NCBI RefSeq assembly: GCF_027111295.1
Contig: NZ_CP114287.1
Coordinates: 1,674,001 to 1,738,000, forward strand
Direction of reading: 5' to 3'
DNA length: 64,000 nucleotides
DNA from: Flavobacterium gelatinilyticum
GTDB taxonomy: Bacteria > Bacteroidota > Bacteroidia > Flavobacteriales > Flavobacteriaceae
Under the pieces are notes generated by a model. It was not told where the DNA came from, made no database searches, and saw nothing but the letters and a program-made list of their open reading frames with translations. The first letter of the stretch is position 1; every line of letters starts with the position of its first letter. A program made the translations under genes and the position numbers. Of the stretch, positions 1 to 64,000 are shown one piece after another.

Positions 1-33
1 GCTTAAAAAAATACTAAATCCTTAAAAATTATT

Positions 34-666
34 ATGAAAGAACTGGATTTACTAAAAAAAGACTGGAAAAAGAACTCGGATTCTTTTCAGCAAATTTCTG
101 AAACAGAAATCTACAGAATGATTCACAAAAAATCATCTTCTATTGTAAAATGGATTTTGATTATCAGTATTCTGGAAATTTCATTTTGGACTTTTTCAAA
201 TTTATTTATCAATACCGATGATGTTTTACGCAAAATAAATCATCCTGAAATTACGGTTACGCTTGAATATTTGACGTATTTAAATTATTTAGCCGGATTG
301 ATTTTTGTCTTTATTTTCTATAAAAACTATACTACAATTTCAACTACTGTTGCTACCCGATCTTTAATGAGCGCCATTTTAAGAACCCGAAAAACGGTTC
401 AGTATTACGTTTGGTATAATTTGGGAATGATTGTAGTTACCTCGATTTTAAGCTTCTTTATTGCTTTTGTCTACAATCCGGATATGGCATTTTTAAGAGA
501 AAAATTAGCCTTAAACGGCAAAGCAATGCTCGCCACAATTGGAATTTTGATTCTTGTGATTCTTGGTTTCTTCGGGATGTTCTGGTGTTTCTACAGACTT
601 ATTTACGGAACGCTTTTAAGAAGGTTATATGCGAATTATAAGGAGTTGAAGAAGATTGATTTTTAA
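34..666 (+). CDS. Hypothetical multi-pass membrane protein
   Basis: A 210-residue protein with a charged, Lys-rich N-terminal 35 residues and then about four hydrophobic segments (near residues 38-58, 84-100, 128-148 and 163-188). The C-terminus is short and basic. The shape suggests an inner-membrane protein with a cytoplasmic N-terminus. Similar Flavobacterium proteins are often labelled beta-carotene monooxygenase in databases, but I see no iron-binding histidines here, so I do not use that name. They often follow an ECF sigma-factor gene; the upstream gene lies outside this window. The ATG at 34 is the natural start. Function unknown. Confidence 0.8.
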   Translation: MKELDLLKKDWKKNSDSFQQISETEIYRMIHKKSSSIVKWILIISILEISFWTFSNLFINTDDVLRKINHPEITVTLEYLTYLNYLAGLIFVFIFYKNYTTISTTVATRSLMSAILRTRKTVQYYVWYNLGMIVVTSILSFFIAFVYNPDMAFLREKLALNGKAMLATIGILILVILGFFGMFWCFYRLIYGTLLRRLYANYKELKKIDF

Positions 667-706
667 GGTGCCGTTTTTTATTAACTGACAAAAACAACAA
701 AGTAAC

Positions 707-729
707 GAAGGTTTAAACTTTAAACCTGA
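707..729. terminator. Possible terminator hairpin between convergent genes
   Basis: GGTTTAAA (710-717) and TTTAAACC (719-726) form a perfect inverted repeat with a one-base centre, placed between two convergent genes. There is no strong T tract, so this is a weak call. Confidence 0.3.
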
Positions 730-748
730 AACAAAAAAACTAAAATAA

Positions 749-1558
749 TTAATAATCCCATTGTCTCATTTTGTTCAGTTCTTCCTGAGCTTTTAGTTCT
801 TCGGCCGGAATTACTTTTAAGAATGATGGATGCTGCTCAATTGCGTATTCTACTTTTTCTACAATTTCTTCGATTGTATCGTTTTCATAATCAATATCAA
901 GAGGTTCTTTAATTATGAAAGACTGAAGAATATTTTTCTTTTTCATACGAAGCCCTTTTTTATCAAAAGAACGTCGGAAACCGTCTATAACGATAGGAAT
1001 TACGATTGGTTTATGCTGTTTAATAATATGTGCTGTTCCTTTACGCACGGGTTTAAACGATTTTGTAGTTCCCTGCGGAAATGTGATCACCCAGCCGTCT
1101 TCGAGTGCAATTCGGATATTTTCGGTATCATTTGGATTTACTTCGCGTTTTTCGGTTACATCAACCCCTTTTGCACGCCAGGTTCTTTCTACGGTAATAG
1201 CGCCTACATAAGCCAGAATTCTTGGCAGCAGTCCTGCCTGCATGGTTTCTTTGGCTGCTACATAGTAAATATTCATCTTAGGCTGCCATAGATAACCAAT
1301 ATTCTTAATAGTATCCTGACGTCCGCTTAAACTTGCGTTAAACACATGAAACATCGCCACTACATCAGCAAAATAAGTCTGATGATTTGATATAAACAAT
1401 ACATTACGGTCCGGGAGTGTTTTAATAATTTCAGATCCGTCAATCTGTAAATCATTAAACCCCCTATATCTTCGGTGGGTCATGGCTCCCAGAATTCGGA
1501 TTAACCATTTCTTGATGAATAATATATGTCCAAAAGGATTTCGTTTAAACAATCCCAT
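749..1558 (-). CDS. 1-acyl-sn-glycerol-3-phosphate acyltransferase family protein (PlsC-like)
   Basis: A 269-residue lysophospholipid acyltransferase. It should transfer an acyl chain to lysophosphatidic acid or a related acceptor at the inner membrane during phospholipid synthesis. The NHQTYFAD segment near residue 58 is the catalytic HX4D block, and FPQGTTKSFKP near residue 160 is the FPEGT-like glycerolipid-binding block with Glu replaced by Gln. The AAKETM segment between them is also typical. The gene is monocistronic and convergent with the upstream membrane-protein gene. Substrate cannot be fixed from sequence; the family also includes ornithine-lipid acyltransferases. Confidence 0.88.
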   Translation of the reverse strand: MGLFKRNPFGHILFIKKWLIRILGAMTHRRYRGFNDLQIDGSEIIKTLPDRNVLFISNHQTYFADVVAMFHVFNASLSGRQDTIKNIGYLWQPKMNIYYVAAKETMQAGLLPRILAYVGAITVERTWRAKGVDVTEKREVNPNDTENIRIALEDGWVITFPQGTTKSFKPVRKGTAHIIKQHKPIVIPIVIDGFRRSFDKKGLRMKKKNILQSFIIKEPLDIDYENDTIEEIVEKVEYAIEQHPSFLKVIPAEELKAQEELNKMRQWDY

Positions 1559-1683
1559 AACGTTGTTTTTACATTTTTAGTTGAGTCGCAAACATACAAA
1601 ATTTATTCGTTTAGCAATACTTTTATACAATCTCTGCAATAAATCATTATCACAATGATTATCAAATTGTTAATTTTATAAAT

Positions 1684-2334
1684 TTATAATTTTTGTTCAA
1701 AAGTAAGTTTTAATACATCTCTCAGCTCGCTTAAAATCATGGCTGTAGCGCCCCAGACGATATGATTCTGAATACTGAATGCCGGAACCAGAATGTCATT
1801 TCCATAAGAAGTTGACAACGTAGATTCGATAATTATCTCATCATCGAGAAAAACAGATAATGGCAGTTCAATAATGTCTGCTACTTCCCTTACATCAGGA
1901 TAAAATGAAAGTTCTTCTTTGGCAATTCCTAAAAAAGGATGCACCAAAAAATTACTCGGCGGAATATACATGGGTGTAAACTGTTTTATGACTTCTATTT
2001 TTTCAGGAATAACACCAATTTCTTCGTTTGTTTCCCGCAAAGCAGTGTCTTTAAAATCAAAATCTGAGATTTCATATTTACCACCGGGAAAGGCAATCTG
2101 CGAAGAATGAACTCCGTTATAAGCATTTCTGACAATCAAAATAAGATGTGTTTTTTCGTTTTTGGGATAAAACAGCATCATTACTGCGGCAATTCTGGGA
2201 TTTCTTGAATTGATATCTAAATCTTTTAAAGCCTGAATACGTTCTTTTGGAGCCATTTTTACGTGCGACAGCCCTGCCGGAAGTTCAACTGGAATTAAAT
2301 TAGGAACATATTGCAAAAAATCTTGAAAATCCAT
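1684..2334 (-). CDS. NUDIX hydrolase, CoA pyrophosphatase type (NudL/YeaB-like)
   Basis: A 216-residue Nudix hydrolase predicted to split CoA or acyl-CoA into phosphopantetheine and 3',5'-ADP. The FPGGKYEIS...TALRETNEEIGV block has the spacing of the CoA-pyrophosphatase subfamily. The segment just before it (LILIVRN...HSSQIAFPGG) matches the UPF0035-type signature found N-terminal of the Nudix box in that subfamily. The catalytic REXXEE core is intact. I chose the ATG at 2334 because the open frame two codons longer starts with TTG. It is divergent from the DUF4268 gene at 2425. Confidence 0.88.
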   Translation of the reverse strand: MDFQDFLQYVPNLIPVELPAGLSHVKMAPKERIQALKDLDINSRNPRIAAVMMLFYPKNEKTHLILIVRNAYNGVHSSQIAFPGGKYEISDFDFKDTALRETNEEIGVIPEKIEVIKQFTPMYIPPSNFLVHPFLGIAKEELSFYPDVREVADIIELPLSVFLDDEIIIESTLSTSYGNDILVPAFSIQNHIVWGATAMILSELRDVLKLTFEQKL

Positions 2335-2424
2335 ATTCAAAGTTTATTTTTGTACTTTCAATTAAAATATAAATATACTCTAGAAAATGCGGTTCTACAA
2401 GTTTTCTAAAATAAAGCCATAAAA

Positions 2425-2865
2425 ATGTACAGCAGAGAAGAATCACAAAGAATGAAAAGGGAGTTTTGGGTAGCTTTTGCAGAAAAATATCCAAGAAAAT
2501 GGGTTCTTTATGATACCAAAATAAAAGATTTCTCTTTTAAGTTTTATGTAGATAATAAAAAAGCACAGGTTTTAATTGATATTGAACACCGAAGTGATGA
2601 AAAACGAAATGCTTATTTTGAAAAACTAGAAGCTTTAAAGAGTATTCTTGAAGAGGAATTTATCAAAGACCTGGTTTTCGAAAAAAACTACACTTTAGAA
2701 AGCGGTAAAACCATCAGCCGGATCTGGGTTGAAAAACTGGGTGTTGGTTTCAGTAACAGAAATAACTGGGATACTATTTTTGATTTCTTCAATGAAAAAA
2801 TGCATGCTCTGGAAATGTTCTATTTAGAGTATGATGAGTTTATTAAGGATATAGAAGAATCTTAA
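2425..2865 (+). CDS. DUF4268 domain-containing protein
   Basis: A 146-residue soluble protein with no signal peptide or membrane segment. It resembles the DUF4268 family: an N-terminal helix followed by the FWVAFAEKYPRKW segment and a beta-rich core (FSFKFYVDNKKAQVLIDIE), a fold that looks like a nuclease-like alpha/beta domain in related proteins. Stand-alone versions are common in Bacteroidota and have no assigned job. It is divergent from the Nudix gene and ends before a shared terminator. No clear catalytic residues can be claimed. Confidence 0.75.
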   Translation: MYSREESQRMKREFWVAFAEKYPRKWVLYDTKIKDFSFKFYVDNKKAQVLIDIEHRSDEKRNAYFEKLEALKSILEEEFIKDLVFEKNYTLESGKTISRIWVEKLGVGFSNRNNWDTIFDFFNEKMHALEMFYLEYDEFIKDIEES

Positions 2866-2896
2866 ATTAAAGCGATAAGGATCTGAAATAAAAATT

Positions 2897-2936
2897 AAAC
2901 CCGACATGTTTTTGAAACGTGCCGGGTTTATTTTAT
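2897..2936. terminator. Bidirectional terminator
   Basis: AAACCCGACATG pairs with CGTGCCGGGTTT (one mismatch, one G-T pair), followed by a T-rich run on the plus strand. It sits between two convergent genes and can serve both. Confidence 0.7.
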
Positions 2937-3346
2937 TAAACCATAATTATATTATAAACTATAATGTAATTATCATAGTTTATATAAAGCTGTTTGCGGT
3001 AGTCCTGCATTTTTCGGGTAATAATGGAGAGTTTGCACTCTTTTCCGTTGTTGTCTTTGCACATAAACGAATAGACAATATCAGTATCGTTTTCTTCTCT
3101 CTCTATATAGTCCAGAATATTGTATAACTGAATTTCCTGAGAGTATACTACAATCCTGTGTTTATTAGTATCGAGAATTACCGAAAGATTTACCAGATCA
3201 AGATTAGACCATTGTCCCCATTTGCCTCTTTCATTTTTTTCCAGCACACTAAATCCTGAAGTTTTAAAATGATAAGTCTGACTTTGAACTTGCTGCATTC
3301 CAAAACAAAGGAATAATAGTAATATACAGGTGCGTAAAGAATTCAT
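2936..3346 (-). CDS. Hypothetical secreted protein
   Basis: A 136-residue protein that starts with a typical signal peptide (MNSLRTC, then a Leu/Phe-rich core, ending VQSQ). The open frame runs 23 codons further upstream, but the ATG at 3346 puts the signal peptide at the N-terminus and is the better start. The mature part is beta-rich, with alternating hydrophobic residues (HRIVVYSQEIQLYNIL). I do not recognise the family. It may be co-transcribed with the flavoprotein gene upstream, as the two genes are 19 bases apart. Confidence 0.6.
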   Translation of the reverse strand: MNSLRTCILLLFLCFGMQQVQSQTYHFKTSGFSVLEKNERGKWGQWSNLDLVNLSVILDTNKHRIVVYSQEIQLYNILDYIEREENDTDIVYSFMCKDNNGKECKLSIITRKMQDYRKQLYINYDNYIIVYNIIMV

Positions 3347-3365
3347 AAATATTTCTTGCAGATAA

Positions 3366-4310
3366 TTAAAACTCAAATGTAGCCTTTTCTTGGCAGGCTT
3401 TTCTAAAATCGGCAATCATTTGTTGAATAATTTGCTCAACCGGTAAAATTTCATGAATTATTCCGGCAATCTGCCCTATTTCTAGTTCTCCTTCTTCTAA
3501 ATCTCCCTCAAACATTCCTTTTTTTGCCCTGCCTCTTCCTAAAAGCTGTATTAAATCTTCTTTAGACGGAGATTTTGCATACAAATCCTGAACGTCGTTA
3601 TAAAATTTATTCTTCACCAGACGCACAGGAGCCAGCTCTTTTAGAGTCAATTGTGTATCTCCTTCCTTTAAAGCAACTATTGTCTCCTTAAAATTATTAT
3701 GAGAAGATGATTCTATTGATGCTGCAAAACGGCTTCCAACCTGAACTCCGTCAGCACCCAGAACCATCGCAGCAAGCATTCCCCTTCCGGTTGCAATGCC
3801 TCCGGCTGCTATAATCGGGATCGTGATTTTTTCTTTAACCATAGGAATCAGGGTTAAGGTTGTGGTTTCATCACGTCCGTTATGTCCGCCAGCTTCAAAA
3901 CCTTCTGCCACAATAGCGTCAACGCCTGCTTCCTGAGCTTTTAAGGCAAAAACACTGCTGCTGACCACATGAACTACGGTAATTCCTTTTTCTTTTAAAA
4001 ATGAAGTCCATGTTTTTGGGTTTCCTGCCGAAGTAAAAACGATTTTCACGCCTTCTTCCACCACAATCTGCATGATTTCTTCGATATTGGGATACAACAT
4101 CGGGATATTAACTCCAAATGGCTTATCAGTCGCTTTTTTGCATTTCTGAATATGTTCTCTTAAAACATTCGGATACATTGATCCTGCACCAATTAATCCC
4201 AAACCTCCGGAATTGCTTACGGCAGATGCCAGTTTATAACCGCTGTTCCAAATCATTCCTCCCTGAATAATTGGATATTGTATATTGAAAAGTTGTGTTA
4301 TTCTGTTCAT
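3366..4310 (-). CDS. Nitronate monooxygenase family protein (2-nitropropane dioxygenase / FabK-like)
   Basis: A 314-residue FMN-dependent TIM-barrel enzyme. The QGGM segment near residue 16, SGGLGLIGAG near 34, EGFEAGGHNG near 138 and AAGGIATGRGM near 168 are the FMN-binding and active-site stretches of the nitronate monooxygenase/FabK superfamily; the His in AGGHNG is the catalytic base of nitronate monooxygenases. FabK, an enoyl-ACP reductase, shares this scaffold, so the substrate may be a nitronate or an enoyl-ACP. The downstream secreted-protein gene and upstream subtilase gene (10-base gap) are on the same strand. Confidence 0.85.
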   Translation of the reverse strand: MNRITQLFNIQYPIIQGGMIWNSGYKLASAVSNSGGLGLIGAGSMYPNVLREHIQKCKKATDKPFGVNIPMLYPNIEEIMQIVVEEGVKIVFTSAGNPKTWTSFLKEKGITVVHVVSSSVFALKAQEAGVDAIVAEGFEAGGHNGRDETTTLTLIPMVKEKITIPIIAAGGIATGRGMLAAMVLGADGVQVGSRFAASIESSSHNNFKETIVALKEGDTQLTLKELAPVRLVKNKFYNDVQDLYAKSPSKEDLIQLLGRGRAKKGMFEGDLEEGELEIGQIAGIIHEILPVEQIIQQMIADFRKACQEKATFEF

Positions 4311-4319
4311 TAAAAATTC

Positions 4320-5927
4320 TTATTGTTTGATTATTTTTCCGGTCTTGCGAACACCTTCACTTTCAAAAGTATAAAAGTAAATACCACTTGTTAAGTCCGA
4401 AACAGAAAGAACCGGATTTTGATTTGTTACTTGTTTTTCGATTAGTTTTTGTCCTAAAACCGAATAAATAGAAACCAAAGCTGTATCATTTGCAAAAAAG
4501 AATGATATATCGTTCTGAACTGGATTTGGATAAACTGAAAAATCAGGAGTTGAAAAGAAAGTTTCTGTTCCTAATGTAGATCCAAAATTGGGTATACCGT
4601 AACCATAATTATTATCCGGAGTACTATATCTGTCTGCTGACTGCAGAATCATCTGCCTGATTTCTTTATTGGTTTTTGATGGAAAAGCCTGCCACAAACA
4701 AGCTGTCATTCCAGCCATAACCGGGCAGGAAAATGAAGTACCGCTTGCTGTTGTAATAGTACCGCTTTCATTTGAAACAACGTCAGAAACTCCCTGTGCC
4801 ATAACATCAGGTTTGATCCTGTTATCAAAACTTGGGCCTATAGAACTCGAAGATGCTCTGGTTCTGGTACTATTTACAGAACCAACTGTAATAACCGAAG
4901 CTGCATCGGCTGGACCGCCAATATGTTTTTCGGCAGTGTTGCCCTCGTTTCCGGCAGAAGCCAAAACCAAAATTCCTTTACTGAAAGCTATTTCGGCACC
5001 ACGCGAAATAAAATTGGTTACACCATTCATATCGCTGTACAAATGGGTATAATTGGGATTATCAAACTCAAAATAACCCAATGAACTTGTAATTATATCA
5101 ACCCCAAAAGCATCGGCTTGTTCTGCAGCTTCAACCCAATAGGATTCTTCAACTGGGTTTTCAGAAGCATCGTTTTCAGTAATAAACAAATAATACGAAG
5201 CATCAGGTGCAGTTCCTACCAGAGCATTTTCTTCGTAACCGCCCATTGTAGATAGAACTAAAGTTCCGTGATTGTCTCCGGTGTAAAAATTACTGCTTCT
5301 GTTTACAAAATCGTAACCGCCCAAAATGAGATTATTATCTCGTAATCTCTGAAAAGGCTGTGCTGTATTTACTCCGGGAAAACCGGCATCTAAAACGGCA
5401 ATTATTTTTCCGGAACCGGTAAAATTCTGCTGATGCAAAACCTGTCCGTTCATCATCCTGATTTGGTTACCGGAATCTCCGTAAGCAAAATCTATTGTAG
5501 TTTCGAGCTTATTCTTAGTTTTAGAAGTCGTGTTTTCTGAAACTTTTTTTGATGCCGCAGTACTATTTAAAGTTCTGTCAGCAAAAACAATTTTATCTAC
5601 AAAAGTAAATGATTTAAGAGCCGTAATATTGCTTTGAGTTCCTCTAATATGAAGTGCATTAAGCCATTTAGACTGCGCCAGAACCGTAATTCCGGTGCTG
5701 CTTTTCACCTGATCTAAATATGTAGTTTCTACCGGAGCGTCTGTAATATCCAAAGCTATATTTTGGTTAATACGCCGGTCTAATGCTCTTTGCGAAAGTG
5801 TCTGCAGCGGATTATCGAAAAAATTCTGTGAATTTGGTTTTCCTGTAAAATAAACCCAGGCATCTTCCTGCTGAGAAAATACAATTGTAGAAAACAATAC
5901 TAAAAGAAAAGTAAAGGTGTGTTTCAT
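4320..5927 (-). CDS. S8 family serine peptidase with T9SS type A sorting domain
   Basis: A 535-residue secreted subtilase. A signal peptide covers residues 1-19. The catalytic triad is visible as Asp180 (AVLDAGFPG), His220 (DNHGTL) and Ser400 (GTSFSCPVMAG), with the oxyanion Asn327 in SAGNEGN. The region before residue 150 looks like an inhibitor-type prodomain. Residues from about 458 form a T9SS sorting domain starting VYPNP and ending with a basic KTGKIIKQ tail, so the enzyme should be exported across the outer membrane and cleaved at the C-terminus. It is likely a broad-range extracellular protease. Confidence 0.93.
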   Translation of the reverse strand: MKHTFTFLLVLFSTIVFSQQEDAWVYFTGKPNSQNFFDNPLQTLSQRALDRRINQNIALDITDAPVETTYLDQVKSSTGITVLAQSKWLNALHIRGTQSNITALKSFTFVDKIVFADRTLNSTAASKKVSENTTSKTKNKLETTIDFAYGDSGNQIRMMNGQVLHQQNFTGSGKIIAVLDAGFPGVNTAQPFQRLRDNNLILGGYDFVNRSSNFYTGDNHGTLVLSTMGGYEENALVGTAPDASYYLFITENDASENPVEESYWVEAAEQADAFGVDIITSSLGYFEFDNPNYTHLYSDMNGVTNFISRGAEIAFSKGILVLASAGNEGNTAEKHIGGPADAASVITVGSVNSTRTRASSSSIGPSFDNRIKPDVMAQGVSDVVSNESGTITTASGTSFSCPVMAGMTACLWQAFPSKTNKEIRQMILQSADRYSTPDNNYGYGIPNFGSTLGTETFFSTPDFSVYPNPVQNDISFFFANDTALVSIYSVLGQKLIEKQVTNQNPVLSVSDLTSGIYFYTFESEGVRKTGKIIKQ

Positions 5928-5971
5928 AGATACTCTTTTTAAAAGGAAATCCTTTGTAAAAAAGTATAAAG

Positions 5972-7159
5972 CTAAGAAATTACTCCCGAACCAACTAATT
6001 CATTTTGTAAATACCAGGCTGCAAATTGGCCTTCTGTAATGGCTGACTGAGGCTCTTCAAAACGAAGATACATTCCGTCTTCAAACTGATATAAAACTGC
6101 TTTCTGTAAAGGCTGGCGGTAACGGATTCTTGCCATTACTTCCATTGTTTCTCCAGGTTTCAAAGCCATATCACTGCGAACCCAGTGAATCTCTGAATTT
6201 CCAACAAATAATGCTTTTTTAAACAATCCGGGATGATTGCTTGATAAGCCGGTATAAATTGTATTGGTATCGACATCTGTAGCAATTACAAACAACGGAT
6301 CTGTTGTTCCTCCAACATTAAGGCCTTTTCTTTGTCCGTTTGTAAAATAATGTGCTCCCTGATGTTTTCCCACTACTTTACCCATCGACGGCAGATATTC
6401 CAGTTTTTGTGCCTCAATTTTCAATTCTTCTTCTAATGATAATCCAGACGGAATTTCGTGATTGTAAATGGGGTCATTTTTATCTATCTGAACAATTTTA
6501 CCTTCTTTTGGCTGTAGTTTTTGCTGCAAAAATTCCGGTAAACGAACTTTTCCAATAAAACATAATCCCTGAGAATCTTTCTTTTCAGCAGTTACCAGCT
6601 CCATTTCAGCCGCAATTTCGCGTACTTCCGGTTTTGTTAAAGCACCAATCGGAAATAAGGCTTTTGACAATTGTTCCTGCGATAACTGACATAAAAAGTA
6701 CGATTGATCTTTGTTGACATCATTTCCGGCAATAAGCTGATAAACTGTTTTACCGTCAACTTCAATTTCGCTTTTTTGGCAGTAATGTCCTGTCGCCACA
6801 TAATCGGCACCAAGACTTAAAGCAATTTTCATAAAAACATCAAATTTGATTTCGCGGTTACAAAGCACGTCAGGATTTGGAGTTCTTCCTTTTTCGTATT
6901 CGTTGAACATATAATCCACGATTTTTTCTTTGTATTCTTCGCTTAAATCAACAGTCTGAAACGGTATACCAAGTTTTTCAGCTACCAATAAAGCATCGTT
7001 ACTATCTTCTAACCAAGGACATTCGTTAGAAATAGTAACAGAATCATCGTGCCAGTTTTTCATAAAAAGCCCGATAACTTCGTATCCCTGCTGCTGCAAT
7101 AAATAAGCGGCAACACTAGAATCTACTCCTCCGGAAAGACCAACTACTACTCGTTTCAT
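5972..7159 (-). CDS. mnmA: tRNA-specific 2-thiouridylase MnmA
   Basis: A 395-residue cytoplasmic enzyme that thiolates U34 of tRNA-Lys, -Glu and -Gln. [14 protein letters not shown] at the N-terminus is the PP-loop ATP-binding motif. The segment [14 protein letters not shown] supplies the first catalytic Cys, and DSQGLCFIG near residue 200 the second. [12 protein letters not shown] is the family's substrate-contact region. Length is usual or slightly long for the family. The gene ends 44 bases before the subtilase gene but has its own start region, and is divergent from the gene at 7303. Confidence 0.96.
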
Positions 7160-7302
7160 TTTTTAGAAATCTTTAATTTTATAAGGGTGCAAAGGTACGT
7201 CATATTTTAGAAAATCTAACTGGTTTTAATTAGTTTATATAATCCTGCGGTAGATAAAACTTATGATTTAAATACTTACTTTTAATCTTCCAATAGAGTG
7301 TC

Positions 7303-9180
7303 ATGAAAAAATACATCTGCATTTTCTTTTTATTTTTTGCGTTCGTGTCTTTAAATGCGCAAAGACACTCTTCTTCGCTTACTGATTACGAAGCCTATAA
7401 AGCCTTTAGAGGCAAACCTTTATCTGATAAATTTTCGAATATAGAATCTGTAAAAGTAATTTATGATCTGCGAAAACAGAAAATGTATTACTTCAATAGC
7501 ACACTGATTCCGCTTCACTTTGATTTTGTTACCAATTACTTGTATTACAATGATGATTTAGAAGTTTTTAATAACGAGAATTACAGCAATACAGAAAAAA
7601 ATCGTGATTTTCTGCTTGGAAACCTCAATCACATTAAAGGAACTGATAAATGGATTTTCGAACTGGCTGCCTCAGATCATATGCCTATCCCTCTGATTGA
7701 ACGTTTTTTCTATCTGGTTAAAAAATCTACTTTTACTGGTGATAATTTGAAGTTTTACCTGAATAATCCGGAACAGATGGAATGGTATCGGGAAGGCAAA
7801 TTTAAAATTCCGTGTGTAAAATCAGATTATATTTTTAACGAAATCAAATATCAGGAAGTCGCCGGAGGAAGTAATGTTGGAATCCTAAAACAATATAAAA
7901 TCAAGGATTTAGAAAAAACAAAACCAAATCCTGATGAAATTGTCATTTTGGACGGAACGCCTGATGTACTGCCAAATGTTCGTGGTATTATCGTAAACGA
8001 ACTTCAGACACCGTTAAGTCATTTGGTGCTTTTAGGAAAAAACAGAAAAATTCCGATAATGGCGTATACGCAGGCTCTTCAGGACAAAAATATAAGCCGG
8101 CTGCTTTCTAAAAAAGTCGAATTAAAAATTGAAGCTGATACTTTTTTCATAAAAGAAAGCAATAAAAAAATTGTGCTGAAAACGAATTCCAAAAAGAAAA
8201 AACTAACGATCGACAATGCTGTTACTGACTTGATTGATTTATCAAAAATACCTAAAAAAGGCGTTAATTACATCGGATCCAAAGCCCAGAATATGGCGTA
8301 TCTAATTGCTGTTTCAAAAGAAATTTCGTTTAAGGTTCCGGAAAACGCACATGCCATTCCTTTTTATTATTATACAAAACATATTCAGAGAGAGTCCATT
8401 TCTCCTTTAATAAATGAACTGCTGGCTTTTCCTAAAAAAGATTCAACTGTCTGGATCAACAATCAACTCAAGAAAATTCGTGATGCTATTAAAAAAGAAC
8501 CTGTTGATCCGGTATTACTTTCAAAATTGAATCTGGCTTTAAAAAATGCCCAATTCAAAAATTTCAGGTTTCGATCTTCTACAAATGCCGAAGATTTAGA
8601 TGATTTTAACGGCGCCGGTTTATATGATTCTAAAACCGGAATTTTGGGCGACAGCATCAAAACTTTTGAAAAGGCCATCAAACAAGTCTGGGCAAGTGTC
8701 TGGAATGAGGCTTCTTATAACGAAAGAGAAGTATACGGAATCGACCAGCATAATATTGCAATGGGCGTTTTAGTCCATCGCTCTTTTCCTGATGAACTGG
8801 CAAACGGCGTGATTATTACAAAGAATATATTTAGGAAGAATTTCCCCGGAATTACGGTTAATGTACAAAAAGGAGAAAACTCAGTCGTAAAACCCGAAAA
8901 AGGCGAAATCTGCGAGCAATTCGTAGCGTATCATTTCAACTCAGGAACAAATGATGATGACTTTGAGATAGATTATACTTCTAATTCAAACCTTAATAAC
9001 AACGAACCGCTTTTAAGCCGAAAAGAAATGAGCCGTCTGTTTATGGTCAGCAGTAAAATAGAAGAAAAAATGTACCGCTATTGGAGAAAAAACGCGTTTC
9101 ATCCTGTTGACATAGAGTTTAAGATCGTAGGAGAAAATCGGGATTTGTATATCAAGCAGGTTCGTCCGTTTAATGATTAA
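7303..9180 (+). CDS. Exported PEP/pyruvate-binding domain protein (PPDK-like)
   Basis: A 625-residue protein with a signal peptide (residues 1-19, ending LNAQ). Residues 205-270 resemble the swivelling phosphohistidine domain of PEP-utilising enzymes: TPLSH, with His240, followed by GKNRKIPIMAY. Residues 310-625 resemble the PPDK nucleotide-binding domain: GSKAQNMAYL near 325, FRFRSSTNAED at 421-431, and a final IKQVRPF. Domain order is therefore reversed relative to PPDK and PpsA, and the PEP/pyruvate TIM barrel is absent. A signal peptide on an ATP-dependent fold is unexpected. Its stop overlaps the convergent gene by 4 bases. Reaction unknown. Confidence 0.82.
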   Translation: MKKYICIFFLFFAFVSLNAQRHSSSLTDYEAYKAFRGKPLSDKFSNIESVKVIYDLRKQKMYYFNSTLIPLHFDFVTNYLYYNDDLEVFNNENYSNTEKNRDFLLGNLNHIKGTDKWIFELAASDHMPIPLIERFFYLVKKSTFTGDNLKFYLNNPEQMEWYREGKFKIPCVKSDYIFNEIKYQEVAGGSNVGILKQYKIKDLEKTKPNPDEIVILDGTPDVLPNVRGIIVNELQTPLSHLVLLGKNRKIPIMAYTQALQDKNISRLLSKKVELKIEADTFFIKESNKKIVLKTNSKKKKLTIDNAVTDLIDLSKIPKKGVNYIGSKAQNMAYLIAVSKEISFKVPENAHAIPFYYYTKHIQRESISPLINELLAFPKKDSTVWINNQLKKIRDAIKKEPVDPVLLSKLNLALKNAQFKNFRFRSSTNAEDLDDFNGAGLYDSKTGILGDSIKTFEKAIKQVWASVWNEASYNEREVYGIDQHNIAMGVLVHRSFPDELANGVIITKNIFRKNFPGITVNVQKGENSVVKPEKGEICEQFVAYHFNSGTNDDDFEIDYTSNSNLNNNEPLLSRKEMSRLFMVSSKIEEKMYRYWRKNAFHPVDIEFKIVGENRDLYIKQVRPFND

Positions 9181-9734
9181 TAAAAAACCAGCAAATCAAT
9201 TTCGTTGGAAACGGTATTAACCAAAACGATTTTAAACTCAAAATCTTTAATATTGATCTTTTCCTGAATGGTTTTTCGAATGTTTTTATGATCTAGAGAA
9301 AAATCTCCTGTAAGTGGTATTTTTACATCGACTGCGTTTAAATACTTTGATGCTTTCTTGTTTACAATAATTGAAGCCGCAATATAAAAGCCGATAATAA
9401 TAATCTGAAAAAACAACAGTAATTCTATTTTTTCAAAAGGATACATGATATCCAGAATAGAAAGTGTGATCGTGGCAAAAAGAAAAATAATGGCATTTAC
9501 TGTAAAAGATTGTGTACGGAATCTCAGAATCGAAAATATCGCAAATAAACCAAACCCAATACCTGCACCAATTTCGATTTTGGTAAACAAATAACAAAGC
9601 GAAAACGTACAAAGGCCTACAATTACCATCAACGGATTTATGGTTTCATTATCTTTCCTGTTCGAGAAAAAATACAAAACCAAAATCGAAAAAAACAACA
9701 GTAAAAATCGTCCAGTAAGTTCGTTTAAATCCAT
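9177..9734 (-). CDS. DUF4956 domain-containing membrane protein
   Basis: A 185-residue membrane protein with three to four hydrophobic segments in the first 115 residues (near 8-24, 33-52, 58-68, 75-115) and a soluble C-terminal region of mixed alpha/beta character. The GIGFGLFAIFSILRFRT segment, a Gly-rich helix ending in an Arg-containing turn, is characteristic of DUF4956. Family members are often next to polyphosphate VTC-domain genes, but none is present here. The last codons overlap the convergent upstream gene. Confidence 0.75.
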   Translation of the reverse strand: MDLNELTGRFLLLFFSILVLYFFSNRKDNETINPLMVIVGLCTFSLCYLFTKIEIGAGIGFGLFAIFSILRFRTQSFTVNAIIFLFATITLSILDIMYPFEKIELLLFFQIIIIGFYIAASIIVNKKASKYLNAVDVKIPLTGDFSLDHKNIRKTIQEKINIKDFEFKIVLVNTVSNEIDLLVFY

Positions 9735-9774
9735 TGAATCAAAGTTTTAACAAATTCAAAATTAAAAAAAATCA

Positions 9775-9825
9775 GCCACGAATTCACGAATTTATTTTTA
9801 TATAAAAAATTCGTGAATTCGCAGC
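9775..9825. repeat. Dispersed palindromic repeat (CGAATTCACGAATT family)
   Basis: CGAATTCACGAATTT at 9779-9793 is mirrored exactly by AAATTCGTGAATTCG at 9807-9821, with a 13-base AT loop. Related palindromes occur at 29203-29276 and, degenerate, at 45729-45838 and 54258-54290. It lies between two minus-strand genes and may act as a terminator. Confidence 0.75.
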
Positions 9826-9852
9826 TGAAAATTATTCCTGATAAAATACTGT

Positions 9853-10569
9853 CTATTTATTTTTAGGCTTAGAATCGGCTTGGTAATTGCTTTTCGGGTC
9901 GCTCATGTTTACCTCCTTCGTTAATTTACCTTTGGTATAAAACTGCCACATTCCGGCTTTTTTTCCGTTTACAAACTTTCCCTTCGAAGCTACAGCACCA
10001 TCCGAATCATAAAAAACAGCATCGCCGTTATATTCATTGTTCTTATAAGTTGTCTGTTCCAGCATTGTTCCGTTCTGACCTATCTTTTTATAAATTCCTT
10101 CTTTCGAACCGTTTACGTACGTCATTTCTTCCGCCACTTTCGCATTAGGATAGTAAACTGTTTTGGGACCGTCGAGTTTACCGTTTTTATAGTTCTCTGA
10201 ACTCATCAAAACTTTAGAAGCCTTATGATAGTATTTCCACTCTCCTTCTCTCACTTTTCCAACCTCTTTTCCTTCGCTTACTTTATTTTTGGCCTGATCG
10301 TAAAAAATAGTATATGAACTTCCATCATTAGCTGTAAAATCACGTGTCGCTATTACATCTCCTTTTTGAGTATCATCGAAGAACTTAAAGATTCCGGTTT
10401 CTTTTCCGTGGCTGAATGTTCCTTCATATCTCGGACGTTTCGATTCGTAAACACCTTTCCAGACACCATCTTTTTTTCCGTCGGCATCTAATTTATTAAA
10501 CTCATTCTGAGCATGTAAAAAGAAGACATTCAGTAATGCCAATCCAATTAGTATTCTTTTAGAAATCAT
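9853..10569 (-). CDS. Exported MORN-repeat-like protein (YwqK family antitoxin fold)
   Basis: A 238-residue protein with a signal peptide (residues 1-20, ending LHAQ). The rest consists of repeated units of the form DGxWKxYxxxxxLxxExxYxNGKxxG: for example DGVWKGVY, EGEWKYYH, GAVASKGKFVNGKKAGMWQFY. This is the MORN_2/YwqK pattern. In Bacteroidota such proteins are envelope or secreted proteins of unknown role, despite the antitoxin label inherited from Bacillus YwqK. The tail is basic (SKPKNK). It is in the same orientation as yidC but separated from it by a terminator. Confidence 0.8.
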   Translation of the reverse strand: MISKRILIGLALLNVFFLHAQNEFNKLDADGKKDGVWKGVYESKRPRYEGTFSHGKETGIFKFFDDTQKGDVIATRDFTANDGSSYTIFYDQAKNKVSEGKEVGKVREGEWKYYHKASKVLMSSENYKNGKLDGPKTVYYPNAKVAEEMTYVNGSKEGIYKKIGQNGTMLEQTTYKNNEYNGDAVFYDSDGAVASKGKFVNGKKAGMWQFYTKGKLTKEVNMSDPKSNYQADSKPKNK

Positions 10570-10675
10570 CTTTTATTTAATTTTAAACTTAAACGATAAT
10601 TAGTTTCAGAAAGTATATTCTATATTCTCAAAGATAAAATTTTTGATTTACTTTTTGAAAGCATCGTTACTTTCA

Positions 10676-10708
10676 AAAAAAAATCCCGATAAATCGAGAT
10701 TTTTTTTA
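10676..10708 (-). terminator. yidC terminator
   Basis: AATCCCGAT (10682-10690) pairs with ATCGAGATT (10693-10701) with one G-T pair. On the minus strand the hairpin is followed by a run of T, a few bases after the yidC stop codon. Confidence 0.8.
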
Positions 10709-10713
10709 AGTTT

Positions 10714-12624
10714 TTATTTCTTTTTATTCTGAGCTTTTTTAGCTGCTTCCTGCTGTTCCATCACTTCCTGAAGACGCTGTTGGAATTTGCTTGGCTTTTT
10801 AGGCTCTCTTTGCTTGTTTTCCTGAATCTGAGCGTGAATTTTTTCACTATCTACAATATAATTTTTAATTACAAACATAATTCCAATTGTGATTAAGTTT
10901 GAAATAAAGTTGTATAAACTCAATCCTGCGCCGTAGCTGTTGAAGAAAATTAACATCATTAATGGTGAAACATAAATCATGATTTTCATCATCTTCGCCA
11001 TATCCGGCATACCTTCCTGCTGAGGCGCTGCCATCTGCTGATCTCCTGAAGTCATTTTCATGTAGAAGAAAATCGCAATTGCTGCCAAAATTGGGAACAA
11101 ACTAATATGATCTCCGTACAACGGAATATTAAAAGGAAGTTTAACAACAGAGTCAAATGATGATAAATCGTCTGCCCAAAGGAATCCTTTTTGTCTTAAT
11201 TCAAAAGCAGCAGGGAAAAACTGGAACGACGCATACATAAAAGGAAGCTGAATCAATGCCGGAATACATCCTGCCATTGGGTTTACTCCTGCTTTGTTGT
11301 ACAGTTTCATAGTTTCCTGTTGTTTTTTCATTGGGTCTTTTTTGAATTTTTCTCCCAACTCTGCAATATCAGGTCTTAAAACTTTCATTTTAGCCTGAGA
11401 CAGGAATGACTTATAGGTAATTGGCGACATGGCCAATTTGATAATAATCGTAAAGATAATAATCGCAATTCCTAATGATAATCCCATTGTAGAACTTAGG
11501 AACCCGAATAAAGGAACAAATATTAATTTATTGATCCATCCAAAAATACCCCATCCTAACGGAATAATTTTTTGGAAGTTTTTATCATACGTTTTTAGTA
11601 ATTTATAATCTGCAGGCCCAAAATACCATTGCATTTTATAATCAATTTCTCCGTTAGAAAATGCTAAAGGAATATTCGATTTAAATTGTTTTGTAAAAAC
11701 AGTATCAACTTTTTCATCATTAACTAAATTAATCGATTCTAATTTAGTTGAAGCGAAAGGCTTCTCTGTAACTAAAATAGAAGTAAAGAAATGCTGTTTG
11801 TAAGCAATAAAACTTACTTTTTCAACTGTCTCTTCTTCATGCTTTCCTAAACCTGCATAATTTATTTTACCATCTTCGTGCTCATAATAAATTTCTGCAT
11901 AACGGTTCTCATAAGAAATACTTTTCTCGTTTCTGTACGTTTTTAAATCCCATTGTAAATCTAATGGTTTAGCAGCATTTAAAACCCTGCTTAATCCCTG
12001 AGAACGAATATCAAAACCAACTAAATAATCGTTTGGTTTTAAAATGTATTTATATTCTAAAAATTCATTTGCACCCGCTTTTAGACGCATAGACAAAACC
12101 TGATCTGCACCAACTTTCTCTAATGTTGGCTCAAAAAATAAATCTTTAGAATTTAATGTTCTGTTATCAGTAGTTTGTAACTGAATATTTAAACTAGAGT
12201 TGTTGTTTTTAATTAACTCAACTAATTGTCCTGAACCTTTTCTGAATTTTTCGTATTCTTTTAAAGTCGCTTCAACTATATGACCGCCTTTATTAGCGAT
12301 TTTAAGTTTAATTTTTTCGTTTTCGATAGTTGTAAAAGACTCTTTTGCAGAAGGAAGTGTCGCAGAATACGCGAAACCACCTAATGTTTTTTGCAATTGG
12401 GCTAACTGAACTGTGTCTCCCGGAGTTGCAGCAACGGGTAATGCAGCAGTTTTTGTTTTATCAGCTTTTGCCTGAGCTTCTTGTTTAGCTACTAATTCTT
12501 TCTTGGCTTTTTCAGCAGCTATTTCTTTTTCAGAAGGCTGATTTTGGTACATAATCCAAATCAAAATTCCGAATATCAATACAAAACCAATGATCGAATT
12601 AAGGTCTAATTTTTTTTCTTCCAT
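10714..12624 (-). CDS. yidC: Membrane protein insertase YidC
   Basis: A 636-residue inner-membrane insertase that folds and inserts membrane proteins with or without SecYEG. The N-terminal helix (GFVLIFGILIWIMYQNQPS) is followed by a Lys/Ala-rich linker, a large periplasmic beta-supersandwich domain (about 80-340), and the conserved five-helix 60KD_IMP core beginning near KLIFVPLFGFLSS. The conserved Arg-type hydrophilic groove region (MSPITYKSFLSQAKMKVLRPDI) and NPMAGCIPALIQLPFMYASF are clear. The basic C-terminal tail (KKAQNKKK) fits ribosome contact. It lies 80 bases downstream of pyrG and may share its transcript. Confidence 0.97.
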   Translation of the reverse strand: MEEKKLDLNSIIGFVLIFGILIWIMYQNQPSEKEIAAEKAKKELVAKQEAQAKADKTKTAALPVAATPGDTVQLAQLQKTLGGFAYSATLPSAKESFTTIENEKIKLKIANKGGHIVEATLKEYEKFRKGSGQLVELIKNNNSSLNIQLQTTDNRTLNSKDLFFEPTLEKVGADQVLSMRLKAGANEFLEYKYILKPNDYLVGFDIRSQGLSRVLNAAKPLDLQWDLKTYRNEKSISYENRYAEIYYEHEDGKINYAGLGKHEEETVEKVSFIAYKQHFFTSILVTEKPFASTKLESINLVNDEKVDTVFTKQFKSNIPLAFSNGEIDYKMQWYFGPADYKLLKTYDKNFQKIIPLGWGIFGWINKLIFVPLFGFLSSTMGLSLGIAIIIFTIIIKLAMSPITYKSFLSQAKMKVLRPDIAELGEKFKKDPMKKQQETMKLYNKAGVNPMAGCIPALIQLPFMYASFQFFPAAFELRQKGFLWADDLSSFDSVVKLPFNIPLYGDHISLFPILAAIAIFFYMKMTSGDQQMAAPQQEGMPDMAKMMKIMIYVSPLMMLIFFNSYGAGLSLYNFISNLITIGIMFVIKNYIVDSEKIHAQIQENKQREPKKPSKFQQRLQEVMEQQEAAKKAQNKKK

Positions 12625-12704
12625 TATTTATTTAAAAAAGTTATTCGTTAGAAGTTAGTTATGTGTTTAGCTTAAAAGTTACAACCTCCGCAGAATATTA
12701 ATTA

Positions 12705-14624
<1,920 letters not shown>

Positions 14625-15020
14625 TCAAAATCCATATATCAGATTGTAAAATGAAAAGAGAAAGAAAGCAGCGCTTAACACAATATCAAGTTTCAATATT
14701 ATTTTAAAATTTGAAATTTGAATGATTTTATTGATTATCAAACGGGCAGAAAACTGAAGAAGAAAAAATAAAAAAATCTTTATACTGTAAGGATTTAATA
14801 TTAAAGCCTGCTGAAAATTAAAAAGGAGAATCTGCGAAAAAGCGCGCGTGAGCCCACGGCTTTTACAGTACTGCAGAGGCATTCCTTCGCAGGCTGATCG
14901 AAATCCAAAATTTAAGAAAATCGAGAAGTAACAATAAATAAAAATTCCAACAATTATTATCGCAAAAATAAAATTGATTTTTTTATACGAACCAATGTTG
15001 TATGAATCTTCTAATCCCAA
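14625..15020 (-). CDS. DUF2752 domain-containing membrane protein
   Basis: A 131-residue membrane protein with three hydrophobic segments. The block MPLQYCKSRGLTRAF, followed by QQALILNP, matches DUF2752, where a Cys-x-x-x-GLTRA motif precedes a helix and an NP turn; the usual CPGCG is degenerate here. No ATG lies in a sensible place. The likely start is the TTG at 15020, which overlaps the stop of the upstream DUF4190 gene, so translation is probably coupled. The two-gene arrangement with a DUF4190-type protein is common in Flavobacteriia. Function unknown. Confidence 0.7.
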   Translation of the reverse strand: MGLEDSYNIGSYKKINFIFAIIIVGIFIYCYFSIFLNFGFRSACEGMPLQYCKSRGLTRAFSQILLFNFQQALILNPYSIKIFLFFLLQFSARLIINKIIQISNFKIILKLDIVLSAAFFLFSFYNLIYGF

Positions 15021-15304
15021 GATGCTAAAATTCCAAAACCTAATAATAAAAACATATTAATCGCAATAAAAATTGACGCAATAATACCCAATATCAAACC
15101 CGCTATTGCCAAGCCTTTAGGCGAATTATTCTTCTTTGCTTTTGACAAACCAATAACAGCAAAAATCAGGGCCGGCAAATCTAAAATTAATGCAAAAAAC
15201 CCAACGCAGGGAATAATTGAAAAAAGAACTGCTACTATCCCAAATACCAATGATGCTACTCCCCAGCTCAGCCCTTCATTTGAAGAATCTGTTTTATTAT
15301 TCAT
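15011..15304 (-). CDS. DUF4190 / CCC-motif-type small membrane protein
   Basis: A 97-residue protein with two hydrophobic hairpins. The first (WGVASLVFGIVAVLFSIIPCVGF) ends in a Cys-containing turn, and the second follows the conserved GLSKAKKNNSPKGLAIAGL linker, which is the DUF4190 signature. The N-terminus is short and polar. It overlaps the DUF2752 gene downstream by 10 bases, making a two-gene operon. The role is unknown; such proteins are small inner-membrane proteins. Confidence 0.75.
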   Translation of the reverse strand: MNNKTDSSNEGLSWGVASLVFGIVAVLFSIIPCVGFFALILDLPALIFAVIGLSKAKKNNSPKGLAIAGLILGIIASIFIAINMFLLLGFGILASWD

Positions 15305-15380
15305 TTAGATTTTAATTGTTAGTTTAGAGAATATATACCCTTACTGGGTTAAATTTTCTGATGCTAAACTAAGACTTTTT

Positions 15381-15611
15381 TTAAGGTTTAGGATACTGCT
15401 TTTTAATATTTCTGATCAACTCTTCTAATCCATTCAGTTTCAATTCATAAATAAGCTGTAGCTGTTGCCCTAGTTCTCCTTTTGGAAAACCTTTGTTATG
15501 ATACCAAACGACATAATACTCCGGAAGATCAATTAAATATCGTCCTTCGTATTTTCCGAAAGGCATTTTGGTGTGGGCTAATTTTATGAGTTGTTTTTTA
15601 TCCTGATCCAT
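15381..15611 (-). CDS. DUF3820 family protein
   Basis: A 76-residue cytoplasmic protein with the full DUF3820 signature: MPFGKYEGRYLIDLPEYYVVWYHNKGFPKGELG. The family is small and widespread in Bacteroidota and gammaproteobacteria, and related domains are found near exonucleases, suggesting a nucleic-acid-linked role, though none is shown here. It is a single gene with an ATG start and no close operon partner. Confidence 0.85.
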   Translation of the reverse strand: MDQDKKQLIKLAHTKMPFGKYEGRYLIDLPEYYVVWYHNKGFPKGELGQQLQLIYELKLNGLEELIRNIKKQYPKP

Positions 15612-15782
15612 TTTTTTTGAGAAGAAAGAAGCAAGATGAAAAACTTAATAGATTTTCTCGCTTACTTTGATTGCATGCAAAACTATTACTTATTTTTCTT
15701 TTTGACACAGATTAAAAGTATTCTCAAAGATTAAAAAATTAGAATCCCAGTATCTCAGCAACTTAGATTCTAATAAAAAAAA

Positions 15783-15818
15783 GAAGCAGGAAAAAGAATA
15801 GATCTTTCATCCTGCTTC
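15783..15818 (-). terminator. nagB terminator
   Basis: AAGCAGGA and TCCTGCTT pair across a 20-base loop. On the minus strand the hairpin is followed by a long T run. It lies about 80 bases past the nagB stop codon. Confidence 0.75.
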
Positions 15819-15899
15819 AATTATATATTAATTTTTCAGTCGCAGTTTATAGTTAAGTCAGCACACTGAGCACTAAAAATTGAACACTGCAAATTGAGA

Positions 15900-17828
15900 C
15901 TAATAATGCCATCTTACAAATGCTTCCATAGCCGCATAAGTCGCCAAACCTAATTGGTGGTACAATTCTGCTGTTTCGCGGTTTCTATCTTCTGCTCTCT
16001 GCCAGAATTCTCTTGAATCGGTTCCCTGGAAAACCACTCCGTCTTTTTGTGACTGGTGTTTGAAGATTCCGTGACGTTTTTGTAAAACCTGATCCGGGCT
16101 CATTGGCACTGCCATTTCCACTTCATCAATTCCCCATTCCTGCCATGCACCACGGTATAACCATAACCAGCAGTCGTTCATGAATTCTTTTGGTTTCAGA
16201 TTTTTAACTGCTTCAAAAATAGCATCCAGACATACTTTATGCGTTCCGTGCGGATCGGCTAAATCTCCTGCAGCGTAAATTTGGTGCGGTTTAATTTTTT
16301 CGATCAAATCCATTGTCAGCTGAATATCTTCAGGACCGATTGGTTTTTTCTCAATTGTTCCCGTTTCATAAAAAGGCAGTTCCATAAAATGAATCTGATT
16401 ATCCGGCAGACCCACAAAATGACTTGTTGCTCTTGCCTCACCTTTTCTGATTAGTCCTTTTATATAACGAACTTCCGGAATATCAATTTCGCTGTTCTTT
16501 TTATTCACTAAAAAGGTCTGTGCTTTTTGGTAAATCGTATCAGCTTCTTCACTTTTGATGCCGAATTTTTCATTGTAATCAATCACAAATCTTGCAAAAC
16601 GAAGTGCTTCATCATCGGCTACAGCAATGTTTCCTGAAGTCTGATACGCCACGTGCACTTCATGCCCCTGCTCCTGCAGACGCATGAATGTTCCTCCCAT
16701 ACTGATAATATCATCATCTGGATGCGGACTAAAAAGCAATACGCGTTTTTTAGCCGGTTCTGCTCTTTCCGGACGATTTGTATCATCCGCATTTGGTTTT
16801 CCGCCCGGCCAGCCCGTAATTGTATTTTGAAGTTTATTGAATATTTTGATATTGATATCGTAAGCAGGACCTGAATCTGCCAATAAATCGCTCATTCCGT
16901 TTTCGATGTAATCGGCATCGGTAAGCATTAAAATTGGTTTTTTAAGATCTAATGCCAAACCTAAAACGGCTTTTCTTGTCAGTTTATCTGTCCAGACAAT
17001 TTTCTCTACCAACCACGGTTTGTTAATTCTGGTTAGTTTTGAAGATGCTTCTTTATCTAAAATAAAAACAGCATTATCGTGTTCCTGCAAAAAAGAAGCA
17101 GGAACTCTGTTTGTTACTTCATCTTCAACTGATCGTTTTACGATACTTGCTTTTCCTTCTCCCCAAGCCAATAAAATTACTCTTTTGGCTTCCATGATTT
17201 TTTTAACTCCAAGCGTGATCGCAGTTCTTGGTGTATTGTTTAATCCGTAGAAATCTTTGCTTGCCGCCACTCTCGTGATATGATCTAAAGCAACCAATCT
17301 TGTTTTTGAGTTTTGAAGCGAACCAGACTCATTAAAACCAATATGTCCGTTTCCTCCAATTCCCAGAATCTGAAGATCGATACCGCCCAAAGCTTCAATT
17401 TTAGCTTCATAATCATGACAGTAATCTGCGATTTGTTCTTTTGTTAAAAGCCCGTCAGGAACATGGTAGTTTTCCGGTAAAATATCAACGTGATCAAACA
17501 AAAGTTCTTTCATAAAGCGAACGTAACTGTTGATTGAATTGGGTTCCATCGGATAATATTCATCCAGATTAAAACTGATTACATTCTTAAAACTCAAACC
17601 TTCTTCTTTATGCAGACGCACTAGTTCAGCATACAATCCTTTTGGAGAAGAACCAGTTGCCAAACCTAAAATACAAGGTTTGTTCTCTTTTTGTTTTGAC
17701 TGAATTAAAGCCGCGATTTCCTGAGCAACTGATTTTGACGCTTCGGTTGAATTTTCAAAAACAACAGTATTGATGTTTTCGAAGCGTTTTTCAAAACCTG
17801 TGGCTTTGTCTATTTTACTTTTTAACAT
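15900..17828 (-). CDS. nagB: Glucosamine-6-phosphate deaminase fused to a PIG-L deacetylase domain
   Basis: A 642-residue two-domain protein. Residues 1-290 are NagB, which converts glucosamine-6-phosphate to fructose-6-phosphate and ammonia: FNLDEYYPM carries the catalytic Asp, and GIGGNGHIGFNESGS the active-site His/Glu loop. Residues from about 365 form a PIG-L/LmbE-like deacetylase domain, with metal-binding HPDDD in LFSPHPDDDIISMGG and a second His in DPHGTH. The fused length of about 640 is standard in Bacteroidota, where the protein is thought to act in amino-sugar use. An intervening linker joins the two halves. Confidence 0.93.
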   Translation of the reverse strand: MLKSKIDKATGFEKRFENINTVVFENSTEASKSVAQEIAALIQSKQKENKPCILGLATGSSPKGLYAELVRLHKEEGLSFKNVISFNLDEYYPMEPNSINSYVRFMKELLFDHVDILPENYHVPDGLLTKEQIADYCHDYEAKIEALGGIDLQILGIGGNGHIGFNESGSLQNSKTRLVALDHITRVAASKDFYGLNNTPRTAITLGVKKIMEAKRVILLAWGEGKASIVKRSVEDEVTNRVPASFLQEHDNAVFILDKEASSKLTRINKPWLVEKIVWTDKLTRKAVLGLALDLKKPILMLTDADYIENGMSDLLADSGPAYDINIKIFNKLQNTITGWPGGKPNADDTNRPERAEPAKKRVLLFSPHPDDDIISMGGTFMRLQEQGHEVHVAYQTSGNIAVADDEALRFARFVIDYNEKFGIKSEEADTIYQKAQTFLVNKKNSEIDIPEVRYIKGLIRKGEARATSHFVGLPDNQIHFMELPFYETGTIEKKPIGPEDIQLTMDLIEKIKPHQIYAAGDLADPHGTHKVCLDAIFEAVKNLKPKEFMNDCWLWLYRGAWQEWGIDEVEMAVPMSPDQVLQKRHGIFKHQSQKDGVVFQGTDSREFWQRAEDRNRETAELYHQLGLATYAAMEAFVRWHY

Positions 17829-18136
17829 GATATAGTTTTTTATTCTTTTAGATAATGTTGTTTATACTATAAAGATAAACCTTTATAACTTAAACAAATT
17901 TAATTTACTGATTTTAAACAAAATGAGAGTTCTATTTTAAAAAAAGAATCTCAAAAACATCAAAGTGAATCTCGTCTTCATTTCGATGAATTGCGTTAAT
18001 TTTGCATTTAATTGCATATTTTTTGCAAAACAAAGGTAATGAATTAGATATTCAGTTATCTAAATGAATATGAATATTTTGTTATTTTTTAACGTCTGAC
18101 AGCAAAATTTGTGCATTTACGCCAGTTCTGAAAGAA
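17829..18136. other. nagB upstream region
   Basis: A 308-base AT-rich gap. On the minus strand a -7-like TACCTTTG word (plus-strand 18031-18038) lies about 200 bases before the nagB start. Next to it, three TTGCA words lie within about 32 bases, one inverted (TTGCATTTAATTGCA), which could be a regulator site. No gene seen. Confidence 0.4.
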
Positions 18137-19324
18137 TTATTCCCTATAAACAATTCGGTTTAAGATTTCTGATTCTACTTTTTCAGTAAAACGTTCTAAT
18201 CCCATTTTAAACATTTCATTATCAGAGGGCAGATTTGAAGGAATATTATCCAGTAAACGCAGATACCGTTCCTCAACTGCTCTTATATCGCCATCCTGAA
18301 TTGCAAATGAATAATCGTATATAGCAGGAACTTCAAGCAGAGCAGTGTTTGTTTTCTTAGAAAAATTATCAGTTGCTTTTACGCTTCCTTTTATATATGC
18401 TTCTTTATGCAGATCTACGATTTCGAGTCTGCTTTTTATAATCCTTCTTCTATCATGGGTGAGAATTTCTTTTTCTTTATCAAAAATTGTTCTTTGCAAA
18501 TCGCCTTTACTGATAGTAAGTTCTTCAACATTTACGATAAAATTAAAGTCATATTTTCCTTTATTGTCCTTTCCTATTGTAATCCATCTGCCTAATTTCA
18601 AATTATCTGGAATCGTTTTTTCTATTCCTTTATAACTCTTCAAAGAATTAGTAACCTGAACCGAAATGTAATTCTGACCTTTTTTATACGCTTCATCCTT
18701 AAGTTTTATAATTTCGGCTCTTTTATATGCATTATCAAAATCCTGCAGCATGACATATATATCATACGCTTCTCTGTAACTGTTTTTTTCATCACGAGAT
18801 ACTGAATTTGTTAATCCGGAAGTACGGCTGTTTGCTGCTCTGTATAAAAAATCGCTGTAATTATTCTTTGTCTGCAAAATAAGCTCTGAATATTCTTTTA
18901 CAGGAAAAACAAGTTCTTTATTATTAAAGTATAAAGGTGTAATATCCTGAAGCTGTTTTTGCAGATAATTGTAATTCTCTTCTAAACGCAGACTTCTTTT
19001 ATATGTATCTTTTAATGCATTGTTTTCAAGATTTAAACGGCTGTAATCTTCTTTGTTTTGTGTTTTCAGCGAATATTTTAATGCGGTTTCCTCTTCTTCC
19101 AGATATTTATTATATGCGTTTTCAATTATTGAGAGTGCTACATTTCTTTTTTCACCCGATGGATTGTTTTTTAAAACCGTAACCGAATTATTAAAGGCAT
19201 TAAAATAGTTTTTAGAAGTATAATCCCAGGAAATACTGTTAGGTTTAAGCGGTTCTTTACTCTTTTGGCCTGAACAGCCTGAAAATAGTATACTCAATGC
19301 AGCAAAAAAAGCAATCTCTCTCAT
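18137..19324 (-). CDS. Hypothetical lipoprotein
   Basis: A 395-residue protein with a lipoprotein signal peptide (hydrophobic core then LFSGC, lipidated Cys17). The mature part is helical and repetitive in feel, with many Tyr/Lys/Glu residues (SLRLEENYNYLQKQL, EAYDIYVMLQDFDNAYKRA), suggesting TPR-like or long helical bundles in the first half and a beta-rich domain near residues 240-320. I do not recognise the family. It is a single gene, with nagB downstream and OsmC upstream. Confidence 0.7.
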   Translation of the reverse strand: MREIAFFAALSILFSGCSGQKSKEPLKPNSISWDYTSKNYFNAFNNSVTVLKNNPSGEKRNVALSIIENAYNKYLEEEETALKYSLKTQNKEDYSRLNLENNALKDTYKRSLRLEENYNYLQKQLQDITPLYFNNKELVFPVKEYSELILQTKNNYSDFLYRAANSRTSGLTNSVSRDEKNSYREAYDIYVMLQDFDNAYKRAEIIKLKDEAYKKGQNYISVQVTNSLKSYKGIEKTIPDNLKLGRWITIGKDNKGKYDFNFIVNVEELTISKGDLQRTIFDKEKEILTHDRRRIIKSRLEIVDLHKEAYIKGSVKATDNFSKKTNTALLEVPAIYDYSFAIQDGDIRAVEERYLRLLDNIPSNLPSDNEMFKMGLERFTEKVESEILNRIVYRE

Positions 19325-19418
19325 GTCTTATCATCTTTTTATTAAAAATGCAAGATATAGAGAAAACATTAATTAAAAGAAAAATCTTACTTTTAAAATT
19401 TATTTTTCATTAGCAAAT

Positions 19419-19447
19419 AAAAAAGCCATCAAATTATTGATGGCTTC
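19419..19447 (-). terminator. Terminator of the LysM-OsmC operon
   Basis: GCCATCAA and TTGATGGC pair perfectly around a 4-base loop. On the minus strand the hairpin is followed by TTTTTTATTT. It lies just after the OsmC-family gene. Confidence 0.85.
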
Positions 19448-19469
19448 TGTTTATATAAAGTATGTTATT

Positions 19470-19871
19470 TTAGTTCCAGTTAAAAGTAACATTCTTTTCT
19501 ATTTCTGAACTTAAGCTTAAAAATACCGGACAGGTCATTGCGGCACGTTCCAGAATAGTTTTGCTTTTTTGATCGGCATTGCTTTTCATATCAAAAACAA
19601 TTTCGATTGCTCCAATACGTCTTGGCTCTGCGTTCATGATTTTAGTAACTTCCGCAGTCGAATCTACTAAATCAACATTTAAATCGCGGGCTTTAATTCC
19701 CATAATAGTCATCATACAGCTTGCAAGAGCATTTGCTACAGTATCTGTTGGAGAAAAAGCCTCTCCTTTTCCGTTATTATCTAAAGGTGCATCAGAAATG
19801 ATTTCACTTCCTGACTGTACATGAATTGATTTCGTTCTTAAATCGCCTAAATAGGTTACTTTTGATGTCAT
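19470..19871 (-). CDS. OsmC family protein
   Basis: A 133-residue OsmC/Ohr-fold protein, likely a thiol-dependent peroxidase or stress protein. Two conserved cysteines are visible: one in ALASCMMTIMGIKARDL near residue 52 and one in AAMTCPVFLSLSSEI near residue 113. This spacing fits the OsmC branch (YhfA-like) rather than a proven Ohr. The start overlaps the stop of the upstream LysM gene by one base, so the two are co-translated, and a terminator follows. Confidence 0.88.
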   Translation of the reverse strand: MTSKVTYLGDLRTKSIHVQSGSEIISDAPLDNNGKGEAFSPTDTVANALASCMMTIMGIKARDLNVDLVDSTAEVTKIMNAEPRRIGAIEIVFDMKSNADQKSKTILERAAMTCPVFLSLSSEIEKNVTFNWN

Positions 19872-21961
19872 TAGTTTGCTTCTTTTAAAGTTAAATCTGT
19901 ATCGTAGTATAAAATGTAGACACCTTTATTAGCGTGTCCGCCATCTTCTTTTTTATAATATTGAAATTTGTTATCAACCTGCTGAGTCGTCATTAAATCT
20001 GCCGTTTCCGGGAATGTTTTACCCTGAACCAAACGCATCATCGTGTCAAAAGTTACATCAAACCCTCTTGTTGCGTATGTATTAGGATAGGTTTTGTTTT
20101 TTAATTTGTATTCTTTTTTAAAGATCGCTGCTGATTGTTCATCGCTGTCACGAGTAACAGACGGGTACATCAGTTTTAATTTCACAAGGTTTTCATAGCT
20201 GATTTCGTCTGTGTCCAGTGTACTGTTTGGTTCTAAAATCACCAATTGTACCTGACAGGTTTTCTGAGCATCAATTAAGGCCTTAATAACGGCTTTAATC
20301 ATTGCCGTGTTTCCTGTTTCCATTACCACATAATTCATTCGGCTTGGCAGTAACAGGCCTTTTAAGTTTGCAGCATCAAGAGCTCCGGTTTCGGTCAAAG
20401 CAGCAAAAACAACACCTCTTTGATTTTGTTTAATATAATTGATTACCGATTCTTTTTTCTTGTCAACAACGGCAACAATATTTCCGTTTTTAGCTCTCAT
20501 ATAATCAAACATAGCACTGCGAACCACCTCGCTCGAAGGTATAGTCTGATATAAATTATCGATTGGATTTGCATCATCTTTTGACAATGGCGAGATAACA
20601 GGAACATTATACATACGAAGCGTATTGGCAGCAGATTCTGCATTGCTCTGATAAAATGGTCCTACGATGGCATCTGCATCCTGAAGTTTATTTTGTGCAA
20701 TTAAAGTCGAAATTCCAGATGTTGTTTTGGTTTCCTGCGAATCGTAAATAGCCACATCAAGCGGTAATTTTAACGTTTTAGCAGAGTCAATTGCCATCAT
20801 AGCTCCTGAATAAAAATCAAGTGTCATGTTTAAAAACTTATCTGTTTTTAAGCGTGCCGCCATTCCTGTTGTATCGCTCTGCAGTTTCGCTAAGTTAAAA
20901 GGAAGAAGTAAAACTACTTTTTTGCGTTCGTTGATGCCTCTTTTCTTAGTCAGTTCCACAATTTCAGGATCTATTGAAACCGTTTCTGATTTCACTTTGT
21001 CCACAATTTTAATACCGCTGCCTCCGGTGTTTTCTACCGGTCTTTCAGTTTGTTTTGCTGTCGTCGTATCAGCCGGCTGCTGTGCAATAATTGGTGCCGG
21101 AGCCACGTAACCAGCCGGAACTTTTAAAACCATTCCTTCTTTTACACCTTCCGAAAGCGAAGGATTTAGTGCAATTAACTCATCCTGAGACAAATGAAAA
21201 ACTCTTCCTAAACTGTAAAAAGTCTCTTTTGGCTTTACCTGATATTCCATATAAGAAACTGCTTTTTTAGAAGTTTCGGCAGGTTTTTTATTTTCTTCCG
21301 GTTTAGAAACTGTTGCAGTCTCTGTTTTAGGAGCTATTCCTTTAATAGTTACTTTATAACCAACCGGCAGGCTTGAAACGATTTCAGGATTTCTTTTTTC
21401 TAAATCTTCGATAGTTGTATTGTATTGTTTTGCAATAGAATACTTTGTTTCTTTTGGCTGTACTTCATGAAAAACATATTTTTCAGGTCCTTTTTCTTTT
21501 GCTTTTTTATCGGCAGCGACAGCCGTTTTTGGAGCAGATCCTTTTGCCGGAATTACCAGTTTCTGACCTATCTGTACGCCTGTTTTTTCAAGGAACGGAT
21601 TTGCCGCTTTTAAAGCTTCATCCGAGATTCCGTATTTTTTTTCAATGCTGTAAAACGTTTCTTTTGGCTGTACTTCATGAATAATTTCTTTTGAACTGCC
21701 GGTTGATTTTACCGCAGCGGTTTCTGCTTTTTCTACACTTTTACTGCCTCCGGTTGGAATCAGTAAAACAGTATTTGGTGTTATTCCTTTTCTTGCATCC
21801 GGATTTAATTCGTAAATATCATAAGGGGTAACTTTGAATTTTTGAGCAATCTGATTGACTGTTTCACCGCTTGAAACAGTATATTTTACTACTTTTCCCT
21901 GTGAAAAAGCAGAAACAGTTACAAAAAAAACAAAGAATAATAATGTCGAAAAATATTTCAT
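19871..21961 (-). CDS. LysM-repeat protein with a PBP1-like (ABC substrate-binding type) domain
   Basis: A 696-residue envelope protein. After a signal peptide (1-20) come four LysM repeats, near residues 24-70, 90-137, 161-207 and 233-283, each with an ETxxxIAxxY...LNP core, predicted to bind peptidoglycan. A Thr/Pro/Lys linker follows. Residues 345-690 resemble type I periplasmic-binding proteins: KKVVLLLPFNLAK, the AIVGPFYQSNAES motif and VPVISPLSK. The layout resembles cell-wall-anchored sensors such as LpoA-like regulators, but that is inference. It is co-directional with a second LysM protein and overlaps OsmC. Confidence 0.87.
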   Translation of the reverse strand: MKYFSTLLFFVFFVTVSAFSQGKVVKYTVSSGETVNQIAQKFKVTPYDIYELNPDARKGITPNTVLLIPTGGSKSVEKAETAAVKSTGSSKEIIHEVQPKETFYSIEKKYGISDEALKAANPFLEKTGVQIGQKLVIPAKGSAPKTAVAADKKAKEKGPEKYVFHEVQPKETKYSIAKQYNTTIEDLEKRNPEIVSSLPVGYKVTIKGIAPKTETATVSKPEENKKPAETSKKAVSYMEYQVKPKETFYSLGRVFHLSQDELIALNPSLSEGVKEGMVLKVPAGYVAPAPIIAQQPADTTTAKQTERPVENTGGSGIKIVDKVKSETVSIDPEIVELTKKRGINERKKVVLLLPFNLAKLQSDTTGMAARLKTDKFLNMTLDFYSGAMMAIDSAKTLKLPLDVAIYDSQETKTTSGISTLIAQNKLQDADAIVGPFYQSNAESAANTLRMYNVPVISPLSKDDANPIDNLYQTIPSSEVVRSAMFDYMRAKNGNIVAVVDKKKESVINYIKQNQRGVVFAALTETGALDAANLKGLLLPSRMNYVVMETGNTAMIKAVIKALIDAQKTCQVQLVILEPNSTLDTDEISYENLVKLKLMYPSVTRDSDEQSAAIFKKEYKLKNKTYPNTYATRGFDVTFDTMMRLVQGKTFPETADLMTTQQVDNKFQYYKKEDGGHANKGVYILYYDTDLTLKEAN

Positions 21962-22054
21962 AATAGGACTTAAAACAATTTAATTTCTAATTTAATTCAC
22001 AAGATTTTAATTTCTTTATACAAGATTCGCGCCATTTGCAGGATCTTCGAAATA

Positions 22055-23962
22055 TTATCTAAGATCGACCTCTAACTTAGCAATAATTACATTCTTATAT
22101 AACTCATCTTCTTCTTTTTTCTTGCATTTGTACAAAAGTTCTTCCGTGTTTTGGAATTTATCTGAGTAAACATAATACGAAAGACTGTTTACATTAAAAA
22201 AGAAGCCGGCATTAAAATCGCCAGAATCAATAAGTTTCATAATTAGCTTATCTCTTACATCTGCGTCTGTAAATATACCTAAAACTAAATAATAGCCATT
22301 AGAAACTTCTTTAAGATTATCATAAACTTCAATCTTTATGTTTTTTTCGTTTTTGAATGGATTTTCCCTGAGCTGGCGCCTCATTTCTTCTACAGAAATT
22401 GTCTCTTCTGTTTCGACAGAATTTGATTTATTCTGATTTTTCTTCGCCTCATCCTGATATTTTTTCAGTTTTACAAAAGCCAGCTTATCATCAAATTTTC
22501 GGGCTTCCATACTATAATAAGATGCTTTGCTGATGTGCCGTTTTACCTCTATTTGTTTTTGAGTATCCAGTGAATCAATTTTTGCAATTAAAAGCTGGTT
22601 CTGCTCGTCGCCTTTCTCCTGTTCGATTTTGTAACGTTTTATTTCATCTAAAGAAAGACGCTGCTGTAATGATGTAACGTTGTTATTCTTTTCGCTTTCG
22701 CGGATTTTCTTTTTGTATTCCTGATTTTCTTCTACAGCAATTTTCTCTACTTTATTCATTAAACCGGCATAAGCTTTTCTGTTTTCAGCCAGTTCTTTTT
22801 TTAACTGCGAAGATAATTCACTGGTTTTTCCGATGCTTTCATACGATTGTTTCTCCAGACGTTTTGATTCATCAATATTCAGAATATCCATTCGCTTTAA
22901 TTCTTTCAGATCATTGTTCATACTGTATACCAGCGAATCCAGTTTTGCCATTAAAACGTCCTGAACATTTTTATTGGCTTCTAAAACCAGTCGGAGTTTT
23001 TCAACCGAATTTTCTCTGGAACCGTTCATATCATTCAGATTCACTTTAAGATCATTTATTTTAATAATCTTCTGATTCATTTCTTTCTGAACAACAAGCC
23101 TGTCCTTCAAATCTTCTAATTCAACTGTTTTGGCTTTTGTTTTTTCAACGACAACTTGTTTTTCGGCAAGAGCCAGCATTAATTCTTCGCTTTCATTTGC
23201 CGGTTTAATTCCGTTTATATTGATCGCCAGTTTATTCCCTACAATTAATCCGTTTACAATTTCAGGGTTTTGAGATTCTAACTGATCAATCGAAATACCG
23301 TATTTTTTAGCAATAGAAAATTTGGTTTCTTTGGGTTCAACTATATGAAAAACAGTTTCCTGATTGATTACCCTCACGCGTCCGTCAACCGTTTTTCGTT
23401 TATTTGGAATTGCGATGTTCTGACCAATCTGAAGCCCGTTTTGCAATATATTTTTATTGATATCTTCTAAATCCTTAACCGAAACATTGTATTGTCTGGC
23501 AATGCTGAACAACGATTCTTTGGCCACAACCTGATGGGTAACTTTTGAAGTGCTTACAATCTCTGTTTTTGAATTTTCCGTGCTTTGCGGAATAGTTATT
23601 TTTTGTCCGGCCTGTAATCCGTTTGACAGAAGTTCTTTGTTTGCTTCCAGAATGGCTTCCTGAGAAACCTTATATTGTTTTGAAAGCGCATAAAGTGTTT
23701 CCTTTTCTGCAACAATATGAACAATCTGGTTTTGATTTTTTTCTGAAGAATGAACCGGAATCCTGATAATTTGATTGTCTTTGATTCCGTTTTGAGATTC
23801 GGGATTCAATTTGTAAATCTCATCTACAGAAACCTTATATTTTTGGGCAATAAAATAAGCGGTTTCTCCTTTTTGAATTTTATGTTCAATAATTGAATCT
23901 TGTGCTTTTACTTTGTTAAAAAACAAAATAAAGACAAGAGAAATCTGTAAAAGTTCTCTCAT
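22055..23962 (-). CDS. LysM-repeat protein with coiled coil and SPOR-like C-terminus
   Basis: A 635-residue exported protein. The signal peptide (1-20, ending VKAQ) is followed by four LysM repeats near residues 25-70, 80-125, 142-187 and 203-250. Residues 260-530 are strongly charged and helical, reading as a long coiled coil. The last 80 residues (VSNGYYLVLGIFTDADVRD and onward) resemble a SPOR-like fold, which binds denuded glycan. Together these point to a peptidoglycan-bound envelope protein, perhaps acting with its LysM partner encoded 93 bases downstream. It begins shortly after the guaA terminator. Confidence 0.83.
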   Translation of the reverse strand: MRELLQISLVFILFFNKVKAQDSIIEHKIQKGETAYFIAQKYKVSVDEIYKLNPESQNGIKDNQIIRIPVHSSEKNQNQIVHIVAEKETLYALSKQYKVSQEAILEANKELLSNGLQAGQKITIPQSTENSKTEIVSTSKVTHQVVAKESLFSIARQYNVSVKDLEDINKNILQNGLQIGQNIAIPNKRKTVDGRVRVINQETVFHIVEPKETKFSIAKKYGISIDQLESQNPEIVNGLIVGNKLAININGIKPANESEELMLALAEKQVVVEKTKAKTVELEDLKDRLVVQKEMNQKIIKINDLKVNLNDMNGSRENSVEKLRLVLEANKNVQDVLMAKLDSLVYSMNNDLKELKRMDILNIDESKRLEKQSYESIGKTSELSSQLKKELAENRKAYAGLMNKVEKIAVEENQEYKKKIRESEKNNNVTSLQQRLSLDEIKRYKIEQEKGDEQNQLLIAKIDSLDTQKQIEVKRHISKASYYSMEARKFDDKLAFVKLKKYQDEAKKNQNKSNSVETEETISVEEMRRQLRENPFKNEKNIKIEVYDNLKEVSNGYYLVLGIFTDADVRDKLIMKLIDSGDFNAGFFFNVNSLSYYVYSDKFQNTEELLYKCKKKEEDELYKNVIIAKLEVDLR

Positions 23963-23982
23963 AAATAGTAGGTTATAAAAAA

Positions 23983-24015
23983 ATTAAGGCCTTACAAATG
24001 TAAGACCTTAATTTT
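23983..24015 (-). terminator. guaA terminator
   Basis: TTAAGGCCTTACA and TGTAAGACCTTAA pair with a single mismatch. On the minus strand a T run follows. It lies just downstream of guaA. Confidence 0.85.
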
Positions 24016-24026
24016 AAATTATGCTG

Positions 24027-25556
24027 CTATTCCCACTCAATTGTTGCCGGTGGTTTTGAACTAATATCGTAAACAACACGGTTCACGCCTTTTACCTTAT
24101 TGATAATATCGTTTGATACTTTCATTAAGAAATCATACGGTAAGTGAACCCAGTCTGCAGTCATACCATCTGTCGATTCTACTGCTCTAAGCGCTACGAC
24201 CTTTTCGTACGTACGCTCGTCGCCCATAACCCCAACACTGTTTACAGGAAGTAAAATTGCTCCTGCCTGCCAAACTTTATCGTATAATCCCCATGATTTT
24301 AATCCTTCGATAAAAACAGAATCAACATCTTGTAAAATCTGGACTTTCTCCGGAGTAATATCTCCTAAAATTCTGATTGATAATCCTGGTCCCGGGAAAG
24401 GGTGTCTTCCTAATAATTCAGGATCTATTCCTAATGTAGCTCCTACTCGTCTTACTTCGTCTTTGAAAAGCATTCTAAGAGGTTCTACAATTTTTAATTT
24501 CATATAATCCGGCAGTCCGCCCACATTGTGATGCGATTTAATCGTAGCCGATGGTCCTTTTACCGAAACCGATTCGATTACGTCAGGATAAATAGTTCCC
24601 TGAGCCAGCCATTTTACGTCTTCTAATAAATGTGATTCATCGTCGAAAACTTCAATAAATACACGTCCTATTGTTTTACGTTTGGTTTCAGGATCACTGA
24701 TTCCGGCCAATTCAGAAAGAAAACGATCTCCGGCATCCACACCTTTCACGTTTAATCCCATTCCTTTATACTGATCTAATACATTTTGAAATTCGTTTTT
24801 ACGAAGTAATCCGTTATTAACGAAAATACAGTATAGATTTTGTCCGATTGCTTTGTTTAATAAAACTGCCGCTACAGTAGAATCTACTCCTCCTGATAAA
24901 CCAAGAACCACTTTGTCGTTTCCTAATTTTTCTTTTAATTCTTCCACCATTTCTTCTACGAAAGCATTTGGTGTAAAATTTTGAGGAACTTCGGCAATTT
25001 TAACTAAGAAATTCTCCAGCATTTTTGATCCGTCTGTTGAATGAAAAACTTCCGGATGGTATTGAATTGCATAAGTAGTTTCGCCTTCAATTTTATAAGC
25101 AGCAAATTCTACGTCATGTGTACTTGCTAATTTTACAGCATTCGTTGGAAGCGCTTTGATACTATCGCTGTGGCTCATCCAAACCTGGCTGTTTTCTGAA
25201 ACACCGTCAAAGAACGTTTCATTATCTTTTATATAAGACAGATTTGCTCTACCGTATTCTCTTGTGTTTGATGCTGCTACTTCTCCTCCGCTGAAATGCG
25301 CTAAATACTGCGCTCCGTAACAAACGGCAAGCATTGGAAGTTTTCCTCTGATTTGAGATAAATCAGGGTGCGGTGCATCTTCTGCACGAACAGAAAACGG
25401 GCTTCCGCCTAAAATTACTGCTTTGTAAGCTGATAAATCACTAGGAAAGTGATTGTAAGGAAAAATTTCGCAGAATATATTTAATTCGCGAACTCTACGC
25501 GCAATAAGCTGAGTATATTGCGATCCGAAATCTAAAATAAGTACGTTGTGTTGCAT
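24027..25556 (-). CDS. guaA: GMP synthase (glutamine-hydrolysing) GuaA
   Basis: A 509-residue enzyme converting XMP to GMP. The N-terminal glutaminase domain has the nucleophile Cys in [12 protein letters not shown] and the His-Glu pair in QYHPEVFHS. The ATP pyrophosphatase domain has [15 protein letters not shown] near residue 218, and the C-terminal dimerisation domain ends in the family-typical [11 protein letters not shown]. The ATG at 25556 is used; the frame opens two codons earlier at TTG, which would add only two residues. A strong inverted repeat lies about 30 bases upstream of the start. Confidence 0.98.
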
Positions 25557-25584
25557 GCGCAAAAATACTTTTTAAATTCGAAAT

Positions 25585-25638
25585 TGAAAAATCGGAACAA
25601 TGAAAAAATAAATATTTTTTTTCATTGTTCCGATTTTT
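25585..25638. repeat. Long perfect inverted repeat upstream of guaA
   Basis: About 22 bases around AATCGGAACAATG (from about 25587) are mirrored exactly by CATTGTTCCGATT (to about 25638), around a short AT loop. A T run follows on both sides, so it looks like a terminator hairpin, yet it lies in a divergent promoter region, about 30 bases before the guaA start codon. Confidence 0.7.
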
Positions 25639-25641
25639 TAG

Positions 25642-25745
25642 TACCAAAGAGACAAAGCTACAGAGGTTCAAAGATTTAATCTTCCTAAACATATCTTACT
25701 TCCTTTGTCACTTTGTGCCTTTGTTACTTTGAAACTTCAAAGAAA
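25642..25745. repeat. CAAAG/CTTTG imperfect inverted element
   Basis: The left half has CAAAG-type words spaced 8-10 bases apart. After a short AT-rich centre, the right half has the complementary CTTTG words at similar spacing, so the whole can fold into one long imperfect stem. A partial similar arrangement is seen near 690-735. It overlaps the 5' region of the lipoprotein gene at 25791. Confidence 0.5.
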
Positions 25746-25790
25746 AATCCTTCCTCAAAAAAATTTCGTATCTACCCAAAAACCGTATTT

Positions 25791-26318
25791 ATGAAATCAA
25801 AATGTATTGCCCTAACCCTTTTATTATCTCTGGTCTTAACTTCTTGTAATGCTGTTGATGATTTATTAAGTTTTAGTATTTCAAACGAAACTTCGATTAA
25901 AATTAAAAGTACTTCGCCTATTAATCTGCCTTCGGAAATTATTACTCCGGATGTTACAACCAATTCTTCTGCCGAATTTAAAAACAACAAAACAAAAGCG
26001 AGTCTGGTAAAAGACGTCAAAATCAGATCACTTCAATTGTCAGTCACTGATCCTTCTGATAAAACTTTTACATTTTTAAAATCGATACATTTATATATTT
26101 CAACAAACGATTCTAACGAAATAGAATTAGCTTATCAGGACAACATCAATTCATCTTCGAACATGATTAATTTAATTTGTACCGATAAAAGACTGGATGA
26201 ATATATTAAAGCAGACAGTTATAAAATAAGAACACAGGTTACTTTAAAAGAAACACTGACCAAAGATGTAACAGTAAAAGCAAATATGAAATTCAGGGTT
26301 ACTGCGGATCCGTTTTAG
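25791..26318 (+). CDS. Hypothetical lipoprotein
   Basis: A 175-residue lipoprotein: hydrophobic core then VLTSC with lipidated Cys19. The frame is open 26 codons further upstream, but that would bury the signal peptide, so the ATG at 25791 is chosen. The mature protein is Ser/Thr/Lys rich and predicted beta-rich (DVKIRSLQLSVTDPSDKTFTFLKSIHLYIS). I do not recognise the family. A bidirectional hairpin follows. Confidence 0.7.
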   Translation: MKSKCIALTLLLSLVLTSCNAVDDLLSFSISNETSIKIKSTSPINLPSEIITPDVTTNSSAEFKNNKTKASLVKDVKIRSLQLSVTDPSDKTFTFLKSIHLYISTNDSNEIELAYQDNINSSSNMINLICTDKRLDEYIKADSYKIRTQVTLKETLTKDVTVKANMKFRVTADPF

Positions 26319-26355
26319 TCTGAGATCCTGAGTTTTCTTAAAAGCAGCAAATTAA

Positions 26356-26404
26356 AAAAGGTTCAGAGGCAAGTATAAAAAACTTTGCAACTCTGAACCT
26401 TTGT
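26356..26404. terminator. Bidirectional terminator
   Basis: AAAGGTTCAGAG and CTCTGAACCTTT pair perfectly around a 24-base loop, with A and T runs on the two sides. It is shared by two convergent genes. Confidence 0.75.
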
Positions 26405-26424
26405 TACTTTATATCTAAAAAAAA

Positions 26425-27135
26425 TTACTCTTTCGTCACAATAATCGAAGCCTTAAAACCTGCAGCCAGATTATTCCAGTAATCATTGGTAATTAATACT
26501 CCTTTATCGTCATAAACCTGGATTTCGGCTGTGTTTCCGCCTAAAGTTCCAATATTCAATGCTTCAAAATCCAGTTTATTAAAGCCATTTGAAAGATTTA
26601 TCTGAACTTGTTTAAAACTTGCATCCAAAAGAATTTGGTCGCGTATAACTTTATCATTATTAGAAACTCGTACCAAATCGCCGTCAATCGCACCAAAATC
26701 ACGAAATTTTACAACAAAAAATTCTGCTTTGGTTCTAAAATCTCCTAATGAAATATTCTCTTTTATCAAAGTACCGCGTCCTTCACGTAAACCTTCTTCT
26801 CGTAAAGCTTTATCCAGATCTTTCTCCATTTTAGCCACATAACGATCACCCGGATTGGCAAAATCATTCTGCTGGTACATGGAGAATTTACTTTTCTCCT
26901 CGCCTATCTGAAACTGAGATTTAGGCGTTATGCTGGTATTATCAAAAACATTCGGGGTTTTTATGCCCGGAATATCAGCGGTTGCCGCCTGCGGATCTTT
27001 AACAGGCGTTGGAATCTTTTTTTGTTTTCCGCTAAACTTAGGTGCAGCAATAGGCTTGTATTTGCTTCCAAATTCAGTCTGCGCTGAAAGTGTTACAGCT
27101 GTAAAAAATAGTATGAATAATAAAATCTGCTTCAT
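26425..27135 (-). CDS. Hypothetical secreted protein
   Basis: A 236-residue exported protein with a signal peptide ending LSAQ (residues 1-19). The first third is Pro/Lys-rich and low in structure. The middle (MEKDLDKALREEGLREGRGTLIKEN) looks helical, and the C-terminal 110 residues alternate hydrophobic residues as in a beta-sandwich (NGFNKLDFEALNIGTLGGNTAEIQVYDDKG), resembling domains of carbohydrate-binding or periplasmic proteins. Family not recognised. It is divergent from the J-domain gene. Confidence 0.65.
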   Translation of the reverse strand: MKQILLFILFFTAVTLSAQTEFGSKYKPIAAPKFSGKQKKIPTPVKDPQAATADIPGIKTPNVFDNTSITPKSQFQIGEEKSKFSMYQQNDFANPGDRYVAKMEKDLDKALREEGLREGRGTLIKENISLGDFRTKAEFFVVKFRDFGAIDGDLVRVSNNDKVIRDQILLDASFKQVQINLSNGFNKLDFEALNIGTLGGNTAEIQVYDDKGVLITNDYWNNLAAGFKASIIVTKE

Positions 27136-27437
27136 TTAAATGGGATTAATTGAGTCGGCTTCAATTGATAGAACTTAACCGCAGCTTCACAAAAATAACA
27201 TAAATAAGTTTGGCCCGGCGACTTTAAGACTATTATAACAATATATTATAGTAATTTTTGGAATCAAAAAACCTGCCAAAAATGCCGGGATTAAATTTCA
27301 ATGTTCAAAATTCCAAATTCCCAGCTTGCTGCATCGTTTCGTTATTTTTTATTTAATAAAGAATACATCATTTTGATTATTAGCCGCTTATTCTTAACTT
27401 CAATACCTCAATTTATTTTATCTAAAACTCAGAAAAG
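27136..27437. other. Divergent intergenic region
   Basis: A 302-base AT-rich gap between the divergent secreted-protein and J-domain genes, which must hold both promoters. A weak imperfect hairpin (CCTGCCAAAAATGCCGGG) is near 27271-27288. No gene seen. Confidence 0.4.
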
Positions 27438-28358
27438 ATGGATTATATCGATTATTACAAAGTATTAGATGTTACTAAATCTGCCACGGAAGCCGAAATA
27501 AAAAAAGCATATCGAAAACTGGCCCGAAAATATCATCCTGATTTAAATCCGAATGATAAAGAAGCAGAAAAAAAATTCAAGGAAATCAACGAAGCAAACG
27601 AAGTTTTAAGCAATCCGGATAACCGAAAAAAATACGATAAGTACGGAAAAGACTGGAAACATGCCGACGAATTTGAAAAAGCAGGTTACAACCCAAATCA
27701 AAAGCAACAGTATTCCAGACAGCAAAGCAATCAGGATTTTTCTGGTTTTGGTGGTGATTTTTCAGAAAGCGATTTCTCGGATTTCTTTAATTCGATGTAC
27801 GGATCGGCAGGAAGAAGCAGTCGGGCGCAGTCTAAATATCGAGGCCAGGATTTCAATGCCGAGCTGCAATTGGATCTTTCTTCGGCTTATACAACCCACA
27901 AACAGAGCTTAACCGTAAACGGAAAAAATATTAGAATCACGATTCCGGCCGGAGTAGAAAACGGTCAGGTTATTAAAATCCCCGGACATGGCGGTGCGGG
28001 CGTTAACGGAGGTCCAAACGGCGATTTATACATTACGTTTTTAATCGATAATAATTCTGATTTTAAACGCGAAGGCAATAATTTATATTCAAATGCAGAT
28101 CTGGATCTTTACACAGCTATTTTAGGAGGCGAAATCAGCATTAAAACTTTTGACGGAAAAGTAAAAATTAAAGTTCCTGCCGAAACCCAGACGGGTACAA
28201 AAGTAAAATTGAAAGGAAAAGGATTTCCGGTCTATAAAAAAGAGAATGAGTTTGGGGATTTGTATATAACGTACAATCTTAAAATCCCAACAAAATTGTC
28301 TGAAAAAGAAAAAGAATTGTTTGCAGAATTATCTAAACTTAGAAATCATGAGCAGTAA
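27438..28358 (+). CDS. J-domain co-chaperone (CbpA/DnaJ-type)
   Basis: A 306-residue co-chaperone that should stimulate DnaK ATPase. The J domain occupies residues 1-70: DYYKVLDV, and the HPD triad in [10 protein letters not shown] Gly/Phe-rich, Ser-rich linker follows ([19 protein letters not shown]). Two C-terminal substrate-binding beta domains follow ([19 protein letters not shown]). The zinc-finger repeats of DnaJ are absent, so this is the CbpA class. The downstream modulator gene overlaps the last 11 bases. Confidence 0.93.
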
Positions 28359-28653
28359 AAATTTAATCCAAATAAAACAATTTTGTCTGTATCACGAAAT
28401 TGAAAATACGTTTATAAAAGACCTTAATAATTACGGTTTAATAGAAATTATTATCGAAGAAAATGACGAATATCTGCAGTCGGAACAACTGCCTTCTATC
28501 GAAAAAATGATGCGGATGCATTACGACCTTAATATTAATCTTGAAGGTATTGATGCGATTTATCATCTTCTGAATAAAATCGAAGTTTTGCAGCAGCATT
28601 TGACCAATACTCAAAACAAACTCCGAATTTACGAGGAAAACCAAAGTGTGTAA
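28348..28653 (+). CDS. Chaperone modulator CbpM-like
   Basis: A 101-residue protein that starts MSSKNLIQ inside the end of the J-domain gene, overlapping by 11 bases. The ATG at 28348 is preferred to an upstream TTG at 28321 because it gives the typical length. It resembles CbpM/MerR-like modulators: an N-terminal helix-turn-helix-like region ([22 protein letters not shown]) and a C-terminal coiled coil. In E. coli, CbpM binds CbpA and inhibits its co-chaperone activity; the same is inferred here from gene order and fold. Confidence 0.75.
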
Positions 28654-28808
28654 TTTCGATTTAAAATATCACAAAAAAGAAAGATTTTCGAAGTGATTTC
28701 AACCTGTTATAATTCTTTTTGCCAGGCTTATTTCATAAATTGCAGCGCATTACTTAACCTGAATTTGTTTTTAAAAACCTAAAGAAACAATTTCGAAAAA
28801 CTTATAAA

Positions 28809-29192
28809 ATGAAAAGAGAAAACATCCTGACAGGTTCACCGTGGGAAGATAAAATGGGATATTGCCGTGCTGTAAGAATTGGCAATATTATCGAAGTTTC
28901 TGGAACTGTTGCCATCGTTGACGGCGAGAAAGTAAAAGCCGATGATGCCTATGCACAGACCTACAATATTATTGAGCGCGTTGAAAAAGTTTTAGAAGAT
29001 TTAAACGTGGGAATTAAAGATGTTATCAGAACGAGAATTTTCACAACAGATGTTTCGACTTTTGAAGAAGTAGCCAGAGCACATTCGGCTTTTTTTAAAG
29101 ATGTAAAACCTACAACGGGTTTTTATGAAATCAGCAAATTAGTTGCTCCGGAGTATTTAGTTGAAATTGAATTTACAGCTGTTGTTCAATAG
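28809..29192 (+). CDS. RidA family protein (reactive intermediate deaminase)
   Basis: A 127-residue Rid/YjgF/YER057c-family protein; members hydrolyse reactive enamine/imine intermediates made by PLP enzymes. The core DVIRTRIFTTDVSTFEEVARAHSAFF has the conserved Arg, and KPTTGFYEISKLVAPEYLVEIEFTAVV is the family's C-terminal signature. Length is normal. The KLVAPEYLVEIE end is closer to the extended Rid clade than to archetypal RidA (usual end PxPxALVEIE), so the substrate may differ. It is monocistronic, followed by a palindromic repeat. Confidence 0.88.
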   Translation: MKRENILTGSPWEDKMGYCRAVRIGNIIEVSGTVAIVDGEKVKADDAYAQTYNIIERVEKVLEDLNVGIKDVIRTRIFTTDVSTFEEVARAHSAFFKDVKPTTGFYEISKLVAPEYLVEIEFTAVVQ

Positions 29193-29202
29193 ATATTTTT
29201 TC

Positions 29203-29276
29203 GCAGCGAATTCACGAATTATTTTATTCTTTTCTAAAAAGATTCTAATTCTTTAAATTTGTGAATTCGCGGCAAA
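29203..29276. repeat. Dispersed palindromic repeat (CGAATTCACGAATT family)
   Basis: The left arm GCGAATTCACGAATT lies near 29206-29220 and the right arm AAATTTGTGAATTCGCGGC near 29256-29274. The arms pair well across a loop of about 36 bases. It sits between the RidA and ClC genes. Confidence 0.75.
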
Positions 29277-29294
29277 AAAAGCCTCATAAATTTA

Positions 29295-30530
29295 ATGACT
29301 TCCCAAAATACAAAACAATTCCTGCTTTCCATTCCTAAATGGATTCTTATCTGTGCCTTAATCGGGATTTTCTCCGGATCTGCTTCTGCTTTTTTCTTAG
29401 TTGCGTTAGAATGGGTTACGCAATTCAGAATGCAGTACGACTGGATTATCTGGCTTTTGCCTCTAGGCGGATTTTTGGTTGGTTTAAGTTATTATTACTG
29501 GGGAGAATCTGTTGCAAAGGGGAATAATCTTTTACTCGAAGAATATGAAAATCCCAAAAAAGTAATTCCGTTCAAAATGGCCCCTCTGGTTCTTTTAGGA
29601 ACTTTACTTACACATTTGTTTGGAGGTTCTGCGGGACGCGAGGGAACAGCAGTTCAAATGGGAGGCGCAATCTCTGATCAATTTACTAAAATTTTCAAAC
29701 TTAACAATTCAGAACGAAAAACCCTGATCATTCTGGGAATCAGTGCCGGTTTTGCATCGGTTTTTGGAACTCCTCTCGCTGGTGCCGTCTTTGCTTTGGA
29801 AGTTTTGTACTTCAGTAAAATTAATCTAAAAAGCATCATACTTTCTTTTCTTACTGCGTACGCAGCTTATTTCACAGTAGAGTTTTGGGAAATAAAACAC
29901 ACACATTACAGCATTCCTGTTATCCCTGAGTTAAGCATAAACAATGTATTCTTCACTATAATCCTGGGCCTTTTATCCGGTTTTGCGGCTTTATTATTTT
30001 CGAGAAGTACCCATTTTTGGGGATCCTTATTTTCAAAAAACATAAAATACCCGCCACTTCGTCCGGTTATTGGCGGCGTTGTTTTAGCCATTGCTATTGC
30101 AGGATTAGGATTTACCAAATTCTCAGGACTTGGTGTTCCGGTAATTGTAGATGCTTTTTCAACTCCAAACGAATGGTACGATTTCCTGCTTAAAATTTTA
30201 TTTACCGGATTTACTTTAGGAGCCGGCTTTAAAGGCGGCGAAGTCACCCCGTTATTCTTTGTCGGAGCCACTTTAGGAAGTGCGTTATCCGTTTTTATTC
30301 CGATGCCCATTGCACTTCTGGCCGGAATAGGATTCGTTGCCGTTTTCTCCGGTGCTACCCACACCCCCATCGCCTGCACGATTATGGGAATGGAATTATT
30401 CGGATTCGCTCCCGGAATATTCATTGCGATTGGATGTTTAGCCGCCTATTTTTCATCCGGCTCTGTTGGTATTTATAAATCACAGATTGTTAAAGGCCCT
30501 AAATATAAGTTGTATCAAAAGTTCTTATAA
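29295..30530 (+). CDS. Voltage-gated chloride channel family protein (ClC)
   Basis: A 411-residue membrane protein with about ten hydrophobic helices, fitting the ClC family (chloride channel or Cl-/H+ antiporter). The conserved GREGT motif near residue 114 carries the gating glutamate (GREGP in most members), and GFKGGEVTPLFFVGA near residue 310 matches the GGxxxP region. The GSGIP-type first motif appears replaced by GIFSGSASA. There are no C-terminal CBS domains, so it is the short bacterial form. It may exchange chloride or fluoride; this cannot be told from sequence. Confidence 0.88.
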   Translation: MTSQNTKQFLLSIPKWILICALIGIFSGSASAFFLVALEWVTQFRMQYDWIIWLLPLGGFLVGLSYYYWGESVAKGNNLLLEEYENPKKVIPFKMAPLVLLGTLLTHLFGGSAGREGTAVQMGGAISDQFTKIFKLNNSERKTLIILGISAGFASVFGTPLAGAVFALEVLYFSKINLKSIILSFLTAYAAYFTVEFWEIKHTHYSIPVIPELSINNVFFTIILGLLSGFAALLFSRSTHFWGSLFSKNIKYPPLRPVIGGVVLAIAIAGLGFTKFSGLGVPVIVDAFSTPNEWYDFLLKILFTGFTLGAGFKGGEVTPLFFVGATLGSALSVFIPMPIALLAGIGFVAVFSGATHTPIACTIMGMELFGFAPGIFIAIGCLAAYFSSGSVGIYKSQIVKGPKYKLYQKFL

Positions 30531-30765
30531 TTAAATTCCAATATTAAAATCCTAAATTCTAATACACCGCTACTACAGATTTTAACTATTTAAAACAAAA
30601 AACTCGTGTAAATACGGGTCTTCGCGATAGCGAATCAGTTTAACCTGAGTCTAATTGTACAGCTAATTTGATAAAATTTAAATATCAAACCCCATAACTG
30701 AGACTGAACAGCTCACAATAAAAATATTTTCAGCATTACATTAAAAAAATGTAAATTCGCACACT

Positions 30766-31770
30766 ATGAAAATACAAGATATTCAGGCGATACAATTATT
30801 GCTTGCTGCACCCAAGAAAATTGTAATAATTCCGCATAGAGGACCAGATGGTGACGCTATGGGTTCTACTCTGGCTCTATACCATTTTTTATTAAAAAAC
30901 AATCATCAGCCAACTGTCATTGCTCCAAATGATTTTCCTGATTTTCTGGCCTGGCTTCCGGGTTCTGAAACAGTTAAGATATTTGAAAGAGACACAGAAA
31001 ACTGCACCAAAATATTAGAGGAAGCCGAGATTATTTTTACACTTGATTTCAATGCATTTCATCGTACAGGCGAAATGGAGCATACTTTAGTAAAACTTAC
31101 CGCTCCGTTTATCATGATCGACCATCATGAAAAACCACACGATTATGCTGCGTATACGTATTCAGATACTTCATACGGATCAACTTGCGAAATGGTTTAC
31201 AACTTTATCACCTTTTTGAACAAAAAAGAAGATATCGATAAAACCATTGCTACTTGTATTTACACGGGAATCTTAACCGATTCAGGTTCGTTTCGTTTTC
31301 CGGGAACTACCGGAAATACCCACCGAATTATTGCCGAATTAATTGATTTGGGAGTTGAGAATACACAGATTCCGGTTTTATTATACGACAACAGTTCCTT
31401 CAGCCGTTTACAGCTTTTAGGTCGCGGACTTCAAAACATGAAAATTTTTGAAGAGCACAAAACCTCATATACAACCCTGACACAGGAAGAACTTGATTCA
31501 TTTAATTATGTAAAAGGAGATACCGAGGGAATTGTAAATTACGGTTTAAGCATTCGCGGCATTGTATTTACTGCTATCTTTATCGAAAATAAAGACGAGA
31601 AAATAATTAAGATTTCTTTCCGTTCTCAAGGAGGATTTGATGTGAATCAGTTTGCAAGAGACCATTTCAACGGAGGCGGGCACATGAATGCCGCTGGAGG
31701 AAGATCTGAAACCACAATGGAAGAAACCGTGAAAAAGTTTGAAGATTTAGTAACTAAATTAAAATTATAG
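30766..31770 (+). CDS. DHH/DHHA1 phosphoesterase (NrnA-like)
   Basis: A 334-residue phosphoesterase of the bifunctional nanoRNase/pAp-phosphatase type. The DHH-domain motifs are present: HRGPDGDAMGS near residue 24, FTLDFNA, DHHEKP near residue 120 and TGILTDSGSFRF. The DHHA1 end has the GGGHMNAAGG signature. It should degrade 2-5-mer RNAs or 3'-phosphoadenosine 5'-phosphate. It is 7 bases upstream of gldI, the start of a four-gene run that also includes two peptidyl-prolyl isomerases. Confidence 0.88.
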   Translation: MKIQDIQAIQLLLAAPKKIVIIPHRGPDGDAMGSTLALYHFLLKNNHQPTVIAPNDFPDFLAWLPGSETVKIFERDTENCTKILEEAEIIFTLDFNAFHRTGEMEHTLVKLTAPFIMIDHHEKPHDYAAYTYSDTSYGSTCEMVYNFITFLNKKEDIDKTIATCIYTGILTDSGSFRFPGTTGNTHRIIAELIDLGVENTQIPVLLYDNSSFSRLQLLGRGLQNMKIFEEHKTSYTTLTQEELDSFNYVKGDTEGIVNYGLSIRGIVFTAIFIENKDEKIIKISFRSQGGFDVNQFARDHFNGGGHMNAAGGRSETTMEETVKKFEDLVTKLKL

Positions 31771-31777
31771 TCCCAAT

Positions 31778-32479
31778 ATGAACTACCTGAAACTTAGCAT
31801 TTACTCACTGCTTTTTGCAATTGTATTGGCTGGCTGCAAGCACCATGAAGAAGCGCGAAGACCTATTTCGAGAGCGTCGGGTTCTTTTATGAAAAAATCG
31901 GCGGACAGAAATAAAAAACTGGTTGCAAGCGAAGAAGATGTCATCAAAAAAATCATTAAAAACAATCCGAAAGTAAAATATTTCGCTACTAAAAAAGGGT
32001 ATTGGTTTTGTTATGATGAAAAAAGCACTACCGAAACCACTGCACCAAGAAAAGGAGACATCGCCTACTTTAATTTAGAAATAAAAGATATTACAGGTAA
32101 AATCATTTATTCTGAAGCAGATCTTGGGCCTCAGACTTATTATGTAGACAAACAAGACATCATGATGGGATTACGCGACGGTATTAAATACATGAAAAAA
32201 AATGAAACCGTTACTTTCCTGTTTCCTTCACATATGGCTTATGGTTACCATGGCGATAACAAAAAAATCGGACCTAATCAATCCTTAATCTGTACGGTTA
32301 CTTTACGAAATTTTGTTCCGGATCCTGCTCAAAAAAGCACTACTCCTGTTCCGGCCGTTACAGGACAAACCGCAGCAGCGGCGCAAACACCTAAACCGGC
32401 AATAGCTAAACCGGCAATAGCTAAACCGGCAGTTTCAAAACCTGTTACCCACACTAAAAAAGATACAATAAACCCATAA
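31778..32479 (+). CDS. gldI: Gliding motility lipoprotein GldI (FKBP-type peptidyl-prolyl isomerase)
   Basis: A 233-residue lipoprotein with a signal peptide and LAGC lipobox (lipidated Cys20). Residues 80-185 form an FKBP-like domain: GDIAYFNLEIKD, MMGLRDGIKYMKKNETVTFLFPSHMAYGY, and VTLRNF. In F. johnsoniae GldI is needed for gliding and surface protein function and is thought to fold periplasmic proteins of that machinery. The C-terminus is an Ala/Pro/Lys-rich tail of short tandem repeats (KPAIAKPAIAKPAVSKP). It lies in a run with two other isomerases. Confidence 0.9.
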   Translation: MNYLKLSIYSLLFAIVLAGCKHHEEARRPISRASGSFMKKSADRNKKLVASEEDVIKKIIKNNPKVKYFATKKGYWFCYDEKSTTETTAPRKGDIAYFNLEIKDITGKIIYSEADLGPQTYYVDKQDIMMGLRDGIKYMKKNETVTFLFPSHMAYGYHGDNKKIGPNQSLICTVTLRNFVPDPAQKSTTPVPAVTGQTAAAAQTPKPAIAKPAIAKPAVSKPVTHTKKDTINP

Positions 32480-32493
32480 AAACGTTTTAAAAA

Positions 32494-33567
32494 ATGAAGA
32501 AGATTTTTCTATTATTATTAGCCGTTAGCTCGCTTTATTCGTGTAAAGACGAACACAGTAATTTACCTGACGGTTTATATGCTGATATCGAAACTAATAA
32601 AGGACATGTCATTGTAGAATTAGATTATAAAAAAGCACCGGTAACTGTTGCCAACTTCGTAACCCTGGCAGAAGGTAAAAACGAATTTGTTACCAAAGAT
32701 TACTTAAAAGGAAAACCTTTTTACAACGGATTAAAATTTCACAGAGTAATCGACCAGTTCATGATCCAGTCAGGAGATCCTGAAGGAACAGGTTCAGGAG
32801 ATGCAGGATATAAATTTAAAGATGAATTTTCAGATTTAAAATTTGACAAACCAGGTTTACTGGCAATGGCTAATAATGGCCCTGCAACCAACAGCAGCCA
32901 GTTTTTCATTACACATGTTGAAACTCCCTGGTTAGATAACAAACACACAATTTTTGGTCATGTTGTAGACGAAAAAGGACAAGAAGTAGTGAATAAAGTA
33001 GTTCAGGGTGATACAATCGTTTCTGTAAACATCATCAGAAACGGTGAAGCCGCTAAAAAATTTGATGCAGCAAAAGTATTCCATGATTACTTTGCAGAAG
33101 CCGCAAAAGAAAAAAGCAAATTTGCAGGTGCTCAAAAAGAAAAGGTAGATTATTATGCTTCTTTATTGCCAAAAACTACTAAAACAACAAGCGGTTTACA
33201 ATATATTATTACAGAAAAAGGAACAGGTAAAAAACCGGCTGCAGGAACACAATTGTATATTCATTATGCAGGTTTCTTAGAAGACGGAACATTATTTGAT
33301 TCAAGTATCGAAGATGTAAATAAAGCATTTGGAAAATTTGACGCGCAAAGAGCAGAACAAAAAGGATATCAGCCAATTCCGTTTCAGGCAGGACGTAAAG
33401 ACGGTATGATCCCCGGATTTATTGAAGGTATTGAAAAACTTTCATTTGGAGACAAAGCAGTTCTTTTTATTCCGTCTCATTTGGCTTACGGACAAACAGG
33501 TGCAGGAGGCGTTATTCCTCCAAACGCGAATATCATTTTTGAAGTTCAATTATTAGAAAAACCGTAA
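32494..33567 (+). CDS. Peptidyl-prolyl isomerase lipoprotein, cyclophilin plus FKBP domains
   Basis: A 357-residue lipoprotein (LYSC, Cys17) that joins two isomerase folds. Residues 30-185 are a cyclophilin domain: GLKFHRVIDQFMIQSGDPEG, MANNGPATNSSQFFIT. Residues 240-357 are an FKBP domain: GTLFDSSIED, GMIPGFIEGIEKLSFGDKAVLFIPSHLAYG and IPPNANIIFEVQLL. The active-site Arg and Phe of cyclophilins are visible. It is likely an inner- or outer-membrane-anchored periplasmic foldase. It follows gldI by 14 bases and precedes a close paralogue. Confidence 0.92.
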   Translation: MKKIFLLLLAVSSLYSCKDEHSNLPDGLYADIETNKGHVIVELDYKKAPVTVANFVTLAEGKNEFVTKDYLKGKPFYNGLKFHRVIDQFMIQSGDPEGTGSGDAGYKFKDEFSDLKFDKPGLLAMANNGPATNSSQFFITHVETPWLDNKHTIFGHVVDEKGQEVVNKVVQGDTIVSVNIIRNGEAAKKFDAAKVFHDYFAEAAKEKSKFAGAQKEKVDYYASLLPKTTKTTSGLQYIITEKGTGKKPAAGTQLYIHYAGFLEDGTLFDSSIEDVNKAFGKFDAQRAEQKGYQPIPFQAGRKDGMIPGFIEGIEKLSFGDKAVLFIPSHLAYGQTGAGGVIPPNANIIFEVQLLEKP

Positions 33568-33605
33568 TTATCTCAGTATAATTCATTGACTAAAATTAAA
33601 ATACG

Positions 33606-34727
33606 ATGAAATTTAAATTTCTATTTTTATTTTGTCTGGCTGTTTTAAATATCCAGGCACAAACCAAGCCGGCAGCAAAACCAGCAGCATCAAAAGCAAA
33701 AGCAGTTGCTGCAGCAGATCCTAACGACGGAATATTTGCTACAATTTCTACAACAAAAGGAGACATTGTTTTAGCATTAGAATATGTAAAAACGCCTGTT
33801 ACAGTGGCTAACTTTATTTCACTTGCAGAAGGAACAAACCCTAATGTAAAAGTGGAAAAATTAAAAGGAAAACCATTTTATGACGGTTTAAAATTCCACC
33901 GTGTTATCAACGATTTCATGATTCAGGGAGGCGATCCTGATGGAAATGGTACCGGAGGCCCGGGCTATTCTTTTAGAGATGAATTTGTAGAAGAATTACG
34001 TTTTGAAAAAGGCGGTGTTCTGGCAATGGCCAATTCAGGTCCTGCAACTAACGGAAGCCAGTTCTTTATTACACACAAAGATACGCCGTGGTTAAACGGA
34101 AAACATACTATTTTTGGACATGTAGTATCCGGAATGGACAATGTAAACAAAATTGTTCAGGATGATATAATGACCAAAATTACGATCACCCGCAAAGGTG
34201 CTGCAGCAAAAAAATTCGATGCTGTAAAAGTATTAGCTGATGATGTAAAAAAACAGGAAGCCAAAAAAGAGGAAGCTAAAAAAGTGGTAAAAGCTAAAGC
34301 AGATTATTTTGCTGCAACAAAAGCAAAAGCGGTTACTACTCCAACTAACTTAAAATATGTGGTTACTAAAAAAGGAACCGGCGTAAAAGGCGCAGAAGGT
34401 TCTACGATTTATTTCCACTACGCCGGATATTTTGAAGACGGAACCCTTTTTGACAGCAGTATGGCCGAAGTCGAAAAAACATACGGAAAATACAATCCTA
34501 GCAGAGATGCTCAGGGTGGTTATAAAGCTTTCCCGTTTACTGTTGGTAAAAAAGACGGTATGATCCCGGGATTCATTGAAGCTCTGGATATGATGACAGA
34601 CGGAGAAAAAGCGATTTTCTTCCTTCCATCTAACTTAGCTTACGGAGAAAAAGGTGCAGGAGGCGTTATTCCGCCAAATGCTACTTTGATTTTCGAAATC
34701 GAAACGTATCAGAATCAGCCGAAATAA
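33606..34727 (+). CDS. Peptidyl-prolyl isomerase, cyclophilin plus FKBP domains (paralogue of the previous gene)
   Basis: A 373-residue protein with the same two-domain plan as the upstream gene. It has a cleavable signal peptide (ending IQAQ) rather than a lipobox, then an Ala/Lys-rich segment, a cyclophilin domain (residues 45-200: GLKFHRVINDFMIQGGDPDG, MANSGPATNGSQFFIT), a Lys/Ala coiled linker, and an FKBP domain (255-373). It is therefore probably soluble in the periplasm while its neighbour is lipid-anchored. The pair looks like a tandem duplication. A strong terminator follows. Confidence 0.92.
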   Translation: MKFKFLFLFCLAVLNIQAQTKPAAKPAASKAKAVAAADPNDGIFATISTTKGDIVLALEYVKTPVTVANFISLAEGTNPNVKVEKLKGKPFYDGLKFHRVINDFMIQGGDPDGNGTGGPGYSFRDEFVEELRFEKGGVLAMANSGPATNGSQFFITHKDTPWLNGKHTIFGHVVSGMDNVNKIVQDDIMTKITITRKGAAAKKFDAVKVLADDVKKQEAKKEEAKKVVKAKADYFAATKAKAVTTPTNLKYVVTKKGTGVKGAEGSTIYFHYAGYFEDGTLFDSSMAEVEKTYGKYNPSRDAQGGYKAFPFTVGKKDGMIPGFIEALDMMTDGEKAIFFLPSNLAYGEKGAGGVIPPNATLIFEIETYQNQPK

Positions 34728-34748
34728 TCATCGTCTGAAATACATATA

Positions 34749-34781
34749 AGCCGTCAAAATTTAGTTTTTGACGGCTTTTTC
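34749..34781 (+). terminator. Terminator of the gldI-PPIase run
   Basis: AGCCGTCAAAA and TTTTTGACGGCT pair with a five-base loop and are followed by a T run. Confidence 0.85.
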
Positions 34782-34891
34782 GTTTTACTGTAATCTGCTG
34801 AATTCTTAAAATTCAACGATTTAAAAACCCGCAATACGTCACAATGATAACGTTTGCGTATATTTTCTACTAATTCCCAAATAAAATAGCG

Positions 34892-34899
34892 TACCTTTG
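34892..34899 (+). promoter_or_regulatory. Candidate -7 element for the EamA gene
   Basis: TACCTTTG matches the Bacteroidota -7 consensus TAnnTTTG. It lies 31 bases before the start codon. A clear -33 TTG at the right distance is not seen. Confidence 0.4.
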
Positions 34900-34930
34900 C
34901 CGGCTTATTTTTTTTTAAATACACCGCATA

Positions 34931-35827
34931 ATGTCACAAAATAACGTATTAAAAGGAGTCTTTTTAGTTGCTTTAGGAGCTACAACTTACGGAATGTTAG
35001 CTACTTTTGTAAAAATGGCATATTCTGAAGGTTATACAACCGCAGAAGTAACAACCTCACAATTTATTCTGGGCTTAATTGGTATTTTGATTATCAATGC
35101 CTTTCAAAAAGTAAAAAATAAAGAAAAAACGGTAAAAGCTTCAAAGAAAAATATTTTTAGTTTAATGCTGGCCGGAACTTCATTAGGAACAACGAGCCTG
35201 TTTTATTATCTGGCGGTTAAATATATTCCTGTTTCTATTGGTATCGTTTTATTGATGCAGACAGTCTGGATGGGTGTTTTACTTGAAATGATTCTGGAGA
35301 AAAAACTGCCTTCAAAACAAAAAGTTATAGCTGTTTTTATTGTCCTTATCGGAACTGTTCTGGCTACTAATCTTATCAATAATGATATTGTACTGGACTG
35401 GAGAGGAATTGCCTGGGGAATTCTGGCTGCGGCATCCTTTACTACTACTATGTTTACCGCTAACAGCGTGGCTACTGAAATTTCTTCTGCACAAAGAAGT
35501 TTATTCATGCTTATGGGCGGTGCCGTAATTGTGTTTACATTTGGATTTTTTACTCAGGTTACGCCTTTCAATTTTGCTATTTTCTTCAAATGGGGAATCA
35601 TTCTGGCCTTATTCGGAACTATTATTCCGCCAATGCTGCTTAATCTAGGTTTTCCTCTTACCGGAATTGGTTTAGGAAGTATTGTTTCTGCCCTTGAACT
35701 CCCTGTTTCTGTAATGATGGCTTATATGCTTTTAAATGAAAAAGTTATTCTGTCGCAATGGATAGGAATTGTCCTTATTATTCTTGCCATCATTATAATG
35801 AATGTCAACTTCAAACGAAAAATTTAA
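34931..35827 (+). CDS. EamA/DMT family transporter
   Basis: A 298-residue inner-membrane protein with ten hydrophobic helices in two repeated halves, as in the drug/metabolite transporter superfamily. The second half repeats the layout of the first, typical of EamA. The motif FYYLAVKYIPVSIGIVLLMQTVW and the final PVSVMMAYMLLNEKVILSQWIGIVLIILAI are characteristic. Substrate is unknown; DMT members export amino acids, nucleotide sugars or drugs. It is transcribed alone. Confidence 0.85.
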   Translation: MSQNNVLKGVFLVALGATTYGMLATFVKMAYSEGYTTAEVTTSQFILGLIGILIINAFQKVKNKEKTVKASKKNIFSLMLAGTSLGTTSLFYYLAVKYIPVSIGIVLLMQTVWMGVLLEMILEKKLPSKQKVIAVFIVLIGTVLATNLINNDIVLDWRGIAWGILAAASFTTTMFTANSVATEISSAQRSLFMLMGGAVIVFTFGFFTQVTPFNFAIFFKWGIILALFGTIIPPMLLNLGFPLTGIGLGSIVSALELPVSVMMAYMLLNEKVILSQWIGIVLIILAIIIMNVNFKRKI

Positions 35828-35915
35828 GATTTTTTATTCCTAATTTAAAAAAGCTGCATTGTAATGCAATAATGGTTAAATTATTTTATAATTTCGTGAT
35901 AAACAATTAATTATC

Positions 35916-36272
35916 ATGAACTTACCCTGGCATTTATATGTAATGGCGGTATTGTATATACTTGCCGGACTTAACCATTTTCGAAAACCCGGAATGTATA
36001 TAAAGATCATTCCTCCTTATTTTAAAAACCCTAAATTACTAAATATACTAAGCGGAGCTGCCGAAGTACTTCTCGGCATTCTCCTAACCATCTCTGCTAC
36101 AAGCCATTTCGCAGCGTGGGGAATCATCATCTTGTTAATTATGATATTTCCTGCGAATTTACACATGTTTCTAAATAAAAAAGCAGGTTTTAGTTTACCA
36201 AAATGGATTTTATTTGTACGTTTGCCCTTACAATTAGTTTTGATTTTTTGGGCATATCAGTACACCCTATAG
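35916..36272 (+). CDS. DoxX-like small membrane protein
   Basis: A 118-residue protein with four hydrophobic segments. LYILAGLNHFRKPGMYIKIIPPYF and LSGAAEVLLGILLTI are close to the DoxX-like family found in many Bacteroidota, sometimes annotated as methyl-accepting or quinol-oxidase-related, but no cofactor residues are visible. It is 33 bases upstream of the aquaporin gene and could be co-transcribed. Confidence 0.72.
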   Translation: MNLPWHLYVMAVLYILAGLNHFRKPGMYIKIIPPYFKNPKLLNILSGAAEVLLGILLTISATSHFAAWGIIILLIMIFPANLHMFLNKKAGFSLPKWILFVRLPLQLVLIFWAYQYTL

Positions 36273-36305
36273 TAATCAAATCTATTAATCTAAATTTATT
36301 TTATT

Positions 36306-37013
36306 ATGAAAAAATTGTTTGCAGAGTTCTTCGGAACTTTTTGGCTGGTGTTTGGAGGCTGCGGAAGTGCTCTTTTTGCTGCAGGATACCCGGAATTAGG
36401 TATCGGGTTTGCAGGAGTTTCTTTAGCATTTGGTTTAACGGTTTTGACAATGGCATATGCAGTCGGACACATTTCCGGCGGGCATTTTAATCCCGCAGTT
36501 TCTATTGGTTTATGGGCAGGCGGCCGATTCCCTGCAAAAGACCTTGTTCCGTACATTATTTCGCAGTGTATTGGTGCAATTGCTGCTGCCGGCACCTTAT
36601 TTATTATCTGGACAGGTAAAGCGGGAAATGCAATTAATAACACACAGGCAGGCGCCTTTGCTTCAAATGGTTTTGATGCATTTTCTCCTGACGGCTATTC
36701 TTTACCTGCTGCATTTTTAGCTGAGTTTGTACTGACATTATTCTTCTTACTGATTATTTTAGGCGCAACAGACAAATTTGCCAATACAAGTTTCTGCGGT
36801 ATTGTAATTGGTCTTGCTTTAACCTTAATTCATTTAATCAGTATTCCTATTACGAATACTTCTGTAAACCCTGCAAGATCATTATCTCAGGCTATTTTTA
36901 CAGGAGGCGGACCGCTTACTCAGGTCTGGCTGTTTTGGGCTGCACCAATTCTGGGTGCTGTTGCTGCCGGTTTTATTTACAAAACATTACTTCAAAAACA
37001 ATCAGAAGATTAA
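36306..37013 (+). CDS. aqpZ: Aquaporin Z-type water channel
   Basis: A 235-residue MIP-family channel with six membrane helices and both NPA boxes: GGHFNPAVS near residue 60 and [11 protein letters not shown] near residue 185. [12 protein letters not shown] and the selectivity-filter Arg next to the second NPA match the AqpZ class. It should allow water across the inner membrane. It forms a short run with the DoxX-like gene upstream and a GlsB-like gene 21 bases downstream. Confidence 0.93.
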
Positions 37014-37034
37014 TCTTAAACTAACGCATAAAAA

Positions 37035-37274
37035 ATGGCATTTTTATATTTTCTCCTTATAGGAGCTATTTCAGGCTGGCTGGCCGGACAAATTTGGAAA
37101 GGTGCAGGCTTTGGTCTGCTTGGCAATATAATCGTTGGAATCATTGGTGGTTTTATCGGCGGCTGGATTGCCGGTAAACTGGGCATTGGAGGCGGCGGGC
37201 TTCTTTGGCAGATTTTAATTGCTGTTGGAGGCGCATGGCTGCTGTTATTCATAATAAGTCTGCTCAAAAAATAG
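37035..37274 (+). CDS. GlsB/YeaQ/YmgE family small membrane protein
   Basis: A 79-residue protein with three hydrophobic segments and a very high Gly content. AISGWLAGQIWKGAGFGLLGNIIVGIIGGFIGGWI is the classic GlsB/YeaQ/YmgE signature (transglycosylase-associated protein, in older annotations). The family is stress-linked and inner-membrane located. The gene is 21 bases after aqpZ and probably on the same transcript. Confidence 0.92.
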   Translation: MAFLYFLLIGAISGWLAGQIWKGAGFGLLGNIIVGIIGGFIGGWIAGKLGIGGGGLLWQILIAVGGAWLLLFIISLLKK

Positions 37275-37398
37275 CAATTATTTTAGTAACTAATTCATTT
37301 TTAAAGAGAAAATCAAATATATTTATATTCGGTTTTCTCTTTTTCTTTGGATAAAAACCGAAAAAAGAAACCTTATTTCACTCAAATATCTATTGATC

Positions 37399-38235
37399 AT
37401 GGACGAAATTATTTCTTATTTCAGCACTATTCCGTCTTCTCACAGGAGCTTAATTTTGGTTGGAGGTATTACTATTTTCTGGCTTATCGAAAATACCTTT
37501 CCTTTATTTCAAATGCAGTACAGGAAATGGCATCATGCCGGCATCAATATTTTCTTTACTGCCACCACTATTATAGTCAACTTTGTTCTGGCTTTTATTT
37601 TAATTAAAACCGCAGACTGGACTACTGAACATCATTTTGGACTTTTGAACTGGATTCCTGAAATTCCGGTCTGGCTTTACACTATTACCGGGCTTCTTTT
37701 ATTGGATTTAATTGGAGCTTATCTGGCTCATTTAGTAGAACATAAAGTAAAATTTCTCTGGCGTTTCCATCTCATCCATCATACAGATACCTGGATAGAT
37801 ACAACAAGTGCAAACAGGCATCATCCGGGAGAAAGCGTGATTCGGTTTATTTTTACCACTTTAGGTGTTTTGATTGTGGGCAGTCCAATGTGGATGGTTT
37901 TTCTTTATCAGTCCCTTTCTGTTGTTTCCTCACAGTTCAATCATGCCAATATTTCACTGCCCGATAAACTGGATCTTTTCCTGAGTTATTTTATTGTTTC
38001 GCCAAATATGCATAAAGTACACCATCATTATGTCCTGCCGTATACAGACAGTAATTACGGCAATATTTTTTCAGTTTGGGATAGATTGTTCGGCACTTTT
38101 ACTTCACTTCCAAAAGAAGAGATAATTTACGGTGTCGACACGCATATGCTGCCGGAAGAAAACAATAAATTGAAAAATTTACTGCAAATTCCATTTCAAA
38201 AATCGAGATCAGCAAAAAACCTTAAAAATCAATAA
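37399..38235 (+). CDS. Sterol desaturase family protein
   Basis: A 278-residue membrane protein with four to five helices and the histidine clusters of the fatty-acid hydroxylase/sterol desaturase superfamily, which bind a di-iron centre: HLVEH near residue 118, HLIHHTD, RHHP and HKVHHHY. It probably hydroxylates or desaturates a lipid. The frame opens two codons earlier at TTG; the ATG at 37399 is preferred. A GlsB-like gene precedes it. Confidence 0.88.
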   Translation: MDEIISYFSTIPSSHRSLILVGGITIFWLIENTFPLFQMQYRKWHHAGINIFFTATTIIVNFVLAFILIKTADWTTEHHFGLLNWIPEIPVWLYTITGLLLLDLIGAYLAHLVEHKVKFLWRFHLIHHTDTWIDTTSANRHHPGESVIRFIFTTLGVLIVGSPMWMVFLYQSLSVVSSQFNHANISLPDKLDLFLSYFIVSPNMHKVHHHYVLPYTDSNYGNIFSVWDRLFGTFTSLPKEEIIYGVDTHMLPEENNKLKNLLQIPFQKSRSAKNLKNQ

Positions 38236-38347
38236 AAAAAGTGTTCAGGAGCGAACCAACTAATTATTTTTTTTATTAATATTGGTATATAAAATGAAAA
38301 TCAATCTATTAAACATTAACCCTCTATTTTGAATTAATTTTCACGAG

Positions 38348-38626
38348 ATGAAAAAGAGTAACCGCAAAGAGTTGAACTGGGAACAAACGGAACGATTAGT
38401 TTCGCTAGCCCTGGAAGAAAGAAATCCATTTGAAATTATAAAAAAAGAATTTGGATTGGCAGAAAAAGAAGTTCTTGAAATAATGAAGAAGAAAATGCCT
38501 CTTGAAAAATTTGAGATGTGGAAAAAGAAAGCTATTGCAAACAAACCAAAACCAAAACCAGTTAAAATTGATGACTTTGATGAAGATCTGGATGGAAAAT
38601 ATTATATAAAAAACAAATTTGACTAA
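38348..38626 (+). CDS. TIGR03643 family protein
   Basis: A 92-residue cytoplasmic protein with the LNWEQTERLVSLALEERNPFEIIKKEFGL block, a helix-turn-helix-like segment, and a short Lys/Pro-rich linker to an acidic tail. It matches the TIGR03643 family of short Bacteroidota proteins whose job is not known. It begins with a clear ATG and is followed by a terminator. Confidence 0.8.
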   Translation: MKKSNRKELNWEQTERLVSLALEERNPFEIIKKEFGLAEKEVLEIMKKKMPLEKFEMWKKKAIANKPKPKPVKIDDFDEDLDGKYYIKNKFD

Positions 38627-38630
38627 GACA

Positions 38631-38659
38631 AAACTCCTGAATATCAGGAGTTTTTTTTT
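38631..38659 (+). terminator. Terminator
   Basis: AACTCCTGA and TCAGGAGTT pair with a 3-base loop, followed by a T run. Confidence 0.85.
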
Positions 38660-38726
38660 ATATATTTATTTCTTTGTAACTTTTTTATTTTTTTGATGTC
38701 ATATACACATAACTAAACGTAAACAA

Positions 38727-40583
38727 ATGAGAAAAATACTTTACACCCTTGCACTTGCAGTAACATTTTGGAGCTGTAAAACGGGGAGTTCTTCGGGAAC
38801 CGAAAAAAATATCGTTCAAGTCAACATTGACCTTGTTGATGTAAAAGATGATAAAGTTTTGGTGACAGTAACCCCTCCGCCTATTAAAACCGATGAGATC
38901 GTTTACAGTATTCCTAAAACGGTTCCGGGAACCTATTCAACAGATAACTACGGAAAGTTTTCTGAAGATTTTAAAGCGTTTGATGCTAAAGGAAATGCAC
39001 TTACAGTAAAAAGACTTGACGATAATTCGTGGTCTATCTCAAATGCCAAGACCTTAAAAAAAATCACTTATTTGGTAAATGATACTTTTGATACTGAAAA
39101 AGGCACCGGATTTGGCAACGACGACGTTTTCTCGCCGGCGGGAACCAACATTAAGGCAGGAGAAAATTTCATGGTAAATACACATGGTTTTGTGGGGTAT
39201 TTTCAGGACAAATTAGAAATTCCGTATAAAGTTACCATTACGCATCCTGAAACGCTTTGGGGCGCTACATCAATGACAGATGAAGATCCAAGCAAAACAA
39301 CTGATGTTTTTTCTACTACGCGTTACGCTGTTTTGGTTGAAAACCCAATTATGTATTCTAAACCGGATTACACGACTTTTAATGTAAATGGAATGGATAT
39401 CCTGATTGCTGTGTATTCACCAACAGGAAAATTTACAGCCGAAAGCATCACACCGGAAATGAAAACAATGATGACGGCTCAGAAAAACTTTTTAGGAAAA
39501 GTAAATTCAAATAAAAAATATACCGTTTTATTGTACTTGTCGAGTATGGCAAAAGACGATGCGCACGGATTTGGAGCTTTGGAACACCCTACTTCGACCA
39601 CCGTAGTTCTTCCTGAAAGCATGCCGAAAGAAAAACTGGTTGAATCGATGAAAGATGTGGTTTCTCATGAGTTTTTCCACATTGTAACACCTTTGACCAT
39701 TCACTCAAAAGAAATCCAGTATTTTGACTATAATGCACCTAAAATGTCTGAACATTTGTGGATGTATGAAGGGGTAACCGAATATTTTGCAAATCTTTTC
39801 CAGATTAATCAGGGATTAATTGATGAAGCGGAATTTTACACTCGTATTGCCGACAAAATCGAACAGTCTAAAAGCCTGGATGATAAAATGTCGTTTACTG
39901 TAATGAGTAAAAACGTTTTGGAACAGCCCTATAAAGACCAATACTTAAATGTATACCAAAAAGGTGCTTTAATAGGAATGTGCATTGATATTATCATCAG
40001 AGAAAAAAGTGGCGGCGAAAGAGGAATTCTGGATTTAATGGGCAAATTAGCTTCTGAATACGGGGTTGAAAAACCTTTTAACGATGAGGAATTATTCGCA
40101 AAAATCACGTCGCTGACCTATCCTGAAGTGGGTGATTTCTTAAACAAATATGTAAAAGGAACAACACCAATTCCGTACGATGAATATCTGGCAAAAGTGG
40201 GAGTTACAAAAGCCTCTGAGAAAAAACCGGGCAATGCATTCATAAAAGGACAGACTCCGTATATTTCTGTTGATAAAAACACAAAAGAAATATTGGTTCG
40301 TCCGGAATTTGAAGGAACTGAATTCTTTAAAAACCTAAAATTAAAAGGCGGCGATATTATCGTTTCTGTTAATAATAAACCGTATTCTTTGGATAACATT
40401 TATGATCTGATAGGCGAAAGTGAAAACTGGAAAGAAAACGATCCTATCACTTTAAAAATTAAGCGCGGCGGTAAAGAAGAAACGATCAAAGGAACCGTAA
40501 AACTTCCGTTTGAAGAATCTGAAACTTTTAAAGCCACAGATGCTTCAAAAGAAAAACTTAAAAATGCATGGCTGAAGGGGTAA
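38727..40583 (+). CDS. M61 family metallopeptidase lipoprotein with PDZ domain
   Basis: A 618-residue peptidase with a lipobox (FWSC, Cys17). The M61 catalytic domain contains VSHEFFHIV, with zinc ligands His314 and His318 and base Glu315, and a downstream Glu in MYEGVTEYFANL as the third ligand. Residues 490-600 form a PDZ domain (GGDIIVSVNNKPY). The N-terminal region is a beta-rich domain, as in glycyl aminopeptidases. It is probably an envelope-anchored exopeptidase with a broad role. Confidence 0.92.
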   Translation: MRKILYTLALAVTFWSCKTGSSSGTEKNIVQVNIDLVDVKDDKVLVTVTPPPIKTDEIVYSIPKTVPGTYSTDNYGKFSEDFKAFDAKGNALTVKRLDDNSWSISNAKTLKKITYLVNDTFDTEKGTGFGNDDVFSPAGTNIKAGENFMVNTHGFVGYFQDKLEIPYKVTITHPETLWGATSMTDEDPSKTTDVFSTTRYAVLVENPIMYSKPDYTTFNVNGMDILIAVYSPTGKFTAESITPEMKTMMTAQKNFLGKVNSNKKYTVLLYLSSMAKDDAHGFGALEHPTSTTVVLPESMPKEKLVESMKDVVSHEFFHIVTPLTIHSKEIQYFDYNAPKMSEHLWMYEGVTEYFANLFQINQGLIDEAEFYTRIADKIEQSKSLDDKMSFTVMSKNVLEQPYKDQYLNVYQKGALIGMCIDIIIREKSGGERGILDLMGKLASEYGVEKPFNDEELFAKITSLTYPEVGDFLNKYVKGTTPIPYDEYLAKVGVTKASEKKPGNAFIKGQTPYISVDKNTKEILVRPEFEGTEFFKNLKLKGGDIIVSVNNKPYSLDNIYDLIGESENWKENDPITLKIKRGGKEETIKGTVKLPFEESETFKATDASKEKLKNAWLKG

Positions 40584-40606
40584 TCTTTTCATCTCTATAA
40601 ATAAAA

Positions 40607-40637
40607 AAAACTGACAATCACTTGTCAGTTTTTTTTA
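40607..40637 (+). terminator. Terminator
   Basis: AAACTGACAA and TTGTCAGTTT pair around TCAC and are followed by a T run. Confidence 0.9.
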
Positions 40638-40759
40638 TTTGAATGTTTTTGCTTTCTGTAGATTTTATCAATATTGAAATCAATAAATTAAAAGAATCTA
40701 TTTGCCTCAGGGGTTAGCCTGAAGTTACAGATTGCGCAGTGTTTTTCTTTGCTTTAATC

Positions 40760-41203
40760 TTATTTCTTCACTGGAAATTTCCAGTCAAACTCGTCTTTGC
40801 TGTTGATGATCGCTCCTATTTCGAATTTTACAACCTCATCAAATTCGGTTTGAAGGATAAACCAATTGTCTTCGTTAAAGTAGTTTTCGAAAGTATCAAA
40901 CGTTTCCTGATTGTATTTTGTAATGCTTTTTGCAGCGAAATCTTTCTTCACATCTGCAATTTTTCTTCCAATTAATTTGAATCCAAAAACTTCAAGATCA
41001 TTGGCAGAAGCTACAATGTATCCTAATTTAAAATCTTCTTCCTGATAAAATGTCAATCTCATTTTGTAGGCATTGTATACAAAAATCACATTCTCATCTT
41101 CGTCTTTATAATTTTTATCAGGTTTTCCTAAAGCAGCTGTAACATCATTCTGCTTCATTCCGAAAAGCAGTTTATCAATTCCTGATTTTAAATTTATTTT
41201 CAT
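40760..41203 (-). CDS. Hypothetical small soluble protein
   Basis: A 147-residue soluble protein without signal peptide or membrane segment. The opening INLKSGIDKLLFGMKQNDVTAALGKPDK resembles the start of SmpA/OmlA-like or other GxT-fold periplasmic domains, but no export signal is seen. The rest alternates charged and hydrophobic residues. Family not recognised. Convergent with the M61 gene, and in the same orientation as the GH92 gene upstream but separated from it by about 106 bases. Confidence 0.7.
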   Translation of the reverse strand: MKINLKSGIDKLLFGMKQNDVTAALGKPDKNYKDEDENVIFVYNAYKMRLTFYQEEDFKLGYIVASANDLEVFGFKLIGRKIADVKKDFAAKSITKYNQETFDTFENYFNEDNWFILQTEFDEVVKFEIGAIINSKDEFDWKFPVKK

Positions 41204-41309
41204 ATTTTATTGTCTTTATTTGAAGTGCAAATTTCGTGAAGTTTTTTGGTGTTCCGCTGCGAATTGCACAAATTTTCCCGAATTTTTATTTTGTAATGTA
41301 AGCAGGCAT

Positions 41310-43640
41310 TTAATTTTGATAATTCTTTTTATTTGGCTTTGCTGCCATATAAAAAGTGATTTTTCCGCCATTTATAACATCTGCGTGTTTTAAGAACGGT
41401 CTATCTAGTTGTTTGCCATTCAACAAAACTTTGTTCACAAACACATTTTTATCAGATTGGTTTACGGTTTCAACTTCAAAGTTTTTTCCATTTTCTAAAT
41501 TAAAAACTGCTTTTTTAATTAGCGGACTTCCCAATGCATATTCATCTGAACCCGGCGCAACAGGATAAAATCCTAAACTGCTGAAAATATACCAGGCACT
41601 CATTTGTCCGAAATCGTCATTTCCGCCCAAACCATCGGAACCATTTCTATACATTTTTTTCAGGATCATTCTAATTTTATCCTGCGATTTCCAAGGCGAA
41701 TCGGTCCAGTTATATAAGTATACTACATGATGCGAAGGTTCATTGCCGTGAACATAATTTCCAATAATTCCATCTCTTGTAATATCCTCTGTATTTTCAA
41801 AATATTTATCAGGAAGGTGCATATTAAACAACGAATCCAAACGAACTTTAAACTTGTCATTTCCTCCCATTATTTTAATCATTTCTGCCGGGTCCTGCGG
41901 TACATATAAACTGTAATTCCATGAATTCCCTTCAATAAAACCCTGTCCGTGTGTGTCAAGCGGATCAAATTCTTTTTTAAAAGTCCCGTCATTTAATTTC
42001 GGGCGCATGAAACCGGTTTTTTCATCGTAAACGTTTTTATAATTCTTCGATCTTTCGATAAATTCATTGTAAACGGCGGTATTTCCTAATTTCTTTGCAG
42101 CCTGTGCAATTGCCCAGTCATCATAAGCATATTCTAAGGTTTTAGAAACCGATGAACTGTTTTTATCTTCAGGAACATATCCTTTTTTCATATAATACTC
42201 CAACCCGTCAAAATATGGCACTTTTGCGGTATTTACACAGGCCTGAAGCGCTTTTGCTGTATCGAAATCAGTATTTCCTTTTACAATTGCATCTGCAATT
42301 ACAGAAACAGAATGGTACCCGATCATACACCAGTTTTCGTTGGCATAATGTGACCAGACCGGCAGCATTTTATGAACGCTCTGGTCAGAATGCGCCAACA
42401 TCGAGCTAATCATATCTGCATTTCTGGAGGGCTGTACAATATTAAACAAAGGATGCAAAGCCCTGTAAGTATCCCAAAGAGAATAACTGGTATAATTTTT
42501 AAAATTTTCGGCTTTGTGAACATTCATATCCAATCCTTTATAATTACCATCCAGATCCATATACTCGGTTGGGCCTAAAAACGCATGGTACATAGCGGTA
42601 TAAAAGTTTACCAGATCTTCTTTTTGAATTGTTTCTACCTGAATTTTATTCAGTTCCTTGTTCCAGATTTCCTGACTTTGTTTTTTAACACGATCAAAAT
42701 CCCAGTCCGGAATTTCTTTTTTCATATTTTCCAACGCTCCTGCAGAACTTACAGGCGATAATGCCATTTTTATTTTGATTTTTTCTCCTTCCTGAGTATT
42801 AAAATCAAAAAACAATTTCAGATTCTGTCCTGCCATTTCAGGGAAGTTTTTTGTCTGATCAAATTTTCCCCAGAAACCTCTGTAAACACTTTTTTCGACC
42901 GGTGTCTGTCCGTAGCTTTTTATGGGTTTATTAAACGACATAGCAAAATAAACGGTTCTGGTTCTCGCCCAGCCGTTTGTCTGACGATATCCTGTAATAA
43001 TTGTATCGTTTTCTACGCGTACAAAAGTCCAGACATTCTTTTTGTCATAATTGTAAATTCCTGAAGTCAAATCGAGAATAATATGCGCTTCATCTGATTT
43101 TGGAAAGGTATATTGATGCATCCCAACGCGGGTTGATGCTGTAAGTTCGGCTTTGATATTATGGTCTTCTAAAAGAACACTGTAATAAGCGGGTTCTGCT
43201 TTTTCTGTCGAATGCGAAAACGCCGATCTGTAACCTGATAAGGGTTTAGAAACCACGCCGGGATTCAGCTGCAATTTTCCGGTTGTAGGCATAATTAGAA
43301 AATCTCCTAAATCTGAATGTCCGGTTCCGCTGAAATGGGTATGACTGAAACCTACAATCGTTTTGTCTTCGTACTGATAACCTGCACAATACTTATACAC
43401 TTCTCCATTATATTTTCCGTTCAGGCTGTATGCGATTGTATCGGTCTCAGGACTTAATTGCACGCTTCCAAAAGGCAATGTTGCGCCTGGATAAGTGTGT
43501 CCCATTTTAGCCGTACCAATCATGGGATCAACATATTGGGTTAAATTTTTGAGGTTATTTTCTTTTTTCTGGGCGTTGGCAGGAATCAAAACCAACAGAA
43601 AAAGTCCAATCATAAAACGAAGACCTGATTTTTGCAGCAT
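41310..43640 (-). CDS. GH92 family glycoside hydrolase (alpha-1,2-mannosidase-like)
   Basis: A 776-residue exported enzyme with a signal peptide (residues 8-23, ending NAQ). Family GH92 signatures are clear: VDPMIGTAKMGHTYPGATLPFG at the N-terminus, SHTHFSGTGHSDLGD, the catalytic region near SLWDTYRALHPLF, and EGNSWNYSLYVPQD. Calcium-dependent mannosidases of this family remove alpha-1,2- or related mannose from N-glycans. No SusC/SusD pair is nearby, so this is not part of a classical polysaccharide locus here. Confidence 0.93.
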   Translation of the reverse strand: MLQKSGLRFMIGLFLLVLIPANAQKKENNLKNLTQYVDPMIGTAKMGHTYPGATLPFGSVQLSPETDTIAYSLNGKYNGEVYKYCAGYQYEDKTIVGFSHTHFSGTGHSDLGDFLIMPTTGKLQLNPGVVSKPLSGYRSAFSHSTEKAEPAYYSVLLEDHNIKAELTASTRVGMHQYTFPKSDEAHIILDLTSGIYNYDKKNVWTFVRVENDTIITGYRQTNGWARTRTVYFAMSFNKPIKSYGQTPVEKSVYRGFWGKFDQTKNFPEMAGQNLKLFFDFNTQEGEKIKIKMALSPVSSAGALENMKKEIPDWDFDRVKKQSQEIWNKELNKIQVETIQKEDLVNFYTAMYHAFLGPTEYMDLDGNYKGLDMNVHKAENFKNYTSYSLWDTYRALHPLFNIVQPSRNADMISSMLAHSDQSVHKMLPVWSHYANENWCMIGYHSVSVIADAIVKGNTDFDTAKALQACVNTAKVPYFDGLEYYMKKGYVPEDKNSSSVSKTLEYAYDDWAIAQAAKKLGNTAVYNEFIERSKNYKNVYDEKTGFMRPKLNDGTFKKEFDPLDTHGQGFIEGNSWNYSLYVPQDPAEMIKIMGGNDKFKVRLDSLFNMHLPDKYFENTEDITRDGIIGNYVHGNEPSHHVVYLYNWTDSPWKSQDKIRMILKKMYRNGSDGLGGNDDFGQMSAWYIFSSLGFYPVAPGSDEYALGSPLIKKAVFNLENGKNFEVETVNQSDKNVFVNKVLLNGKQLDRPFLKHADVINGGKITFYMAAKPNKKNYQN

Positions 43641-43933
43641 ATTTATGTCGTTTATTGTTTTTTACTTCAGAAAATTACAATAAAATAAAGTTCCAAAAAA
43701 TTTAATCTGTAAAATAAATAAGGCGGAAAAATTCCAATGGCAATGGAACTGACAAAAATCAATGGCAATAGCAATTGAAATCCAAGTTTTTAAAATTCAA
43801 TTTTGACAAATCTGTTTGAGATAGAAACGACAACAATATAGAGTTTCACAGGAATGGATCATATTAAATTTCAAAATATCGATCGAGCTGACGGCGCTTT
43901 CTATACAAACTTGAAAAATAATTCCGTAAAAAC

Positions 43934-44290
43934 CTACTCACTCATTTCATCATAACGTTCCGGAACCTGCGGATCGTAAAGCGGACATTTGAATTCTTCC
44001 ATGATATCCACTAATTTGTTCATGGTTTTTCCTTCGGTGCCGTAACAATCGATTTTTATGCTTTGCGGTGTGGTAATTACCTGAAATGCGCCTTTTCCTT
44101 TTGGGTTTTTCCAGCTGTTTTCATCCACTCTTTCCCATTCTGAGAAGACTGAATTGATTCTGTTTACGATTACTTCTACCGGAAGAACAGCAAGTCCTTC
44201 TACTTCTTCTTTCTCAACAAGGGCCTCGTAAACTTCCTGATTGTTCAGGTAAATTTCGTCTAAATATCTCCAGAAAAGTAATTCGTACAT
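43934..44290 (-). CDS. Hypothetical acidic protein
   Basis: A 118-residue, strongly acidic soluble protein starting MYELLFWRYLDEIYLNNQEVYEALVEKEEVEGL. Two beta-strands and helices are likely, with GAFQVITTPQSIKIDCYGTEGKTMNKLVDIM in the middle. It appears conserved in Flavobacteria, but I do not recognise a family. Its neighbour in the same direction is the PurM-like gene, across a MITE-like element. Confidence 0.6.
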   Translation of the reverse strand: MYELLFWRYLDEIYLNNQEVYEALVEKEEVEGLAVLPVEVIVNRINSVFSEWERVDENSWKNPKGKGAFQVITTPQSIKIDCYGTEGKTMNKLVDIMEEFKCPLYDPQVPERYDEMSE

Positions 44291-44308
44291 AATCGGTATG
44301 TTTTTTTG

Positions 44309-44453
44309 AAACCATATAAGTTATATAAGAAAATATAAATTCTTTCTGAATTAAAATGAAAGACATTCAAAATCAAAATAAGGCTTCGATTTCGCTCAGC
44401 CTGACAAATCTGATCTTTCAAATTAAAATGAACTTATATAACTTATATGGTTT
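44309..44453. mobile_element. MITE-like element with 21-base terminal inverted repeats
   Basis: The 21 bases at 44309-44329 (starting AAACCATATAAG) are mirrored exactly at 44433-44453 (ending TTATATGGTTT). The internal 103 bases encode nothing and contain TCGATTTCGCTCAGCC. The whole is 145 bases with a palindrome-forming edge, in the gap between the hypothetical and PurM-like genes. No transposase is nearby. Confidence 0.7.
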
Positions 44454-44462
44454 AAATATTTT

Positions 44463-45641
44463 TTAATAATTAAATGTCCCGTATTCGCTTGTAATAGTAA
44501 GTTTCTTTTCTTCTGAAGCTTCTACTCTTCCTACGATTTGGGCATCAACATTGAATGATTTTGAAATTTCGATAATATCCTGTGCGATACTTTCAGGAAC
44601 GTAAAGTTCCATGCGGTGACCGCAGTTGAAAACCTGGTACATTTCTTTCCAGTCCGTTTTGGATTGTTCCTGAATTAATTTGAACAATGGCGGAACCGGA
44701 AATAAATTGTCTTTTATAACATGTAAATCTTTTACGAAATGTAAAATTTTTGTCTGCGCACCGCCGCTGCAATGCACCATTCCGTGAATATCTTTTGGTG
44801 TGTATTTGTCTAAAATTTTCTTAATAATCGGTGCGTAGGTTCTCGTTGGAGAAAGCACCAGCTGTCCTGCATTGATTGGACTGTTCTCTACTTCATCTGT
44901 TAAATTAACCTGACCTGAATAAATTAATTCTTCAGGAACGGCTGCATCATAACTTTCCGGATATTTTTCAGCCAGATATTTTCCGAAAACGTCGTGGCGT
45001 GCCGATGTCAATCCGTTGCTTCCCATTCCTCCGTTATAACTTTTTTCGTAAGAAGCCTGACCAAAAGAAGCCAGACCTACAATAACATCTCCGGCTTTGA
45101 TATTGGCATTATCTACAACATCGCTGCGTTTCATACGGGCAGTTACGGTTGAGTCTACAATAATAGTACGTACGACATCTCCAACATCGGCAGTTTCGCC
45201 TCCTGTTGAATGAATGGTAACTCCAAACGATTTTAATTCATTGATTAATTCTTCGGTTCCGTTGATGATGGCCGAAATAACTTCGGCAGGAATTAAATTT
45301 TTATTTCTTCCAATTGTAGAAGAAAGCAGGATATTATCTGTTGCGCCAACACATAACAAATCATCAATATTCATGATTAAAGCGTCCTGAGCGATTCCTT
45401 TCCAAACCGAAAGATCTCCCGTTTCTTTCCAGTACATATAGGCCAAAGATGATTTTGTACCTGCTCCGTCGGCATGCATGATAAGGCAGTGTTCGTCGTC
45501 TTGCGTTAAGTAATCCGGAACAATTTTGCAGAATGCCTGCGGAAATAAACCTTTGTCGATGTTTTTTATAGCGTTGTGTACGTCTTCTTTTGATGCCGAA
45601 ACACCTCTTTGTGCATATCTTTTGCTGGAATCTGAACTCAT
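44463..45641 (-). CDS. AIR synthase-related protein (PurM-like)
   Basis: A 392-residue PurM-fold enzyme. GVSASKEDVHNAIKN, HADGAGTKSSLAYMYW, ALIMNIDDLLCVGA and HSTGGETADVGDVVRT are the ATP-binding and dimer-core motifs of the AIR synthase family. Its length and divergent sequence match the Bacteroidota form often annotated simply as AIR synthase related. It could make AIR in purine synthesis if it is the only PurM, or a related reaction if another exists; not decidable here. It stands alone upstream of the MITE-like element. Confidence 0.85.
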   Translation of the reverse strand: MSSDSSKRYAQRGVSASKEDVHNAIKNIDKGLFPQAFCKIVPDYLTQDDEHCLIMHADGAGTKSSLAYMYWKETGDLSVWKGIAQDALIMNIDDLLCVGATDNILLSSTIGRNKNLIPAEVISAIINGTEELINELKSFGVTIHSTGGETADVGDVVRTIIVDSTVTARMKRSDVVDNANIKAGDVIVGLASFGQASYEKSYNGGMGSNGLTSARHDVFGKYLAEKYPESYDAAVPEELIYSGQVNLTDEVENSPINAGQLVLSPTRTYAPIIKKILDKYTPKDIHGMVHCSGGAQTKILHFVKDLHVIKDNLFPVPPLFKLIQEQSKTDWKEMYQVFNCGHRMELYVPESIAQDIIEISKSFNVDAQIVGRVEASEEKKLTITSEYGTFNY

Positions 45642-45728
45642 GAAAATTAGTTTGTGTTGATGTGGTGCAAAGATAATCCCTTTTTTTAATTCTTTGACTT
45701 ATTCAAATATTTGATTCAAAAAAAGTTT

Positions 45729-45838
45729 GCCACGAATTACACTAATTTTCACAAATTTTTATCCTTTATATAAAATCATCTTTCTCAGACAATTTTTGAA
45801 AAAATAAATTCAAGTCAATTCTTGCAATTCGCGGCAAA
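45729..45838. repeat. Degenerate member of the CGAATTCACGAATT-type repeat
   Basis: A GCCACGAATTACAC left arm and a CAATTCGCGGC right arm, with a decayed centre. Same edge words as the palindromes at 9775 and 29203. Confidence 0.45.
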
Positions 45839-45855
45839 AAACTATTTTGCTAAAA

Positions 45856-48045
45856 TTATTTTGTAAATAATAATTCTCTGTATTTTGTTAATGTCCAGCT
45901 TTCATCATCGACCAAAAGTTCTAATTTATCGCAGTGATTACGGATATCTTCAAAGTATGGTTTTACGTTATTGCAATACGCTTCTGCCATTTTTTGAGCA
46001 TCGGTTAACTGGTTGGCTTTCTTTCTTTCGTTAGTCATTGCCAATACTTTAGAATTGATTCCTTCAATATGTCCTGAGATTTCTTTAATTAAAGTAATCT
46101 GCTCTTTTGCAATGGTTTCAAATTCTTTCCCAAAAATTTCTTTTAATCCTTTTACGTTTTCGATTAACGTATTCTGGTAACGAATTGCTGTTGGAATTAC
46201 ATGGTTTCTGGCAATATCGCCTAAAACGCGTCCTTCGATCTGGATTTTTTTAGTGTATTCTTCCAATTCAATTTCGTAACGCGCTTCGGCTTCAACGTGG
46301 TTAAAGATTCCTAATTCGGCAAATAAATCAAGAGCCTGTTTCGAAACTTTTGCCTTAATGGCTTCAGGCGTAGTTTTAAAATTGCTTAACCCTCTTTTTG
46401 CGGCTTCTTTTTCCCATGCTTCGCTGTAACCGTCGCCTTCAAAAAGGATTTTTTTAGATTGTTTGATGTATTCTCTTAATACGTTGAAAATAGCATCATC
46501 CTTTTTCATGTCTTTGTTTTCGATCAGGTTTTCAACTTCATTTTTAAAGTCGATTAACTGTTTTGCCACAATTGCATTAAGGGTAGTCATGGCGTTGGAA
46601 CAGTTTGAGTTTGAACCTACTGCTCTAAATTCCCATTTATTTCCTGTAAAGGCAAAAGGCGAAGTTCGGTTACGGTCTGTATTGTCTAATAATACGTCCG
46701 GAATTTTACCAACTACGTTTAATTTAAGATCTGTTTTTTCTTCCGGAGAAAGTTTTCCGGTTGTTACACTTTCTAATTCTGATAATACTTTTGTTAGCTG
46801 TGCTCCAATAAAAACCGACATAATTGCCGGAGGTGCTTCATTTGCTCCTAATCTGTGGTCGTTACTTGCTGTTGCGATTGAAGCTCTTAATAAAGTTTCG
46901 TTATCGTTTACTGCTTTTATGGTATTAATAAAGAAAGTCAGGAATTGTAAATTGCTCATTGGCGTTTTACTCGGACTCAATAAGTTTACTCCGGTATCTG
47001 TTGCCAACGACCAGTTGTTGTGTTTTCCTGAGCCGTTTACGCCTTTAAATGGTTTTTCGTGAAATAATACTTTAAAGTCATGACGTTCCGCCACTCTTTG
47101 CATTACATCCATTAATAAGGAGTTGTGATCTACGGCCAGATTTGTTTCTTCAAAAATTGGTGCTAATTCAAACTGATTTGGCGCTACCTCGTTATGACGT
47201 GTTTTTACAGGAATCCCTAATAACATACATTCCTGCTCCAAATCTCTCATATAAGTAAGGGCGCGGGTTGGGATCGATCCAAAATAGTGATCGTCTAACT
47301 GCTGTCCTTTTGCAGATGTGTGTCCTAATAAGGTTCTTCCTGTCATCATTAAATCCGGACGCGAATTTGCCAGGGCTTTATCAATTAAGAAGTATTCCTG
47401 CTCCCATCCTAAGGTTGCCGTTACTTTTTTTACGTTTTTGTCAAAATATTTACAAACTTCTGTAGCTGCTTCATCAATGGCAGATAAAGCTCTTAATAAA
47501 GGTATTTTATTGTCTAAAGCTTCACCTGTATAAGCGATGAATACTGTTGGGATACATAAAGTTGTACCATATATAAAGGCAGGCGAAGTTGGGTCCCATG
47601 CCGTATATCCTCTTGCTTCAAAGGTATTTCGGATTCCGCCGTTCGGGAAACTTGAAGCATCCGGTTCCTGCTGTACCAATTGTGCACCGCCAAATTTTTC
47701 TACAGGGTCGCTTCCGTCATACGAAGTTTCAAAAAAAGCATCGTGCTTTTCTGCAGTAGTTCCGGTAAGAGGCTGGAACCAGTGCGTATAATGTGTTACA
47801 CCTTTTGCCAATGCCCACTCCTTCATACCCATGGCAATGTAATCTGCCAGTTTTCTTTCTATTTTAGTTCCATGCTGAATGGCATCTCTCACCCCTTTAA
47901 AGGCATCTGAAGTTAAATACTGCTTCATTGCTTTTTCGTTAAACACATTTGATCCGAAAAGATTTGACTTTCGGCCAATTTCTTCAAAATGCACCGGCTT
48001 TCTGTTAGAAGCTTGTTGTAAAGCTTGAAAACGTAATGTTGACAT
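45856..48045 (-). CDS. glnN: Glutamine synthetase type III (GlnN)
   Basis: A 729-residue GSIII, which makes glutamine from glutamate and ammonia; this large hexameric-type enzyme is typical of Bacteroidota and cyanobacteria. The GSIII features are seen: an N-terminal domain with FGSNVFNEKAMK, GWEQEYFLIDKAL, KTRHNEVAPNQFELAPIFEE, GVNGSGKHNNWSL and NRTSPFAFTGNKWEFRAVGS. The C-terminal coiled domain (EKITL...HIEGINSKVLAM) is present. It is divergent from a second, GSII-type synthetase across a 427-base gap. Confidence 0.96.
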   Translation of the reverse strand: MSTLRFQALQQASNRKPVHFEEIGRKSNLFGSNVFNEKAMKQYLTSDAFKGVRDAIQHGTKIERKLADYIAMGMKEWALAKGVTHYTHWFQPLTGTTAEKHDAFFETSYDGSDPVEKFGGAQLVQQEPDASSFPNGGIRNTFEARGYTAWDPTSPAFIYGTTLCIPTVFIAYTGEALDNKIPLLRALSAIDEAATEVCKYFDKNVKKVTATLGWEQEYFLIDKALANSRPDLMMTGRTLLGHTSAKGQQLDDHYFGSIPTRALTYMRDLEQECMLLGIPVKTRHNEVAPNQFELAPIFEETNLAVDHNSLLMDVMQRVAERHDFKVLFHEKPFKGVNGSGKHNNWSLATDTGVNLLSPSKTPMSNLQFLTFFINTIKAVNDNETLLRASIATASNDHRLGANEAPPAIMSVFIGAQLTKVLSELESVTTGKLSPEEKTDLKLNVVGKIPDVLLDNTDRNRTSPFAFTGNKWEFRAVGSNSNCSNAMTTLNAIVAKQLIDFKNEVENLIENKDMKKDDAIFNVLREYIKQSKKILFEGDGYSEAWEKEAAKRGLSNFKTTPEAIKAKVSKQALDLFAELGIFNHVEAEARYEIELEEYTKKIQIEGRVLGDIARNHVIPTAIRYQNTLIENVKGLKEIFGKEFETIAKEQITLIKEISGHIEGINSKVLAMTNERKKANQLTDAQKMAEAYCNNVKPYFEDIRNHCDKLELLVDDESWTLTKYRELLFTK

Positions 48046-48472
48046 GAACTATAATTTTAAAAATTAGTACTGATTTCATTCAAAAATGATCGACAAATAT
48101 AAACAATTAATATCCCTGATCTGAATATAATTTTTGGATTTTTGAAACAGAATTTTTCAACGGATCGCTGTTTTTTCGAAGAATAAGCAGCATCGATCAA
48201 AGAAATATAACAAAAAACCGCAATATTATCCATTAAATAAACATTTTTTCATAATTCCTTAACCCAAAAATTCAAAAATCGCCTTTAATTATTACGAATT
48301 TTAATTTTATCAGTGTTAAAAATTGCTTTTTTTAAAATATACCCCTCTCAAAATTGCGCTTATCTAAAAAATTATACTCTGCAAAACAAAATAGCCCCCT
48401 AATTTTTAGGACTAAAAAAATAAATCTATATTTGACCCAGCGAAAAAACAAAAAAAATAAATTTATATTATT
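48046..48472. promoter_or_regulatory. Divergent promoter region between two glutamine synthetase genes
   Basis: A 427-base AT-rich gap with two outward -7 words of type TATATTTG: on the minus strand near 48094-48101 for GSIII and on the plus strand at 48427-48434 for the GSII-type gene. It likely holds nitrogen-responsive sites, but none is recognised. No ORF seen. Confidence 0.5.
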
Positions 48473-49489
48473 ATGGCTAAAATTAAGTTAGAGTACATTT
48501 GGTTAGACGGATACGAACCAACTCAAAATCTTAGAAGTAAAACTAAAGTTGAGGAGCATGAAAATTTCAAAGGAACATTAGAAGAGCTTGGAAACTGGTC
48601 ATTTGACGGATCGTCTACAAGACAAGCCGAAGGAGGATCTTCTGACTGTTTATTAGTTCCTGTTGCAATCTATCCTGATCCAACCCGTATTAACGGATGG
48701 TTAGTAATGTGCGAAGTTATGTATGCTGACGGAACACCACACCCTTCTAACGGAAGAGCCACAATTGATGATGATAATGATGATTTCTGGTTTGGTTTTG
48801 AGCAAGAATATTTCATCATGGATACAAAAACACAACTTCCGCTTGGTTTCCCTGTTGGAGGATACCCTGCTCCACAAGGTATGTACTACTGTTCTGTAGG
48901 AGGAAAAAACACTCACGGAAGAAAATTAGTTGAAGAGCATGCAGATTTATGTATCGCTGCCGGAATTAACTTTGAAGGTATCAACCAGGAGGTTGCCTGC
49001 GGACAATGGGAATTCCAGTTATTCGCTAAAGGTGCTAAAAAAGCCGGAGACGAGATCTGGGTTGCACGTTACTTATTAGACCGTTTGACTGAGAAATATG
49101 GTTACTATATCGAATACCACCCTAAACCACTTGGTGATACTGACTGGAATGGTTCTGGTATGCACGCTAACTTCTCTAACACAGTTCTTAGAACATGCGG
49201 TTCTCAGGAAACATACGAGAAAATCTGCGAAGCTTTCCGTCCTGTTACTAAAGAACACATCGAGGTTTACGGAGCTTACAACGATCAGCGTTTAACTGGT
49301 AAACACGAAACTGCTTCTATCAACGATTTCTCTTATGGAGTTTCAGACAGAGGATGTTCTATCAGAATTCCTTTAATGACCGTTCAAAAAGGATGGAAAG
49401 GATGGTTAGAAGACAGAAGACCAGCTTCAAACGGAGATCCTTACAAAATCGCTGCGAGAATCATCAAAACTGTTAACTCAGCGCTATAA
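48473..49489 (+). CDS. Glutamine synthetase beta-grasp domain protein (GSII/eukaryotic-type)
   Basis: A 338-residue short glutamine synthetase. The N-terminal beta-grasp part reads KIKLEYIWLDGYEPTQNLRSK; the catalytic domain has NFEGINQEVACGQWEFQ, NGSGMHANFSN and NDFSYGVSDRGCSIRIP. The order and length match the GSII-like class found in eukaryotes and in some Flavobacteria. It probably serves as a second ammonia-assimilating enzyme. Divergent from GSIII; followed by a strong terminator. Confidence 0.92.
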   Translation: MAKIKLEYIWLDGYEPTQNLRSKTKVEEHENFKGTLEELGNWSFDGSSTRQAEGGSSDCLLVPVAIYPDPTRINGWLVMCEVMYADGTPHPSNGRATIDDDNDDFWFGFEQEYFIMDTKTQLPLGFPVGGYPAPQGMYYCSVGGKNTHGRKLVEEHADLCIAAGINFEGINQEVACGQWEFQLFAKGAKKAGDEIWVARYLLDRLTEKYGYYIEYHPKPLGDTDWNGSGMHANFSNTVLRTCGSQETYEKICEAFRPVTKEHIEVYGAYNDQRLTGKHETASINDFSYGVSDRGCSIRIPLMTVQKGWKGWLEDRRPASNGDPYKIAARIIKTVNSAL

Positions 49490-49516
49490 TTCAAAAAAAT
49501 CCAAAATTATACTGTA

Positions 49517-49551
49517 AAAAGTGCCGGCCTAAATCACCGGCACTTTTTTTA
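49517..49551 (+). terminator. Terminator of the GSII-type gene
   Basis: AAAGTGCCGG and CCGGCACTTT pair around a 9-base loop, followed by a T run. Confidence 0.9.
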
Positions 49552-49645
49552 TGGACAAAACGCAAAAAACACCAAAACTACCTGATTTACATTGTTTTAA
49601 AAAATAACTTTTCGATAACTAAATCTCAGAATAAATTTCATAACT

Positions 49646-49653
49646 TATCTTTG
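49646..49653 (+). promoter_or_regulatory. Candidate -7 element for the TerC-family gene
   Basis: TATCTTTG matches the TAnnTTTG consensus, 22 bases before the start codon. No clear -33 TTG at the expected distance. Confidence 0.4.
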
Positions 49654-49675
49654 TATTTCCTAAAAACAAAATACT

Positions 49676-50644
49676 ATGATAGTCTGGATTGTATTTTTGG
49701 CAGCCGTATTTGTTATTCTGGCTTTAGATTTAGGCGTTTTTAATAAAACGCCCCACATTATCAGCACTAAAGAAGCCAGCAAATGGACGCTCATCTGGGT
49801 TACTTTGTCTTTCCTTTTCTCTGGCGTTATCTATTGGCTTTATTCTACAAATTATATAGATAACCCTGATCATTTAAAACCTGCCGTTGCTTCAATGAAG
49901 TTTATTACGGGGTATTTAATTGAGCTTTCCTTAAGTGTCGACAACATTTTTGTTATTGCCATTATATTCACTTCATTCAAAATTCCGCAAAAGTACCAGC
50001 ACCGTGTATTGTTCTGGGGAATTCTGGGCGCGATTGTTTTTCGCGGTTTGATGATCTTTTTTGGCGTTATGCTTATTAACCGATTCACGTGGACAACCTA
50101 TTTATTTGGAATCTTTCTGGTTTTTACAGCTGCAAAAATGCTTTTTTCAGGAGAAGAAGAAGATTTTCAGCCAAAAGACTCCTTTATATATAAGGCATTA
50201 GGAAAAATTATCCCAATTACTTCTCACATGGAGCACGAGAAGTTTTTTACTGTAACCGAAAAAGGAACAAAAGCTGCCACTCCCCTGTTTGTTGCCCTGA
50301 TTGTAATTGAAGTTATGGATGTTCTTTTTGCCGTAGACAGCGTTCCGGCAATTCTGGCCATTACGTCTGATCCTTTTTTGGTTTTTAGTTCGAATATTTT
50401 TGCCATTCTCGGACTGCGTTCCATGTATTTTTTCCTTGCCAATATGCTGGCGAAATTCAGTTATTTAGAATATAGCCTTGTGGCAATTTTAGCTTTCGTG
50501 GGTTTAAAAATGCTTCTTCACGAATTTATTCACGTTCCGGAATGGGCATCGCTTGGTTTTATTGCCGTTTCGCTATTATTAGGCATTCTGGTTTCGCTTA
50601 AATTTGGACACGAAAAAGAACTTACTGATTCTGATTTGAGTTAA
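49676..50644 (+). CDS. TerC/Alx family membrane protein
   Basis: A 322-residue membrane protein with about nine helices and the TerC signature: LSVDNIFVIAIIFTSFKIP near residue 85, FWGILGAIVFRGLMIFFG near 120 and VVFAVDSVPAILAIT-like text (EVMDVLFAVDSVPAILAITSD) near 220. The paired acidic residues in the two DSVPA-like helices are the family's metal-contact site. Alx/TerC proteins act in manganese or tellurite handling. Likely role: metal export; not proven. Confidence 0.9.
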   Translation: MIVWIVFLAAVFVILALDLGVFNKTPHIISTKEASKWTLIWVTLSFLFSGVIYWLYSTNYIDNPDHLKPAVASMKFITGYLIELSLSVDNIFVIAIIFTSFKIPQKYQHRVLFWGILGAIVFRGLMIFFGVMLINRFTWTTYLFGIFLVFTAAKMLFSGEEEDFQPKDSFIYKALGKIIPITSHMEHEKFFTVTEKGTKAATPLFVALIVIEVMDVLFAVDSVPAILAITSDPFLVFSSNIFAILGLRSMYFFLANMLAKFSYLEYSLVAILAFVGLKMLLHEFIHVPEWASLGFIAVSLLLGILVSLKFGHEKELTDSDLS

Positions 50645-50791
50645 CAAAATTATTCACACGCATATGTGACTGCAAGATAAAACCTTAGGTTATAATTTAT
50701 AACTTTTCTTATATTTTAACAGTCATGTGTAAACAGATACCTATCTAATTGTACTATTTTTATCTCATTATAAATTTTTTAATTCTTTACT

Positions 50792-52618
50792 ATGAGAAAA
50801 AAATACATCTACCTCATTCTATCTTTTTTACTCACTCTTTCTTCATTCAGCCAGAAAGTAACCCTTACACTTACAGCAATTGACAACCAAAACATTAACA
50901 GCGGACCAATTAATTTAGGCAGTAAATCGTCTGCAAGTGTTTCATTGAATGTTACAGTCGAAATGCCTTCGATACCTGGCGATAATGGAACTATAAGCAT
51001 CTATTCTCTTAGCGGCTTAAATGCAAATATTGTTAACGGAGGAAATGGCGGTTCTTTATTTTTTGGCCAGGGAAATTCTGCTGTCCGAGGTTTTAATGTA
51101 ACTCTAAATGCCGGAGATTTTAATACTTCACCTGCATACATTTACGCAGAATATAAAACTTTTTCAGGAGTAGTCTACAAAAGTGCAAACATTTCTGTAA
51201 CAAAAGACGGTGCAAATCCAAACCCGAATCCAAATCCGAACCCAAACCCGAATCCGAACCCTAATCCTAATTTCAAAAACACTTTATGCTGTGATCAAAC
51301 TATTAGATACGGAGACAGACCAGCTCCAATTATTGCTTCTACAGTAGATCCATCAAGAGCTTCAGCTTCATGGCTCAAAATCATTGACAGCAAATTCCCT
51401 AACTCAACGTATACGGGCAGAAATTATTCTCAGGACAAAAGCAATGTCTTAATTACAGACTATTTAACAGAAACAACAACTTTTAAAAGAAGACTGGGTA
51501 TTGATTTTCCTTTTATTGACAGTAACCCAATTACGATAAAAATTGTCCCTACACCAATATTTAATACCATTATAATCGATGGAGGTACAGACGCAAATGG
51601 TTTTGTTGAAATTATGGATTCAAATCCAAAACAAATATACAGCGACAGAGCATCTGCACGAGTAAACTTAAATATTCTTGAAAATCCGTATCATGTACCG
51701 CAATCAAGAGGAGACAGCTATGCCAGCATTGATCGTTATGAATGGCAATATGCAGTAACAAATCAAGGTGACAATGTCTGGGCAAAAAACTGGATTACTA
51801 TCGAAAACGAAAACTCGCCTACATTAGAATATGCTTCTTTAAAAAAGATTCCAAATGCCGAAGACAGTTACTTGGTTATTAGAAGAATTGCCACATATAA
51901 GGAAATAAGCAATGCAAGTAACAGCATAAAAGTTATTTTAAGATCGCTTAAAAATAATAATGTAATATGCTGCGATCAAAATTTAGCTATGGATACTACT
52001 TTAAAACAAATAGAGAGTCCGTCTACCATTACAGGATCTACAGCCACTCTTGATAACATGCAGAATGCCCTAATTACAAGCATCGCTTATCAATGGCAGA
52101 GTCAATCAATATCAAATGGAAGACCAAACCAATATGGTGCATGGACAAATATTGGAGGAGCGACATCTAAAGATTATCTTCCTGCTCCGCTACAATTTGT
52201 TACCGGAAGCAGAGGCGGTATGACTGTAGAAACTACTTATAATTACAGAAGAATTGCAACAATTAACTACAGAATTGGCAGCACAAATTATACTGTAAAA
52301 TCATTTAGTAATGAAGCAAATGTACAGGCAGGAAGATCGTACAGCAGCCCAACATTAATGGTGTATCCAAATCCGGCAACTTCTATTATAAATGTAGAGA
52401 GTACTGCAGCTGATTATCTTTTATCTACCAGAAAAATTACAGTAGCCAATGTAATGGGAGCAACTGTTATTACTAATTTCACTGTTATAAACGAAAATCT
52501 AATCAGCATAGATGTTTCAAATTTAGTAATTGGAACTTACTTTATAAACATTGAAGGTACCGGAGGCAGAAGAGGAGGATCAGGAGGTGCTCAATTTACA
52601 TTTATAAAAACCAACTAA
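50792..52618 (+). CDS. Large T9SS type A cargo protein with Asn-Pro linker
   Basis: A 608-residue exported protein. After a signal peptide (residues 1-21) comes a beta-rich domain, then a low-complexity Asn-Pro repeat (residues 143-160), then two regions each starting with an L/I-CCDQ motif (near 165 and 391), Ig-like in character, and a C-terminal type A sorting domain (VYPNPATSIINVES...GTYFINIE). The linker is encoded by tandem AAYCCR-like codons and could vary by slippage. It should be displayed on or released from the cell surface. No catalytic motif seen. The closing GGRRGGSGG segment is unusual in a sorting domain. Confidence 0.85.
   Translation: MRKKYIYLILSFLLTLSSFSQKVTLTLTAIDNQNINSGPINLGSKSSASVSLNVTVEMPSIPGDNGTISIYSLSGLNANIVNGGNGGSLFFGQGNSAVRGFNVTLNAGDFNTSPAYIYAEYKTFSGVVYKSANISVTKDGANPNPNPNPNPNPNPNPNPNFKNTLCCDQTIRYGDRPAPIIASTVDPSRASASWLKIIDSKFPNSTYTGRNYSQDKSNVLITDYLTETTTFKRRLGIDFPFIDSNPITIKIVPTPIFNTIIIDGGTDANGFVEIMDSNPKQIYSDRASARVNLNILENPYHVPQSRGDSYASIDRYEWQYAVTNQGDNVWAKNWITIENENSPTLEYASLKKIPNAEDSYLVIRRIATYKEISNASNSIKVILRSLKNNNVICCDQNLAMDTTLKQIESPSTITGSTATLDNMQNALITSIAYQWQSQSISNGRPNQYGAWTNIGGATSKDYLPAPLQFVTGSRGGMTVETTYNYRRIATINYRIGSTNYTVKSFSNEANVQAGRSYSSPTLMVYPNPATSIINVESTAADYLLSTRKITVANVMGATVITNFTVINENLISIDVSNLVIGTYFINIEGTGGRRGGSGGAQFTFIKTN
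51210..51272 (+). repeat. Microsatellite encoding Asn-Pro repeats
   Basis: Tandem six-base units of AAYCCN type encode at least eight Asn-Pro pairs in the T9SS cargo gene. The third codon positions vary, so the repeat is partly degenerate, yet it could still slip and change linker length in frame. Confidence 0.7.
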
Positions 52619-52630
52619 TATTTACAAAAA

Positions 52631-52657
52631 AAAGGAGATCTCACGATCTCCTTTTTT
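52631..52657 (+). terminator. Terminator of the T9SS cargo gene
   Basis: AAGGAGATC and GATCTCCTT pair around TCAC and are followed by a T run. It may also serve the convergent lipoprotein gene. Confidence 0.85.
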
Positions 52658-52674
52658 ACATTATTTGAAGCTTA

Positions 52675-53202
52675 TTAATTAAGCTTTTGAACATTGCTAT
52701 CATCAATATTATATTTCTTGATTACTGCATTATAATCTGAGTAGTCTGTCTTACTTACTGATTTACTAGTAAAACTAGCAGGAAGTATTATAATTCTAAA
52801 TGTTTGATTATCCAAATATTCAGGAGTAGTTTCTAAATCATAGTTTGCTCTTGCATATATTTTAAAATCTACTTTACTAAAGTCGAAATCATAATCCAAT
52901 TCACGATTATTAGTTAAGTAAATAGTTCTTGGAATGAGCTGCCAAATTGGAGTATTTGCGTCAATTGTGCCTATCAATCTATAAACTAAAACAGTACTTG
53001 CATCAGCTATTCTTGGATTAAATGTCCCAGATATATTAAATCCATCATCTTCATTGAATCCAAAATCTTTATTAAAGATTTCAAAAACTTTATTAGCACT
53101 TTCTCCATCATATCCCGGAGGCCCCGGAGGCCCTTCCGGTCCTTCGCAGCTAGTAAAAGCGACTAATCCAACAATCGCAAATAAGGTAAGTATCTTTTTC
53201 AT
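52675..53202 (-). CDS. Collagen-like-start lipoprotein
   Basis: A 175-residue lipoprotein with lipobox FTSC (Cys19). Directly after the Cys come about four Gly-X-Y triplets (GPEGPPGPPGYDG), a collagen-like start seen in many short Bacteroidota lipoproteins. The remaining 140 residues are beta-rich with several Tyr/Asp residues. It is probably surface- or periplasm-anchored. Family not otherwise recognised. Confidence 0.75.
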   Translation of the reverse strand: MKKILTLFAIVGLVAFTSCEGPEGPPGPPGYDGESANKVFEIFNKDFGFNEDDGFNISGTFNPRIADASTVLVYRLIGTIDANTPIWQLIPRTIYLTNNRELDYDFDFSKVDFKIYARANYDLETTPEYLDNQTFRIIILPASFTSKSVSKTDYSDYNAVIKKYNIDDSNVQKLN

Positions 53203-53293
53203 AATATATCTTTTTTAAAATTTGTTATACTAAAGGTATTCCAAAAATCAAACCAAAAAAAATCTTTAGACCTAAAATTGCGTATTTTTTAGA

Positions 53294-54163
53294 TTACTTT
53301 TTTGTAACCAATTGGTTTTTAAGCAATATTTTATTAAAAAACAAGGCATGGTAGGGCAGTGAATTTTCCCAGTAATCCCAAGTATGTGCTCCCGGACGTT
53401 CGGTATAATCGTGCTCTATTTTGTTGTAAACCATTCGGCGGTGCAGCTCTCTGTTAGGTTCAATTAAAAAATCGTCAACACCGCAATCTATAATTAAAGG
53501 GAGTTTGTTGACTTTTATTTTATCAAGCATTCCAAGAACAGCATGTTGTTCGTACATTTCGGTGCTGCCGCTTTTATCTCCAAAAACAGGCTGCATTAAT
53601 TTTACGACCTGAGCAGACGAATCTCTGTTCAGCATTGTACTCATATCTACTGCTCCGCTCATGCTTCCGGCTGCACAGAATAAATCAGGGTGTCGGGTTG
53701 AAAGGTATAAAGCACCGTGTCCGCCCATTGAAAGTCCGGTGATTACTCTTCCGGTTCTGTTGCTTATGGTTTTGTAGGTTTGATCTACTTTCTGGATTAC
53801 TTCTTTGGTAATAAAAGTTTCGAACTGGCTTTCTTTATTCACAGGACTGTCCAGATAAAAACTAAAGGTTTCACCTTCGGGCATTACTATAATAAGGTTA
53901 TACTGATCAGAAAGGTTCTGAACTAATTTTTTGTTTGGTGTATTTTTTAACCAGTCACTAAAGTGCCCGTAAGCTCCGTGTAATAGATACATTACCGGAA
54001 AAGCGGTTTTACTTTTGGCGTATGTATTGGGTAACACTACCGCTGCTTTGTAGGTTTTGCCCATTGCCGTACTGGCAATTTGCAAGGTGTCTACTTTTGC
54101 AGCATAAGACAGGGACGAGATACACAGAAAAAGGGCAAATACAAGGATTTTAAAGTTTTTCAT
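53294..54163 (-). CDS. Exported esterase, alpha/beta hydrolase fold (esterase D-like)
   Basis: A 289-residue enzyme with a signal peptide (residues 1-22, ending SYAA). YLLHGAYGHFSDW near residue 65 is the oxyanion region, GLSMGGHGALYLS near 145 holds the nucleophile Ser, CGVDDFL holds an acidic residue, and GAHTWDYWENSLPYH near 260 holds the catalytic His. It resembles tannase/feruloyl-esterase-like acetyl esterases. The frame opens 51 codons earlier at GTG; the ATG at 54163 gives the signal peptide. The AraC gene upstream is in the same direction and may control it. Confidence 0.88.
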   Translation of the reverse strand: MKNFKILVFALFLCISSLSYAAKVDTLQIASTAMGKTYKAAVVLPNTYAKSKTAFPVMYLLHGAYGHFSDWLKNTPNKKLVQNLSDQYNLIIVMPEGETFSFYLDSPVNKESQFETFITKEVIQKVDQTYKTISNRTGRVITGLSMGGHGALYLSTRHPDLFCAAGSMSGAVDMSTMLNRDSSAQVVKLMQPVFGDKSGSTEMYEQHAVLGMLDKIKVNKLPLIIDCGVDDFLIEPNRELHRRMVYNKIEHDYTERPGAHTWDYWENSLPYHALFFNKILLKNQLVTKK

Positions 54164-54257
54164 TTTTACATTTTTTCGGTTAGGGATGTAAATATACCCT
54201 TTTCCGACTAAACTATATGAAAAATCCGACTGGCTTTTAACCAATCGGATTCTTAAT

Positions 54258-54290
54258 TTTTTCTGCAACGAATTCACAAATGATACTAAT
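54258..54290. repeat. Degenerate palindrome fragment (CGAATTCAC type)
   Basis: CTGCAACGAATTCACAAATG with a mirrored remnant ATTGCAG. Possible decayed copy of the family seen at 9775 and 29203. Confidence 0.35.
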
Positions 54291-54343
54291 TGCAGGACTT
54301 GGTAAAAAATAGCCACGACCCGAGCGATAGCATCAAAAAAACA

Positions 54344-55216
54344 TCAGCTAATAATAATCTTATGTTCCTGACGGTATTGTGAGGCGCTTTTACCTGTATA
54401 TTGTTTGAATGATTTACTAAAGTGACTGAAGTTATTAAAACCGCTTTCGTAACAAACCTCATTTATACTCATTGGTTTTTCGGCCAATAGTTTTGAAGCG
54501 TGTACCAAACGATATTCGTTTACAAATTCGGTAAAAGTTTTGCTTGAAATCTTTTTAAAATAACGGCAGAAAGAAGGCGTAGTCATGCTTACGAGACTCG
54601 AAACCTCATCGATGGCAATCGATTCCTGAAAATGATCTTTTACGTAATTAAAAACCACGTTCATACGATCGCTGTCCTGTGTCTGCAGTTCGATTGCAAA
54701 ACCGTCGGCATTGAGCATCGTGTATTCATCTGCCGAATCGAGTTCGTCCAGAATACTCAACAATGTCAACAGACGTTCAAACGGCTGCTGCTCGTCCATC
54801 GATTCAATCTTCTTCCCGATTCTTTTTTTTGTTTCGCCGCCAAAAGCGATACCGCCTTTGGCCTGACTCAAAATGTTCTGAATCTTTTTCATTTCCGGAA
54901 CTCCAAAAAAACCATTTCCTAAAAACTCCGGTTTAATATGGATCACGGTTTCGGTCGTGTTTCCGGTTTGTTCGTTCGTAAAACCGCAATGCGGTAAATT
55001 TGAGCCTATCAGAATCAAACTCCCATTGGTATAATAAGAAACATGGCTTCCTATTTGTCTCTTCCCTGCCCCGCCATTTATATACACCAACTCGATTTCT
55101 GGATGGTAATGCCACAAATGAGCTTTACTATTGGTCTTTTCGGCGTGTTTCGTGTAGGTAAAAGAACTTCCGTATGAGTTAGTTATCACTTCAAGAGCTG
55201 GGGCGTTTGCTTTCAT
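54344..55216 (-). CDS. AraC family transcriptional regulator with cupin sensor domain
   Basis: A 290-residue regulator. Residues 28-105 are a cupin-like ligand-binding domain (HLWHYHPEIELVYINGGAGKRQIG, NGSLILIGSNLPH), and residues 185-285 are two helix-turn-helix motifs of the AraC class (AIDEVSSLVSMTTPSFCRYFKK and SINEVCYESGFNNFSHFSKSFKQYTGKSASQYR). It likely senses a sugar or related metabolite. The esterase gene follows in the same direction. Its start lies 62 bases from the first of five copies of a conserved upstream word used by the small exported-protein genes. Confidence 0.9.
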   Translation of the reverse strand: MKANAPALEVITNSYGSSFTYTKHAEKTNSKAHLWHYHPEIELVYINGGAGKRQIGSHVSYYTNGSLILIGSNLPHCGFTNEQTGNTTETVIHIKPEFLGNGFFGVPEMKKIQNILSQAKGGIAFGGETKKRIGKKIESMDEQQPFERLLTLLSILDELDSADEYTMLNADGFAIELQTQDSDRMNVVFNYVKDHFQESIAIDEVSSLVSMTTPSFCRYFKKISSKTFTEFVNEYRLVHASKLLAEKPMSINEVCYESGFNNFSHFSKSFKQYTGKSASQYRQEHKIIIS

Positions 55217-55278
55217 GATAATTATCTTTAAAAAATAAGAGCAAAATTAACAAAATTAGTTAAAAAAATTCAGTTTTT

Positions 55279-55303
55279 AACCTATAACGGTTTCGTAAAT
55301 GAG
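55279..55303 (+). promoter_or_regulatory. Orphan copy of the conserved upstream word
   Basis: The same 25-base word (with core AACGGTTTCGTAAATGAG) that precedes three of the small-protein genes, here with no gene at the usual distance. A partial TTTTTTACAGG match lies about 80 bases downstream. Either a decayed cassette or a site shared with the AraC gene. Confidence 0.5.
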
Positions 55304-55411
55304 GATAATGCATTAAAATTAACATATAGTCAATGGCAAATTATTAGCAAAACGGAACTTTTTTACAGGTATGGTATTTTTATTCGTCTTTTTTTTCACA
55401 AATCACATTAA

Positions 55412-55443
55412 TTGTGCCATTTTATGCAAATACACTATTTTTG
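55412..55443 (+). promoter_or_regulatory. Candidate promoter upstream of the small-protein array
   Basis: TTG (55412-55414), 21-base spacer, then TATTTTTG (55436-55443). This fits the Flavobacterium TTG/TAnnTTTG consensus. It is 225 bases before the first array gene, so it would give a long leader. Confidence 0.45.
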
Positions 55444-55471
55444 TAGGAAAACAGGAAGTTTTAAGAAAATA

Positions 55472-55668
55472 ACGTTTTCGTAAAAACATTGCAGAATAAC
55501 AGCCTAATTAACTAAAACACCTAAAATAATTCAAATTTTAACATATAACGGTTTCGTAAATGAGAATATAGCACATAAATAGGAAAATAGAGTTGTGTTT
55601 AAAAAAGAACTGCCGTACTAATTTTACATCCAGAAAAATGAACTAAAAATTTAAACACAATAGATTAT
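55472..55668 (+). promoter_or_regulatory. Conserved upstream module, copy 1
   Basis: In order: an imperfect palindrome starting ACGTTTTCGTAAAAAC (55472), an AT-rich block with CCTAATTAAC and AAAACACCTAA, the conserved word at 55540-55564 (core AACGGTTTCGTAAATGAG), GGAAAATAGAG, a TTG at 55593, a 23-base spacer, and TAATTTTACATC (55619). The same order and the same internal distances are found before genes 2 and 3. Confidence 0.65.
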
Positions 55669-56025
55669 ATGAAATCGATTTTAAAATTAAGTTTAGTATG
55701 TGCAGTACTTTTATCAGGAGTTAGTACTTATGCAATTGATGGTGGAAATGCTTTTAACTTACACGTTTTAAAAGCTAAAGGAAAATTAATAACGTTTGCT
55801 ATGAACCAGGTTCAAAAAGCAAGCATTAGTATATATGACAAAAACGGAAGCTTACTTTATTCTGAAAAAGCTACAGGTAAAGAAGGTATCTTAAGAACTT
55901 TCAGCTTAGAAGAATTCCCGGCTGGAACTTACTTTTTGGAAATCGAAGATGCTAACAAAAAAGCAAGACACGAAATTACAATTACAGCAGAAAATACAGT
56001 TTTATCAACAACTGCTCTTAAATAA
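55669..56025 (+). CDS. Small exported protein, array member 1 (DUF3244 / T9SS sorting-domain-like)
   Basis: A 118-residue protein with a signal peptide (residues 1-22, ending TYA). The mature part has an AIDGG start, then a beta-sandwich-like domain: ISIYDKNGSLLYSE, then ILRTFSLEEFPAGTYFLEIED and KKARHEITI. This resembles DUF3244 and stand-alone T9SS sorting domains, but without a passenger. It differs from member 2 at about 17 of 117 aligned positions. First of four tandem paralogues with shared control modules. Role unknown; a structural or surface role is possible. Confidence 0.85.
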   Translation: MKSILKLSLVCAVLLSGVSTYAIDGGNAFNLHVLKAKGKLITFAMNQVQKASISIYDKNGSLLYSEKATGKEGILRTFSLEEFPAGTYFLEIEDANKKARHEITITAENTVLSTTALK

Positions 56026-56083
56026 AAAATCTGGCATACTTTATGTATGCTAAAAAATATAAGCACAGCAATGTGCTGCAAAA

Positions 56084-56186
56084 GTTATACTTCTCATAAA
56101 GGTATAAATAAGGTTAGATAGTTAGTAAAGTTTAAAAACGCAAGTTTTAGAAACAGCTCTTTGTGGTTATTGAGCTGTTTTTTTTT
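56084..56186 (+). terminator. Conserved 3' UTR with terminator, copy 1
   Basis: A small hairpin (TTATAC...GTATAA), then GGTTAGATAGTTAGTAAAG, then the terminator at 56152-56186 where AACAGCTC pairs with GAGCTGTT around a 12-base loop and a T run follows. Near-identical blocks follow genes 2 and 3. Confidence 0.8.
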
Positions 56187-56254
56187 GCTCTTTACTTTTT
56201 TGAAAACCCATCTCTTTTAAATTGTTTCTGGCAGACTTTCTTTTTTAGGTCTGG

Positions 56255-56650
56255 AAAATTGCTTCACGCAGATTTTGCTTCCCTTTCTTATATATAGGTG
56301 CAAATTTTGTTTCACGCAGATTTCGCGGATCGGGCAGATTTTTTGATTTTGCAGATTTTTTTATTCTGCTCTTTATCAAATGCAGATTCTAAAAATCGCT
56401 TCGCGCAGATTTACTTCTCCTTCTTATATATAGGTGCAAATTTTGTTTCACGCAGATTTCGCGGATCGGGCAGATTTTTTGATTTTACTGAATTTCTTAT
56501 TCTGCTCTTTATTAAATGAGATTTAAAAAATTGCTTCACGCAGATTTTACTTCTCTTTCTTATATATAGGTGTAACCTTTTTGTTTCACGCAGATTTTGC
56601 AGATCAGACAGATTTTTATTTTTTCCGGACCTATTTCTATATAGATATAA
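56255..56650. repeat. Tandem ~135-base repeats (three copies)
   Basis: Three units beginning GCTTC(A/G)CGCAGATT at about 56261, 56398 and 56533. Each also has CTTATATATAGGTG and TTTCACGCAGATTT. The first two share GCGGATCGGGCAGA; the third is more degenerate. They fill the gap between array genes 1 and 2 and encode nothing convincing. Confidence 0.75.
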
Positions 56651-56898
56651 AAGTAAAATTGTTTCCATAGGTTTGGGCTGCAGGTTTTAAATACTTTCAA
56701 ATACTGAAATCATTTATGCCTTTTTCTCTCCTTTACGCAGTTTTTACATAAAGACAATCCAAAACCACCTAAAATCCAGTGGATGAAATCTGAATTTTGA
56801 GACCAAAATTTGAAAATTTGCTTATGTAATTTATTTTCATAACAATAATTACGAAAACAATAAAATTTATAACTATAAATTATGCATAAAGCAAATTG
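56651..56898. other. AT-rich spacer between the tandem repeats and upstream module copy 2
   Basis: No gene, repeat or strong hairpin is visible in these 248 bases. Confidence 0.4.
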
Positions 56899-57092
56899 GC
56901 AATATTACCAAAACATTAAAAAATAATAAGTGAATTAACAAAAACACCTCATTTAATGCAAAAATTAACCTATAACGGTTTCGTAAATGAGAATATAGCA
57001 TATAAATAGGAAAATAGAGTTGATAAAAAAAACATATACCCACAGTAATTTTACATCAGAGAATTAGAGTTAATAACATAAAACTAAATAGA
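56899..57092 (+). promoter_or_regulatory. Conserved upstream module, copy 2
   Basis: Same order as copy 1: GAATTAACAAAAACACCTC, the conserved word at 56967-56991, GGAAAATAGAG, TTG at 57020, a 23-base spacer and TAATTTTACATC at 57046. The left half of the upstream palindrome is diverged. Confidence 0.65.
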
Positions 57093-57446
57093 ATGAAAAA
57101 GGTTGCAAAATTGAGTTTAGTATGTGCGGTACTTTTATCAGGTTTAAGTACTTACGCAATTGATGGTGGAAGCGCTTTTAACTTACACGTAATAAAAGCG
57201 AACGGAAAAGTAATAACATTTGCTATGAACCAGGTTCAAAAAGCAAGTATTAGTATATATGACAAAAACGGAAATTTGATTTATTCTGAAAATGCTACTG
57301 GTAAAGAAGGTATCTTAAGAACTTTCAGCTTAGAAGAATTTCCTGCCGGAACTTACTTTTTGGAAATCGAAGATGCTAACAAAAAAGCAAGACACGAAAT
57401 TACAATTACACCAAGTGCAACAATTTTGTCTCCAAAAGCACTTTAA
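57093..57446 (+). CDS. Small exported protein, array member 2
   Basis: A 117-residue protein nearly identical to member 1: signal peptide ending TYA, AIDGGSAFNLHVIK, and the conserved ISIYDKNGNLIYSE and ILRTFSLEEFPAGTYFLEIED blocks. The last ten residues differ most. Probable product of a recent duplication; the flanking modules are duplicated with the gene. Confidence 0.85.
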   Translation: MKKVAKLSLVCAVLLSGLSTYAIDGGSAFNLHVIKANGKVITFAMNQVQKASISIYDKNGNLIYSENATGKEGILRTFSLEEFPAGTYFLEIEDANKKARHEITITPSATILSPKAL

Positions 57447-57514
57447 GAAACAAACAGATTTTCTGTAAAAATATAGCGGCAACGCTAAAAATTTTATACT
57501 CTCACACAGTATAA

Positions 57515-57595
57515 AAATGAGGTTAGATAGTTAGTAAAGTTTAAAACGTAAAGTTTTTAAAACAGCTCTTTGTGGTTATTGAGCTGTTTTTTTTT
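57515..57595 (+). terminator. Conserved 3' UTR with terminator, copy 2
   Basis: GAGGTTAGATAGTTAGTAAAG is followed by the terminator at 57561-57595, AACAGCTC / GAGCTGTT plus T run, as in copy 1. Confidence 0.8.
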
Positions 57596-57682
57596 GCTCT
57601 TTACTTTCCGGTAAGGTGAACTTTACAAAACCTTTATTTTATTCCTACAAATATTATTGAATCGTTAGCCAATGGTAAAATT

Positions 57683-57877
57683 ACGTTTTTGTAAAAACGT
57701 TGAAAAAAATTAGCCTAATTAACAAAAACACCTAATTTAATTCAAAAATTAACCTATAACGGTTTCGTAAATGAGAATACAGCATAGAAATTGGAAAATA
57801 GAGCAAACAAAAATCTTACAAAGCTGTAGTAATTTTACATCAGAGAATTAAACTAATAAATTTAAAAACTAACAGTT
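57683..57877 (+). promoter_or_regulatory. Conserved upstream module, copy 3
   Basis: Begins with the near-perfect palindrome ACGTTTTTGTAAAAACGT (57683), 68 bases before the conserved word at 57751-57775, the same distance as in copy 1. At the TTG position the sequence is CAA (57804-57806); the 23-base spacer and TAATTTTACATC (57830) are kept. Confidence 0.65.
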
Positions 57878-58282
57878 ATGAAAAAGATTTTAAAGTTGAG
57901 TTTAGTATGTGCGGTGCTTTTTACAGGAAGCACTTATGCAATCGATGGTAATGAAGATTTTAATCTTCACGTTATAAAAGCAAACGGAAAGCAGATCACT
58001 TTTGCTCTTAACAGAGTACAAAAAGCAAACCTTGCTATTTATGATCAGGACGGATCTCTAATTTATTCTGAAACCGCTTCTGGTAAAGATGGAATTTTGA
58101 GAACTTTCAGCTTAGAGGAATTTCCGGAAGGAACCTATTTCTTAGAAGTGGAAGACAGTATTAAAAAAGTTAAGCATGAAATTACAATAACTGATGCCGC
58201 AACTGTATTATCTACAAAAGCAGTTTCATCAGTTTACAAAGCAGGTTATTCTGCAAAAAATACCAGCGTAGCAGTACGCTAA
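57878..58282 (+). CDS. Small exported protein, array member 3
   Basis: A 134-residue paralogue, more diverged than members 1 and 2: signal peptide ending TYA, AIDGNEDFNLHV, LAIYDQDGSLIYSE, ILRTFSLEEFPEGTYFLEVED and KVKHEITI. A 16-residue C-terminal extension (VYKAGYSAKNTSVAVR) is not found in members 1 and 2. Confidence 0.85.
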   Translation: MKKILKLSLVCAVLFTGSTYAIDGNEDFNLHVIKANGKQITFALNRVQKANLAIYDQDGSLIYSETASGKDGILRTFSLEEFPEGTYFLEVEDSIKKVKHEITITDAATVLSTKAVSSVYKAGYSAKNTSVAVR

Positions 58283-58284
58283 AA

Positions 58285-58388
58285 AAGTTATACTTCTCAT
58301 AAGTATAAAATAAGGTTAGATAGTTAGTAAAGTTAAAACGTGATTGTTTTAAAAACAGCTCTTTGTGGTTATTGAGCTGTTTTTTTTT
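58285..58388 (+). terminator. Conserved 3' UTR with terminator, copy 3
   Basis: AAGTTATACTTCTCAT, then AGGTTAGATAGTTAGTAAAG, then the terminator at 58354-58388 with the same AACAGCTC / GAGCTGTT stem and T run. Confidence 0.8.
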
Positions 58389-58586
58389 GCTTTTTACCGA
58401 AGAAAAAAGAAAGCCTTTTAACTATTTGAAAAACTATTCTTAATAATTGTTCGAAGCTTATTTTTTTATGTTAAAAAAATTTATTTTGGCAGAAAACCGC
58501 AATCCCTTTATTTACGTACATAGCGAAGAACAAAGCTTCGAAAAGGTTTCAATTCAGCATTTTAGACGGGAAAAAAGCCTGATTTT

Positions 58587-58620
58587 TTGCTAAAAAATTA
58601 AAATTCTATTTGTAGTTTTG
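58587..58620 (+). promoter_or_regulatory. Candidate promoter of array member 4
   Basis: TTG (58587-58589), a 23-base spacer, and TAGTTTTG (58613-58620), an exact TAnnTTTG match. The conserved upstream word of members 1-3 is absent here. Confidence 0.55.
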
Positions 58621-58654
58621 GTCGTTCCACATTTAGTAATAAACTTTAAAAAAC

Positions 58655-59041
58655 ATGACAAAATTTACCAAGACCGGGTTAGTTGCTGCCTTTTTTTTAG
58701 CAACACTTTTTACTTATGCCATTGATGGAAATGGAGATTATATTTTAAATATAAAAACCGGAAACGGAAAAGTAGTAACCTTTACTCTAGACACCGTTGA
58801 CAACACATCGTTTTCTATCTATGACGAAAATCACAATTTACTTTATGCGGGAGAATCTGCAGCAAACAAATTAGAGGTTTCTAAAACCATAAGCCTTGAA
58901 AGCTTTCCGGCCGGAACTTATGTTTTAGAAGTTAAAGCAAACGAAAAAATTGCTAAGCACGAAATTAAAGTTGCTGCAAAAAAGGTAAAAACAGTAAAGT
59001 TAGACGAATCTGTAAACCATAGTCCAGGTTTTCGTCGTTAA
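58655..59041 (+). CDS. Small exported protein, array member 4
   Basis: A 128-residue distant paralogue: signal peptide ending TYA, AIDGNGDYILNIKTGNGK, FSIYDENHNLLYAGE, ISLESFPAGTYVLEVKA and KHEIKVA. It keeps the fold but not the shared control modules. It has its own TAGTTTTG promoter and a separate terminator. Confidence 0.82.
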   Translation: MTKFTKTGLVAAFFLATLFTYAIDGNGDYILNIKTGNGKVVTFTLDTVDNTSFSIYDENHNLLYAGESAANKLEVSKTISLESFPAGTYVLEVKANEKIAKHEIKVAAKKVKTVKLDESVNHSPGFRR

Positions 59042-59070
59042 CCACTCTTTTTGCCCAAAGAAAGAATAAA

Positions 59071-59100
59071 AAGCAGTTCATAAAACCGAACTGCTTTTTT
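59071..59100. terminator. Bidirectional terminator
   Basis: AAGCAGTTC and GAACTGCTT pair around an 8-base loop, followed by a T run; shared with the convergent gene at 59103. Confidence 0.85.
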
Positions 59101-59102
59101 AT

Positions 59103-59522
59103 TTAAATTTCATTTTTACGCAAATCTGCCCCTTTTTTTACCAGTTTCCAGAAAAAGCCTGTTTCTGATACAATCACAATGCTTTTAGTTTCTCCGTAAA
59201 CCGAGGAATGTACAAAAGCACAGATGTAATCTAATAAATCCATTTCGGTAAAGCTTTGCTTGTATTCCGGTCTAACGTCATCGCTGTTGGCAAAACAGAC
59301 GTTTTCATGGCTTTCTTTTATAAAGATCAGCTTTAGGGTTTGTTCTATTTTGGATAAAAGCGACTTATTTAGAATTTCATTTTCAAAAGCATCTTCAAGT
59401 TTAAACTCAATTTTGTTTTCTGCCGAAATTATAGCTAAAACACAATTCTCCAAATCAATATTTTGAAACAATTCTGATTTTTCTAAACTATTTATCTGCT
59501 CTAAATACTTTTGAATTTCCAT
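59103..59522 (-). CDS. Hypothetical protein
   Basis: A 139-residue soluble, acidic protein with no signal peptide. Helical N-terminus (IQKYLEQINSLEKSELFQ), beta-rich centre (NCVLAIISAENKIEFKLED) and a conserved-looking DLLDYICAFVHSSVYGETKSIVIVSETGFFWKLVKKGA end. Family not recognised. Lies between the small-protein array and an XRE regulator, both in accessory surroundings. Confidence 0.55.
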   Translation of the reverse strand: MEIQKYLEQINSLEKSELFQNIDLENCVLAIISAENKIEFKLEDAFENEILNKSLLSKIEQTLKLIFIKESHENVCFANSDDVRPEYKQSFTEMDLLDYICAFVHSSVYGETKSIVIVSETGFFWKLVKKGADLRKNEI

Positions 59523-59551
59523 AACGAAAGCAATTAAATTCCTTAAAGCAA

Positions 59552-59584
59552 AAAAGCAGCTCTGTTTAAGAACTGCCTTTTTAT
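59552..59584 (-). terminator. XRE-gene terminator
   Basis: GCAGCTCT and AGAACTGC pair with one mismatch; a T run follows on the minus strand. Confidence 0.6.
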
Positions 59585-59994
59585 TATTTCTGATTTAGTA
59601 ATTTTTCTAAATACTCAATTTTGTCTTTTTCCGACTGAAGCAGACGCTCGTAAAGCTTTTTATTTTCTTCTACAGTTTCCATTAATTTATCTAATGGATT
59701 GAAAGTGCAATTATTTCCAAAATTTACTTGGCTATCTTTTGTATCATTAAAAGTGTTGAAATAATTAATCATTCCTTCTTCTGAAAAGTTTTTAATTGCT
59801 TCTGCTGTAACACCAAGTGCTTTTGCAATAGCGATAAGTTTATCATCATCTATCGTTTCACTATTTTCTAAAATAGAAATCGCTTGCTGATTTGTTCCTA
59901 AAGCCTGTGCCAAAGCTTCCTGCTTCATATCTCGAAGTTCACGAATACGGCTTATTTTTCGCCCTATATGATTTGGTTTTGTTAGTGTGCTCAT
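59584..59994 (-). CDS. XRE family helix-turn-helix regulator
   Basis: A 136-residue DNA-binding protein. Residues 10-66 form a lambda-repressor-like HTH: IGRKISRIRELRDMKQEALAQALGTNQQAISILENS. The C-terminal 60 residues are a charged helix with heptad-like Leu/Ile spacing (LMETVEENKKLYERLLQSEKDKIEYLEKLL), suitable for dimerisation. Single gene. Possible regulator of a nearby accessory module, but no operator is recognised. Confidence 0.85.
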   Translation of the reverse strand: MSTLTKPNHIGRKISRIRELRDMKQEALAQALGTNQQAISILENSETIDDDKLIAIAKALGVTAEAIKNFSEEGMINYFNTFNDTKDSQVNFGNNCTFNPLDKLMETVEENKKLYERLLQSEKDKIEYLEKLLNQK

Positions 59995-60192
59995 AATTCA
60001 AAGATAATAATTAAGTATAAGAATCTGCGAGATGTAAAAAACATATTTAATCGTGTACCAAACACAAAAAATTGATTCGCTACATAAAAATCTATTTCTT
60101 CCTTCGCCGAATCAAACAAAAGTACAATTTTTCTTATATAAAATTTATAAAGCTAAATTGTAAAATTAAATTACCAGCAAAAAATAAAAATT

Positions 60193-60507
60193 ATGGAAAC
60201 CAACAAAACTAAAAACCTCGAATACCTTAAATCACTAACCGATTTATATTTCAGTACCCTGCAGCCCGCAAACGATAATCATGACACGTACACAGCTAAA
60301 ATCAAAGTTTTAAATTACTTCGAACTCGGCTGTCTTATTACCGATATGCTGAAACTCTGCATCCACGCCCTAGATCACGATATGCACAATGTCGAAAAGA
60401 AGAAAAAGCAATCTATAAATGTAGGCCTAATTCTGGAAATGGTTCTTTCTATTTTTCCTTTGGATGAAATGGAATTTTTGGGGTATGTTGGGGAGGTTGT
60501 TGAGTAA
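60193..60507 (+). CDS. Hypothetical small protein
   Basis: A 104-residue soluble protein with two helical blocks (NLEYLKSLTDLYFSTLQPANDNHDTY; INVGLILEMVLSIFPLDEMEFLGYVGEVVE). Several Asp/His/Glu and Cys residues lie in the middle (LGCLITDMLKLCIHALDHDMHN). I do not recognise the family. It faces a pair of palindromic repeats downstream. Confidence 0.55.
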   Translation: METNKTKNLEYLKSLTDLYFSTLQPANDNHDTYTAKIKVLNYFELGCLITDMLKLCIHALDHDMHNVEKKKKQSINVGLILEMVLSIFPLDEMEFLGYVGEVVE

Positions 60508-60527
60508 TTATATTCCAACCCAACAAG

Positions 60528-60640
60528 CACACAATCTTGTCATTTCGACCGAAGGGAGAAATCACATTCGGGAATCGACAAAGCAAATCACCAATCTTTG
60601 TAGAATTGCTAGTGTGATTTCTCGTTCCTCGAAATGACAA
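60528..60640. repeat. TCATTTCGA palindromic repeat, copy 1
   Basis: TTGTCATTTCGA (60538-60549) is mirrored by TCGAAATGACAA (60629-60640), and GAGAAATCACA by a TGTGATTTCTC in the inner arm. Encodes nothing. Confidence 0.75.
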
Positions 60641-60653
60641 ACTTTGCGTTTAC

Positions 60654-60679
60654 GAGCGAGACGCTCGTGCCAGCAGAGG
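60654..60679. repeat. GAGCG/CGCTC hairpin between the two palindromes
   Basis: GAGCGAGACGCTC folds back on itself, followed by GTGCCAGCAGAGG. Typical of a dispersed repeat edge. Confidence 0.5.
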
Positions 60680-60680
60680 A

Positions 60681-60790
60681 CACACAATCTTGTCATTTCG
60701 ACCGCTAGGGAGAAATCACACTCGGGATTCGACAATGCAAATCGTCAATCTTTGTAGAATTACTTGTGTGATTTCTTCTCTGTCGAATTT
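60681..60790. repeat. TCATTTCGA palindromic repeat, copy 2
   Basis: Starts CACACAATCTTGTCATTTCG, as copy 1, and repeats most of its core, ending TTACTTGTGTGATTTCT. The right arm is degenerate. Confidence 0.7.
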
Positions 60791-60799
60791 TAAACATTA

Positions 60800-61225
60800 T
60801 TAATTTTTCATTGTCGCTTTTTTAGCTTTATTGTCCTGGCTAAGTTTAATAAAGTTTACAGGCGGAAGCAATACAGCTTTCATACCAGCCTTTAAAGATG
60901 TTCCTGCAATGTGCTCCCTAATAAAAGGATAGATAATAGCAGGACCATTCGCTTCAACAAATTTCTCTACAGGCAAAATATCTTCATTTCCTATTTCAAA
61001 AACTCCAAGGTAATTTGTCGTAAATCTAAACAACTTTTTTCTTTTATATTTCCCAATCAAATCAACTTTCAAAGAAATTATAACATCACCTGAGATTAAA
61101 GTATGCTGAATATCAATATCAACCTGATTATCTATTTCAGCAGAAAAATCTATTTCTGCTTCTCTTCTAAAATTACTTTCAATTAGAGATAAACTTTTAA
61201 GTTTATAGGTTTTATTTTCACTCAT
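60800..61225 (-). CDS. SecB-like chaperone
   Basis: A 141-residue protein with the SecB hallmark near its C-terminal half: NGPAIIYPFIREHI (residues 93-106), then LLPPVNF (119-125). SecB keeps preproteins unfolded for SecA, but small SecB-like proteins also control toxins in toxin-antitoxin-chaperone (TAC) systems. Here the gene is one base downstream of an unknown gene and in an operon with a HEPN protein, a context that favours the TAC-like reading. This is inference; general Sec export is also possible. Confidence 0.75.
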   Translation of the reverse strand: MSENKTYKLKSLSLIESNFRREAEIDFSAEIDNQVDIDIQHTLISGDVIISLKVDLIGKYKRKKLFRFTTNYLGVFEIGNEDILPVEKFVEANGPAIIYPFIREHIAGTSLKAGMKAVLLPPVNFIKLSQDNKAKKATMKN

Positions 61226-61226
61226 C

Positions 61227-61787
61227 TTAAGCAGCTAAGGGGTAATCATTGTCCATAGAATCGCAATCATAATCAATTTGTACTGTCGGTAAAATAGTGT
61301 CAACCGTAGTATAAAGCTCAGGGTTTTGAACCTTTTCTGTACTATGAATCATTTTTTTAGCACTTAAATTTTGGAAAATGGCATCATATTTTAAGTTAAT
61401 ACCATCAATCATAACTTTAAAATTAATATTCGATTGCCAATCAACTATATAATCTTCAAACAAAGTAGAGATAATATCTTCTAAATCGAATTTCTTGTAT
61501 ATTTCTTTATTTTTAGATTTTCCTTTAATAACAATAGGAGACTCTAAAGAAATACCATCTTCTTCATTAATAAAAGTTAGAATATCAAAAGGAAAGAGAT
61601 TTATAAATTCTAAGCTTATCTCTTTTTCTATTGCTATATATTTTTTGTTGTTTTCAAATTCATATATAGGTGATACTTCTACAAAATGTGAATCACAAAA
61701 TTGATTATATTCGTATCTAATTGTCAATTGAGGAATATCATTAGCTAATTCCTGAATTTTTCTTAATATGTAGGCTTTTGAATTCAT
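61227..61787 (-). CDS. Hypothetical protein of the HEPN-SecB-like operon
   Basis: A 186-residue soluble protein with helix/strand alternation (ILRKIQELANDIPQLTIRYEYNQFCDSHFVEVSP) and a conserved-looking FINLFPFDILTFINEEDGISLESPIVIKGKS stretch. No nucleotidyltransferase GSxxxG/DxD motif is seen, so it is not the usual MNT partner of HEPN proteins. Its start codon overlaps the HEPN stop (ATGA). Possible antitoxin or effector; unknown. Confidence 0.55.
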   Translation of the reverse strand: MNSKAYILRKIQELANDIPQLTIRYEYNQFCDSHFVEVSPIYEFENNKKYIAIEKEISLEFINLFPFDILTFINEEDGISLESPIVIKGKSKNKEIYKKFDLEDIISTLFEDYIVDWQSNINFKVMIDGINLKYDAIFQNLSAKKMIHSTEKVQNPELYTTVDTILPTVQIDYDCDSMDNDYPLAA

Positions 61788-62209
61788 AAGGCAAAATGTT
61801 TAATTAATTCATCATTAATTGTTCTTGATAAATTTAGCGAGATTGTTGCTGTTTTTGTATCTATAGCATCTTCTTTGTAGTCAGCTGTATGTCTATAACG
61901 TTTCAAAATTCCTATCTTACTATCAAATAAACGTCCAAAAGTTTCATTCGTAGTTGTTATATTTTCTTTTATAAATGAAATCGTTAAATTATGTGAATCT
62001 TCTTTAAAGTTTTTACTATTTAATGACTCAGCGTATTTTCTTTCTTGAAAAGAATCCCATTCGTTATTCAATTTGTATTTTAATATGTATAATATAATTT
62101 GATAAGTACTGTAATAAACACAATGTATACTTGATGAATATTTTTCATTATTAAATAGAAGTTCTGCAGACTCAAAATTATTTAAAGACTTCGTAATATA
62201 TTCACTCAT
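61784..62209 (-). CDS. HEPN domain-like protein
   Basis: A 141-residue all-helical protein resembling PF05168 HEPN domains: a first helix pair (NNFESAELLFNNEKYSSSIHCVYYSTYQIILYIL), then KRYRHTADYKED near residues 103-113, where Arg104/Arg106, His107 and Asp110 match the Rx..H/ADY-type active or contact region. Many HEPN proteins are RNases in toxin-antitoxin or defence systems. First gene of the tight three-gene operon. Its catalytic state cannot be judged from one sequence. Confidence 0.7.
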   Translation of the reverse strand: MSEYITKSLNNFESAELLFNNEKYSSSIHCVYYSTYQIILYILKYKLNNEWDSFQERKYAESLNSKNFKEDSHNLTISFIKENITTTNETFGRLFDSKIGILKRYRHTADYKEDAIDTKTATISLNLSRTINDELIKHFAL

Positions 62210-62775
62210 AGATATTATATAGAAGAATGCAATAATACATATTTAAATAACTTATATATAAAGTTAAGTTTTTTTATTTAAAATTATCAATTGTAAAAAG
62301 TTATAATTATCTCAAAATAAAACATTCTCAATAATTAGTTAAAAATTTGACTTGCCAAATATATGAATATATTCGACATCACAAATCATTTCAATATTAT
62401 TCTCACAATTTTTAACAAAAAATAAAACGTATCAAATTCGCATGGATAAATATTAATAAAAATTACACTTTAATAGATATTCTACAATAAATATCCATTC
62501 ACAAATCTATAATGCTTTTTTCATTTATCAATAGGTATAATTACCCTATTTATCTCAAATGTAATTTTTAAATATGTCGAAAGTATTATAATATTGGATA
62601 TTTCAAAAGTACCTGCTCAGTTTTATTACAACTATGTTCAGGTACTGAAAGATTGTGAGGAGCATTTTAACAAACTGTCTCATATATACTCGTTTTTTAA
62701 CTCTGTAAATGATTTAAATAAAAACCCTCTCAAAAATCTTGAGAGAGTTTTCCATAAATCTATAAAAAGTAAATC
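62210..62775. other. AT-rich intergenic region
   Basis: 566 bases, very A/T rich, between the HEPN operon promoter side and the mutase gene. It must hold the operon promoter. Apart from the mutase terminator at 62715-62750, I see no hairpin, repeat or believable ORF. Confidence 0.4.
62715..62750 (-). terminator. Terminator of the methylmalonyl-CoA mutase-family gene
   Basis: ACCCTCTCAA pairs with TTGAGAGAGT; on the minus strand T-rich sequence follows. Confidence 0.75.
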
Positions 62776-64000
62776 TTACATATTCCTTCTATACTGCCCA
62801 CCAACCTCAAACAACGCCGAAGTAATCTGACCAAGAGAACAAACTTTTGTAGCTTCCATTAAATAATCGAATAAGTTTTCGTTTTTAATGGCTGCGTCTT
62901 GCAACTGGCTTAAATGCTCGTTTACTTTTGCTTCGTGGAAATTATGCAGATTGTCCAACATCGTAATCTGGTATTGTTTTTCTACTTCTGTGGCACGAAT
63001 TACCTCAGCCGGAATTACTGTTGGCGATCCTTTTGAACTCAGGAACGTATTTACACCCACAATTGGGAAATCTCCGTTGTGTTTTAAGGTTTCGTAATAC
63101 AAACTTTCTTCCTGAATTTTAGAACGTTGGTACATTGTTTCCATTGCACCAAGAACGCCGCCTCTTTCTGTGATTCTGTCGAATTCCTGTAAAACAGCTT
63201 CTTCTACCAAATCAGTTAATTCTTCGATGATGAACGAACCTTGTATTGGGTTTTCATTTTTCGCCAAACCTAATTCTTTATTGATAATCAGCTGAATTGC
63301 CATCGCACGACGTACAGATTCTTCTGTTGGCGTGGTAATTGCTTCGTCGTAAGCGTTGGTGTGTAATGAATTACAGTTGTCATAAATCGCATACAAAGCC
63401 TGCAAAGTCGTTCTGATATCGTTGAAATCAATTTCCTGCGCGTGTAACGAACGTCCGGAAGTCTGAATATGATATTTCAGCATTTGCGCTCTTTCGTTGG
63501 CTCCGTATTTCAATTTCATGGCTTTTGCCCAAATCTTACGCGCCACACGACCAATAACCGAATATTCAGGATCTACTCCGTTCGAGAAGAAGAACGATAA
63601 ATTTGGTCCAAAATCGTTGATGTTCATTCCTCGGCTCAAATAATATTCCACGTAAGTGAAACCATTTGAAAGCGTAAACGCCAATTGCGTAATTGGGTTC
63701 GCTCCCGCCTCGGCAATATGATATCCTGAAATCGAAACCGAATAGAAATTACGAACGTTTTTAGTAATAAAATATTCCTGAACGTCTCCCATTAATCGTA
63801 GCGCAAATTCAGTTGAGAAAATACACGTATTCTGTGCCTGATCTTCTTTTAAAATATCGGCCTGAACCGTTCCACGAACTTGAGCTAACGTTTTTACTTT
63901 TATTTCGTTATAAACTTCCAAAGGCAAAACCTGATCTCCTGTAACACCCAAAAGCATTAATCCCAAACCGTTGTTTCCTGCCGGAAGTTCGCCTTGGTAT
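62776..64000 (-). CDS. Methylmalonyl-CoA mutase family protein, C-terminal part (runs off the window)
   Basis: Partial: the reading frame continues past 64000 ([13 protein letters not shown] at the edge), so the true start is outside. The visible 408 residues are the B12-mutase catalytic TIM barrel: [59 protein letters not shown] and [14 protein letters not shown] cobalamin-binding DxHxxG end is absent from this side; in the fused IcmF-type enzymes that domain is N-terminal, which would fit. Substrate: methylmalonyl-CoA or isobutyryl-CoA, not decidable here. Confidence 0.9.

Follow-up and report, generated by a model that had tools for sequence, protein, structure and literature searches.

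Within the window, that is the whole stretch of 64,000 nucleotides of Flavobacterium DNA that was analysed, three minus-strand genes encoding, in reading order, a HEPN protein, a protein here designated X and a SecB-like protein probably constitute a toxin-antitoxin-chaperone (TAC) module of new composition, whose placement in the TAC kind is based on the gene layout, the chaperone family and the degron-like tail of X. This module probably combines a HEPN toxin, X as a labile antitoxin bearing a degron and a shielding chaperone, and would bring about abortive infection when triggered by phage. The original prediction of a TAC or defence module thus gains support from the co-occurrence of the three genes, the type of the chaperone, the tmRNA-tag-like tail of X and the location at a variable site where relatives have genes of defence types. 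It had also been noted that no described HEPN-X-SecB arrangement was known, and neither such an arrangement nor any TAC with a HEPN toxin was found in the literature searched, which covered few subscription journals. Remote HEPN similarity is reported for six of 21 systems, with no link drawn there to a SecB-like gene (PMC9519451).

Gene order, distribution and chromosomal site

The tight packing of the three genes was confirmed with minus-strand coordinates (Table 1), as were the ATGA overlap joining HEPN and X and the single base separating X from the SecB-like gene. Upstream of HEPN lie a leader and a weak match to a Bacteroidetes-type promoter consensus, a pattern found four times in the window against 6.1 occurrences expected by chance. 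Just past the SecB-like gene, positions 60528-60787 hold two tandem repeat copies with internal inverted arms, whose 15-base core has no other occurrence in the window.

Table 1. Positions of the trio, its proposed functional elements and the adjoining site edge
Feature	Position in window	Strand	Basis or remark
HEPN gene	61784..62209	-	141 aa; putative toxin and RNase
HEPN His73, proposed alternative active-site His	61991..61993	-	alignments
HEPN Arg106-x3-Asp110-Tyr111, in place of Rx4-6H	61877..61894	-	10/10 loci
X gene	61227..61787	-	186 aa; putative antitoxin, new family
X residues 1-90, N-terminal part with better conservation	61518..61787	-	low-confidence model
X residues 151-186, conserved C-terminal segment, candidate chaperone-addiction region	61230..61337	-	8-row alignment
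X C-terminus MDNDYPLAA, tmRNA-tag-like, proposed ClpXP degron	61230..61256	-	tail comparison
SecB-like gene	60800..61225	-	141 aa; proposed dedicated chaperone
Leader/promoter stretch upstream of HEPN	62210..62321	-	conserved with F. pectinovorum
Promoter-like match TTTG-N18-TAtaTTTG	62356..62385	-	weak
Mutase-like gene, 3' part, fixed edge of variable site, outside module	62776..63999	-	congener comparison

The HEPN-X-SecB order is kept at all 11 loci where a relative of X could be read in its context, so that the co-occurrence on which the original prediction had staked its module claim is found throughout. Ten of these loci are intact, with gaps between the trio genes that range from -14 to +11 bases (for G1009, the chaperone is taken to start at an inner ATG, giving a gap of 1, and the outermost TTG would give -53), while the eleventh, in G788, has a broken X frame flanked by genes that read short. 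As the search for loci started from X, SecB or near relatives of HEPN, HEPN genes of this type that lack the two partners may exist, and further X and HEPN proteins are known without gene context. Relatives of X were obtained from three of 299 family genomes, four of 395 phylum genomes and seven of 395 class genomes in samples that overlap, and one of the four phylum matches (G702) was judged false; the rarity of the trio within the family counts against the preferred reading. X is carried by ten distinct genomes, among which is that of the window, and in addition by F. pectinovorum DSM 6368. In the latter, the trio with its leader has about 84% DNA identity to the window (60816-61337 and 61436-62321), and the surroundings differ except for one 79-base upstream match in the 10.4 kb compared.

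On one side, the trio is bordered by a mutase-like gene; among 25 congeners, 21 have it in full and one has it split, and three have only a 35% paralogue. Close relatives vary in what they have at this site, as the cargo beside this gene differs among the four most similar congeners and consists of genes with matches to the DRT2 reverse transcriptase and to RTasYodC in G1122 (L088, 4106-6779), a gene matching PD-T7-1/PD-T7-5 in G1111, Hcp/VgrG/Tle1-like secretion genes in G1113 and two integrase-like genes in G1115. Known defence-type matches are hence present at the site in two of the four congeners examined, based on PADLOC scores of six cargo proteins from three of the four, with single genes rather than complete systems scored. 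At the other edge (window 59597-60354), G1111 has the XRE gene, together with the greater part of the 104-aa gene, in common with the window, which makes these two genes local and not part of the module. The surroundings had been said to look accessory; of these, the XRE gene falls away as a part of the module. Positions 55669-59041 of the window encode four related small proteins in tandem with a YAIDG-type start, and G1122 (L088) has related genes in the corresponding position.

These findings bear on the reading that the trio is a TAC module serving its own maintenance or a stress response with no anti-phage role. Toxin-antitoxin units can spread selfishly, which favours it, as does the failure to find any phage link; phage-borne or plasmid-borne copies of the trio were looked for and none was found, which counts against the preferred reading. 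This reading is nevertheless unlikely, given the defence-type matches at the same site in half of the congeners examined and the reported action of CmdTAC, MqsRAC and HigBAC against phages (PMC9519451, PMC11618068, PMC11980606).

The HEPN protein, X and its tmRNA-tag-like tail

The HEPN protein scores 20.6 bits against PF05168, just below the cut-off of 22, and its model (pLDDT 92) has an all-helical HEPN fold. Counted against the preferred reading are the Foldseek search, which returned nothing under E 0.001, the PADLOC scan, which gave no match for either HEPN or X, and the lack of the canonical Rx4-6H motif in the HEPN alignments. The position of that motif is taken by an Arg-x3-Asp-Tyr element (Table 1), and of two PDB chains, 9xbd contains R-x3-D-Y and 9xbc R-x3-D-F. 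The proposed active-site His73 is present in 9/9 rows of alignment A4 and in 9/10 rows of a second alignment, where the His of G681 is shifted. A His together with R-x3-D is listed as a known HEPN variant and proposed to be active (PMC3710099). The HEPN protein is most likely an RNase with an alternative active site made of Arg and a distant His.

X could not be credibly assigned to any family in Pfam, NCBIfam or PADLOC; the HigA, HicB and MqsA domains were not found in it, and none of the 17 X proteins scanned with Pfam matched a nucleotidyltransferase family. That X resembles none of the established antitoxin families is counted against the preferred reading. Of the 15 proteins that a profile search yielded, seven had been known before. 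The structure prediction that had been suggested for this 186-residue protein delivered an N-terminal alpha/beta layout, with residues 1-90 modelled at low confidence as helix-strand-strand-helix-strand-strand; the model is poor (pLDDT 41.6 overall and under 50 for residues 63-186), which also counts against that reading. The C-terminal segment, preceded by a variable linker that is missing in three of eight proteins, contains E151, Q154-P156, Y159, T160, D172, Y173, N180-Y182 and L184-A186 as invariant positions in eight aligned rows. We propose that X is an antitoxin of a new family.

Among distinct X proteins, 21 of 22 end in AA and 16 of 22 in LAA, a count that leaves out the broken G788 copy and that may favour tailed proteins, because the tail was part of the profiles with which the relatives beyond the first seven were detected. 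Each of the eight close X proteins has LAA at its end. When the ten intact loci are considered, LAA occurs in five, SAA, FAA, MAA and QAA in four, and the end of the G806 protein is AAS, a spread counted against the preferred reading. In the window itself, an AA end is found in one of 57 non-overlapping ORFs of at least 100 aa, and this one is X.

The tmRNA tag of the window's genome is GENNYALAA, and the X tail equals it at only five of nine positions, which is likewise counted against the preferred reading. In other genomes the agreement extends from 9/9 (G620 and G1078) down to 2/9 (G806): G620 has the tag GENNYALAA and an X protein ending in GENNYALAA, while in G1078 both the tag and the X end read GENNYAMAA, so that the L-to-M change of the tag is carried by the X tail. 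In the eight genomes whose tag was usable, X tails and the tags of their own genomes are equal at 44 of 72 positions, in a comparison that was made after the sequences had been seen and whose rows share ancestry. Shuffled X tails gave 5.9 matches on average and reached 44 in 0 of 20000 cases, tags permuted among genomes gave a mean of 37.6 and at least 44 in 0.3% of cases, and in the same comparison the HEPN tails had six matches and the SecB tails five. This set leaves out G1009 (two tags, with 3 or 4 matches), G788 (no tag called and X broken) and F. pectinovorum, and the G186 tag was taken as the final nine residues of an ARAGORN prediction that is longer. The two tmRNA genes of G1009 (L049, L062), with different tags in one assembly, possibly reflect contamination.

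A similar tail is observed in G107, where the middle protein of a CmdTAC-like locus (L009, 1895-2131) ends in GENNYALAA, the tag of its own host. The G620 X protein and this middle protein share AGENNYALAA (10/10), and beyond these last ten residues nothing was aligned by BLASTP or profile comparison. As only the last ten residues are shared, the chaperone and the degron tail may form a portable cassette, a control unit fitted to unrelated toxins. The middle proteins in G072, G009 and G153 end in NEAA, KLAA and PLAA, and with such LAA- or AA-type ends on CmdTAC-like middle proteins, tails of this kind appear to belong to TACs more widely. CmdA is reported to end in LAA and to be degraded by ClpP (PMC11618068), and in the HigA1 TAC antitoxin of M. 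tuberculosis a ClpX degron is reported inside the C-terminal chaperone-addiction region (PMC8165232). It is proposed that the tail of X is a ClpXP-type degron that imitates the host tmRNA tag.

The roles within a TAC-type module could also be distributed otherwise, with X being toxic, or HEPN and X forming a joint effector in which HEPN is RNA-binding or structural rather than an RNase. The absence of Rx4-6H from HEPN and the unassigned fold of the X model are in favour of such a distribution, and so is the report on CmdTAC, where CmdT alone is not toxic and CmdT with CmdA is, CmdT requiring CmdA to fold (PMC9519451, PMC11618068). We hold it to be quite unlikely, because the degron-like tail marks X as the labile partner and HEPN keeps the R, D and Y together with a distant H, the variant proposed to be active.

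The SecB-like chaperone

The third protein of the trio passes the PF02556 cut-off (53.5 bits against 26) and has its best PADLOC match to PD-T4-9_C (E 4.8e-13), the CmdTAC chaperone CmdC; PD-T4-9 is an anti-phage system that was renamed CmdTAC (PMC9519451). The module claim had been held to be at odds with this gene being the only SecB of the strain and of general purpose. It is indeed the only SecB found in the genome (one contig of 5.83 Mb), where one further match, at E 0.7, lies below the cut-off, but it does not look general-purpose. Export-SecB cut-offs of NCBIfam are missed by a wide distance (51.6 against 102.8 bits for TIGR00809 and 52.3 against 143 for NF004392), and PD-T4-9_C-type matches occur in just 11 of the 397 genomes from the family and 10 of the 395 from the phylum.

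All 11 SecB-like genes of the family set adjoin either an HEPN-X pair or an ART-like gene and none stands alone: three belong to HEPN trios, four come after an ART-like gene plus a small one and four lie before an ART-like gene, with the ART-like identity resting on PADLOC for three of the eight (L008, L009 and L013) and assigned by eye for the other five. At one of the four loci in the CmdTAC order (ART-like, small gene, chaperone), the chaperone gene is broken. That the SecB-like protein of the trio is an ordinary export chaperone and a chance neighbour of two unrelated genes is highly improbable, for although no second SecB was found and the protein scores above the Pfam cut-off for SecB, it remains far below the TIGR00809 cut-off, 386 of 397 family genomes are without a match in a search confined to PD-T4-9_C, and each of the 11 X loci has HEPN and X in front of it.

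In a tree of 21 chaperones, whose deep support is weak, the window's protein groups with four other HEPN-linked ones (100/100) and the other five HEPN-linked chaperones are placed elsewhere; this split suggests that chaperone and toxin may have been re-paired. Two arrangements were recognized by eye. In L015, L016, L017, L023 and L012, a small gene and a SecB-like gene are followed by an ART-like gene, the reverse of the CmdTAC order, and in the first four of these, the small proteins are without LAA and instead share an F/Y-x-S-D/E-F motif that lies at the end or close to it. L025, L026, L027 and L028 are HigBAC-like loci with an HTH-type gene before the SecB-like gene.

Proposed mechanism and relation to known systems

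The analysis establishes the gene order and co-occurrence, the fold of HEPN, the SecB family of the chaperone, the conservation of the tail with its resemblance to the tmRNA tag and the position at a variable site. Toxicity and RNase activity, neutralisation, chaperone binding, ClpXP degradation and a phage trigger are inferred, and can be put together as follows. HEPN would be the toxin, an RNase with an active site of Arg and a distant His, and the N-terminal part of X would neutralise it, while the C-terminal extension of X would hold the site for the SecB-like chaperone and end in a ClpXP degron mimicking the tmRNA tag. In healthy cells, the chaperone would cover the tail of X and X would survive. 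The chaperone might then be lost to another partner, for which an abundant structural protein of an infecting phage is the most plausible candidate, as is reported for CmdTAC and HigBAC, with capsid and tail proteins of phages described as TAC triggers (PMC11618068, PMC11980606). Uncovered X would then be destroyed by ClpXP, and the freed HEPN would stop translation or growth, resulting in abortive infection.

A fuller version is conceivable, albeit with more doubt than confidence on our part: an anti-phage TAC spread in Bacteroidota, with an alternative-site HEPN RNase, a new antitoxin family and a tail that copies and tracks the host tmRNA tag, which would couple the switch to tmRNA/ClpXP clearance and tune it to the host, with the tail cassette common to ADP-ribosyltransferase TACs. 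If the TAC reading is true, HEPN, a very common RNase toxin fold, joins the toxins under the control of SecB-like chaperones, and a new antitoxin family is supplied. It also raises the question of whether the tail must match the host tmRNA tag for the switch to function, and whether such a need restricts the movement of the module.

Among HEPN proteins, the HEPN-T type of AF0298/2hsb (PF05168), alongside which AbiV is named, compares with the HEPN protein of the trio at 17% identity to 2hsb. In HEPN-MNT pairs, the partner is a minimal nucleotidyltransferase, whereas X has no nucleotidyltransferase match in Pfam; the catalytic motif also differs from that of HEPN here, and the trio adds a chaperone. 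With classical TACs of the HigBA, HicAB and MqsRA types, the trio has in common a dedicated SecB-like chaperone, and their antitoxins are described as having a C-terminal chaperone-addiction extension, for which X has a candidate region, but the antitoxin domains of these systems are lacking from X and the toxin is HEPN. The closest parallel in layout is found with CmdTAC (PD-T4-9) of E. coli, which has the same toxin-antitoxin-chaperone order, a homologous SecB-like chaperone and a middle protein whose LAA end is that of most X proteins. For CmdTAC, a complex of toxin, antitoxin and chaperone in the ratio 1:1:4 is modelled (PMC11618068), and protection is reported to be abolished when CmdC is overproduced (PMC9519451). 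In contrast, the CmdTAC toxin is an ADP-ribosyltransferase, for which neither HEPN nor its relative at L020 has a PADLOC match (PD-T4-9_A), and CmdA is described as two helices with a long tail (PMC11618068), whereas the N-terminal part of X is modelled, at low confidence, as mixed alpha/beta. The trio would be CmdTAC-like in its working and is distinct from CmdTAC itself, with a different toxin and an X protein that is unrelated beyond the tail.
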